From a virus: a DNA stretch of 34,831 nt. Positions 1 to 34,831 of the stretch are shown here, one piece after another. The stretch spans positions 1 through 34,831 of IMG/VR virus record IMGVR_UViG_3300042894_001170; one strand, 5' to 3'. The translations under genes and the position numbers were made by a program. The notes under the pieces are model-generated. The model saw only the letters and a program-made list of their open reading frames with translations. It was not told the origin of the DNA and made no database searches. Within the stretch, counting starts at the first letter, position 1, and the number at the start of each line of letters is the position of its first letter.

Positions 1-1307
1 GTGTCTCACCGTTTGATGTTTTTATAGACCCTGATGCTACCAGCATTGATGATGCCAAGTGGATTGCACAGCGTGTGCGTCGCCCTATGGTTGACGTCAA
101 GAATGACCCTAAGTATAACCGTCGTGCACGGGAAGACTGCCAGGCTTCGCATTACAGCAAATGGTCTGCCGATGATGGCAAGCCTAAGATGTCACGTAAA
201 GAAGAAGACGCATATATTGATGTGTGGGAATTTTATGATATCCGTCGTCAAATTATGGCTGTGTTTTGTGACGGTGGGGATAACTTCTTGATTAACCCAC
301 ATAAGATGCCATACGCTTTTGGTCATCCTTTTGTTATGCTACGCAACTATGATGTTCCTGAGCATTTCTACCCTATGGGTGAACTAGAGGCGATTGAGCC
401 TTTGCAGTATGAATTGAACGAGACACGTACACAGATGATGAACCATCGTAAGCGTTTCGCCCGTAAGTGGTTGTATCGTGAGTCAGCGTTTGACCAGGAT
501 GGTCGTGCAGCGTTGGAGTCTGACGAGGATAACGTTATGGTGCCTGTGGTTTCGGATGAACCTATTGGTGGTGTTGTTTCTTCAATGCCTGCAATTGTTA
601 ACCCACCTGAACTGTATACGATTTCGGGTACTATCACACAAGACATTGACCGTATCAGTGGTGTTGCTGAGTTTATGCGTGGCGGCTCATCAGAGATTAG
701 CCGTACTGCTACAGAGTCGGCTATGATGCAGGATGCTATGAATGCTCGTACTTCAGACAAACTGGCCGAGGTTGAGCGTGCTATTGCGTCTGCGGCTAAA
801 CGTCTTGTTGGGCTTGCACAGCAGTTCATGACTGGTGAGCAGGTTGCTCGTGTTGTCGGTTCAGGTGCTATGCCTATTTGGGTCAACTTTGACCGTGACT
901 ATATTCAGGGGGAGTTTGATTTTGAAGTTGAGGCTGGTTCTACGCAACCTGTCAATGAATCTTTCCGTCGCCAGATGGCACTACAGATGGTTGATGCTAT
1001 GGCACCGTTTGTTGGCGCAGGTGTTGTGGATATGGCGGCGTTAGCACGTCATGTATTGCAATTTGGTTTTGGTGTTAAATCACCTGAAGCGTTCTTGGCT
1101 CAACCTGCACCTCAGGGACCTGTAGGTCCTGATGGTCAACCCATGCAAGGCCCACCTCCTGGTGGTCCTGAAATGGGTGGCGCACCGATGCCAGGCATGG
1201 AAGAGGCACCACCTGCTGGTGGTATGCCGATGCCAAGTTCTATTCCACCACAGGTGTTGGCTGCTATTGCCAACCAAACTGGTGGTTTACCAAACACACA
1301 AATGTAA
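1..1307 (+). CDS. Portal protein (5' end outside window)
   Basis: The reading frame is open from base 3 and continues past the left edge, so the start codon is not in the window. The GTG at 75 is internal, because the upstream codons (SPFDVFIDPD...) read as normal protein. Portal proteins form the dodecameric ring at the capsid vertex through which DNA is packaged and to which the tail attaches. The segment reading EFMRGGSSEISRTATES, followed by a long helical stretch (DKLAEVERAIASAAKRL), is typical of portals in podovirus-like phages. The last 80 or so residues are Pro/Gly/Met-rich and look disordered. Position just before scaffold and capsid genes supports the call. The terminase large subunit is expected just to the left. 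Confidence 0.85.
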   Translation, partial: VSPFDVFIDPDATSIDDAKWIAQRVRRPMVDVKNDPKYNRRAREDCQASHYSKWSADDGKPKMSRKEEDAYIDVWEFYDIRRQIMAVFCDGGDNFLINPHKMPYAFGHPFVMLRNYDVPEHFYPMGELEAIEPLQYELNETRTQMMNHRKRFARKWLYRESAFDQDGRAALESDEDNVMVPVVSDEPIGGVVSSMPAIVNPPELYTISGTITQDIDRISGVAEFMRGGSSEISRTATESAMMQDAMNARTSDKLAEVERAIASAAKRLVGLAQQFMTGEQVARVVGSGAMPIWVNFDRDYIQGEFDFEVEAGSTQPVNESFRRQMALQMVDAMAPFVGAGVVDMAALARHVLQFGFGVKSPEAFLAQPAPQGPVGPDGQPMQGPPPGGPEMGGAPMPGMEEAPPAGGMPMPSSIPPQVLAAIANQTGGLPNTQM

Positions 1308-1331
1308 CGAAACAACTACTACTATAGAGCA
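1305..1331 (+). promoter_or_regulatory. Promoter-like motif 1 (CTACTATAGAG)
   Basis: The portal stop codon runs into TAACGAAAC, and CTACTATAGAG follows 12 bases further on. The last part matches the core and initiation region of T7-type promoters (CACTATAGGG) at most positions. Similar elements lie at 3747, 10927 and 13279, each starting from a stop codon followed by CGA. Transcription from G1327 would give a 28-base leader containing the GGAG ribosome-binding site of the scaffold gene. The promoter role is inferred, and no phage RNA polymerase gene is visible in the window. Confidence 0.4.
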
Positions 1332-1354
1332 ACCATTTTGGACTCTGGAGAATT

Positions 1355-2134
1355 ATGGATACTGAAAATTTTGATGCTGAAGCATTTGACCCCATCGCTG
1401 ATGGACAAGTTGAAAGCGGAGGTGATGTTTCTTTTGATGAAGCACCGATTGATTATTTCAATGTTGACGAATACGCTGACAAATATGTCAAGGTAGTCGT
1501 TGATGGCGAAGAACTTGAAGTGCCACTTAAAGAAGCGGTTTCTGGATATCAACGTCAAGCGGATTATACCCGCAAGACACAACAACTGGCTGATGAGCGT
1601 CGTGGCGTTCAGTTTGCATCGGCAATCCAACAAGCGTTGGACAATGACCCAAATGCAACTATTGAACTATTGAAGTCTCATTATGGTTTGGACCAACAGG
1701 ATTCCTTTGAAGAGGATGATTTGTGGGCAGACCCGATGGAAAAGCAATATCGTCAACTTGAGAATCGTCTGAAGTCCTTTGAGGAACAACAGGCTATGAA
1801 CGAGTTGGAACGTAATATTGGTTCTCTTCAGCAAAAATACGGTGAAGATTTTGACGCTAATGAAGTAGTTTCATTGGCACTAGCAAGGGGAACAACCGAT
1901 TTAGAATCGGTTTACAAGCAAGTGGCATTTGATAGACTTTATAGTGGAGAACAGGCTCGTCGTCAGGCACAGGCACAGCGTGCACAGCAGGAACAACAAA
2001 TTGTTCAGGCTAAGCGTTCTAGTGGTATTGTGGCTGGTGGTTCGTCTGCTCAAGGTACATCCGTAGATTCACAACCAATCACTAATTTACGGGATGCTTT
2101 TGCTGCTGCTAAACAGCAGTTGGGTATTTCATAA
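1355..2134 (+). CDS. Capsid scaffold protein
   Basis: Predicted scaffolding protein that guides procapsid assembly and is lost before or during DNA packaging. The 259-residue protein is strongly acidic at its N-terminus (DTENFDAEAFDPIADG). It then has a motif common in phage scaffold-like proteins, VDGEELEVPLKEAVSGYQ followed by a Tyr-Thr-Arg-Lys stretch, at about residues 48-75. The C-terminal half is helical and Gln-rich (RRQAQAQRAQQEQQ), probably coiled coil. Location between portal and major capsid genes is the classical scaffold position. The start is set by GGAGAATT just upstream of the ATG. Confidence 0.75.
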   Translation: MDTENFDAEAFDPIADGQVESGGDVSFDEAPIDYFNVDEYADKYVKVVVDGEELEVPLKEAVSGYQRQADYTRKTQQLADERRGVQFASAIQQALDNDPNATIELLKSHYGLDQQDSFEEDDLWADPMEKQYRQLENRLKSFEEQQAMNELERNIGSLQQKYGEDFDANEVVSLALARGTTDLESVYKQVAFDRLYSGEQARRQAQAQRAQQEQQIVQAKRSSGIVAGGSSAQGTSVDSQPITNLRDAFAAAKQQLGIS

Positions 2135-2155
2135 TATTTCCTAGGAGGAATTCAA

Positions 2156-3094
2156 ATGTCGAACCCGAACTTTGACGCACTACTCTCAACTACACTTGCG
2201 AACTATCGTGACAAGTTGACCGACAACGTGTTTACCGCACGTCCACTTACATACTGGCTTAGTGACAAGAGTCGTATCCAAACCGAATCTGGTGGTACGA
2301 AAATTGTTGAGCAGTTGATTTATGGTCAGAACAGCACTGTTGCTTCGTACTCAGGTTACGAAACACTCAGCCTTACACCACAAGATGGTATTTCGGCTGC
2401 TGAATACGACTGGAAGCAATATGGTGCTTCAATCGCTATCAGCGGTATTGAAGAGGCTAAGAACAATGGCGAGCATGCTATTATTAACTTGCTTGAGGCT
2501 AAGATTATGCAGGCTGAAGAGTCATTGCGTGAAGGCTTTAACCAAATGTTCTTTGCTGATGGCACAGGCAACTCTGGTAAGAACTGGAACGGTCTTGGTA
2601 ACCTTGTTGAGTCAGGTAACACCGTTGGTGGTATTAACTCGGCTACAGCAGGTAACGAATACTGGCGTTCATATGAGGAAAACACCGCTGGTGCTTTGAC
2701 TCTTCTTCAGATGGCGACTGCTTATAACAGCGTGTCTGTTGGTAACGACCATCCTGACGTTATCCTTACAACTCAAACATTGTTTGAAAAGTATGAATCA
2801 CTTCTGCAACCACAGTTGCGTTACACTGATACAAAGACAGCAGATGCTGGTTTCCAGAACCTTCTGTTCAAGTCTGCGCCTATCATGTACGACGTTCACT
2901 GTACAGCAGGTGTTATGTACTTCTTGAACTCTAAGTACATCAAACTTGTTGGTCACTCTGACAAGTGGTTTGCACAGACCGATTTCGTTCGCCCTGAGAA
3001 CCAGGACGCACGTTTCGCTCTTATCATGTGCTACGGTAACCTTGTTGTTTCTAACCGTAAGAAGCAAGGTAAGTTGACCGCAAAGACTGCCTAG
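2156..3094 (+). CDS. Major capsid protein
   Basis: Likely major capsid protein of the HK97 fold, forming the icosahedral shell. It is 312 residues long with no obvious cleaved prodomain. The N-terminal helix-rich segment (FDALLSTTLANYRDKL) leads into beta-rich stretches, and the C-terminus has the hydrophobic strand pattern RFALIMCYGNLVVSNRKKQG seen in capsid families of this type. A strong ribosome-binding site (TAGGAGG, 8 bases before ATG) fits a highly expressed gene. Synteny (portal, scaffold, this gene, tail proteins) makes the assignment secure, though the exact capsid family cannot be named without a search. Confidence 0.85.
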   Translation: MSNPNFDALLSTTLANYRDKLTDNVFTARPLTYWLSDKSRIQTESGGTKIVEQLIYGQNSTVASYSGYETLSLTPQDGISAAEYDWKQYGASIAISGIEEAKNNGEHAIINLLEAKIMQAEESLREGFNQMFFADGTGNSGKNWNGLGNLVESGNTVGGINSATAGNEYWRSYEENTAGALTLLQMATAYNSVSVGNDHPDVILTTQTLFEKYESLLQPQLRYTDTKTADAGFQNLLFKSAPIMYDVHCTAGVMYFLNSKYIKLVGHSDKWFAQTDFVRPENQDARFALIMCYGNLVVSNRKKQGKLTAKTA

Positions 3095-3114
3095 TCAGTT
3101 TTGTCAATTGATTT

Positions 3115-3132
3115 GGGGGGCTTTGGCCCCCC
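3115..3132 (+). terminator. GC-rich hairpin after the capsid gene
   Basis: Seven-base-pair stem (GGGGGGC / GCCCCCC) with a TTTG loop, about 20 bases after the capsid stop codon and before the ribosome-binding site of the next gene. No run of T follows it. It may be a partial terminator, or a 3' stabiliser that keeps capsid mRNA more abundant than downstream messages. Confidence 0.55.
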
Positions 3133-3158
3133 ATCTCTACCCACCACATTAAGGAGTA

Positions 3159-3749
3159 ATGATGCCATACGCAAAAAAAAGCAAGACCGTAAATGGTCCC
3201 GATAACAACAAGGCTTACATGCCAGTTCCTAAGGGTTACAAGGGAAACTGGAATGTTCCTAAAGGTACACCTTGGAAAAAGGATTCGCCTTATAACCCAG
3301 CAAATAAAGGCAAAGGTCCAACATCTCGTGGTCCTTCACCCGAATCAGTAGCAAAAGCAAAAGCGTCTGCAACACCCCGTGTTGTATCGCCTGCACCTTC
3401 ACCCAAAGCGGTGGCTGGCCGTAAGGCTGCTGTTGCAAAACGTGCTAATGCTGTTTCGGCTTCTAAAGAAGCAGGAATGATTCGTTCCAGCAAAGAAGCG
3501 GCTGCAACTAAAAAAGCACAGGCTAAGCAGGTAACGTCTCGTGGGCCAAGTCCTCGTAGTGTTGCTGCTGCAAAGAAAAAGGCTTCTGCTGTTACGCCGA
3601 TTGCTTCACCACGTGGCAAGGCTGCTAACCAGGCTGCTCGTCGTGCTGCTATTACTGCTGCACAAAAGAAAGCATCTTCCAGCAAGAGGGCTTCTTCTGC
3701 ACGGACTTCTGCTTCTGTGAAGCGTGGCGTTAAGGGAAAATTAAAGTAA
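3159..3749 (+). CDS. Lysine/alanine-rich basic protein with SRGPSP repeats
   Basis: A very basic, low-complexity protein of 196 residues rich in Lys, Arg, Ala and Ser. A unit of the form (S)RGPSP-x-SVA-x-AK recurs: SRGPSPESVAKAKASAT near residue 48, a degenerate PSPKAVAGRKAAVAK near 80, and SRGPSPRSVAAAKKKAS near 127. The composition resembles histone H1 tails and suggests binding to DNA or RNA. It lies directly after the capsid gene, so it may be a virion component associated with packaged DNA or a head decoration protein; this is inference. Two ATGs are possible (3159 or 3162), and AAGGAG upstream fits the second slightly better. No enzymatic motif is visible. Confidence 0.7.
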   Translation: MMPYAKKSKTVNGPDNNKAYMPVPKGYKGNWNVPKGTPWKKDSPYNPANKGKGPTSRGPSPESVAKAKASATPRVVSPAPSPKAVAGRKAAVAKRANAVSASKEAGMIRSSKEAAATKKAQAKQVTSRGPSPRSVAAAKKKASAVTPIASPRGKAANQAARRAAITAAQKKASSSKRASSARTSASVKRGVKGKLK

Positions 3750-3767
3750 CGAACCCCACATAGGGTA
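3747..3767 (+). promoter_or_regulatory. Promoter-like motif 2 (CACATAGGGT)
   Basis: TAACGAACCCC then CACATAGGGT, touching the ATG at 3767. Transcription from G3763 would leave only four bases before the start codon. ATAGGGT (3760-3766) also forms an inverted repeat with ACCCTAT (3788-3794), so the start codon could lie beside or within a hairpin. The promoter role is inferred from similarity to the motifs at 1305, 10927 and 13279. Confidence 0.35.
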
Positions 3768-3991
3768 TGAGTAAACAACTTGCCCACACCCTATATGGAG
3801 AACCTGTAAGTGGTTCCCGACCTGCCGTTTCGGCAGTCGGGAGCAAACTTGCGCCTGGAAGCGGACCGTATATCGGCCGTAACCGTTGTATCGCCAATAA
3901 CGATACTTGTGAAGGACCCAAAGCCAAACAAACCGACTACTGTATCGGTCATTTGCGTACTATGGCTAAGGAACAGAAGGAGAACGAATGA
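3767..3991 (+). CDS. Small Cys-containing protein between head and tail genes
   Basis: A 74-residue protein of unknown function. The C-terminal half has three cysteines and a histidine in the order RCIANNDTCEG...YCIGHL, which could bind a metal ion as a small zinc finger. No convincing Shine-Dalgarno sequence precedes the ATG at 3767. It may be translated from a near-leaderless message starting at the promoter-like motif upstream. The stop codon overlaps the ATG of the next gene (ATGA at 3988-3991), which supports it as a real gene. Its place between capsid and tail genes suggests a structural or assembly role, but this is inference. Confidence 0.6.
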   Translation: MSKQLAHTLYGEPVSGSRPAVSAVGSKLAPGSGPYIGRNRCIANNDTCEGPKAKQTDYCIGHLRTMAKEQKENE

Positions 3992-4686
3992 GCACAACAC
4001 AGGAACTGATTACGTTCGTTAGAGACATCACCGATTTGGACGAGGCAGATTTGCCTTCGTCTCTTGTTGTTTCTTACCTTAAAGATGGGTTTCAACGTAT
4101 TATAAACTTGGAGCGTCGCTGGCCGTTTCTTGAAACTACCTACACATTGTCTACTGTCGCTGGACAACGTGACTATGCCACCAGTTCTATCGGGTCTGGA
4201 AACCTACGTGAGGTCACCAGTGTCTTGGATAACTCTACCAGTGGTAATCGTCTTAGTTTGATTTCTATTGATGAGGCTGAAGCCGTATGGCACGGCTCAT
4301 TTGATACCCCTACCCGTCCTTTGTTTTATGCAGAGTGGGGAGATGTTATTAAATTGTATCCTAAGCCTGATACCGTGTATCCGTTGACGGTTCGTGGATA
4401 CCGCAAGGCTAGTTACACTTGGACCACCAGTTTAAATACAGAAGTGGATTGCGATGAGCGTCTGCATAACGCCATCGCATACTATGCTGTGGCGCAAGCC
4501 TACAAGAGGCAGGAAGACCCTGAGTTGTCTAACGTGTATAAGCAGTCGTTTGATGAGGCTGTTATGTTGGCTCGTAAAGAGTTGATGCGTGCCAATGGTC
4601 ATCGCCCTATGGTGATGTCTAGAGGGTTTGTGCGTCCTAGTGAGAAGTATTGGCTTGAGTCTTTGGGTAGAACGCTGGGTCAATAA
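3988..4686 (+). CDS. Tail tubular protein A-like / head-tail adaptor
   Basis: Predicted adaptor ring protein below the portal, like T7 gp11 or the gp4-type adaptors of short-tailed phages. The 232-residue protein begins with helices (TTQELITFVRDI, DLPSSLVVSYLKDGFQRI) and a conserved-looking LERRWPFLE. Beta segments follow, then a C-terminal helical part (YYAVAQAYKRQEDPELS). This order of an N-terminal helix, a W/P-containing motif and a C-terminal helical hairpin is common in such adaptors. It overlaps the previous gene by ATGA and its stop (TAATG) overlaps the start of the nozzle-type gene, so the two tail proteins are probably co-translated. Confidence 0.65.
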   Translation: MSTTQELITFVRDITDLDEADLPSSLVVSYLKDGFQRIINLERRWPFLETTYTLSTVAGQRDYATSSIGSGNLREVTSVLDNSTSGNRLSLISIDEAEAVWHGSFDTPTRPLFYAEWGDVIKLYPKPDTVYPLTVRGYRKASYTWTTSLNTEVDCDERLHNAIAYYAVAQAYKRQEDPELSNVYKQSFDEAVMLARKELMRANGHRPMVMSRGFVRPSEKYWLESLGRTLGQ

Positions 4687-6293
4687 TGTCTACAATGCGT
4701 GTTTTTCGTCAGGATGATTTTACTGGTGGGCTTAATCTTAGGGCCGACCAGTTTCAACTCGCCCCGAATGAATCGCCACGTATGTTGAATGTTGAGATTG
4801 ACCCTCGTGGTGGTGTTTTTAGTCGTGGCGCTATGCGCCGTATTAATACTAGTCCTGTTTCTGGTGCTTGGCGTCCTAAGAATCTTGTTCCGTTTTATAC
4901 GGGAACTAATTCTTATGTTATGTTGTCTACTGGGTTTGCATCTGCCGTTAACGGCGATGTGCACTACTCTACAGGTGGTAACTTCAGCCCTTTAAGCATC
5001 CCTGTCAGTGCACGGGATGGTGCTAGTTTTGCACCATGGGGTGACACTCTCTATATTGCTACTGGCTCCGATACTGTGTCATACAAATGGAACGGCACAT
5101 CCACAACCGCTTTGAGTGCTTCTGGACCTACATGGCAGGAATCATACACTACTGGTTTGTCAGGTGTTCATTTTCCCAAGGCTAAGCACACGGTTACGCA
5201 CGCAGGTAAAGTGTTTGTTGCTAATACAAACGAGAACGGTGTTGCTCGTCCCAATATTGTTAGGTGGTCGCATCCTAACAGCCCTGGCAACTGGGCCTCT
5301 AATGACTTTATTGAAATAAATGATGGTGGAGCAGAAATTACTGCGTTGACTGTTTACGCTGGTCACCTCTTGGTGTTTAAGCGTGATTCTGTATATGCAA
5401 TATTTGGTTATGATTCTGACACTTTCCAGGTTGTCGAGATTTCTCGTACTGTTGGTGCAGCAACACCGCATGCTGTGACAACAACTGAACGTGGTGTTTA
5501 TTTCTTTTCATATCCTGAAGGTTTGATGTATTACGATGGCAAATCGTTGCGTGACATTTTTGAACCTGTCCGTCCTGCTATTATAAACAACGCTATTAAC
5601 GCCAGTATTTCTACGCAGGTTTTTGTTAACAATATTAACCGTCGTATCTGGGTTTCTGTTCCTTACAGTGAAACAGCATCAGAAACTATTTCTACTGCTT
5701 CTTTTATTTTTGACCCAACTATTGGTAATGGTGCCTGGCTGTTGTTTTCAACAGCAGACAATCGTGGGTTAAACGGTGGTTGTGATTTTATTGAACCATC
5801 TTTAGGGACAATCAAGCATTTGGGTGTTCATTCTACCCAGCCTTATGTTTTATCTGTTGATGAATACAATAATTCTTACGACAATATTACAGGAACTAAC
5901 TATCAGTTTACTGCTCGTTACCGCACACGCTGGATTGATGGCGGGTCGTATTCTCAAAAGAAAATGTTTCGACGTCCCGAGGTTGTTGTTAAACAGCAAA
6001 ACATTCAGGGTGGTTTAATTGTTAAAGCCTATGCTGATTATGAAGAGGCAGATAACGGTGAAATTAAACAGTATACTTTGACTATTCCTAGTTCAGGTTT
6101 GGGAATGGTTTGGGGTACTACTCTTTGGAATGCATCCAATTGGGGTGCACCAAACTCGGGTTCTCAACTTATTACTGGACGCAGTATCGGTCTTGCCAAG
6201 ACTATACAGTTAGAGTTTACAGGTCCTGTTGGTACCGCTTGGGGTATCAATAGTTTTACATTAAAATACAATCCTAGGAGGGTTACAGCATAA
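4686..6293 (+). CDS. Tail tubular protein B-like (nozzle/stabilisation) protein
   Basis: Predicted tail nozzle protein forming the distal tube of a short tail. It is 535 residues long and almost entirely beta-rich. The N-terminal motif (DFTGGLNLRADQFQLAPNES, then a Gly-Gly-Val turn) is characteristic of the tail-tube/stabilisation proteins that follow the adaptor in many podoviruses. Middle repeats of short beta blades (WGDTLYIATGSD, HAGKVFVANTN, AGHLLVFKRDSVYAI) suggest a beta-propeller-like body, as in T7 gp12. It overlaps the neighbours on both sides by the TAATG arrangement. Size and position fit the family. Confidence 0.75.
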   Translation: MSTMRVFRQDDFTGGLNLRADQFQLAPNESPRMLNVEIDPRGGVFSRGAMRRINTSPVSGAWRPKNLVPFYTGTNSYVMLSTGFASAVNGDVHYSTGGNFSPLSIPVSARDGASFAPWGDTLYIATGSDTVSYKWNGTSTTALSASGPTWQESYTTGLSGVHFPKAKHTVTHAGKVFVANTNENGVARPNIVRWSHPNSPGNWASNDFIEINDGGAEITALTVYAGHLLVFKRDSVYAIFGYDSDTFQVVEISRTVGAATPHAVTTTERGVYFFSYPEGLMYYDGKSLRDIFEPVRPAIINNAINASISTQVFVNNINRRIWVSVPYSETASETISTASFIFDPTIGNGAWLLFSTADNRGLNGGCDFIEPSLGTIKHLGVHSTQPYVLSVDEYNNSYDNITGTNYQFTARYRTRWIDGGSYSQKKMFRRPEVVVKQQNIQGGLIVKAYADYEEADNGEIKQYTLTIPSSGLGMVWGTTLWNASNWGAPNSGSQLITGRSIGLAKTIQLEFTGPVGTAWGINSFTLKYNPRRVTA

Positions 6294-7054
6294 TGGCTAC
6301 TTTAAATATTCCAAACAGTTTCACAAACGGCTACGTTGCAAACGCTAACGAGGTTAACGCTAACTTTCAAAGTGTTAAAACTTTTGTTGAGTCATCGGTT
6401 CTTCAGTCCGACACTAAAACGGTGTTTTTGGCTCCTGTTGGTTCTATAACCATGTATACTGGTGTTACTGCACCAGCAGGCTGGTTGCTGTGTGACGGTG
6501 TTACCAGCACTGCTTCTTATCCTGCGCTTGCGGCGCTGGTGGGGGCTACTACGCCCAACCTTCAAGGTAGGTTCCCTATTGGTGATAATGGTTCTTTGGC
6601 TTTGAACGGTACTGGTGGTTCGCTCACTATTGGTGCAAACAATCTTCCTTTACACGCACACAACAACACGGCTACTTGGACACAGGGAGCAACCACTGCA
6701 GGCCGTAGTGAAAATCCTCACTATCACACAGGAGTTACAACTCACGAAGGCACCCACTATCACACAGACGCCAGAGAAGGCACTACTGGTACTGCTGCTG
6801 TATCACATAGTCATAACGAAGAAGGAACTGCTGGAAGTATTGGGGCTGGTGGTGGCGATTTTGGTACTGATGCAACAGACTATGGTGGTAGCCACTCTCA
6901 CAGTTTTACCACCAGTAGTGAAGTTTCTAACATTGTAGGAATCACTGTCACAATGGCTGGTACAGTAACGATGTCTAATGGCAACAACACCACCACAGCA
7001 TCTGATTACTACCAACCATACTATGTAGTAAACTTCATTATTAAGCACGACTAA
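6293..7054 (+). CDS. Tail fibre/collar-domain protein
   Basis: A 253-residue protein with a phage tail collar domain at about residues 45-110: PVGSITMYTG, GWLLCDG and PNLQGRFPIG are family hallmarks. The second half is rich in His pairs (LPLHAHN, HYHTG, HYHTDA, SHSHN), as in T4 short-tail-fibre-like tips where histidines coordinate metal ions along the trimer axis. It ends in a beta-rich tail (YQPYYVVNFIIKHD). It probably contributes to receptor binding or to the baseplate-like tip. The preceding gene ends in a strong AGGAGGG ribosome-binding site for this ATG. Confidence 0.85.
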   Translation: MATLNIPNSFTNGYVANANEVNANFQSVKTFVESSVLQSDTKTVFLAPVGSITMYTGVTAPAGWLLCDGVTSTASYPALAALVGATTPNLQGRFPIGDNGSLALNGTGGSLTIGANNLPLHAHNNTATWTQGATTAGRSENPHYHTGVTTHEGTHYHTDAREGTTGTAAVSHSHNEEGTAGSIGAGGGDFGTDATDYGGSHSHSFTTSSEVSNIVGITVTMAGTVTMSNGNNTTTASDYYQPYYVVNFIIKHD

Positions 7055-7437
7055 TGCCTATAGAAACCCCAAGAGATAAACCAGAGTTGCAGATTTGGAC
7101 TGCACCTTTAATGGAAGCACTCCGTTCATCGGATGCTTCCACTCTTCAGCATATCTTCACTTCACTTAAGGAGTATCTGCGTGGTGTTCAAACAACCATC
7201 AGTTCAAACTACTACAACCTAAATATTGGTTCTGTATCGGTGGGTACAGCAGCCGCTAGTATCACTGGCACGTTTCCGAATCAAAACTTAAATCTTGTTT
7301 TACAAACTGGACCTGCTGGGCCGACTGGCCCTACAGGCCCGCAAGGTATCCCTGGGTATTCTATTTTAAACATTGACGGTGGAGCACCTGATTCTATTTA
7401 TGGTGGTATACCTGTTATTGATTGTGGGAGTATCTAA
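7054..7437 (+). CDS. Short collagen-like fibre/linker protein
   Basis: A 127-residue protein with a helical N-terminal half ([20 protein letters not shown]) and one short collagen-like Gly-X-Y stretch ([16 protein letters not shown]) near residues 88-103. The C-terminus contains the segment [19 protein letters not shown], a form recurring at the ends of small phage structural proteins. Probable trimeric fibre adaptor or tail accessory protein. The start overlaps the stop of the collar gene (TAATG), and its own stop overlaps the next start in the same way, so the fibre genes form one translational unit. Confidence 0.7.
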
Positions 7438-8696
7438 TGGCTATTATTGTTCAATACCGTCGTGGCACAGCCGCACAATGGACCAGCACTAATCCTGTAT
7501 TAGCGATTGGCGAGCCTGGTTATGAAACTGATACAGGCAAGTTTAAGGTTGGTAACGGTACGCAAACGTGGAGTTTGCTTCCGTATTCTAGTGGCACTGT
7601 AGGTCCGACTGGTGCGACTGGTGCTACAGGCGCAACAGGCATTCAGGGTCCACAAGGTATTCAGGGCTTGACTGGTGCTACTGGTCCTGTAGGGGCTACT
7701 GGCCCTACTGGCCCTACTGGCCCTACTGGACCTATTGGTCTTACAGGAGCCACAGGAGCCACAGGAGCGACTGGACCGCAAGGTCCGCAGGGTGACACAG
7801 GGGATACTGGTCCTGTCGGCCCTACGGGGCCTACAGGCGCTACTGGAGCGACTGGGGCGACTGGTCCCACGGGTCCAACAGGGGTGACTGGTGCTGGATA
7901 TTTTGGTGTTACTTCTAACACATCAAACACTATTGGAGTTGGCTCAAAAACTTTTACCATTTCATCTCCATCTCCAAACGCATACCAGTCTGGTCAACGA
8001 GCACGAGCAATAAATCCAACATCACCAACAAACTACATGGAAGGCGTTATTACGGTATCGCTATCTACCTTAACCATGACTGTAGATACGGTTGGTGGTT
8101 CTGGGACTCATGGCATATGGAGTTTTTCTCTTGCTGGCAATGTTGGTCTTACGGGTCCGACTGGTCCGACTGGTCCGACTGGTCCAACTGGACCTACTGG
8201 TCTTACTGGTGATACAGGTCCTACTGGTCCGACTGGTGCGACGGGTCCAACAGGTGCTACTGGTGCTGATTCTACTGTTCCTGGCCCTACGGGTCCTGCT
8301 GGTGCTACGGGGGCTACGGGTCCTGCTGGACCCATCGGACCTACAGGCGCCACGGGCGCCACAGGCGCTACTGGTGCTACGGGTGGTTTTAACTCAACAC
8401 AAATAATTAACGCACAGCACAATGCTACCTATTCTTTGGTGATTTCTGACTTAGGAAAAATGATTACAACAAGCCATGGAACCGCTGTTACTATAACCGT
8501 TAATGCGTCTTTAGGTTTAGTGCCTGGACAGTCTATTGATTTTTTACAATTGGGCAACGGACAGGTAACTATAAACCCTGGTACAGCCACGGTCCACGGA
8601 ACTCCAGGACTTAAGTTAAGGGCAAAACATTCTTCGGCATCACTGTTTTGTACAGCAACAGACGAGTATGTTTTGATTGGCGATTTGAGCGCATAA
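7437..8696 (+). CDS. Collagen-like tail fibre with Mtd-like N-terminus
   Basis: A 419-residue fibre protein. Residues 1-50 ([20 protein letters not shown], then [17 protein letters not shown]) match the N-terminal domain found in Mtd-type and other phage receptor-binding proteins. It usually mediates attachment to the virion and trimerisation. Collagen-like Gly-X-Y repeats, mostly GPT, GAT and GAP, occupy about residues 56-153 and 237-316. A globular beta domain (about 160-235) separates them and another closes the protein. The ATG at 7437 is preferred over the GTG at 7422: it makes a TAATG overlap with the previous stop and has GGGAG upstream. Likely host-surface adhesin. Confidence 0.85.
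7602..7895 (+). repeat. Collagen-like coding repeat 1
   Basis: Tandem nine-base units encoding Gly-X-Y triplets, largely GGN-CCN-ACN and GGN-GCN-ACN. Codon third positions vary between units but some blocks are nearly identical at the DNA level (around 7700-7730). The repeat could change length by recombination or slippage. Confidence 0.8.
8145..8385 (+). repeat. Collagen-like coding repeat 2
   Basis: A second block of nine-base Gly-X-Y units in the same fibre gene, with runs of GPTGPTGPT and GATGATGAT. It resembles the first block at the DNA level, so recombination between the two is possible. Confidence 0.8.
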
Positions 8697-9838
8697 TGCC
8701 AATCCGTAGAGGAACGTTTGCTTCAAGCATGACTGGATTGCCTATTGCTATAATCGGGGCTGTAACAAACTTCAATCAAGACAAGGCGACATTTAACGCT
8801 ATCGTAAGTGCCGAGTATCAAAGTACCACAGTTAAGTTTCAATACAACACAACAAACAACTTTGCTTCTTACACTGAAGTTACTGCTGCTAATTCTCCTG
8901 TAACCAGTCAATCTGTTGCTGCTTATTTTAACGCTACTGGTTTGTCTGTTGGGACTACCTACTATGTTCGTGCTGTTGTGAGCAACATTATTGGTACTGT
9001 TACTACTTCTTCTGTTTCGTTTACCACTTGGAGTCTTAAGACTTATTTAAATACTACGGCTGGTTCATACACTGTAAGTGTTCCTTCTATCACACCAACT
9101 GGTGGTGTGGCAATAGCGCCAACTATTTATGAAATGCTTGTTTACGGTGGAGGAGGTTCAGCGGCTTATGGAGGCGGTGGAGGAGGCGGTTATCGTATAT
9201 CAGGAAGCACACAATCCAATACGGGTGGAACGCAGTCAGTTACCATCCAAGTTGGTGCAGGTGGACCATACAACAGTTCTACCTCATTGCCTGCACCAGC
9301 AGGTCAAAATTCTATTGTAATTTTTGGTTCAACAACTTGGACTGCTGGTGGTGGTTTAGGTGGTGGATGGCTTACTAACGCCGCAGGTAGTGTAGGTACT
9401 GGAACAAACCCAGCACATGCTGGTGGGGTTGGTTACTACGGTTACACATATATTTCTGGTTACAATCAATGGACAGACCCATCATGTGGATGTTGTGCAA
9501 CTGATAAATTCGGCTTTTGTGAGACATACTGCACATGCAATAACCCCAATAGCCCTATCTACTCAACTGATTACAGCCGCTACGCAGGTGGTGGCGGTGG
9601 AGGAACTGACTCTGCTGGAGGGACTGCTGGTTATCCAGACGTAGGTGGAACTGGTGGAGCAGGAGGTGGCGCATACGGCTTGCGGGGTGGTAATGGCGGT
9701 GGCGGTGGAGGCACAAGCAGTGCTGGAGCCGCAGGTTCAGTACCAGCAGGTTCAGGTCCAATCGTAGGTACTGGTGGTACTGGTTGGTGGAATGGTGGCG
9801 TTGCTGGCGGTGTAACATTCAAATACTACGGACCATAA
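8696..9838 (+). CDS. FN3-like and glycine-rich tail adhesin
   Basis: A 380-residue protein with two parts. Residues about 25-110 look like a fibronectin type III fold: alternating strands with LSVGTTYYVRAVVSN and a closing SSVSFTTW. From about residue 145 the chain is very glycine-rich (YGGGGSAAYGGGGGGGYRI and several later blocks), interrupted by a Cys-rich loop near residues 263-282 (DPSCGCCATDKFGFCETYCTC). Glycine-rich tips of this kind occur on phage adhesins and can form polyglycine sandwich domains. The start at 8696 is chosen because it overlaps the previous stop as TAATG. Probable receptor-binding tip. Confidence 0.75.
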   Translation: MPIRRGTFASSMTGLPIAIIGAVTNFNQDKATFNAIVSAEYQSTTVKFQYNTTNNFASYTEVTAANSPVTSQSVAAYFNATGLSVGTTYYVRAVVSNIIGTVTTSSVSFTTWSLKTYLNTTAGSYTVSVPSITPTGGVAIAPTIYEMLVYGGGGSAAYGGGGGGGYRISGSTQSNTGGTQSVTIQVGAGGPYNSSTSLPAPAGQNSIVIFGSTTWTAGGGLGGGWLTNAAGSVGTGTNPAHAGGVGYYGYTYISGYNQWTDPSCGCCATDKFGFCETYCTCNNPNSPIYSTDYSRYAGGGGGGTDSAGGTAGYPDVGGTGGAGGGAYGLRGGNGGGGGGTSSAGAAGSVPAGSGPIVGTGGTGWWNGGVAGGVTFKYYGP

Positions 9839-9845
9839 GGAAATT

Positions 9846-10937
9846 ATGATTACAGTAAAACCATTTAACTTGGAAGTTTTGTCAACACACAAAGGATTCT
9901 TTTTGCTTGACGAACTTCCCAAACACGCAACAGAAGTTGATGTGTGGGTACAAACTCCAGCAGGTAATGAGTCTGTTGATTTTGTTGACATATTTAGTAT
10001 GGCAGATGGCTCCTTGCTTGCTGCATGGAAACATCCATTTCAAAAGATACAGAACCTTCAGGCTTTCTGTGACGGGGTAACACAGGTTTTAAGTTTATAC
10101 ATTGTTGAGAGGGTTTTTGATGTTTACGATAAATCACCAGATTCAGAGTATGGAACATTTATTTTTTGCCCGTCTGTTCATGTGGAGGGTGCCGACTGGC
10201 GCTGCGACCAAAACATGTACGGACCTAGGTCGTTTAAAGGTGAAAAGGTTGCTCAAATAATAAACAGTTTAGATGAAATTGTTTATTATGAACCATTCTT
10301 AAATGTCTGCGGTGCTGGACATATTATATATATCGAAACAAGAACAAAGTCAGAACTTGCAAACGAAAAATTAAACAACAGCATAATCCCTGTTACGGGA
10401 AGAACATTTCAGGAATGTTTGCGTTTGGTTTATGAATGGTCTGTGCTTGCTGAAGAACCTTTCAACTCAAAAGATGATGCCGCCGTTGCGGCTTCAAAGT
10501 TTATTAAATCTTTGAAACTGACAGAACAGGAAATTAAGGAAATTAATAGTCTTCCACAGATGCAGGTATCTAAGTTTATTTTGGGTTCTGAAACTGCAAG
10601 ACTGCGGGATATGGAAATACCTGAATTGTCTGAAGGGATTGTGAATATTCTTTTCAAGCGTATTGCGGCAAGCACGTTGTCTTTTATCGTTTCCCGAAAT
10701 CCTAGTATTTGGGATTTTGATGAAATCAAAAATCAGGAGATACTTCAGATGGAAATGGGCATTCAAAGGTTTAGGGAATACTATAAACTGCCAGAAGACA
10801 TGGATATCGAGGATGGGAATAAGGTTTTGGACCATGCTTTTATTTATTTCGAAAAACAGCATTCCTATGTGTACACACAGTTAAGGAACTTTAGAAACAA
10901 GAAGAAAGTCCTTGATGGGCTGGAGGTAACGAAATGA
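9846..10937 (+). CDS. Unknown protein between fibre and internal-protein genes
   Basis: A 363-residue protein with no family recognised. The N-terminal 130 residues look beta-rich and globular (VDVWVQTPAGNESVDFVDIF, YGTFIFCPSVHVEGADW). The C-terminal 180 residues look helical (SKDDAAVAASKFIKSLKLTEQEIKEI, LPEDMDIEDGNKVLDHAF). Its bases are more A/T-rich than those of neighbouring virion genes and the protein has none of the repeats of its neighbours, so it may be a later insertion. A good ribosome-binding site (AAGGAAA) precedes the ATG. It could be a fibre chaperone or an accessory gene; neither can be shown from sequence. Confidence 0.6.
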   Translation: MITVKPFNLEVLSTHKGFFLLDELPKHATEVDVWVQTPAGNESVDFVDIFSMADGSLLAAWKHPFQKIQNLQAFCDGVTQVLSLYIVERVFDVYDKSPDSEYGTFIFCPSVHVEGADWRCDQNMYGPRSFKGEKVAQIINSLDEIVYYEPFLNVCGAGHIIYIETRTKSELANEKLNNSIIPVTGRTFQECLRLVYEWSVLAEEPFNSKDDAAVAASKFIKSLKLTEQEIKEINSLPQMQVSKFILGSETARLRDMEIPELSEGIVNILFKRIAASTLSFIVSRNPSIWDFDEIKNQEILQMEMGIQRFREYYKLPEDMDIEDGNKVLDHAFIYFEKQHSYVYTQLRNFRNKKKVLDGLEVTK

Positions 10938-10950
10938 CGTACTATAGAGG
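10927..10950 (+). promoter_or_regulatory. Promoter-like motif 3 (GTACTATAGAGG)
   Basis: TAACGAAATGAC then GTACTATAGAGG, 10 bases before the ATG of the first internal-protein gene. AGAGGA also serves as the ribosome-binding site, so part of the conservation here could reflect translation. The core ACTATAGAG is identical to that of the motif at 1305. Confidence 0.4.
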
Positions 10951-10956
10951 ATTTGT

Positions 10957-11397
10957 ATGAGCAATATTGACTACACAGGATTTACACAGCGCCAAAGAGC
11001 CGCAGGGAGCCAGTATGGCTCCAAGACGGCTTCTAACGCCTATGCCCGTTTCTTGTCTCAACAGCGTGGTTCTAGGAAGAAGTTTGGGCTTCAACAGGAT
11101 TATGAGAAGCAGGCACCGAAGGTGGTTGGCGGATACACACAGCGTGGTCTTGCTGGGCCTGGTGTTAAGTCGGGTATTTTTCAGAAGGGTATGAATGAGT
11201 TTGCTAGTCAGAATTTGAATGATATTAATGATGTTAATACTGAGATTGCTAGCGATATGGACCAGTTCAATTTGCTTGACCGTCAAAACAAGGCAGAGTA
11301 TGAAGACCAACTGGCCGCTATTCAGGCCGAGAAGCAACAGCAGATTGCTAATACAGCAGCAACTTTACAGGCTTTTAAGCCGTTCTTAGGAGGATAA
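10957..11397 (+). CDS. Small internal virion protein
   Basis: A 146-residue, Gln- and Lys-rich, largely helical protein (LDRQNKAEYEDQLAAIQAEK near the C-terminus looks coiled coil). Location at the head of a run of four genes after the fibres and ending in the giant protein corresponds to the internal core/ejection proteins of podoviruses. These leave the capsid with the DNA and help it cross the envelope. No motif pins down the exact role. The start follows AGAGGA by five bases, and the stop is two bases before the next ATG. Confidence 0.55.
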   Translation: MSNIDYTGFTQRQRAAGSQYGSKTASNAYARFLSQQRGSRKKFGLQQDYEKQAPKVVGGYTQRGLAGPGVKSGIFQKGMNEFASQNLNDINDVNTEIASDMDQFNLLDRQNKAEYEDQLAAIQAEKQQQIANTAATLQAFKPFLGG

Positions 11398-11398
11398 C

Positions 11399-12259
11399 AT
11401 GGCCGTAGCAAAAGATGAGGGTCCAGCAACCAAGGGGCTGGTTGGTGTTAAAGATAAAAAATCTAAAACACCTAAGGGTGGTACTTCGTACACTGGTGCT
11501 TCGGGTCAGTATGCTTGGCGTAAGCCTGCACCTGTTGGTACTGCGATAACGCCACAGCAACAAAACATAAAGTCTCCTGCTCAAATTGCTAGGGAAGCAG
11601 CCATCATTGCCAAAGATGGAGCATTGACTGGTGTCGGAGGTGGAGGTGGTGCTGGTGGTCCTAGTCCACTTGACCGCTATACACAGGCTATTCAGGGTAT
11701 GCTTACTAGTGGTTCGTATCGTCAACCACAGGATGATTTGCTTGCTAAACTTACCGAAATGTATGGTCAGGCACAGCCACAGATTAATACTGCTATGGAT
11801 AGTTTGACTGGTTTTCTTCAGGGGCAGTCTAATCCTTATGCTGGTTTGCAGGCTCAAACAACGCAGGTTACGCCTCAGTTGTCTGAGTTGCTTCAGTCGC
11901 AAGGTGTTGACCAAACTCCTTTGCAACAGTTGGCTGCTGTAACGCAGGCACAGAACACTGGTCAGTCTGATGCGTTTCAAAACCTGATTGGTTCTATGCA
12001 GAACATGTGGCAGGGTAACCAGGCTGGGCAGATTTCTGATGTGGCTGCACAGAGGGCTGGTTTGCAAACGCAATTAGAGAATTCTAGATTGGGTGCTGGT
12101 ACACAGTTGAACACTCAGGCTGCTGGTCAACAGCAGGATTTGATGAAGATGTTGCTGGAGGCGTTGTCTAAAGGTGGACGACCTAACAAGGGTGGGTTGT
12201 TTGGTGAAAGCAACACGGCTGCAAGGCTACCAATCAAAGTTGGAAGAAAAGGTAAATAA
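11399..12259 (+). CDS. Gln/Gly-rich internal virion protein
   Basis: A 286-residue protein with a basic, probably disordered N-terminus, a Gly run (VGGGGGAGGPS) near residue 85, then a Gln-rich helical region (QAQTTQVTPQLSELLQSQGV). It ends in a basic tail (RLPIKVGRKGK). Low-complexity Gln-rich composition is common among podovirus ejection proteins. An AGGAGG ribosome-binding site overlaps the end of the previous gene, and the stop overlaps the next ATG (TAATG at 12257). No enzymatic motif is seen. Confidence 0.55.
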   Translation: MAVAKDEGPATKGLVGVKDKKSKTPKGGTSYTGASGQYAWRKPAPVGTAITPQQQNIKSPAQIAREAAIIAKDGALTGVGGGGGAGGPSPLDRYTQAIQGMLTSGSYRQPQDDLLAKLTEMYGQAQPQINTAMDSLTGFLQGQSNPYAGLQAQTTQVTPQLSELLQSQGVDQTPLQQLAAVTQAQNTGQSDAFQNLIGSMQNMWQGNQAGQISDVAAQRAGLQTQLENSRLGAGTQLNTQAAGQQQDLMKMLLEALSKGGRPNKGGLFGESNTAARLPIKVGRKGK

Positions 12260-13281
12260 TGGACCCAGTAGTTTTACAGTTGCTTATGCAAATGTCGCAA
12301 GCCAAAGGTGGAAACAGGAATCTGTCGGGAACGCTTAACAACATGGATAATCCTTTGTTGTTGGCTTTGGCTGGTGTTTTGGACCCTATGAGCGGTCAGG
12401 GCGCTGGACAGTCTAGTGGTATTTATAATCAGTTTGCTAACGACCCTAATACTCCTGCTACTGTTCAGCAGGTTATGGATTGGGTTGACCAGGGTTTAAA
12501 CAAGTACCAGATTGAGTCTATGGTGACTCAACTGCCTGATGCTGTTGTTATGGATGGCGGATACACAAAGAAGCAACTTGTTTCTATGGCTAATGATATG
12601 ACTAAACAGCGTTCTACTGGTGCAGACAAGAATGTATTCGAGAAGGCTGGTTACCGTAATCCTAATGATGTGTATGGTTTGATGGATGCCCCTTTGTCTG
12701 CTGATTCGCAGCAACGTTTGGTTGAGTTGCAAACAGAGTATGAGCCGATAGAAAATAAGATGGCTAACCAGGAATCTCGTTCACGTGTGGCGGCTAATAA
12801 GATGCGTGGTTTTGGTACTGAAGTTAAATCTACGCTGGCTGATGATTTAAAAAGAGAAGCAAATACTTTGACGACAGGCATGGCTAGTGTTGCTATGCGT
12901 AATTTAGCCAAGTATGTAGCATCTAATCCTTATTTGACTGTTGAGGATTTAAATGAGCAGGTTGATTCCATTGCTTCTACAACTTCTGCTCGTCCTGGCG
13001 AAGTTAAACAATTTAAAAAACGTGCTTTAAAATATGTTGATGCTCTTGCCAAAACAGCAACTCCTGCTTCTGAAGTTAAAAGTATGGACCGTGGCAAGTC
13101 TGTTGCCGATTGGGAGCAGTCCAAAATTGAAGAGTCTAAGATTAAGGCTGAGGCGTCTAATAATGCTCGTTTGCAGGAAGCCATTAGGCAGGCCAACTTG
13201 GACCAGGCTGCAAGGGCAGGGCGGACACCGTTTACAGACCAGGCTTCTCAGTTGATGAAATTCATTGCTGGGACGAAGTAA
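12259..13281 (+). CDS. Internal virion protein, helical
   Basis: A 340-residue, predominantly helical protein. The N-terminus is Met/Leu/Gln-rich (DPVVLQLLMQMSQAKGGN). The middle contains QVMDWVDQGLNKYQIESMV. The C-terminal third is charged and probably coiled coil (WEQSKIEESKIKAEASNNAR). It lies between the Gln-rich protein and the 2804-residue protein, matching the second or third internal core protein of short-tailed phages. The TAATG overlap with the upstream gene indicates coupled translation. Its function cannot be assigned more closely from sequence. Confidence 0.55.
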   Translation: MDPVVLQLLMQMSQAKGGNRNLSGTLNNMDNPLLLALAGVLDPMSGQGAGQSSGIYNQFANDPNTPATVQQVMDWVDQGLNKYQIESMVTQLPDAVVMDGGYTKKQLVSMANDMTKQRSTGADKNVFEKAGYRNPNDVYGLMDAPLSADSQQRLVELQTEYEPIENKMANQESRSRVAANKMRGFGTEVKSTLADDLKREANTLTTGMASVAMRNLAKYVASNPYLTVEDLNEQVDSIASTTSARPGEVKQFKKRALKYVDALAKTATPASEVKSMDRGKSVADWEQSKIEESKIKAEASNNARLQEAIRQANLDQAARAGRTPFTDQASQLMKFIAGTK

Positions 13282-13298
13282 CGATTTCCATATAGAGT
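13279..13298 (+). promoter_or_regulatory. Promoter-like motif 4 (CATATAGAGT)
   Basis: TAACGATTTC then CATATAGAGT, ending one base before the ATG of the giant gene at 13299. As at 3747, initiation at the G would leave a four-base leader, and no Shine-Dalgarno sequence is present at a normal distance. Leaderless messages are common in actinobacteria, so this layout could work in such a host. Confidence 0.4.
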
Positions 13299-16200
13299 AT
13301 GGCTAATCCGTATACAGACCAGAGGGCTTTGCTTGCCCGACTGCAACAACAAAACACTGGTGCAGCAACCTCTAGGGTTGCGCCTGGACCTTTACCATCT
13401 AAGGCTGGTATCACTTTAAGCAACACAGCCACGAATATGGCTATTACTAACCCTGCTCTCAGGTCCAAGATTGAGGCTATTGCGGCCAACAAGCCACAGG
13501 GCGCTGGTGGCGTTATTGGTGTGCTTGGCACGGCTCTAAAGCCGTTGTCGGTGTTGGCTCTTCCTGGTCGTGCTGTTGTTGGTAGTGTTCGTGAACTTGC
13601 TGATGTTATGGATGGTAATCCAAACACTACTGCTAGTTTTGGTGATTTCCGCAAAAACATGTCTGACCCTACGTTTGGGTTTGGTAAAGCATTTAAAATC
13701 AATACAGGAAGCATTTGGCTTGACAGAGGTATCGGCCTTGTTGGCGACCTCGCTTTAGACCCTTTAACTTATCTTACTGCTGGTACAGGCAAGTTTGCTG
13801 GTATGGCTGGGAACGTTGATTTGGCTGCTAAGGTTTTGGGTATAACTAACGACGCTGCTTTGGCAGGTCGTGTTGCTAAGTATGGTCGTGGAGCGTCAGG
13901 GTTGACAGACGATATTCTTCAGGGTGCTGGTGCTAACCGTCACGGCTTGTATATGTTTGGAAAGAAACTTGGTAAGGCTGGGGAAATGCAGCAGGGTTTC
14001 CGCATTCCTGGTACTGGTGCGCTGGGTCAAATGACCAGCGCTTCCATGTCTAGACTGCGTGTGTCTGTAATGGGTACAAAAGGTGGAAAGTTTCTACAAA
14101 AGATTACTATGCCTCCTGACATGCTTGAAGCACGAGTGGCTTTGCGTCAAGGAACTTTAGGCTCTACTGACGCTGTTAGAGCAGTTATTGGGGCTATACA
14201 GTCGGAACCTATTCAGCGTATGACCACAGGTACTGTTCGTCAAGCCGAGGCTGCTTCTATGGAGCAGTTCCTTAAAGAACTTGACGTTATGGGTGCTGAA
14301 TCGTATGGTGATGATTTGCATAAGATGATAACAAGCGAAGGTGCCTACAACGCTGGTACAGCAGAGCAACGCATGATTGTTGATGCTATTAAAGAAAAGT
14401 TTGCTTATTTTGAAACCAATGTAGACGCTGCTCGTCAAGTTATTGACGACACTAGTCCTCCTTTTGGTATGAAAGACTACTTCCCAATGATGCAAACTGA
14501 TGAGGCTATTGCATTCAGGTCTAATGGTTCTGCTGCTGCTGAAGAGTTGAATACTATTTACCGTCGTGACCCTCTTGAGGGTGGTAATAACTTTAGAACT
14601 AGAACCCTTGAAGAAGGCGACATTTTCTTTGGTCATCGGCTTACACAGTCGGATATTGACGGTGGTATCGAGGCTTTAAACACTATTGCGACACGTGAAG
14701 GTACTGGTTTTACTGGTAAGTTTTTCGAGACTGATGTTAAGAAAGTTTTAACTAAGTATGTTGATTCTTATGCTCAAGAGATGGGTATTCTTGAGAAGCA
14801 TAAGTTTCTTGTTGAGTCTGGATTTTGGACTCATGCAGATAATGTAACTACAGGCAAGTATGTATTAGATAAAGAGTTGATTGATTCTGTAAAGAAGAAC
14901 ATTAAAACTTTAGATAACGACCTCAAGGCTTTGCATTATTCTGTTCAGAAGTCACATATTGGTTTTTCCCAGGCTTTAGATGATTATGTTAAACAACTTG
15001 AAGAAACATTAACAAACTTCAAGAGTGCTACTGGCGAGTTGGGGCAGATGGAAACACTTGCTGCTTCAAAGCAAGTGTTGGAAGATGCTCTTAGTGGTTC
15101 TTTGACTGCTGGTGCTGATGAACTGCGTTTGTTGGCTGACAATCTTGGAAACATGAAAGCAGGATATGCCAAGTTGATGGGTCTTGAAATTAGCGGCAAG
15201 AACATTGTTGTTGCTGGTACAGAAGAACTTGCTGATGTGCCTATGACTCTTGATGGTTTGATTTCAACTATTGATGATGTTCAGCGTGAGGTTTACGCTC
15301 TTGGTGAACAGATGGACAATCTTGCCATAGATAGGGTTGGCACGGAACTAGAGGCTGCTGCTAAGCAAGCCGAGTTAGAAATGAAGAAAGTGGAAGACAG
15401 AATGCGGGAACTTGTTCCTCGCATTCAGAATGTTACTCAGTTTGCTAACCAACTGGAAAGTGCTTTTGAATCTTTGGCTACTGGCTCTAACTTGGCGGAC
15501 TTTAACGAGCATGTAGTTAAGGTTGTTGCTATGGCCATGCGTGATGGTCAGATTGGTTCTGATACTGTACAGAAGTGGATTAAAGAACAATATGATTTCT
15601 CAGGCAGGTTAGAAACTGCTTTGCGCAACCTAAGCAACGAGCCTGGTAGCCTGTTTGAACGTACCAACCAAATAGTTAATACGATGAAGATTAGTAATAT
15701 TACTAAGATGAATCCATCTGAGTTTTACGATAATCTTACTAAGATGTTTACTGGAGAAATGACTCACGCTCGGGTGCGTGAGATGGCTGTGTATGCGCTT
15801 CTAAATAATGATATAATTTATGGGGATAATGTTCCAGAGTTGCTTAAGCCTTTGCGTGCTAAGTTGGAGGATTTGATTGAGAAATCTGCCCAGGCAGAAG
15901 CGTACGCTGATACAATCAGAAAGGCGGACACTACGGGTAACCGTATGAATGCCGCCAGGGTTTGGGAAAAGCAATGGGAGCCCGCCTATCAGCGTGTGCA
16001 GAATGACCGTGAGGCTCTTGCTGAGTTTGAAGAATTTCGTGATTCTTTTACTGCCGTAATTAACGACCTTGACGATACCTCAATACTTGACAGCACTATT
16101 ACCGATGCGATGCTTGACAGATACTATGATAAGTATCCCTTTTTGCAACAACTTGTTCCTCAAGAGCAAAGCGCAGAAGGTTTTATTACTGACTTGATGA

Positions 16201-19200
16201 ATAGTTCAATGGTAACCAATGGTGAAATGCTTGATGGCATGTTGGTTAGTGATGTTGGTTTGGGTCGTGGTGCTGGTGATTCGGCTGACCGTTTAACCTT
16301 TAGGGATTTGCTTGCCAAAGTTGAGTCGGCTATTGCTCAGAAACAAGCACTGTGGGAAACAGCCGTTTACAGGATTGGCCCTGGTGGGGTCGGTGAGAAA
16401 TTTTATACTGGTAAGGAAATTGTTAGACGTTTTGACCGTGCTAAACAAATTAAAAACATCCTTTCAGACCTGAACAAAAAGCGTGCTCAAGAAGCAGAGT
16501 TTTTATTTAACGAAGCCGACAAGGCTCGTGGTGGAATTTATCGTGACTTGTTTACCCCTGAGAAACAAGCACGATATCAAGAACTAAAACTCATAAATCA
16601 GAAGCGTGCCTTGACGCCTGCGGAAAAGAAAGAGTTTACTCTTTTTGAAAAAGCAGATAACCTTAAACTTGAATCAGAGACACGTGCTGCACAAAAAAGC
16701 GGTGCCGATAGATATCAAGAACTTGATAATGAATTGGCTGAACTTACTGGTGGTGGAAGTCTAGTTAGGCCTGAATGGTTTGATGGCGAAGTTAATGCAA
16801 AACTAGATTTGGCTAACTCTATTTTAGAGTATCAAATGGTTTCTGAAGTTCACACACGTTTTAAGGCTATTGTAACATATACAGAGGCTATGGGGTATGT
16901 TCCTACAGAGGCTATGTTTGCTAAAATAACCGAGGGTGTTTCTAGCAAGTTTATGCCTATTTTGGATAGTAAGATTAGCGAATCAATTCGTGCTCGTATT
17001 ATTATGCAAAGAATTGATGAAGAGATTGCCGTAGCAATCAATGCAGGTAGAAATGTTGATGGCGTTTCTGTTGCTTCTCTTTTTAAACAAAAAATGGCTG
17101 GATTAACTTCTGCTGAAAGAAAAGTTGTAGAGGCTGTTATCGGTACTCGCATTTCTTGGGGTGCAGACCCATGGACTTTGAAGCGTGGTAAGGCTGCATG
17201 GATTAAGGCAAACGTTCCAGAAGGCACTACGGCTTCTAAGGCTGAAACAATGTGGGTTAAGGCTGTGGTTCAACCATGGTATGTAAACGCCGTCCCTGGT
17301 GGCCCTTTATATAAGAATAGAATGTTAGATGCCCTTAATGAGGCATCAAAAGGTAGAAGTCGTGCTGCTAGAAAGCAATTGTCATCTCCTTGGGCTGATG
17401 ATGCAACGCCCGATATAGTCAAGTCTTGGTTTGAAGATATTCTTGGTACAGGCAACTCTGTTATTGGCGGACGTCGTGCTAGAGCGGCTGCGGCTGGTGT
17501 TGATGGGGAAATTGAACAGCGAATTTACGGAATGAAACAAGTTCGTGCAAAGTTTAAAACCATGATTGCCCCCGACATGAACATGGAAGATTTCTTTCTG
17601 CTTGGACCACAACGTTCAAACAAAACACCATCTCTTTATGCTCAGTTCCTGCAAGACTATGCTGATGATTTGGAACGTCGCATTGCTGCTAAGAGGGCAG
17701 TTGATAAACGTATTGTAGACCCTGTTACTGGTCGTCCACAAATTGGTAGTGTTGAAGAACTTATTGCTCAAGAAAAAGGAAAGGTTGAAGGATATCTTTC
17801 TGGTACTATTGATTTGCCTGATGGTATTACTGCCGAGTTCAAGGTTGCTTTAAATAAGAAACGTGCTGCTGTAGAAGCGCAGAATGCTATTGATGCTGCA
17901 CAGAAATCACTTGATGATTCTGTTGCACTCAAGCCCGAACTTGATGCTATTAATAAAACGTCAAAGTCTCGCTGGTTGACCAAGGAAGAAAAAGCCCGTA
18001 AGGTTGAAATTGAAAAGCAAGTTAAGAAGTTGCAAAACGACCTTACAAAGGCTAAAGAGAAGGGCAAGAAAGTAGAAAAACTTACTGCCAAAGAGCAGAG
18101 GTTTTTTGCTGGTCTAGTTGAATCCGTTGACGAGACTGGCACTAGGTCTTTTGAATACACAGTACCCAAAGGTACGCCAGTTGTTCCTAGAGGGCCAAAG
18201 GCTTTGGCTCGTGAGGCTGCTGAAGATGCGCTAGTTAAAACCAGTGAAGAGAGTGCTATTCCAAGAGAAGCGGCTAGGGCGTTAGCGCAATACAGCGAGG
18301 CCATGCAGACACCTATGCATGCTAAGGCGAAGCAGGATGAACAGTTAGTCAGGGTTATGCAGGCTTTGGCTGGATTTGATATGCATAAAGTTCCCAAGTT
18401 TGTATCAGCGTCTGACGGGTCTACTGTTGCTACTTATGCTACTGGTGCTCCTATCACTTTCTCTGATGCTCAATGGCGCTCTTTGTTTCATGGAGTGCCA
18501 CAAGAACGACTTAGTTTTAATCGTGGTAAAGCACAAATAGAGTTAGACCGTCTTCGTGTAGATTTGCGCAACATTGACAGAGAACTTGCAGACATGAACG
18601 TTAGGTATAATGAACTTCAAACTCAGGTGGGGGCATCACGGTTTCCTAGTTTGCGTCGTGCGATACAGGAAATGTCTGAAGAGATTAAACTGGTAGAGTC
18701 ACGGCGTTATTCATTGCTTAATGATATTGATGAGCAAAAAATTGTTATTGAATCTTTGGCTGATGGGATTCAGTCTGTTGCTTTAGGTAAAATAAAGATT
18801 CTTGTTGAAGGACGTTTTGCTCCTGATGGCGAGATGATTCAGGCACCTATTTTTGATGAAAATGGATTAAAGCGTTGGCTTGAACATATGCATCCTACGC
18901 AGTCTCTTATGAGGGACGAAAAGTTTGGTGATTTGGGCTTGTTGGTTGAAAAAACAACTAAAGACCGACTATCAGAGGCCAAGGTTACCACCACTAATTA
19001 TGTTCCAATTATGCAAACCTCAGAAGCCATGCGTTTCATGGGATTGTCTAACGACGCAGAACGAGCATCTGCTCGTGCTGCTAATGTGGCAAAAACATGG
19101 GAGGCAAGTCCAGAGTATGCTCATCTTCAACGCATGTCACAGTTGGAAAGCAACTCATTTATTGTTATGCTCAAGCATCAACAAGACCAGGTTGGTTCCG

Positions 19201-21713
19201 CAGAAAGACTTCTTGAAGAAGTAAAAGCCAGGTTGGGTGCAACACTTGCCGATGCGCAAGATATTAGTCAGGGAATGTCTACGGTTCGCAGAAATATCGC
19301 TGATACAGCAGAGCGGGGTTCTGATGCTTTGGAGAACTTGCGTGGTGCTGGTGTTACTATTCCACAGGAGCAGTTTACTATGCCTGGATATCCAGCGTGG
19401 GATACTTATCCTGATTGGGTTAAGCGTGACATTATTGAAAACAATAAGATAGCACATGCTAATGACCCTAGAATTCCGTTGTTGCCTGAGGAGCCAGTTG
19501 CTGTGCCTGCTGAGCCTTTCCCTTTGAGTGCTTTGTCTACGCCTGATGAAATCAGGGCGTATGCTGCACGCATGGAAGAACAAGCCATGCCTAGTGGTCC
19601 ATTGGTTAAGGACGTTTCTGGTAGCGAGAATGTTGCTTTGGGTAGAGTTGCTGATGAAGCCATGAGTCTTGAAGGGGAATACAACAAGGTTGTACAAGAT
19701 GCTGTTAGGGCTAGGAAAACTGCTAAAGAGTGGCAGGAAGGTGCCCGTGGTGAATCTGTACCTAGGGATGCTGGTTACTCTCCAGAGTCGCAGGCCGCTC
19801 TTCGTGCCATGGAAGGCAAAGCCCCTAGAGAAGGTGGCCGTAAGGCTGCGCTGAATGAGGTTAGGGCAGCATTTAATGAACGCCTAAAGGTTCTTACTAC
19901 TGCTGAAGAAGTTACTCAACGTGTTCAAACCAGGCTTGGAGAGATTGAAGAAAAGATTCTTTCTTACGGCATTGAAGGCGATACGCTGTCGTTTTGGACT
20001 AAATTGGAAGACAATCGTGTCATGGCTGATTTGATTCAGCAAAGACTTGATGATGTTCAAGCGTTGATTGATTCAAGACCTGAAGATGCCATAAAGGTTC
20101 TAAAGGATTCTGTAAAGGGCAGGAAGACCAGCAAGGCTGTTCTTGATGCTGATGTTCAGACTGCTTTGGATTCGTATCGTCAATGGTGGACAGAGAACTA
20201 CGATATTATTCGTGGTGTTACGTCACCAATGGATGACCTAGAAAAGCCAGTGTACGATGCGTGGACTAAAGCAGCGAATGCTGAGATTGAACTTATCGAT
20301 ACACAGTTGATGCGTGGTGAAGAGGTTCGTGCTTTGGCTCGTGCTTCTGCACCTGTATGGCATGAAACCACCTTTACAACCCTTGAAAAGGGTTATGAGA
20401 AGGCGGCACGAGAGTCTGGAATGCTTAAAGGTCAAGCCAAGGTTGACGGTAGAAACTTCCCAAGTTTGTATGGCAATAAAGAAGCGTTGGACCTTATTAC
20501 AAGTTTGGACCGCCTAAAAACTCCTGGTGTTTCTCGTGACTTGGCTAAGTTCATGGGTGAATATACTGGATACTTCCGCTCGTACGCAACTTTAAGCCCT
20601 GGTTATCATGTGCGTAACACGATAAGTAACGTGTTCTCTATATTTACTGCTGGTGCTCAAATTAAGAATATGACTGAAGGTTTCCGTTTGTGGCGTCAAC
20701 TTACACGCACACTAGACCAGGGTGGCACGCTTGATGATTTTGTTTCGGCACTTCCTGCTGAACAACAGATGGCTGGTCGCAGAGCGGCTGAGGTTATGTT
20801 TGGTATGGGTGGAGGCAAAACAGCCGACGCTTTGCGTGGATTCAGTGAAGGCGGAAACATACTTAAAGACAATAGGCTTATTAGGTTCTCTCGTCGTACT
20901 GGCGGAAAAGTTGAAGGCTCAGGACACTTTGTATTAGCATACGATGGTCTAATGCAGGGCTTCACTCCTGAACAAGCATTTAACCGTACACGTCGCTACC
21001 TGATTGACTATCAATCAAGAACTATTCTTGATGAATCTATGCGTGACATTATTCCATTTTGGATGTGGATGAGTCGCAACCTACCTTTGCAGATTGTTAA
21101 CCGCTGGACAAACCCTAAAGTATATGTAATGTACGACAAGATTGTTAGAAACATGTCTGAAGATGATAATGGTATTATGCCGAACTATTTGCAAAAGCGT
21201 AACCCAATTAATCTTGGTGGTGGAAACTTCTTGAACCTTGACCTTCCTACCAGTGGTATTGACCAACAGATTTCAGATATAACGAATCCGAATAAGTGGT
21301 TGTCTTATGTCAACCCAGGTATTCGTACACCTATCGAGTTGATGACCAACAGAAACACATTCACTGGTCAACCTTTTGATAATAGTTATGTTCCTATTAG
21401 TGCTGTTATGAAACCATTCGTTCCTATCCTGAGTGCTATGGGTCAGATTGAGCACAACTCTAAAGGCGAACAGGTTGTTTCTCGCAAGGCTTTGTATGCG
21501 CTAACATCAATGAACCCTGTTTTGTCTAGGGCTGATAGAATGTTACCTACAGATACCGACAGCGTGAAGGGCCGTAACTCTTGGAATGCATTCTTTGGTG
21601 TGCCGTTGACACAGGTAGACGAAGGTATGCAGGACTCAGAGCGGTATCGTAGAATTGCGCAACTAAAAGCATTACAAGCCAAACAACAGAACCTTGGGTT
21701 CGGAGGACAATGA
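13299..21713 (+). CDS. Giant internal virion (ejection) protein, 2804 residues
   Basis: One uninterrupted frame of 8.4 kb, about a quarter of the window. Most of the protein is helical with repeated charged coiled-coil stretches (for example near residues 610-700 and 1520-1590). The last 450 residues are more ordered and hydrophobic: PGYHVRNTISNVFSIFTAG and PFWMWMSRNLPLQIVNRW recall the C-terminal parts of very large podovirus internal proteins and may meet or cross the membrane during DNA ejection. I did not find a clear lysozyme or transglycosylase motif. There is no Shine-Dalgarno sequence, but a promoter-like motif abuts the ATG. The stop overlaps the next start (ATGA). Confidence 0.8.
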   Translation: MANPYTDQRALLARLQQQNTGAATSRVAPGPLPSKAGITLSNTATNMAITNPALRSKIEAIAANKPQGAGGVIGVLGTALKPLSVLALPGRAVVGSVRELADVMDGNPNTTASFGDFRKNMSDPTFGFGKAFKINTGSIWLDRGIGLVGDLALDPLTYLTAGTGKFAGMAGNVDLAAKVLGITNDAALAGRVAKYGRGASGLTDDILQGAGANRHGLYMFGKKLGKAGEMQQGFRIPGTGALGQMTSASMSRLRVSVMGTKGGKFLQKITMPPDMLEARVALRQGTLGSTDAVRAVIGAIQSEPIQRMTTGTVRQAEAASMEQFLKELDVMGAESYGDDLHKMITSEGAYNAGTAEQRMIVDAIKEKFAYFETNVDAARQVIDDTSPPFGMKDYFPMMQTDEAIAFRSNGSAAAEELNTIYRRDPLEGGNNFRTRTLEEGDIFFGHRLTQSDIDGGIEALNTIATREGTGFTGKFFETDVKKVLTKYVDSYAQEMGILEKHKFLVESGFWTHADNVTTGKYVLDKELIDSVKKNIKTLDNDLKALHYSVQKSHIGFSQALDDYVKQLEETLTNFKSATGELGQMETLAASKQVLEDALSGSLTAGADELRLLADNLGNMKAGYAKLMGLEISGKNIVVAGTEELADVPMTLDGLISTIDDVQREVYALGEQMDNLAIDRVGTELEAAAKQAELEMKKVEDRMRELVPRIQNVTQFANQLESAFESLATGSNLADFNEHVVKVVAMAMRDGQIGSDTVQKWIKEQYDFSGRLETALRNLSNEPGSLFERTNQIVNTMKISNITKMNPSEFYDNLTKMFTGEMTHARVREMAVYALLNNDIIYGDNVPELLKPLRAKLEDLIEKSAQAEAYADTIRKADTTGNRMNAARVWEKQWEPAYQRVQNDREALAEFEEFRDSFTAVINDLDDTSILDSTITDAMLDRYYDKYPFLQQLVPQEQSAEGFITDLMNSSMVTNGEMLDGMLVSDVGLGRGAGDSADRLTFRDLLAKVESAIAQKQALWETAVYRIGPGGVGEKFYTGKEIVRRFDRAKQIKNILSDLNKKRAQEAEFLFNEADKARGGIYRDLFTPEKQARYQELKLINQKRALTPAEKKEFTLFEKADNLKLESETRAAQKSGADRYQELDNELAELTGGGSLVRPEWFDGEVNAKLDLANSILEYQMVSEVHTRFKAIVTYTEAMGYVPTEAMFAKITEGVSSKFMPILDSKISESIRARIIMQRIDEEIAVAINAGRNVDGVSVASLFKQKMAGLTSAERKVVEAVIGTRISWGADPWTLKRGKAAWIKANVPEGTTASKAETMWVKAVVQPWYVNAVPGGPLYKNRMLDALNEASKGRSRAARKQLSSPWADDATPDIVKSWFEDILGTGNSVIGGRRARAAAAGVDGEIEQRIYGMKQVRAKFKTMIAPDMNMEDFFLLGPQRSNKTPSLYAQFLQDYADDLERRIAAKRAVDKRIVDPVTGRPQIGSVEELIAQEKGKVEGYLSGTIDLPDGITAEFKVALNKKRAAVEAQNAIDAAQKSLDDSVALKPELDAINKTSKSRWLTKEEKARKVEIEKQVKKLQNDLTKAKEKGKKVEKLTAKEQRFFAGLVESVDETGTRSFEYTVPKGTPVVPRGPKALAREAAEDALVKTSEESAIPREAARALAQYSEAMQTPMHAKAKQDEQLVRVMQALAGFDMHKVPKFVSASDGSTVATYATGAPITFSDAQWRSLFHGVPQERLSFNRGKAQIELDRLRVDLRNIDRELADMNVRYNELQTQVGASRFPSLRRAIQEMSEEIKLVESRRYSLLNDIDEQKIVIESLADGIQSVALGKIKILVEGRFAPDGEMIQAPIFDENGLKRWLEHMHPTQSLMRDEKFGDLGLLVEKTTKDRLSEAKVTTTNYVPIMQTSEAMRFMGLSNDAERASARAANVAKTWEASPEYAHLQRMSQLESNSFIVMLKHQQDQVGSAERLLEEVKARLGATLADAQDISQGMSTVRRNIADTAERGSDALENLRGAGVTIPQEQFTMPGYPAWDTYPDWVKRDIIENNKIAHANDPRIPLLPEEPVAVPAEPFPLSALSTPDEIRAYAARMEEQAMPSGPLVKDVSGSENVALGRVADEAMSLEGEYNKVVQDAVRARKTAKEWQEGARGESVPRDAGYSPESQAALRAMEGKAPREGGRKAALNEVRAAFNERLKVLTTAEEVTQRVQTRLGEIEEKILSYGIEGDTLSFWTKLEDNRVMADLIQQRLDDVQALIDSRPEDAIKVLKDSVKGRKTSKAVLDADVQTALDSYRQWWTENYDIIRGVTSPMDDLEKPVYDAWTKAANAEIELIDTQLMRGEEVRALARASAPVWHETTFTTLEKGYEKAARESGMLKGQAKVDGRNFPSLYGNKEALDLITSLDRLKTPGVSRDLAKFMGEYTGYFRSYATLSPGYHVRNTISNVFSIFTAGAQIKNMTEGFRLWRQLTRTLDQGGTLDDFVSALPAEQQMAGRRAAEVMFGMGGGKTADALRGFSEGGNILKDNRLIRFSRRTGGKVEGSGHFVLAYDGLMQGFTPEQAFNRTRRYLIDYQSRTILDESMRDIIPFWMWMSRNLPLQIVNRWTNPKVYVMYDKIVRNMSEDDNGIMPNYLQKRNPINLGGGNFLNLDLPTSGIDQQISDITNPNKWLSYVNPGIRTPIELMTNRNTFTGQPFDNSYVPISAVMKPFVPILSAMGQIEHNSKGEQVVSRKALYALTSMNPVLSRADRMLPTDTDSVKGRNSWNAFFGVPLTQVDEGMQDSERYRRIAQLKALQAKQQNLGFGGQ

Positions 21714-22231
21714 GCAAGTTAAAGTATCCATCAAAAAGACTGGTAGTACCTGAAGCGTTGAGTCGCACACCTAATGGTGTGCTGCCTCTCGCTGTGTTAC
21801 GCAAGGCTAAGGCAGGTGGCTTGTTGTATAAGCCTGTTGCCAAGTCATTCAATGAGATGTATGCCAAGGCAAAAGCCGAAGGTATCAAGTTAGTGTCGGT
21901 CGGTTCGTATCGTGACTATGATAAACAGCATGCGTTGTTTATGAGCAGATACAGCCTAAAGGATGAGGGTCGTGTTCCTCAGGTGACACGTAAGTTTGAT
22001 GGTCGTGTTTGGTATTTGAAGAAGGGTGTGTCGCCTGCGGCTTCCCCTGGTACGTCTAATCATGGTTATGGTTTGGCTATTGACCTTGATGTTTCCAATC
22101 CGAAGGTGTATGCATGGCTTGATGCGAATGCTCCTGCGTTTGGTTTTTATTTGCAGGGTAAGCCGACGTTGCCTAATGGTCGTAAGAACCCTGAGTTTGA
22201 GGCGTGGCATTGGCAGAAAGTTGATGCGTAG
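21710..22231 (+). CDS. M15-family D-Ala-D-Ala carboxypeptidase/endolysin
   Basis: A 173-residue zinc peptidase of the VanY/M15 type, predicted to cut peptide cross-bridges or stems in peptidoglycan. The zinc-binding signature is visible: SNHGYGLAIDL gives His118 and Asp125, and EAWHW gives Glu164 (catalytic) and His167 (third ligand). The SYRDYDKQHALF motif near residues 66-77 is typical of the family. There is no wall-binding domain or signal peptide. As the last late gene it is likely the endolysin, but direct overlap (ATGA) with the giant internal protein also allows a virion-carried lytic role. No holin is obvious beside it. Confidence 0.85.
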   Translation: MSKLKYPSKRLVVPEALSRTPNGVLPLAVLRKAKAGGLLYKPVAKSFNEMYAKAKAEGIKLVSVGSYRDYDKQHALFMSRYSLKDEGRVPQVTRKFDGRVWYLKKGVSPAASPGTSNHGYGLAIDLDVSNPKVYAWLDANAPAFGFYLQGKPTLPNGRKNPEFEAWHWQKVDA

Positions 22232-22238
22232 AACGCAG

Positions 22239-22275
22239 AAAAGCCACCCCGTAGGGTGGCCATTCTAGTTTTATT
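22239..22275. terminator. Bidirectional terminator between converging operons
   Basis: A seven-base-pair stem (GCCACCC / GGGTGGC at 22243-22260) with a CGTA loop, flanked by AAAA on the left and a T-rich tract (CTAGTTTTATTATT) on the right. It therefore looks like an intrinsic terminator in both directions. It lies between the last + strand gene and the last - strand gene, where both operons must stop. Confidence 0.8.
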
Positions 22276-22552
22276 ATTCGTCCCAGATATTAATATTATC
22301 TCGTTTTAATGCGTACTCCATAGTTTTAAGTAGTGACATAAGTACGGCTATGCCTACCATCCAAGATTCTGTATCGCCAAGTGGCATACCGTAGCCAGCC
22401 CTTACGGCTTCTACCATGTCGTCTTGGCTCATCATTACACTCATCTCGTAGAACGTTCCGTGCTGTTGCACGATGCGTTCTGCTTTGGATTCTATTGCTT
22501 CTACATCCTCGGGGGGTAGAATGTTTTTAATCCATTCGTTGTGGTCGTTCAT
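22274..22552 (-). CDS. Small acidic unknown protein
   Basis: A 92-residue acidic protein at the end of the - strand operon. It starts with a charged helix (EDVEAIESKAERIVQQ) and has a hydrophobic C-terminal helix (SWMVGIAVLMSLLKTMEYAL, about residues 64-83) that could be amphipathic or membrane-associated. It overlaps the 59-residue gene upstream by 26 bases and lacks an obvious ribosome-binding site, so translation may be coupled. The hydrophobic segment makes a holin-like role conceivable, but charges within it and the position away from the endolysin argue against this. No family recognised. Confidence 0.55.
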   Translation of the reverse strand: MNDHNEWIKNILPPEDVEAIESKAERIVQQHGTFYEMSVMMSQDDMVEAVRAGYGMPLGDTESWMVGIAVLMSLLKTMEYALKRDNINIWDE

Positions 22553-22706
22553 TTGAAATCACTATCCAATCATTCGGTAAACCGTTAATGTATTGTCCTT
22601 GTCCTAGTTCTATGTTATCTTTTCCATAGTGACTGGCAAGGACTGCATACAGTTCTTGGACGCTGACTGCTTTGAGAAAGGCGACCGTGAACTGGTTCGC
22701 TTTCAT
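22527..22706 (-). CDS. 59-residue unknown protein
   Basis: A short gene found by reading the gap between two annotated neighbours. Its ATG overlaps the stop of the upstream gene as ATGA (22703-22706), and its 3' end overlaps the start of the downstream gene by 26 bases, as is usual in this operon. The protein begins MKANQFTVAFLKAV and contains YGKDNIELGQGQYINGLP and DWIVISNERP. It looks like a small mixed alpha/beta domain. No function can be assigned. Confidence 0.55.
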   Translation of the reverse strand: MKANQFTVAFLKAVSVQELYAVLASHYGKDNIELGQGQYINGLPNDWIVISNERPQRMD

Positions 22707-22891
22707 TCAGTCTCAGTGTTCTCCTCAGCCCGCATTGAGTTTTCAATGTTGGTTGCTACTGCTACAATTGATTCTACTGCTGATGGACCAAACTTTTCTT
22801 CAATCAAATGAATGATTGCGAAAATGTTTGCTACAATCCAGTAGACATCTACTGGTACTGGTCTATCATTCGTGTCCTGTGTTGGTTCCAT
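22703..22891 (-). CDS. Small unknown protein
   Basis: A 62-residue protein with an acidic, Thr/Glu-rich tail and a central hydrophobic stretch (VYWIVANIFAIIHLIEEKFG), perhaps an amphipathic helix. TAGGAGA lies five bases before the ATG, a strong ribosome-binding site. The gene overlaps the end of the HTH-Nmad1 gene by 26 bases and its stop overlaps the next start. No family recognised. Confidence 0.55.
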   Translation of the reverse strand: MEPTQDTNDRPVPVDVYWIVANIFAIIHLIEEKFGPSAVESIVAVATNIENSMRAEENTETE

Positions 22892-23678
22892 AGTTGTCTC
22901 CTAGGTTTAGGTTGAATGTTTCATCTAGGAGCATTAGCGCAATTACGCTATACCCTACGATATCTAATAGTGTATCATACGTTGACTCGTTTTCTGCTTT
23001 GCGACCTTCAAGGTTTTTGTATCTTTCTACCTTGTCGCTGAGGCGAACCACAACGCCTACAAGTCCGAAACGGTTGATGTTGCCATGGCCGTAGTCGTGC
23101 TGTTTGCTACATAAGGTTGATATCATCTCGCCTGTGTCCCACTGTTCCTGCATCCTGAGCAGGTTGATTGTCTGCTTGGCTAGGTTGCTAACCATTGCTT
23201 CAATGACTCTGTTCATTGTGTCTCCGAGTTCAATGGTGTCAACCATTGAGTCTCGATATTCAATCATTGTATCTGCTGTGATGGGTGCCATTTGGTTTTC
23301 GCCTGCTAGGAACATCACCCACTGTGTGGCTGACTGTTCCCATGTTTCTGCGAACCGTACTGATTTGCGTATTGTTGTGTCTGTTGACATTGCTATCCTT
23401 AATGTTTCGAACGCCTGATTACGCAGACGCCATACGTGTGTTTTGGTCATGCCGAGTTCATCGGCTATTGCTTGTAATGATTTGCCTTCGCTTATACAAG
23501 CGTTCACAATCCACAGGCTTCTAGGGTCTAGGTCATCCACGTATTGTGCTACGGTTTCTCGTAGCACCATAAGTGATTCTGAGGTTTGCTGTGGTTCTTC
23601 AAACGGTATCGCCTGCATCAATGCTTCGTAGTCGTTTTCAGGTGCCCTGTCTCCTGTGGTGCGTGTTACTTTAGTCAT
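22866..23678 (-). CDS. HTH (sigma region 4-like) fused to Nmad1/DUF1599 domain
   Basis: A 270-residue protein that appears to join two unrelated modules. Residues about 50-95 (GKSLQAIADELGMTKTHVWR and flanks) form a helix-turn-helix like sigma factor region 4. Residues about 185-252 match the nucleotide-modification-associated family Nmad1/DUF1599: KQHDYGHGNINRFG, VRLSDKVERYKNL and ESTYDTLLDIVGYS are the conserved pieces. The middle is helical with no assignment. The Nmad1 family is linked in the literature to phage nucleotide or DNA modification loci, but its activity is uncertain. It follows the replication genes, so it may combine regulation with nucleotide metabolism; that is inference. 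Confidence 0.75.
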   Translation of the reverse strand: MTKVTRTTGDRAPENDYEALMQAIPFEEPQQTSESLMVLRETVAQYVDDLDPRSLWIVNACISEGKSLQAIADELGMTKTHVWRLRNQAFETLRIAMSTDTTIRKSVRFAETWEQSATQWVMFLAGENQMAPITADTMIEYRDSMVDTIELGDTMNRVIEAMVSNLAKQTINLLRMQEQWDTGEMISTLCSKQHDYGHGNINRFGLVGVVVRLSDKVERYKNLEGRKAENESTYDTLLDIVGYSVIALMLLDETFNLNLGDNYGTNTGHE

Positions 23679-24132
23679 CGTACTTTGGGTTAATCATCAT
23701 GTCCATAACGTCGCTTGGTTCCAAAAGAAAACCCCTCGCTGGATTCTTTGAGAAGGCGGCGAAGTCTCTTAACTTCAACGTCCGAGAATTGACTCGTAGA
23801 TACTTCTTTAGTCTCTTTACACTCACCACGATGAAAGCACCAGATGTGTCGTCCAATGTGTATACGTATACCCACCAGTGGGCTTTCGTTACTTTGATTC
23901 CTGATTTGTTCCATACCTGATTACCTTCCTCATCTGTCTTGCGAAATGGATTTTGCTCAATCTCCACTGCCATCCTGCCATTACGGTACCTGTCGCTTTT
24001 GACTTCGAAAGCCCCTGACTCAAGCGATGATAGGAACTTCTTAACAAGGCCCTCTCCTTTTTGTCCATACTCTAAATCCTTTTTAAAGTTAAATTTTGAT
24101 GCTGGGATATCCCAATCTGAATTCTTACTCAT
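23671..24132 (-). CDS. Probable PD-(D/E)XK-type endonuclease
   Basis: A 153-residue protein. An N-terminal helix with a conserved-looking Glu (YGQKGEGLVKKFL) is followed by FEVKSDRYRNGRMAVEIEQN, which resembles the beta-hairpin active site of PD-(D/E)XK nucleases (E-x-K with acidic residues before and after). A later HWWVYVYTL strand and SVKRLKKYL helix fit such folds. Possible roles are recombination, DNA repair or host DNA breakdown. The start codon lies inside the end of the RusA gene, so the two are translated together. The catalytic assignment is tentative because the spacing is not canonical. Confidence 0.5.
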   Translation of the reverse strand: MSKNSDWDIPASKFNFKKDLEYGQKGEGLVKKFLSSLESGAFEVKSDRYRNGRMAVEIEQNPFRKTDEEGNQVWNKSGIKVTKAHWWVYVYTLDDTSGAFIVVSVKRLKKYLRVNSRTLKLRDFAAFSKNPARGFLLEPSDVMDMMINPKYDD

Positions 24133-24463
24133 GTTTCGTTACCAATAGTCGTTTAACAAGTTTGTCGTCTACATAGGCGACGCCATTCAATCCATCTAGA
24201 ATTGATTTGGCATAGTTATCGATGTCTCCTCTTAGCCCACTGGATGTGGGGTCTTTAGATTCGGTTACAGTAACTCTGAGTTTATGTTTGTATAGTGATA
24301 TTGTTATGTCTACTGGCTTGTCAGCACAAGGACCTTCCCAGGCTTCTCGTACTGCACGTTCAAACTCTAAGGTTTGGATTGGGGTGAACACACGCCCACG
24401 GCGTCCCAGCCGTGGACGTTGCTTCACTTTGGGTTTGAAGTTAAAGGTTTGTGTATGTCTCAT
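24125..24463 (-). CDS. rusA: RusA-family Holliday junction resolvase
   Basis: A 112-residue protein of normal RusA length. RusA resolvases cut four-way DNA junctions formed in recombination and replication, needed to clear branched DNA before packaging. The signature is clear: a basic N-terminal segment (KPKVKQRPRLGRRGR), then RGDIDNYAKSILDGLNG with Asp80, Asp82 and Asn83, then Asp90 and Asp99/Asp100 in VAYVDDKLV. These match the catalytic aspartates of the family. It overlaps the primase gene by 23 bases and the next nuclease gene by eight, consistent with a replication/recombination operon. Confidence 0.9.
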   Translation of the reverse strand: MRHTQTFNFKPKVKQRPRLGRRGRVFTPIQTLEFERAVREAWEGPCADKPVDITISLYKHKLRVTVTESKDPTSSGLRGDIDNYAKSILDGLNGVAYVDDKLVKRLLVTKHE

Positions 24464-25361
24464 AGCATCTCTCTACAAGTTTCAGCATCTCTGCTTCACC
24501 GTCTGCTCTCAGATAGAACTTGCCCCATCTTGAATCTGCTGAACGGATAACAGCCAACGCTTCTGCTGGTGTGATGCCTGCGTCACGCATTTTACATGCC
24601 AACCTAAACAACGCACTTGAACGGTCCGAACCTTCCATCGGTCCATCACGCCAAATCACATACGGTATAGGACCGACACGCCTGAGGATTAGACGAACAT
24701 CTTCGTTTGTTTCCATAGACATGACATGTGTGCGTGTTGGTGGTTTCCACATACTGGCTAGTATATCAAGCGTTGACTCATCAACACGTGACTCTAAAGC
24801 CAAAGGTAGGAAGTCTACGAGAGGCATCGGCTGGTCGTTGTCGTCCAGTATGGTGCGTTCTAGTGGTTGCCCTGCGTAAGCGTTAGGGTATGGTAGGCGT
24901 ACATAGTTGCCGTAGCCTGCACCTGCTGACTCTTGTTTAGGGTTGACTTCTTTTGCTGGGTAGTTGATTGCTTGGTGTGCCGACAAAAATGCTCGTCGCA
25001 TTGTTGCGGCTGGCACCAGTGAATCAGCAAACACCCACACGTGGTATCCTTTGCGTGTCTTCTCAACGAACGATGTTACACCTTTTGCTGTGAACGATAG
25101 TTGCAAGTTTCGGGCTGCATCTAAGTCGTCTACGTCAATGTCGGAACATCCCCATACTGTGTACCAGTTGCCTTTCCAAGGCATCAACGGATACACACCA
25201 ATGAGTTCATCACCTTGCAGGTGTTTCAGGAACGAGTCGGCGTTCAATGGTTTGCGTACACAGCCACCTTCCCACGCTCCGTAAACATCTCCACGACCAC
25301 GGAACAATGTAAGGAATGAATCAACTATGTAGGGTGTGATTACAGTTCCTGTTGCGTCCAT
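24441..25361 (-). CDS. Archaeo-eukaryotic-type primase (AEP, TOTE-like)
   Basis: A 306-residue primase predicted to synthesise primers for phage DNA replication. The catalytic DxD is at Asp74/Asp76 in WGCSDIDVDD. The second part of the fold appears as KGYHVWVF (residues 104-111), EVNPKQ (138-143) and GNYVRLPYP (151-159), a pattern seen in phage AEP primases related to the TOTE group. The C-terminal 90 residues (SALFRLACKMRDAGITPAEA) look like the helical PriCT-type domain that follows such primases. It overlaps the helicase gene by 22 bases, so primase and helicase form a functional pair. GAGGTGC precedes the ATG. Confidence 0.8.
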   Translation of the reverse strand: MDATGTVITPYIVDSFLTLFRGRGDVYGAWEGGCVRKPLNADSFLKHLQGDELIGVYPLMPWKGNWYTVWGCSDIDVDDLDAARNLQLSFTAKGVTSFVEKTRKGYHVWVFADSLVPAATMRRAFLSAHQAINYPAKEVNPKQESAGAGYGNYVRLPYPNAYAGQPLERTILDDNDQPMPLVDFLPLALESRVDESTLDILASMWKPPTRTHVMSMETNEDVRLILRRVGPIPYVIWRDGPMEGSDRSSALFRLACKMRDAGITPAEALAVIRSADSRWGKFYLRADGEAEMLKLVERCYETYTNL

Positions 25362-26389
25362 TGTGCACCTCGGATGTATTGGTCAGGTAGTTCGCCGTTC
25401 TTTAGTTCCCACAGTCGTCCTGTACGCACATCTAGTTCAAAGTCTACATCGTCAACGAGCATTCCTGCTGGTCGTTTGTTTTTCAACAAACTCATTGTAA
25501 TGGTGTACTCATGAACACGCAAGTCATACACTAGGGACTCTAGTCTTTCTTGGTAGCGTTCGTTGTGGTTCTTATCGAGGCGTTCACGGAGTTCTTGAAT
25601 CTCAGCCATTATCTCGTACTTCTTACGGCGTACACCGATAATAGATGTGGCTTGTTGTTCTCCACCGTATGCACCTGATGACATTGTTAGTTTGCGTCCC
25701 TCCGCTCCTGATGAGCGTGAGGTTTGATGCAACACAAGCAAGGGAACATCGTGGCGTCGTCCGAAGCCTTTGAGGTAGCCTGCCTTTTCAGGCACCATCT
25801 CTCCTGCTTCTACTAACTCTAGGTAGTCAACAACAACAAGGTCGGGTTTGTCTCCCCACACGTCGCACACTTCACCGTAGGCTCGTTCCATGTCTGCTGG
25901 TACGAGTGGCTGGTCAAACACTGCTAGGTTTGGAAAGTCTTCCTCTGCTGTTTGGCGTAGTAAATCAATTGCTGTCTTGTCGTCTTCGGCAACTCGCTGT
26001 TCAAGTTGACGAGCATCAATGTTGTGATGCATACATGTTAGTTTAGTTAGTACAAGAGTTTTGGGTTCATCAGGGATGAACAAAGCAATCTTCTTATCAC
26101 GATTGTTTCGTAATGCGTGTAACAGCACCAGTGTTTTACCACCGTGGCTGTATCCAAGCATCATTGACATTTCGCCAGGGGCAATACCACGCATCTCGTT
26201 GTCTATTGGTTCTATACCAAGATACACACGGTCTTCGGGTGATTGTGCCCAGCGCACAAATGAATGTGCCGCTTCTGTGAGTGGCACGTAGTGACGGTAT
26301 TCCTTAGGAACGGTAAAAGCAGGGGGTGTGGCGCCCCCTGCCTCTACTGAATCCCATCCCGCCTGTATTTGGTCAAGCGAGAGTCTCAA
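25340..26389 (-). CDS. DnaB/RecA-fold replicative helicase-type ATPase
   Basis: A 349-residue RecA-fold ATPase resembling the C-terminal (motor) domain of DnaB. Walker A is GYSHGGKT at residues 79-86, and Walker B is PDLVVVDYLELV at 182-193. The following LLVLHQTSRSS matches the sensor/arginine-rich region of DnaB (usually LSQLSR). There is no N-terminal DnaB domain, but about 50 residues of unassigned sequence precede the motor. With the adjoining primase it probably drives replication-fork unwinding. The start is a TTG at 26389, directly after the upstream TAA, with AAAGGGAC as the likely ribosome-binding site. Confidence 0.8.
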   Translation of the reverse strand: MRLSLDQIQAGWDSVEAGGATPPAFTVPKEYRHYVPLTEAAHSFVRWAQSPEDRVYLGIEPIDNEMRGIAPGEMSMMLGYSHGGKTLVLLHALRNNRDKKIALFIPDEPKTLVLTKLTCMHHNIDARQLEQRVAEDDKTAIDLLRQTAEEDFPNLAVFDQPLVPADMERAYGEVCDVWGDKPDLVVVDYLELVEAGEMVPEKAGYLKGFGRRHDVPLLVLHQTSRSSGAEGRKLTMSSGAYGGEQQATSIIGVRRKKYEIMAEIQELRERLDKNHNERYQERLESLVYDLRVHEYTITMSLLKNKRPAGMLVDDVDFELDVRTGRLWELKNGELPDQYIRGAQWTQQEL

Positions 26390-26779
26390 TTACTGTCCCT
26401 TTGGTGGCCAGTAGGCTTTTTCTTTGTCGTTCACGGCTTTGAACCATGGACGCTTCGGATTGGCTGCAAGGTCTGCACGGTTGTCGTACACTTCGGTTAC
26501 GCCATCACGCTTGCATGCGCTGATGAGCCAGCCTGGGATTGGACCTTGCTGGTCATTCTTTACACGCACAGCAAAGCCTTGCTCTGTTGCTTGTGGGAAT
26601 GCAGCCTGTACATATTCTGCTTCGGTGGGTGCTGGAGCATTGCCGTAGATGGACTTCATCAACAGTTCTGTTACTGCGTCAAAGTTGTCTGCGAACAAAC
26701 CGATGTCTGCTCCGTTGGTTGTAAGTTCGCTCGCAATTTTTGCCGCTACTTGTGTAATGATACTCTTGTCCTTATCCAT
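26390..26779 (-). CDS. Unknown protein between helicase and nuclease genes
   Basis: A 129-residue protein of unknown function. The start at 26779 is chosen over an upstream in-frame ATG because GAGGAG lies just before it and the ATG overlaps the nuclease stop (ATGGATAA). An N-terminal helix (IITQVAAKIASELTTNGADI) is followed by a compact region with conserved-looking aromatics (GWLISACKRDGVTEVYDNR and RPWFKAVNDKEKAYWPP). Its place inside the replication block, between a Cas4/RecB-like nuclease and a helicase, suggests a DNA-metabolism accessory such as a single-strand binding or loader protein. Nothing in the sequence proves this. Confidence 0.6.
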   Translation of the reverse strand: MDKDKSIITQVAAKIASELTTNGADIGLFADNFDAVTELLMKSIYGNAPAPTEAEYVQAAFPQATEQGFAVRVKNDQQGPIPGWLISACKRDGVTEVYDNRADLAANPKRPWFKAVNDKEKAYWPPKGQ

Positions 26780-27701
26780 TGGTGGACTCCTCATTGATGT
26801 TGGTGTTGTTGTTGTCAAAGTCACTTAGTTGTGACCCTTTGCAGATTGACCAGAATGGGCACCACTTCTCTGAGCAGAGTCCGTGCTGGTCGTTTACAGG
26901 CCATGACATATCTTTGTTCTTATCATAGATAATGGACAATGGCTGTACTATAGAGTGTACCTGATGTTTGAACCAGTCAACGTGACTTTGTGTTCTGATG
27001 ATTGGTACAATCTGCCCTACAGATTTTGTTGCCCGAGTCATAACGCCATAGTTGAAACGCACAGGGAAGTCGGGCGACCATCCCATGTGTACGCTGGCAT
27101 ACGCATACGCTGATGCCTGAATAGATTGACGTTGCTTTTCTCCTTGGGAGTATTTGCGTCCTGCTGTTTTCCAGTCCCAAATAACACCGTTAGGGTCTAC
27201 ATAGTCCATCGTGCCACCAAGCCAAACTTCCATAGGTTCAGGTTGGCATTCAAAGTCTAGTGACTTGTCTGATGGGTGGTACGTCATCAGTGGTACACCG
27301 AAGTTGGCTTCCACTTTTCCACCGATGACAACATGTGGTGCTATCTCCGAGTGGAATGTGTTCATCAGCGAGCCGACATACTCACGCATGTGTTCAGGTC
27401 CGTTTGTTGAGTTCAGTTTGAATGGTTCTTCATCCATCAACCGTTCAAGTTCCAGACTTGCTTCCTTGTATGAGTTTTTGTTTTCACCCGTTGTCAGGTA
27501 ATGCTCAATGCCACGGTGTACGGCTGTGCCGATGTGTGTAGCGTCAGAACCCTGACGCCACTCGGGCAAGTTCATTCCGAGGCGTGCACGCTCGGGACAA
27601 ATCATCACGTCGTTAAGCCAGGATTGACGCACCCATAATCGGCGTCTTGCTGGATACATTGTTTCGTCTTTCCATTCGGCTTCAATATTTTCTATTCTCA
27701 T
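26772..27701 (-). CDS. Cas4/RecB-like PD-(D/E)XK exonuclease with Fe-S cysteines
   Basis: A 309-residue nuclease of the RecB/Cas4 group. The motifs are GTAVHRGIE (His62), the motif II aspartate in GGTMDYVD (Asp166), IWDWKTA (Asp176 and Lys178) and QASAYAYA (Gln195). Cys35 near the N-terminus together with Cys276, Cys281 and Cys287 (LCSEKWCPFWSIC) has the split spacing known from 4Fe-4S-binding Cas4 and AddB nucleases. It likely trims DNA ends during recombination or replication. No CRISPR repeats or cas1/cas2 genes are present, so it is not part of a CRISPR system here. The start overlaps the upstream stop as ATGA. Confidence 0.85.
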   Translation of the reverse strand: MRIENIEAEWKDETMYPARRRLWVRQSWLNDVMICPERARLGMNLPEWRQGSDATHIGTAVHRGIEHYLTTGENKNSYKEASLELERLMDEEPFKLNSTNGPEHMREYVGSLMNTFHSEIAPHVVIGGKVEANFGVPLMTYHPSDKSLDFECQPEPMEVWLGGTMDYVDPNGVIWDWKTAGRKYSQGEKQRQSIQASAYAYASVHMGWSPDFPVRFNYGVMTRATKSVGQIVPIIRTQSHVDWFKHQVHSIVQPLSIIYDKNKDMSWPVNDQHGLCSEKWCPFWSICKGSQLSDFDNNNTNINEESTNG

Positions 27702-28120
27702 AGTTGCCCTCTCTGTGTTAGGCGTTTGCGTAGGTGTGTAACATACGATTTGTGGATGGTGACACCGAAACGCATATACAATTCGTTCTTTAGTGGTGTT
27801 GGTTGTTTGCCGAGTCGTATACCGTCAACTAGATATTCAAATACATCTTCGTCTAGTTTACGTGCGAAATGTCCTCGCCATTCCTCGGTTACTTGATTCT
27901 TACGGAACTCTGCTAATGGTTGTCTTGTTTTGTCTCTCAGTTCAAACCAATGGGTTAGTGTTCCGTCCCACTTACCAAAGTGGGCTAGTGCCTCACCGTT
28001 GAGAACCTCATACGGTATGGCTAGGTAGTTAGGTGTCGTGTATGGTTCTGTGAGTTTCACATCGCATAAACATTCGGGTGGGTGTTGTAACACACCACAC
28101 CCTTCAGGGGAATAAGTCAT
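27698..28120 (-). CDS. Unknown protein, possible HTH at C-terminus
   Basis: A 140-residue protein. The ATG at 28120 (MTYSPEGCGV) is preferred over a longer frame because AAGGAGA lies three to five bases upstream and the extra N-terminal codons would read through an intergenic hairpin. Three cysteines cluster near the N-terminus (GCGVLQ, ECLC). The C-terminal half is helical and basic, ending FGVTIHKSYVTHLRKRLTQR, which could be a helix-turn-helix recognition region. It overlaps the nuclease gene by ATGA. It may be a small DNA-binding protein of the replication module, but no family is recognised. Confidence 0.6.
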   Translation of the reverse strand: MTYSPEGCGVLQHPPECLCDVKLTEPYTTPNYLAIPYEVLNGEALAHFGKWDGTLTHWFELRDKTRQPLAEFRKNQVTEEWRGHFARKLDEDVFEYLVDGIRLGKQPTPLKNELYMRFGVTIHKSYVTHLRKRLTQRGQL

Positions 28121-28152
28121 TGTCTCCTTGTCTTGTATTAGCGTACTTGTCA

Positions 28153-28176
28153 GGTGGCGTGCCACCCCTAGGTGGC
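28153..28176 (-). promoter_or_regulatory. Overlapping alternative hairpins before 27698-28120
   Basis: On the - strand the sequence reads GCCACC-TAGG-GGTGGC-AC-GCCACC. The middle GGTGGC can pair either with the first or the third element, giving two mutually exclusive hairpins. The TAG stop of the zinc-ribbon gene lies inside the first loop, so a terminating ribosome would cover the first hairpin and favour the second. The downstream start codon is about 33 bases away. An attenuator-like switch is possible, but there is no T-tract. Confidence 0.35.
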
Positions 28177-28371
28177 ATCGCCTTCGGGACTGGTCTTTAC
28201 CCCACCCCCTGTAGTCCCCCTCCCCGTGGTCGTTACTCTAGTAGGGGCTTTGTCAACGGCTACCATTTCCACGAGGCGTGACCCTCTCGGATGGTGGCAT
28301 AGGGGCGGCTCAGACAGCGTGAGAGCCGTGCTAAGGGTCTTGGGGCACTTGGGGCACGCCCAGTAGTTCAC
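28168..28371 (-). CDS. Small zinc-ribbon-type protein
   Basis: A 67-residue protein starting at a GTG with AGGAGG four bases upstream. The N-terminus has CPKCPKTLSTALTLSEPPLC followed by HH, a Cys-x2-Cys then Cys-His arrangement seen in many small phage zinc-ribbon proteins of unknown role. The rest is Thr/Gly-rich and probably disordered. The underlying DNA is more G+C-rich than its neighbours. It sits between the Rpf-like gene and the replication block. It may bind a nucleic acid or protein partner through the ribbon. Confidence 0.55.
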   Translation of the reverse strand: MNYWACPKCPKTLSTALTLSEPPLCHHPRGSRLVEMVAVDKAPTRVTTTGRGTTGGGVKTSPEGDAT

Positions 28372-28389
28372 AACGCCTCCTGTGGCTTC

Positions 28390-28950
28390 TCAGCGTCTCT
28401 CATAGTCTCTCCTTACCCACGGTGCTGGTACTGTCGGTTTCAGGTAGTCGTAGTTACGGATACAGCCCCAACCGTTGAAGCCGACAGGCTTCTGAAAGAA
28501 CCCATTGGGTGCTAGCCACCCTCTGATTGCGATACGGTTGGCGACTAGGATTTGTTCTAGTCGGGTTGCTTTCCATTGCTTGGATGCGAACTCTTCGCCA
28601 CCGAAACCGTTCCACGTGTTGATGTAGATACCAAGCCCACCTGCGTAGAGTCCTTTGTCTTTCCAATTCCTTCTAGTTTCACACCAAGCAACCCTATCCC
28701 AATACCGATTGTGTGGCACAGGGAGTTCAGCGAGTCTACTAGGCTCATCCCAAGCAAATCTTTGTACCGTGGCTTTACCCCGATGAGGCGCTGATGTTGT
28801 ACTAGTTGTTGTGTACGGAGTAAGTATTTGTTTAGCATTGAATGTTTCCTTTACGGTTGTTGTTGTTGAATTTATGTGGGTAGAAATGGGTGTAGCAGGG
28901 GTATGAACCCCTGCGACACACAGACACGCTGTAATCAGTTTCCTAATCAA
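28390..28950 (-). CDS. Secreted Rpf-like transglycosylase/muralytic protein
   Basis: A secreted protein of 186 residues with a signal-peptide-like N-terminus (basic IRKL, then ITACLCVAGV), a Thr/Ser-rich linker, and a C-terminal domain like resuscitation-promoting factors. WDRVAWCETRRNW carries the expected catalytic Glu. GLYAGGLGIYINTWNGFGG and the ATR-x-EQILVANRIA stretch match the usual GGLQ...TW-x-x-FGG...ATREQQ-x-VAE pattern. Rpf domains cleave actinobacterial peptidoglycan glycan strands. I prefer the TTG at 28950 because GAGGAA sits seven bases upstream; a longer TTG start at 28971 is possible. Unlike the other lytic gene it is on the early-type strand, which is unusual. Confidence 0.8.
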   Translation of the reverse strand: MIRKLITACLCVAGVHTPATPISTHINSTTTTVKETFNAKQILTPYTTTSTTSAPHRGKATVQRFAWDEPSRLAELPVPHNRYWDRVAWCETRRNWKDKGLYAGGLGIYINTWNGFGGEEFASKQWKATRLEQILVANRIAIRGWLAPNGFFQKPVGFNGWGCIRNYDYLKPTVPAPWVRRDYERR

Positions 28951-29161
28951 GTTGTAATTCCTCAATGGCAAACACTAATGACTTCTCAAACTTATGTTTG
29001 GCTTCCATCATTAGGGCGTATTCCTCAGATACACCGTCTTGCCATTTGGTTGTTGCGACCCTGCCAATTTTTTTGGCTACCTGGTCACATCCGATACTTA
29101 GTGATTTGATAACCGAGCGTAGTTCGGGTATCGTGAGGGCTGTTGATGTTGTGTATTCCAT
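28943..29161 (-). CDS. Small helical unknown protein
   Basis: A 72-residue helical protein (IPELRSVIKSLSIGCDQVAKKI, then EYALMMEAKHKFEKSLVFAIEE) with no family recognised. AGGAAT precedes the ATG. Its last bases overlap the start of the Rpf-like gene, so the two are probably translated together. Possibly a regulator or accessory of the same operon; nothing more can be said. Confidence 0.55.
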   Translation of the reverse strand: MEYTTSTALTIPELRSVIKSLSIGCDQVAKKIGRVATTKWQDGVSEEYALMMEAKHKFEKSLVFAIEELQLD

Positions 29162-29170
29162 TGTGTATTC

Positions 29171-29959
29171 CTAGAAAGGGTCGGGCAAGGTTACCCATTG
29201 TCCTGTTGTTTGTGGTGGGGTTGGTACTGTTCTGCTAATTCTTTCACGAAGTTCGTTATAGTCGTACCCCTCTTGTTCTGCTGTTATAGTTGGTCTGCTG
29301 ATTGTTATGGTGTGGTTGTGGTTGGTGTTGTAAACATACTCCTCCTCCATACGCCGAGACTGTTCAGGTGTCAGCGTAGGTAAATCCTCAACCTTACCAT
29401 TTGCCTTGTCAACGGTGTCGGGTTTGTCCATAAGCCCATCCTCAAACTTACCTTCCAAATCTTTCAGGTAGGCATCAAGAAACTTGTTGGTCAACAGTTC
29501 ACGAACACCGTGCGATACGGCGTCACGATACTTAGACCACATATCAACCAACTCGTCCCTAGATAGTTCGTCTAGTTCGTAGTGACCGTAACGATTCAAT
29601 GTGCCGTATGTTCGGATAGTTAGTCGTTGTTCCTCAGTCAAGTTGTGTAACTGTCCAGCATACAGCCTGAGATGATTGTTCCAGTTGTTGTATGTCTCAT
29701 CAAATGTTGTGCCAGCAGGATTGAGAATAGACGAACCGTTACCTGACGGTATGGTATGCGTGATACCACCAGCGTACATTCTGTAATGAGTTACAGCCTG
29801 ATATTTATTATCGGACTGTGAATGTTCCAAAACCAAAGCCATCATTTTCTCGTTGATGCTTTGCTCTGCGTTCTGTGAGTAAATCCAAGATTCAGATAAC
29901 TCGTCCTCGGGTACGTCCATTGTTATTGTGATTGTGAATGATGTATTCATTTTTGTCAT
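29171..29959 (-). CDS. Unknown 262-residue protein
   Basis: A 262-residue protein of unknown function. It opens with a beta strand (SFTITITMDVPEDELSES), then helical and loop regions with frequent Tyr/Asn (ETYNNWNNHLRLYAGQLHNL) and a charged middle (LSRDELVDMWSKYRDAVSHG). The C-terminus is Pro/Thr-rich (TVPTPPQTTGQWVTLPDP). AGGAGA lies seven bases before the ATG. No transmembrane segment or catalytic motif is evident. It is followed by a small helical protein and the Rpf-like enzyme, and preceded by an acidic small protein, so its context gives no clear function. Confidence 0.6.
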   Translation of the reverse strand: MTKMNTSFTITITMDVPEDELSESWIYSQNAEQSINEKMMALVLEHSQSDNKYQAVTHYRMYAGGITHTIPSGNGSSILNPAGTTFDETYNNWNNHLRLYAGQLHNLTEEQRLTIRTYGTLNRYGHYELDELSRDELVDMWSKYRDAVSHGVRELLTNKFLDAYLKDLEGKFEDGLMDKPDTVDKANGKVEDLPTLTPEQSRRMEEEYVYNTNHNHTITISRPTITAEQEGYDYNELRERISRTVPTPPQTTGQWVTLPDPF

Positions 29960-29978
29960 TTGTTTCTCCTATTGTTGT

Positions 29979-30230
29979 TCAGTCGTTGGCTTCGTTGATG
30001 GCGTCTTCAATACAGGACATACCCTCTGTATTCAGGGCTTCCTCCATCTTGCGCCACGACCTTGATGCTTTGATGCGTTTCATCTCATCATCACCAATCT
30101 CGTCGTCACACATAAAGCGTATGTCGTCCTCTGTGAAAACAGAAACTTTCCAGTCAAACTTTCGGGCTAACGCCCACAGTAAGTCCAATGCTTCTGTGTT
30201 GTCGGTGATGAAATCAGTTATGTGTTCCAT
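29979..30230 (-). CDS. Small acidic unknown protein
   Basis: An 83-residue, strongly acidic protein (FTEDDIRFMCDDEIGDDEMK) with a strong ribosome-binding site (AGGAGG, nine bases before ATG). The N-terminal part looks like a small alpha/beta unit (LLWALARKFDWKVSVFTEDD). It lies 13 bases after the glutamine amidotransferase gene. Acidic small phage proteins often inhibit host factors by mimicking DNA, but that is only a possibility here. Confidence 0.55.
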   Translation of the reverse strand: MEHITDFITDNTEALDLLWALARKFDWKVSVFTEDDIRFMCDDEIGDDEMKRIKASRSWRKMEEALNTEGMSCIEDAINEAND

Positions 30231-30243
30231 TTGTTTTTACCTC

Positions 30244-31209
30244 CTAGTAGTAGTCGTAAGTAGAGTCGTAGTTGCCGACACTAAGGGCACGCTGAGTATC
30301 GTCCTGATACTTCTGCGCAATCCTAGCCTCGTCAAACCAGTCTGTTGGTGTGTTGGTTGGTGGTGTCCACAGACACGAGCACAGCATACGGTCATTGTGA
30401 CAGAACCAGCAGGTGTCACACTCGGGGCACAGTTCTGCTTCGTTCACATTGGCTTCGCAAACATACTCGGTGTGACCACAACTTGAACACTTCCACAGTT
30501 CGCCCCACACTTCCTCGCCGTTCTCATCAATGTATGTACAATCCTGTACAAGTTCAGAGTCGTAACCGTTCTTGTCTATTGGTGTCACATTAGTCCACGC
30601 ACTCTGTGACCAGCCACTAGTGTACATACCTGAACCTGAATAGGTGTAGGTGCTACGACCGTACTTGTATGAGTTGTTAGACCACCAAATGTCACCGTCC
30701 CAAGTACCCAGGTTCTCGTTGATGATAGTGTAGTCATTCTGTACAGCAGGGTTAGCAGACAGGAACACAAGTTTAGAACCAGCGGCAAACTTGGCTAGTT
30801 TCTTGCGTGCTTTCTTACTGTTGAGAGTAGACGCACCACCCCAAGCAGGGAACAGTTCCTCAGCAAAGATGCGTGTATCAGATTTACCGTTGCGTTCCTT
30901 GATAGGAAGCATACCGTTATGTCCAACAACACTCAGTTGGTCATTACCTAGACGGAATGGGTGACAGTTATCAACTGTTGTACCACCGTGGGTAGTGATG
31001 CGTGAATGGAACAGGGCTACACCCTGATACTTTTCTCGTTGCTCAAAGAACTCAGCGATGATTTTATCAGCGTTGAGTCCACTGTTGGTAATGATACGAG
31101 TACGGTCGTGAATGGCGTAGCCGAAACCGTCAGGGTTATTAGCGGCGCTATTTTGTAGGTGCTCGTAGGTTGGTGTTGCGTATTCCTGTATGAAAGTCAA
31201 GAGACACAT
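30244..31209 (-). CDS. Class II glutamine amidotransferase with zinc ribbon
   Basis: A 321-residue protein whose first 180 residues form a class II (Ntn-type) glutamine amidotransferase, which releases ammonia from glutamine. Cys2 is exposed as nucleophile after Met removal. NPDGFG (25-30), LFHSRITTHG (67-75), NCHPF (81-85) and GHNG (96-99) are the family's conserved loops. The C-terminal part carries a Cys-rich module (Cys241, 244, 251, 261, 264, 267, 270, 277) likely binding zinc. The adjacent amidoligase three bases upstream is the natural user of the ammonia or a partner in modifying a peptide or protein. AAGGAG for this gene lies within the end of the amidoligase gene. Confidence 0.85.
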   Translation of the reverse strand: MCLLTFIQEYATPTYEHLQNSAANNPDGFGYAIHDRTRIITNSGLNADKIIAEFFEQREKYQGVALFHSRITTHGGTTVDNCHPFRLGNDQLSVVGHNGMLPIKERNGKSDTRIFAEELFPAWGGASTLNSKKARKKLAKFAAGSKLVFLSANPAVQNDYTIINENLGTWDGDIWWSNNSYKYGRSTYTYSGSGMYTSGWSQSAWTNVTPIDKNGYDSELVQDCTYIDENGEEVWGELWKCSSCGHTEYVCEANVNEAELCPECDTCWFCHNDRMLCSCLWTPPTNTPTDWFDEARIAQKYQDDTQRALSVGNYDSTYDYY

Positions 31210-31212
31210 TGC

Positions 31213-32472
31213 TCAGACTCCTTTCGTTGTTGCGTACTCGTCAAAGGCTAGGTATCCGTTGTCTCGTGTGAACTCACGGAACTTGTCCCAGTCGGTACTT
31301 GCTTTTATGTTTATGTTGTTGCGTGTCGCCACAGAGTAGTCAGCGACAGCGTGTACGGCTTCCAGCCGTGCTTTGAGTGTGCTAGGTCGTAGTGTGCCCT
31401 TGAAGAATCGTAACTCAATAGTGTTACGGTTCTGTAAGTTGAGAGCAACATAACGGTCTGCGTTGTAATGTACATAGTCACGACCACGCTTGTTAGCACC
31501 CTTGGCATAGTTCAGTAGACGAGTTGTTTCTGACTGGTCCCACTTGGCGTAACTGTTGTTGGTGCGACCAGCAATACGACCCCATTGTTCTGAGTTCTGA
31601 TAGAACAAAGACATAAAGCGCCACAGTGAACTGGCACGGTCAGCAAAGAAACCAGCGTTGATGTGAACATGTAATCCACAACTGGTTGTCTGCGCAGAAC
31701 GCATACCAATCTTGGCAAGTTCACGCAGGTTCTCATAGTCAAACTGTGACTCTAAATACTTGCGTGTCATCGGATGCGACACCATCTCAAAACCGTCACT
31801 AAGTGAACCGTCGTGTTTGAGGTAGCAAGTGTCACCGTACAGTTGTTGTGCGAGTTCAGCACCCTCTTCAACATCGCAGTCTATGGCTTCCATCTCTAAC
31901 TCAAAACCAGTCACAGATACACGGCGTGGCTCGCTAGATAAAGTGAGCGCACGACCAGCAGGTGACACAGTAAAGAACTGAACCTCAGGACGATACGAAT
32001 AGTCGTGGATAAGTCGGCTACGACTTTCACGGTCGTGTTCACAGTCGGCACAGTCGTCGTAACGATAGTACAAGTCGTGAGTATCACACCACGAATACTC
32101 GTGGTAACAATCACTACAAACAGAACGGTCACCGTTGATGAGTTCTAAGTCGTCGTTCACCGTGAAGTCGGCACAGTCTTCACAGTATGAAAACTCCATC
32201 TCATACAACTCGGCAATCCAAACGGAAGTGCCGTTCTGTACGGCACGGTTTTCTGTTTCAGAGTCAGCCCCTGCTACTGAGTTGGTGATACGCACATCGT
32301 AAGATGTGTTGGTGCGTGGAATGAGCATGAGGTCATCACGCTCAAAGTAGTCGCCACTGTAATGGCATTGGTATGTTGTGGTTGGTAGTTCGGTCATTAC
32401 TCCGAGCCTTTCTTGTAAAGCCTGAACTTCGTCAGGTGATAATGGGGGAACACCAAAGATTGATGTAGTCAT
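31213..32472 (-). CDS. Amidoligase (COOH-NH2 ligase) with N-terminal zinc fingers
   Basis: A 419-residue protein. From about residue 185 it matches the glutamine-synthetase-like amidoligase family: GFELEMEAID (189-198), KHDGSL (219-224), CGLHVHINAGFF (265-276) and IELRFFKGTLRP (352-363) contain the metal- and ATP-binding residues. The N-terminal 150 residues contain Cys-x2-Cys pairs (YCEDC, CSDC, DCADC) that suggest two or more zinc-binding knuckles and may recognise the substrate. Such enzymes form amide bonds on peptides, proteins or wall precursors; the substrate here is unknown. AGGAGG precedes the ATG. An 18-bp dyad lies 41 bases upstream. Confidence 0.85.
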   Translation of the reverse strand: MTTSIFGVPPLSPDEVQALQERLGVMTELPTTTYQCHYSGDYFERDDLMLIPRTNTSYDVRITNSVAGADSETENRAVQNGTSVWIAELYEMEFSYCEDCADFTVNDDLELINGDRSVCSDCYHEYSWCDTHDLYYRYDDCADCEHDRESRSRLIHDYSYRPEVQFFTVSPAGRALTLSSEPRRVSVTGFELEMEAIDCDVEEGAELAQQLYGDTCYLKHDGSLSDGFEMVSHPMTRKYLESQFDYENLRELAKIGMRSAQTTSCGLHVHINAGFFADRASSLWRFMSLFYQNSEQWGRIAGRTNNSYAKWDQSETTRLLNYAKGANKRGRDYVHYNADRYVALNLQNRNTIELRFFKGTLRPSTLKARLEAVHAVADYSVATRNNINIKASTDWDKFREFTRDNGYLAFDEYATTKGV

Positions 32473-32512
32473 TAGTTTGCCTCCTAGGCAGTTGTGTTTT
32501 GTTTTGGGTTGT

Positions 32513-32530
32513 GTGATAGAGGTCTATCAC
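32513..32530. promoter_or_regulatory. 18-bp dyad, copy 1 (GTGATAGA-GG-TCTATCAC)
   Basis: A perfect inverted repeat with eight-base arms around a GG centre, between the 32560-32811 gene and the amidoligase gene. The same sequence occurs at 34636, and with one changed end base at 33558 and 34144. The size and symmetry suit a dimeric repressor or activator. As RNA it could also fold into a seven-pair hairpin with a four-base loop. Confidence 0.6.
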
Positions 32531-32559
32531 GGTTGATGGAAAGTCGGGAAACCCTTGTG

Positions 32560-32811
32560 CTATAAGGGAAATCCGTTGATGTCGCACTCCTCTCTGTTGA
32601 AAATTGGTGAGATACGCCAGCGTAAGCCGATGTTGTTTTCACGCTCAAAACCTGCGAGGTCGCACTCGTCAACAAACGTGACACGCTCGGTTACAGTATC
32701 AACGCACATGTAGTACGCAGGTTTGAAACCAAACTTGCGTGCTCGGTCAATGACACGCACAAAGTCGTTGTCGTATGGTTTGTTGTTGCGTGAATCTCGT
32801 TGTTGTTTCAT
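32560..32811 (-). CDS. Small unknown protein
   Basis: An 83-residue protein with a charged N-terminus, a short mixed alpha/beta body (FVRVIDRARKFGFKPAYYMC) and two acidic-Cys spots (FVDECDLAGF, REECDINGF). AAGGAAA lies before the ATG. It is the last gene before the dyad and the amidoligase. No family recognised. It may belong with the other small genes of this cluster, which share size and arrangement but not sequence. Confidence 0.55.
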   Translation of the reverse strand: MKQQRDSRNNKPYDNDFVRVIDRARKFGFKPAYYMCVDTVTERVTFVDECDLAGFERENNIGLRWRISPIFNREECDINGFPL

Positions 32812-32835
32812 AATAGTTTCCTTTTTGTATTAGCG

Positions 32836-33084
32836 TTAGTAGTTATAGTCGTCATCATCAAGGTCTTCCAACCAAAGTTGGTAAGAAACCTCATCTGTAT
32901 AAAACGACAGGTCGTCGTCCATAACAAAGTCACGGAACTTCACGGCGTTGTCATAACGGCGTGAGTTTTCCAAATCCAATCTGTCAATGGCATTCTCCAT
33001 CAGGTAAATTGTTTTGTTGCGAGCATACACTCGTAACGGAACAATCACCCTTAGGTATAGGTTGGTGCGCCAATGAAGTTTCAT
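32836..33084 (-). CDS. Small unknown protein with acidic tail
   Basis: An 82-residue protein with a basic, beta-like N-terminal half (LHWRTNLYLRVIVPLRVYAR) and a very acidic C-terminus ending in DLDDDDYNY. Such opposite-charge layouts occur in small host-directed phage proteins, but no function is shown. The ATG overlaps the stop of the zinc-finger-like gene upstream (ATGA at 33081-33084). No strong ribosome-binding site is seen, so translation is probably coupled. Confidence 0.55.
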   Translation of the reverse strand: MKLHWRTNLYLRVIVPLRVYARNKTIYLMENAIDRLDLENSRRYDNAVKFRDFVMDDDLSFYTDEVSYQLWLEDLDDDDYNY

Positions 33085-33215
33085 TGTTGTTCTGCTTTCT
33101 GTTTCATATTTTGTGGTTGTTGTGGGTGAGTGCCCTCATCAATGAGCACCCAACAGGTTTCGCAAGGGTCGTGCTTTACACGACACTCACGACAATGGAA
33201 ATGTAAGTCGTCCAT
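33081..33215 (-). CDS. 44-residue Cys4 mini zinc-finger protein
   Basis: A very short gene whose ATG overlaps the stop of the upstream gene as TAATG at 33213-33217 and whose stop overlaps the next ATG as ATGA. It exactly bridges an otherwise unexplained 130-base gap. GGAGAAC precedes the ATG. The protein (MDDLHFHCRECRVKHDPCET, then CWVLIDEG) has a Cys-x2-Cys-x6-Cys-x2-Cys array that should bind one zinc ion. It could be a nucleic-acid or protein-binding knuckle. No family named. Confidence 0.65.
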   Translation of the reverse strand: MDDLHFHCRECRVKHDPCETCWVLIDEGTHPQQPQNMKQKAEQQ

Positions 33216-33481
33216 TATTTGTTCTCCTTTGGCTTGGACTTGTATGGCTTCCACAAAGACTTGTGGTGACCACTATCGCAACGATTACGACAGCAGAAGT
33301 CCACATCTGTGTTACGCACAGGCTCCGACCATGCGTACTTGTCGTAACGCTCATACACACTTGGTGCTTCTTGATAAATGTTGAGAACATTGATGATGTG
33401 ATTGTACTCACCATCAACATAGTTCCCAATGTCTGCGATACCTGTTTGCCACTCAGGTATTCCTTTCGTGATTCGTGACAT
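33215..33481 (-). CDS. Small unknown protein with Cys-rich C-terminus
   Basis: An 88-residue protein. The N-terminal half (EWQTGIADIGNYVDGEYNHI) looks helical with many Tyr. The C-terminal half contains FCCRNRCDSGHH, a possible metal site, and a basic tail rich in Lys/Pro. AAAGGTGG gives a good ribosome-binding site. The message directly upstream carries hammerhead element 1, with the ATG 23 bases from its stem II, so the processed transcript would start just upstream. No family recognised. Confidence 0.6.
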   Translation of the reverse strand: MSRITKGIPEWQTGIADIGNYVDGEYNHIINVLNIYQEAPSVYERYDKYAWSEPVRNTDVDFCCRNRCDSGHHKSLWKPYKSKPKENK

Positions 33482-33503
33482 AAAGCCACCTTTCTGTTAT
33501 CTG

Positions 33504-33555
33504 ACAACTCATCAGCACGGTTATGAACCGTGTACGCCTTACGGCGTTTCGTTGT
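33504..33555 (-). ncRNA. Type II hammerhead ribozyme, element 1
   Basis: On the - strand: stem II 5' strand ACAAC, GAAA core, stem III ACGCC-GTAA-GGCGT, cleavage-site A at 33533, stem I CACGGTT-CAT-AACCGTG, CUGAUGA (33515-33509), stem II 3' strand GTTGT. All invariant core nucleotides of the hammerhead are present, with stem II open (type II). Predicted cleavage lies between 33533 and 33532 and would leave stem I as a 5' hairpin on the mRNA for the 33215-33481 gene. Stem sequences differ from elements 2 and 3 but pair equally well. Confidence 0.85.
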
Positions 33556-33557
33556 TT

Positions 33558-33575
33558 GTGATAGAGGTCTATCAG
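33558..33575. promoter_or_regulatory. 18-bp dyad, copy 2 (one end base changed)
   Basis: GTGATAGA-GG-TCTATCA followed by G rather than C, so 14 of the 16 arm bases still pair. It lies between the stop codon of the 33579-33731 gene and hammerhead element 1, two bases from the ribozyme. Confidence 0.55.
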
Positions 33576-33578
33576 CGA

Positions 33579-33731
33579 TTAGCCGACTTGCGCGATGATG
33601 TCGGCTTCGTTGATTGTGTCAAACGAGATGACACCCTCTTCTGACTCAACAAGTGGCATCGTTGCGAGCAGGATTTTCTCCCAGAGCGCAACATACTCTT
33701 CGTTGATTTGCTTGATTGTTGATGGTGACAC
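33579..33731 (-). CDS. 50-residue unknown protein (GTG start)
   Basis: A short gene of 50 residues. The GTG at 33731 is preferred over an in-frame GTG at 33773 because AAGGAGC lies seven bases upstream of it, while the 33773 start falls inside the CUGAUGA core of hammerhead element 2. The protein is mostly helical (SPSTIKQINEEYVALWEKIL) with an acidic end (ESEEGVISFDTINEADII). No family recognised. It is flanked by ribozymes on both sides. Confidence 0.55.
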   Translation of the reverse strand: MSPSTIKQINEEYVALWEKILLATMPLVESEEGVISFDTINEADIIAQVG

Positions 33732-33755
33732 GATAGTGCTCCTTGTTTTTTTATT

Positions 33756-33817
33756 CTGATAACTCATCAGCACGGAAACTTATCCGTGTACGCCCAAAGG
33801 GCGTTTCGTTATGTCAG
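33756..33817 (-). ncRNA. Type II hammerhead ribozyme, element 2
   Basis: On the - strand: stem II 5' strand CTGA-(CA)-TAAC, GAAA core, stem III ACGCCC-TTT-GGGCGT, cleavage-site A at 33789, stem I CACGGA-TAAGTT-TCCGTG, CUGAUGA (33770-33764), stem II 3' strand GTTA-TCAG. Stem II contains T-A where elements 1 and 3 have C-G (TAAC/GTTA against CAAC/GTTG), a compensatory change. Stem III has one extra pair and stem I has altered pairs. The outer stem II strand overlaps the stop codon of the upstream gene. Cleavage is predicted between 33789 and 33788. Confidence 0.85.
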
Positions 33818-34071
33818 ATGTTTGCCATTACGAATGGCTTGATTGCTTCCAACTGTTCACACTTTTTACGGAAAGTTTCGTACGCATACTTCATACGCAT
33901 GAAACCAAACTCGTAATGATGAACCAAACCCTTGATTTCCTCAAGGACATAATCTGCTTCTGCTTCTGCGCCTTGCCATTGCCATAACTTGTACTCGTAA
34001 GTAAGACGCTTGATTTCTGTAACCTTAGACATAAAGACCTTGTCGTTATGTAAAGCGATTGATGTTGCCAT
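33814..34071 (-). CDS. Small helical unknown protein
   Basis: An 85-residue protein, almost entirely helical and charged (SKVTEIKRLTYEYKLWQWQG, EADYVLEEIKGLVHHYEFG), probably a coiled coil or helical hairpin. No family recognised. The ribosome-binding site is weak (AGAAAGAAA). Hammerhead element 3 lies 23 bases upstream of the ATG, and the stop codon is part of the outer stem II of element 2. Ribozyme folding at the 3' end and translation termination therefore compete for the same bases. Confidence 0.6.
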   Translation of the reverse strand: MATSIALHNDKVFMSKVTEIKRLTYEYKLWQWQGAEAEADYVLEEIKGLVHHYEFGFMRMKYAYETFRKKCEQLEAIKPFVMANI

Positions 34072-34093
34072 TGTTATTTCTTTCTGTTATCTA

Positions 34094-34145
34094 ACAACTC
34101 GTCAGCACAGGTCTAACCTGTGGACGCCTCACGGCGTTTCGTTGT
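34094..34145 (-). ncRNA. Type II hammerhead ribozyme, element 3
   Basis: On the - strand: stem II 5' strand ACAAC, GAAA core, stem III ACGCC-GTGA-GGCGT, cleavage-site C at 34123 (the classical GUC triplet), stem I CACAGGT-TAG-ACCTGTG, CUGACGA (34105-34099), stem II 3' strand GTTGT. Stem II may extend after a two-base bulge as TCTA/TAGA, using bases of the adjoining dyad. Stem I has A-T where element 1 has G-C and still pairs fully. Cleavage between 34123 and 34122 would release the mRNA of the 33814-34071 gene. Confidence 0.85.
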
Positions 34146-34161
34146 GATAGAGGTCTATCAG
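34144..34161. promoter_or_regulatory. 18-bp dyad, copy 3 (one end base changed)
   Basis: GTGATAGA-GG-TCTATCA followed by G. It shares its first two bases with hammerhead element 3 and overlaps the stop codon of the 34158-34619 gene. In RNA, the CTCTATC strand could pair either within the dyad or with the outer stem II of the ribozyme. Confidence 0.55.
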
Positions 34162-34619
34162 TTGCTGGTGAAGATTGCCTTCGTAGCGATGGCGATGACC
34201 TCAGGTGACAAACCTGCTTTGCGTAGTTTGCGAGCAACATCAGCATCGCTGATGGTGACAGTAGAAACCTTGCGTTGAGGCTTGGCATCTGCTTTCTTGT
34301 TGTTGCCACCACGAGACGCAACAATGTGTGCCATAGACAGACACGCATTAGCGCCACCGACAATGTTCTCGTTCGCCCACTCAATGAGTCCGATGTTGAT
34401 ACGGATAGTGTTCACCGTGTTGGTATCCCACTTAGTACCCTTGACATCGCTTGCCCACTTAGTAGCAAACGCTTGCTTGTCGCCACCACCGTTACGCTTG
34501 TACTCGTTGTACGCATCAATCCACTTAGGAACGACACTGCGCTCTGCTAAGTAAATCGCTTTCGCAAGCGAGATGAAACGGCTCTTGGTCGTGGTGACCT
34601 TGCCCTTTGTTGTTGCCAT
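34158..34619 (-). CDS. Unknown 153-residue protein at the head of the small-gene cluster
   Basis: A 153-residue basic protein. The N-terminal 100 residues are helical (SRFISLAKAIYLAERSVVPK, KQAFATKWASDVKG, TVNTIRINIGLIEWANENIV). A Lys/Gln-rich linker then leads to a short C-terminal helical domain (TISDADVARKLRKAGLSPEV). The overall look is of a small DNA-binding or nucleoid-type protein, but no family is recognised. The ribosome-binding site is weak (AGAAAGTAG). A perfect copy of the 18-bp dyad begins 16 bases upstream of the ATG, so this gene is a candidate for direct control through it. Confidence 0.6.
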   Translation of the reverse strand: MATTKGKVTTTKSRFISLAKAIYLAERSVVPKWIDAYNEYKRNGGGDKQAFATKWASDVKGTKWDTNTVNTIRINIGLIEWANENIVGGANACLSMAHIVASRGGNNKKADAKPQRKVSTVTISDADVARKLRKAGLSPEVIAIATKAIFTSN

Positions 34620-34635
34620 TATGTATCTACTTTCT

Positions 34636-34653
34636 GTGATAGAGGTCTATCAC
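34636..34653. promoter_or_regulatory. 18-bp dyad, copy 4 (perfect)
   Basis: GTGATAGA-GG-TCTATCAC just upstream of the ribosome-binding region of the 34158-34619 gene. A half site (GTGATAG) follows at 34679-34685. Position immediately ahead of the first gene of the cluster is typical of an operator or processing site. No ribozyme core is found beside this copy. Confidence 0.6.
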
Positions 34654-34831
34654 GGATAGAGCCTGCCTAGTTTGTATTGTGATAGCGCACCACCCGACAG
34701 GAGATGATACGCTGACACGGTGCTTGCCCTGTCACTAATAGAAACTACGGCGTCTATACGCTTCCGTGCCTTGCGCTGTATGGGTGTTCGCACGCTGATA
34801 CATACCCCCTGGGCGTAGGCCCTCCCCTGCC
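34654..34831. other. Non-coding, structured stretch at the right edge
   Basis: No convincing gene. The only start-to-stop frame on the - strand is 22 codons (34801 leftwards) with a poorly spaced ribosome-binding site. Several short inverted repeats are present (GACAGG/CCTGTC, CACGG/CCGTG, GGGC-GTAG-GCCC). It may be a leader, promoter region or small RNA upstream of the cluster. No tRNA cloverleaf was found. Confidence 0.4.

Follow-up and report, generated by a model that had tools for sequence, protein, structure and literature searches.

The window analysed here, 34,831 bases long, comprises an entire IMG/VR virus record, and it raises the question of what is encoded in three short gaps between consecutive small genes on its minus strand, and what these gaps would do to a message running through them. 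A preliminary description had placed a type II hammerhead ribozyme in each gap and had taken the resulting alternation of genes and ribozymes to be new. Type II hammerheads are common in bacteria, and several flank single genes in prophages (Perreault et al. 2011, PMC3088659). Tandem sets cleave during in vitro transcription, one of them also in E. coli, and an mRNA-processing role has been proposed for clustered phage hammerheads (PMC3088659). Because both the layout and the processing idea were reported in that work, neither is new; what the window adds is a clear new example of a compact variant, and an account of such arrays in phages published after 2011 could exist.

Predicted type II hammerheads in three intergenic gaps

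The order on the minus strand is a gene at 34619-34158, element A, a gene at 34071-33814, element B, a gene at 33731-33579, element C and a gene at 33481-33215. The first of these genes encodes a protein of 153 amino acids without a family match, and has a palindrome and no ribozyme at its 5' end. The gene between A and B encodes 85 amino acids, the gene between B and C encodes 50 and begins with GTG after AAGGAG, and the gene downstream of C encodes 88. As had been described, each element lies directly 5' of a ribosome-binding site, in the space between a stop codon and the ribosome-binding site of the next gene. B starts directly after the stop codon of the gene upstream of it, and the start codons lie 23-28 nt 3' of the fourth stem II pair.

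Element A occupies minus-strand positions 34145-34094 and reads, 5' to 3' with the core in capitals, acaac-GAA-ACGCC(gtga)GGCGU-C^-CACAGGU(uag)ACCUGUG-CUGACGA-guugu. Its stem II is formed by 34145-34141 and 34098-34094, GAA lies at 34140-34138, and CUGACGA ends at 34099. Element B (33812-33759, minus strand), auaac-GAA-ACGCCC(uuu)GGGCGU-A^-CACGGA(uaaguu)UCCGUG-CUGAUGA-guuau, pairs 33812-33808 with 33763-33759 in stem II and has its CUGAUGA ending at 33764. Element C (33555-33504, minus strand), acaac-GAA-ACGCC(guaa)GGCGU-A^-CACGGUU(cau)AACCGUG-CUGAUGA-guugu, pairs 33555-33551 with 33508-33504, and its CUGAUGA ends at 33509. All three were recovered at the sites originally given for them when the sequence was read base by base, searched by pattern and searched with a structural finder. 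The MFE fold of each element alone is the exact hammerhead three-way junction; A and C are also matched by a covariance model, and B by a model, R2, from whose training it had been held out.

The hammerhead core (C3U4G5A6N7G8A9, G12A13A14, A15.1-U16.1 and H17) is present in A, B and C, and the topology is that of type II, with stems I and III closed and stem II open. H17 is a C at 34123 in A, an A at 33789 in B and an A at 33533 in C, in agreement with the cut positions predicted earlier (34123/34122, 33789/33788 and 33533/33532). In A, B and C, respectively, stem III has 5, 6 and 5 bp and stem I has 7, 6 and 7 bp, while stem II, previously counted as 4 bp, has 5 bp in all three when read from the sequence. 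The stems covary around an intact core, their sequences changing with pairing kept as the preliminary description had claimed. The structural finder produced 5 chance matches in 300 Markov-shuffled windows, or 0.017 per window, against the 3 observed, all of which fall in intergenic gaps and in the sense orientation. Judged by sequence and fold, A, B and C are genuine type II hammerhead ribozymes, for which self-cleavage is predicted.

The compact form and the Rfam model

A match to the Rfam type II covariance model (RF02276, Hammerhead_II; gathering threshold 37 bits) had been proposed as a check, and none was obtained for A, B or C: Rfam cmscan at gathering thresholds, cmscan of the region at E-values up to 10 and a dedicated RF02276 search all returned no hammerhead. 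Run as a positive control on 11 related loci, the same Rfam library gave 8 Hammerhead_II matches, compared with 52 elements located by the structural finder. The control shows that the model detects pseudoknotted relatives and misses the short-loop form, and Rfam was therefore rejected as arbiter; its silence is a limit of the model, apparently with a structural cause. To read the lack of a covariance hit above threshold as disproof, as had been suggested, would be to discard a true element. A covariance model of the compact form finds A, B and C at 49-63 bits, the held-out match of R2 to B having 49.4 bits (E = 1.6e-15). The three elements are filed here as type II hammerheads, not as members of the RF02276 model. 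As a standard database model misses the compact form, present hammerhead counts are too low.

The compact form is defined by closed stems I and III, an open 5-bp stem II, a loop I of 3-6 nt, a U at position 1.7 and the lack of a Watson-Crick pseudoknot between loop I and the tail. Among 133 distinct elements, loop I has at least 6 nt in 26, and a pseudoknot between loop I and the tail is possible in 20 of these (5.4 expected on shuffling); in the 107 with a loop I of at most 5 nt, it is possible in 3 (0.8 expected). A and C belong to the short-loop class, and B, with a 6-nt loop, is likewise without an evident pseudoknot. No Watson-Crick pseudoknot of at least 4 bp between loop I and the tail could be read in A, B or C; this candidate contact was set aside, and it is not a feature of the short-loop class. 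The U at 1.7 is invariant in 31 diverse short-loop elements, and possibly touches the stem II tail through a non-Watson-Crick interaction. With the published type II hammerheads (PMC3088659; RF02276) the elements of the window share the permutation, the core, the open stem II, the association with phage genes and the occurrence in clusters that flank single genes. They differ from them in their short loop I, in lacking the pseudoknot that most published members have, in scoring below the Rfam threshold, and in sitting in tight arrays of stop codon, ribozyme and ribosome-binding site.

Pairing, gene context and distribution

The pattern used to scan viral sequences constrained the core and parts of stems III and I; it left free the interior of stem I and, apart from its first base, all of stem II. 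Stem II nevertheless has at least 3 bp in 83 of 83 distinct matches, with many compensatory sequences, and at least 4 bp in 73 of them, against 22.1 expected with shuffled partners (maximum 31). At least three further stem I pairs are present in 82 of the 83, against 9% in shuffles. Pairing in stems that the pattern left free is direct evidence of selection on the fold. A separate covariation analysis, made on elements that had been chosen by pairing, agrees; the finder and the pattern bias the sample toward conserved stems, except where stem II and stem I were left free.

These results bear on the idea that the elements are mere stable hairpins at mRNA ends, or ribozyme remnants, that no longer cut. 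Stems I and III are indeed stable, and stem III is capped by a GNRA or UNCG tetraloop in 89 of the 116 four-base loops, a cap that would make the hairpin ending the upstream message very stable. A plain hairpin, however, has no need of the CUGANGA and GAA that are intact in all three elements of the window, and although the finder required the core, its matches are far above chance and stem II covaries where it was unselected. We consider it highly improbable that hairpins are all that is left, and treat the elements as predicted ribozymes in what follows.

Their position relative to genes is also regular. A start codon lies at most 60 nt downstream on the same strand in 124 of the 133 elements (median 27.5 nt among those with a start); the corresponding shares are 33% for the antisense side and 53% for randomly chosen positions. 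At least two elements occur together in 25 loci, with as many as nine within 4 kb of one phage and seven in others. On the upstream side, the reading frame ends a median of 6 nt before GAAA in the 133 elements, and a terminating ribosome would thus cover stem II. This spacing would suit regulated switches, in which slow or conditional cutting (responding to upstream translation, metabolites or Mg2+) tunes the ratio of neighbouring proteins. Variants that might serve such tuning recur in relatives: the 10.1-11.1 pair, as a rule invariant, is a U-U or U-C mismatch in hammerheads of several related phages (L103:705-755, L104:3204-3254, L105:3059-3109, L107:3196-3244, L108:1657-1706, L111:2905-2955, L100:1736-1786 and L136:2110-2160), and this pyrimidine mismatch may weaken activity. 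In the window, however, the core is canonical and no conserved extra domain able to sense a ligand is present, and we regard regulated switching as unlikely.

The pattern of the compact form matched 93 stretches in viral contigs against 3 in 84,980 prokaryote genomes, and the compact form is therefore mainly a phage feature. In blastn searches against cultured phages, the right end of the window and other arrays gave nothing or weak gene-level matches. With model R2, Pseudanabaena phage Pan4 yielded no element, and neither Microbacterium phage Nucci nor Synechococcus phage S-CBS3 a convincing one; the searches thus gave no cultured phage-host pair. The nearest annotated relative of the capsid and portal genes of the window, L172 (MW202803.1), has a hammerhead at 1949-2004. 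The deposited start of UOF82150.1 (1985) falls inside the stem I loop of this element and is therefore probably wrong.

A second structured RNA at the same sites in relatives

Two relatives, L098 and L099, were found through their GATase-like protein, which has 94-99% identity to that of the window, and they show 91-94% nucleotide identity to the window just downstream of the ribozyme genes. No hammerhead was found in either. A structured RNA that we call motif K precedes the L098 and L099 orthologs of the genes downstream of A, B and C, all three positions being represented between the two viruses. The ortholog of the gene between A and B comes after motif K in L099, that of the gene between B and C does so in both viruses, and that of the gene downstream of C does so in L098; orthologs of this last gene in L107 and L108 come after a variant hammerhead. 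L099 is without the gene after C, and motif K there precedes the next conserved gene. The copies lie at 3500-3565, 3815-3882 and 4077-4145 in L099 and at 2415-2480, 2695-2762 and 2953-3021 in L098. Motif K is also present in L102, L103, L104, L105, L107, L108, L136 and L150, with four copies in L110 and two each in L111 and L147.

Motif K spans about 66 nt and is composed of a strand S1, a hairpin of about 10 bp, a conserved strand of the ACUCUC type, the strand S1' and a 3' pseudoknot strand. In 18 aligned copies, which are mutually related and whose bounds were set by eye, the pairing holds in 95.5% of cells, against 80.7% when shuffled and 30-49% when slid. Both partners vary in nine of the pairs, and the covariation score of the copies was reached by 0 of 500 shuffles. 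The 3' pseudoknot strand has a mean of 6.5 nt paired, compared with 4.1 for shuffled tails and 5.0 (maximum 6.6) for swapped tails. A lower extension of the hairpin (GGGU/ACUC) was suggested by a fold but showed no covariation, and is not claimed. A search of Rfam gave no family match, on which ground a known Rfam family was rejected as the identity of motif K, and a permuted hammerhead was rejected on the sequence, which is without a CUGANGA or GAAA core. Two pattern scans and the K model, whose E-values are rough, did not find the motif beyond this phage group.

Protein clustering across all elements revealed seven downstream gene families that have a hammerhead in some phages and motif K in others, and the start codon lies mostly 15-28 nt downstream of either RNA. 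Both are found in one genome in L103, L104, L105, L107, L108, L111, L136 and L150. Two unrelated RNAs are swapped at one site with genes and spacing kept, and they therefore probably have the same function: should the hammerhead cut, motif K probably cuts or is cut as well. That motif K is a new structural class of self-cleaving ribozyme, replacing hammerheads in the same job, is a serious candidate explanation, though one that we stop just short of favouring; it could instead be a site cut by a protein, or a stabiliser. The argument for looking near known ribozymes for new classes is the same as in the literature (PMC10085705). Like twister sister, pistol, hatchet and the type-SGC hammerheads (PMC10085705), motif K was found near known ribozymes, and it is compact, pseudoknotted and conserved. 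Unlike those classes, it occupies the same orthologous sites as hammerheads, and does so with neither the CUGANGA core nor an Rfam match. If motif K does self-cleave, a ribozyme class would be added, and selection would be shown to act on the cut and not on a particular RNA; if it is such a class, these phages would amount to a natural experiment, with unrelated ribozymes exchanged at a single site.

Putative role in processing an early message

What would the hammerheads of the window do? We consider it likely that they cut one early transcript into single-gene mRNAs with hairpin-bounded ends. The leftward early genes and the elements would be co-transcribed, and each element would cut after H17. 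Such a cut would give the message of the upstream gene a 3' end made up of the stem III hairpin and a 2',3'-cyclic phosphate. The message of the downstream gene would carry a 5'-hydroxyl followed by the stem I hairpin, its 5' end lying some 50-57 nt ahead of the start codon. 5'-hydroxyl ends and terminal hairpins hinder 5'-end-dependent decay. The purpose would be to make the stability and translation of each small gene independent, in the manner of natural counterparts of the RiboJ insulator. Self-cutting of a polycistronic message fits both the anatomy of the locus and the broader comparative picture. The analysis establishes the sequence, the fold, the sense-oriented position between genes, covariation and recurrence, and published cleavage is that of other members; for this virus, we infer cleavage, co-transcription and an effect on expression. 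The role is supported by the relatives, in which orthologous sites hold a hammerhead or another structured RNA. Against assumed cutting counts the finding by others that four of 18 consensus hammerheads tested were inactive.

In general, a gene flanked by two ribozymes would have a 5'-hydroxyl and a 2',3'-cyclic phosphate after the hammerhead reaction, and these ends are ligation substrates. The main outcome of cutting might then be circularisation, giving circular, exonuclease-proof mRNAs via RtcB-type ligases or the reverse reaction of the ribozyme. MW202803, the nearest database relative, has an annotated RNA ligase, but a homolog of it is absent from the window and the other loci examined, and no ligase domain was found in the window proteins scanned. 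Circular or spliced products were moreover sought by Perreault et al., who found none (PMC3088659). Circularisation as the main outcome is in our view decidedly unlikely, and we retain the cutting of one message into linear single-gene mRNAs.

Whether the genes share one message is also touched by a 16-bp palindrome, TGATAGAGGTCTATCA, which lies at 34145-34160, between the stop codon and A, and at 33559-33574, before C, with none before B. It looks like a phage-specific operator or hairpin. The copies before A and C could delimit transcripts under separate regulation, in which case the genes may not share one message. A search for sigma-70 promoters before each gene gave no excess over shuffles. 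Four exact copies of TGATAGAGGTCTATCA are present in the window (32514-32529, 33559-33574, 34145-34160 and 34637-34652), all in gaps of the early region, and relatives have other palindromes at comparable sites, for example CTCGGACTCGTGTCCGAG and CTTTACACCTGTAAAG.

Cutting of a polycistronic message between genes is familiar from the early transcript of phage T7, which RNase III divides into smaller mRNAs. T7 punctuation differs from the proposed one in that a host protein acts at long hairpins, with no RNA catalysis. The hammerhead of haloviruses HF1/HF2 (HHphage) resembles those of the window in lying directly 5' of a viral early gene, and the 5' end of the HF1/HF2 early transcript maps within 3 nt of its cut site (cited in PMC3088659); unlike them, it is a single variant-core element at the transcript start and not an array between genes. 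In engineered circuits, a hammerhead plus hairpin before the ribosome-binding site raises expression (RiboJ, PMC6206723). RiboJ (the sTRSV hammerhead with a hairpin) is alike in leaving a hairpin 5' of the ribosome-binding site after self-cutting, a comparison of working principle only, whereas it is synthetic, derives from a type III satellite-RNA hammerhead and is placed after a promoter, not between genes. The idea of mRNA punctuation is directly testable on arrays in which up to nine elements are each lodged between a stop codon and the ribosome-binding site that follows.

Other features of the window

Among the structural genes, positions 13299-21713 encode a protein of 2804 amino acids without a PHROG or Pfam match. 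At 30244-32472, a glutamine-amidotransferase-like protein adjoins an amidoligase, an arrangement common to the relatives and shared distantly with mycobacteriophages. Positions 28390-28971 encode a transglycosylase-like domain (PF06737); domains of this kind typify the resuscitation-promoting factors of actinobacteria, which hints at an actinobacterial host.
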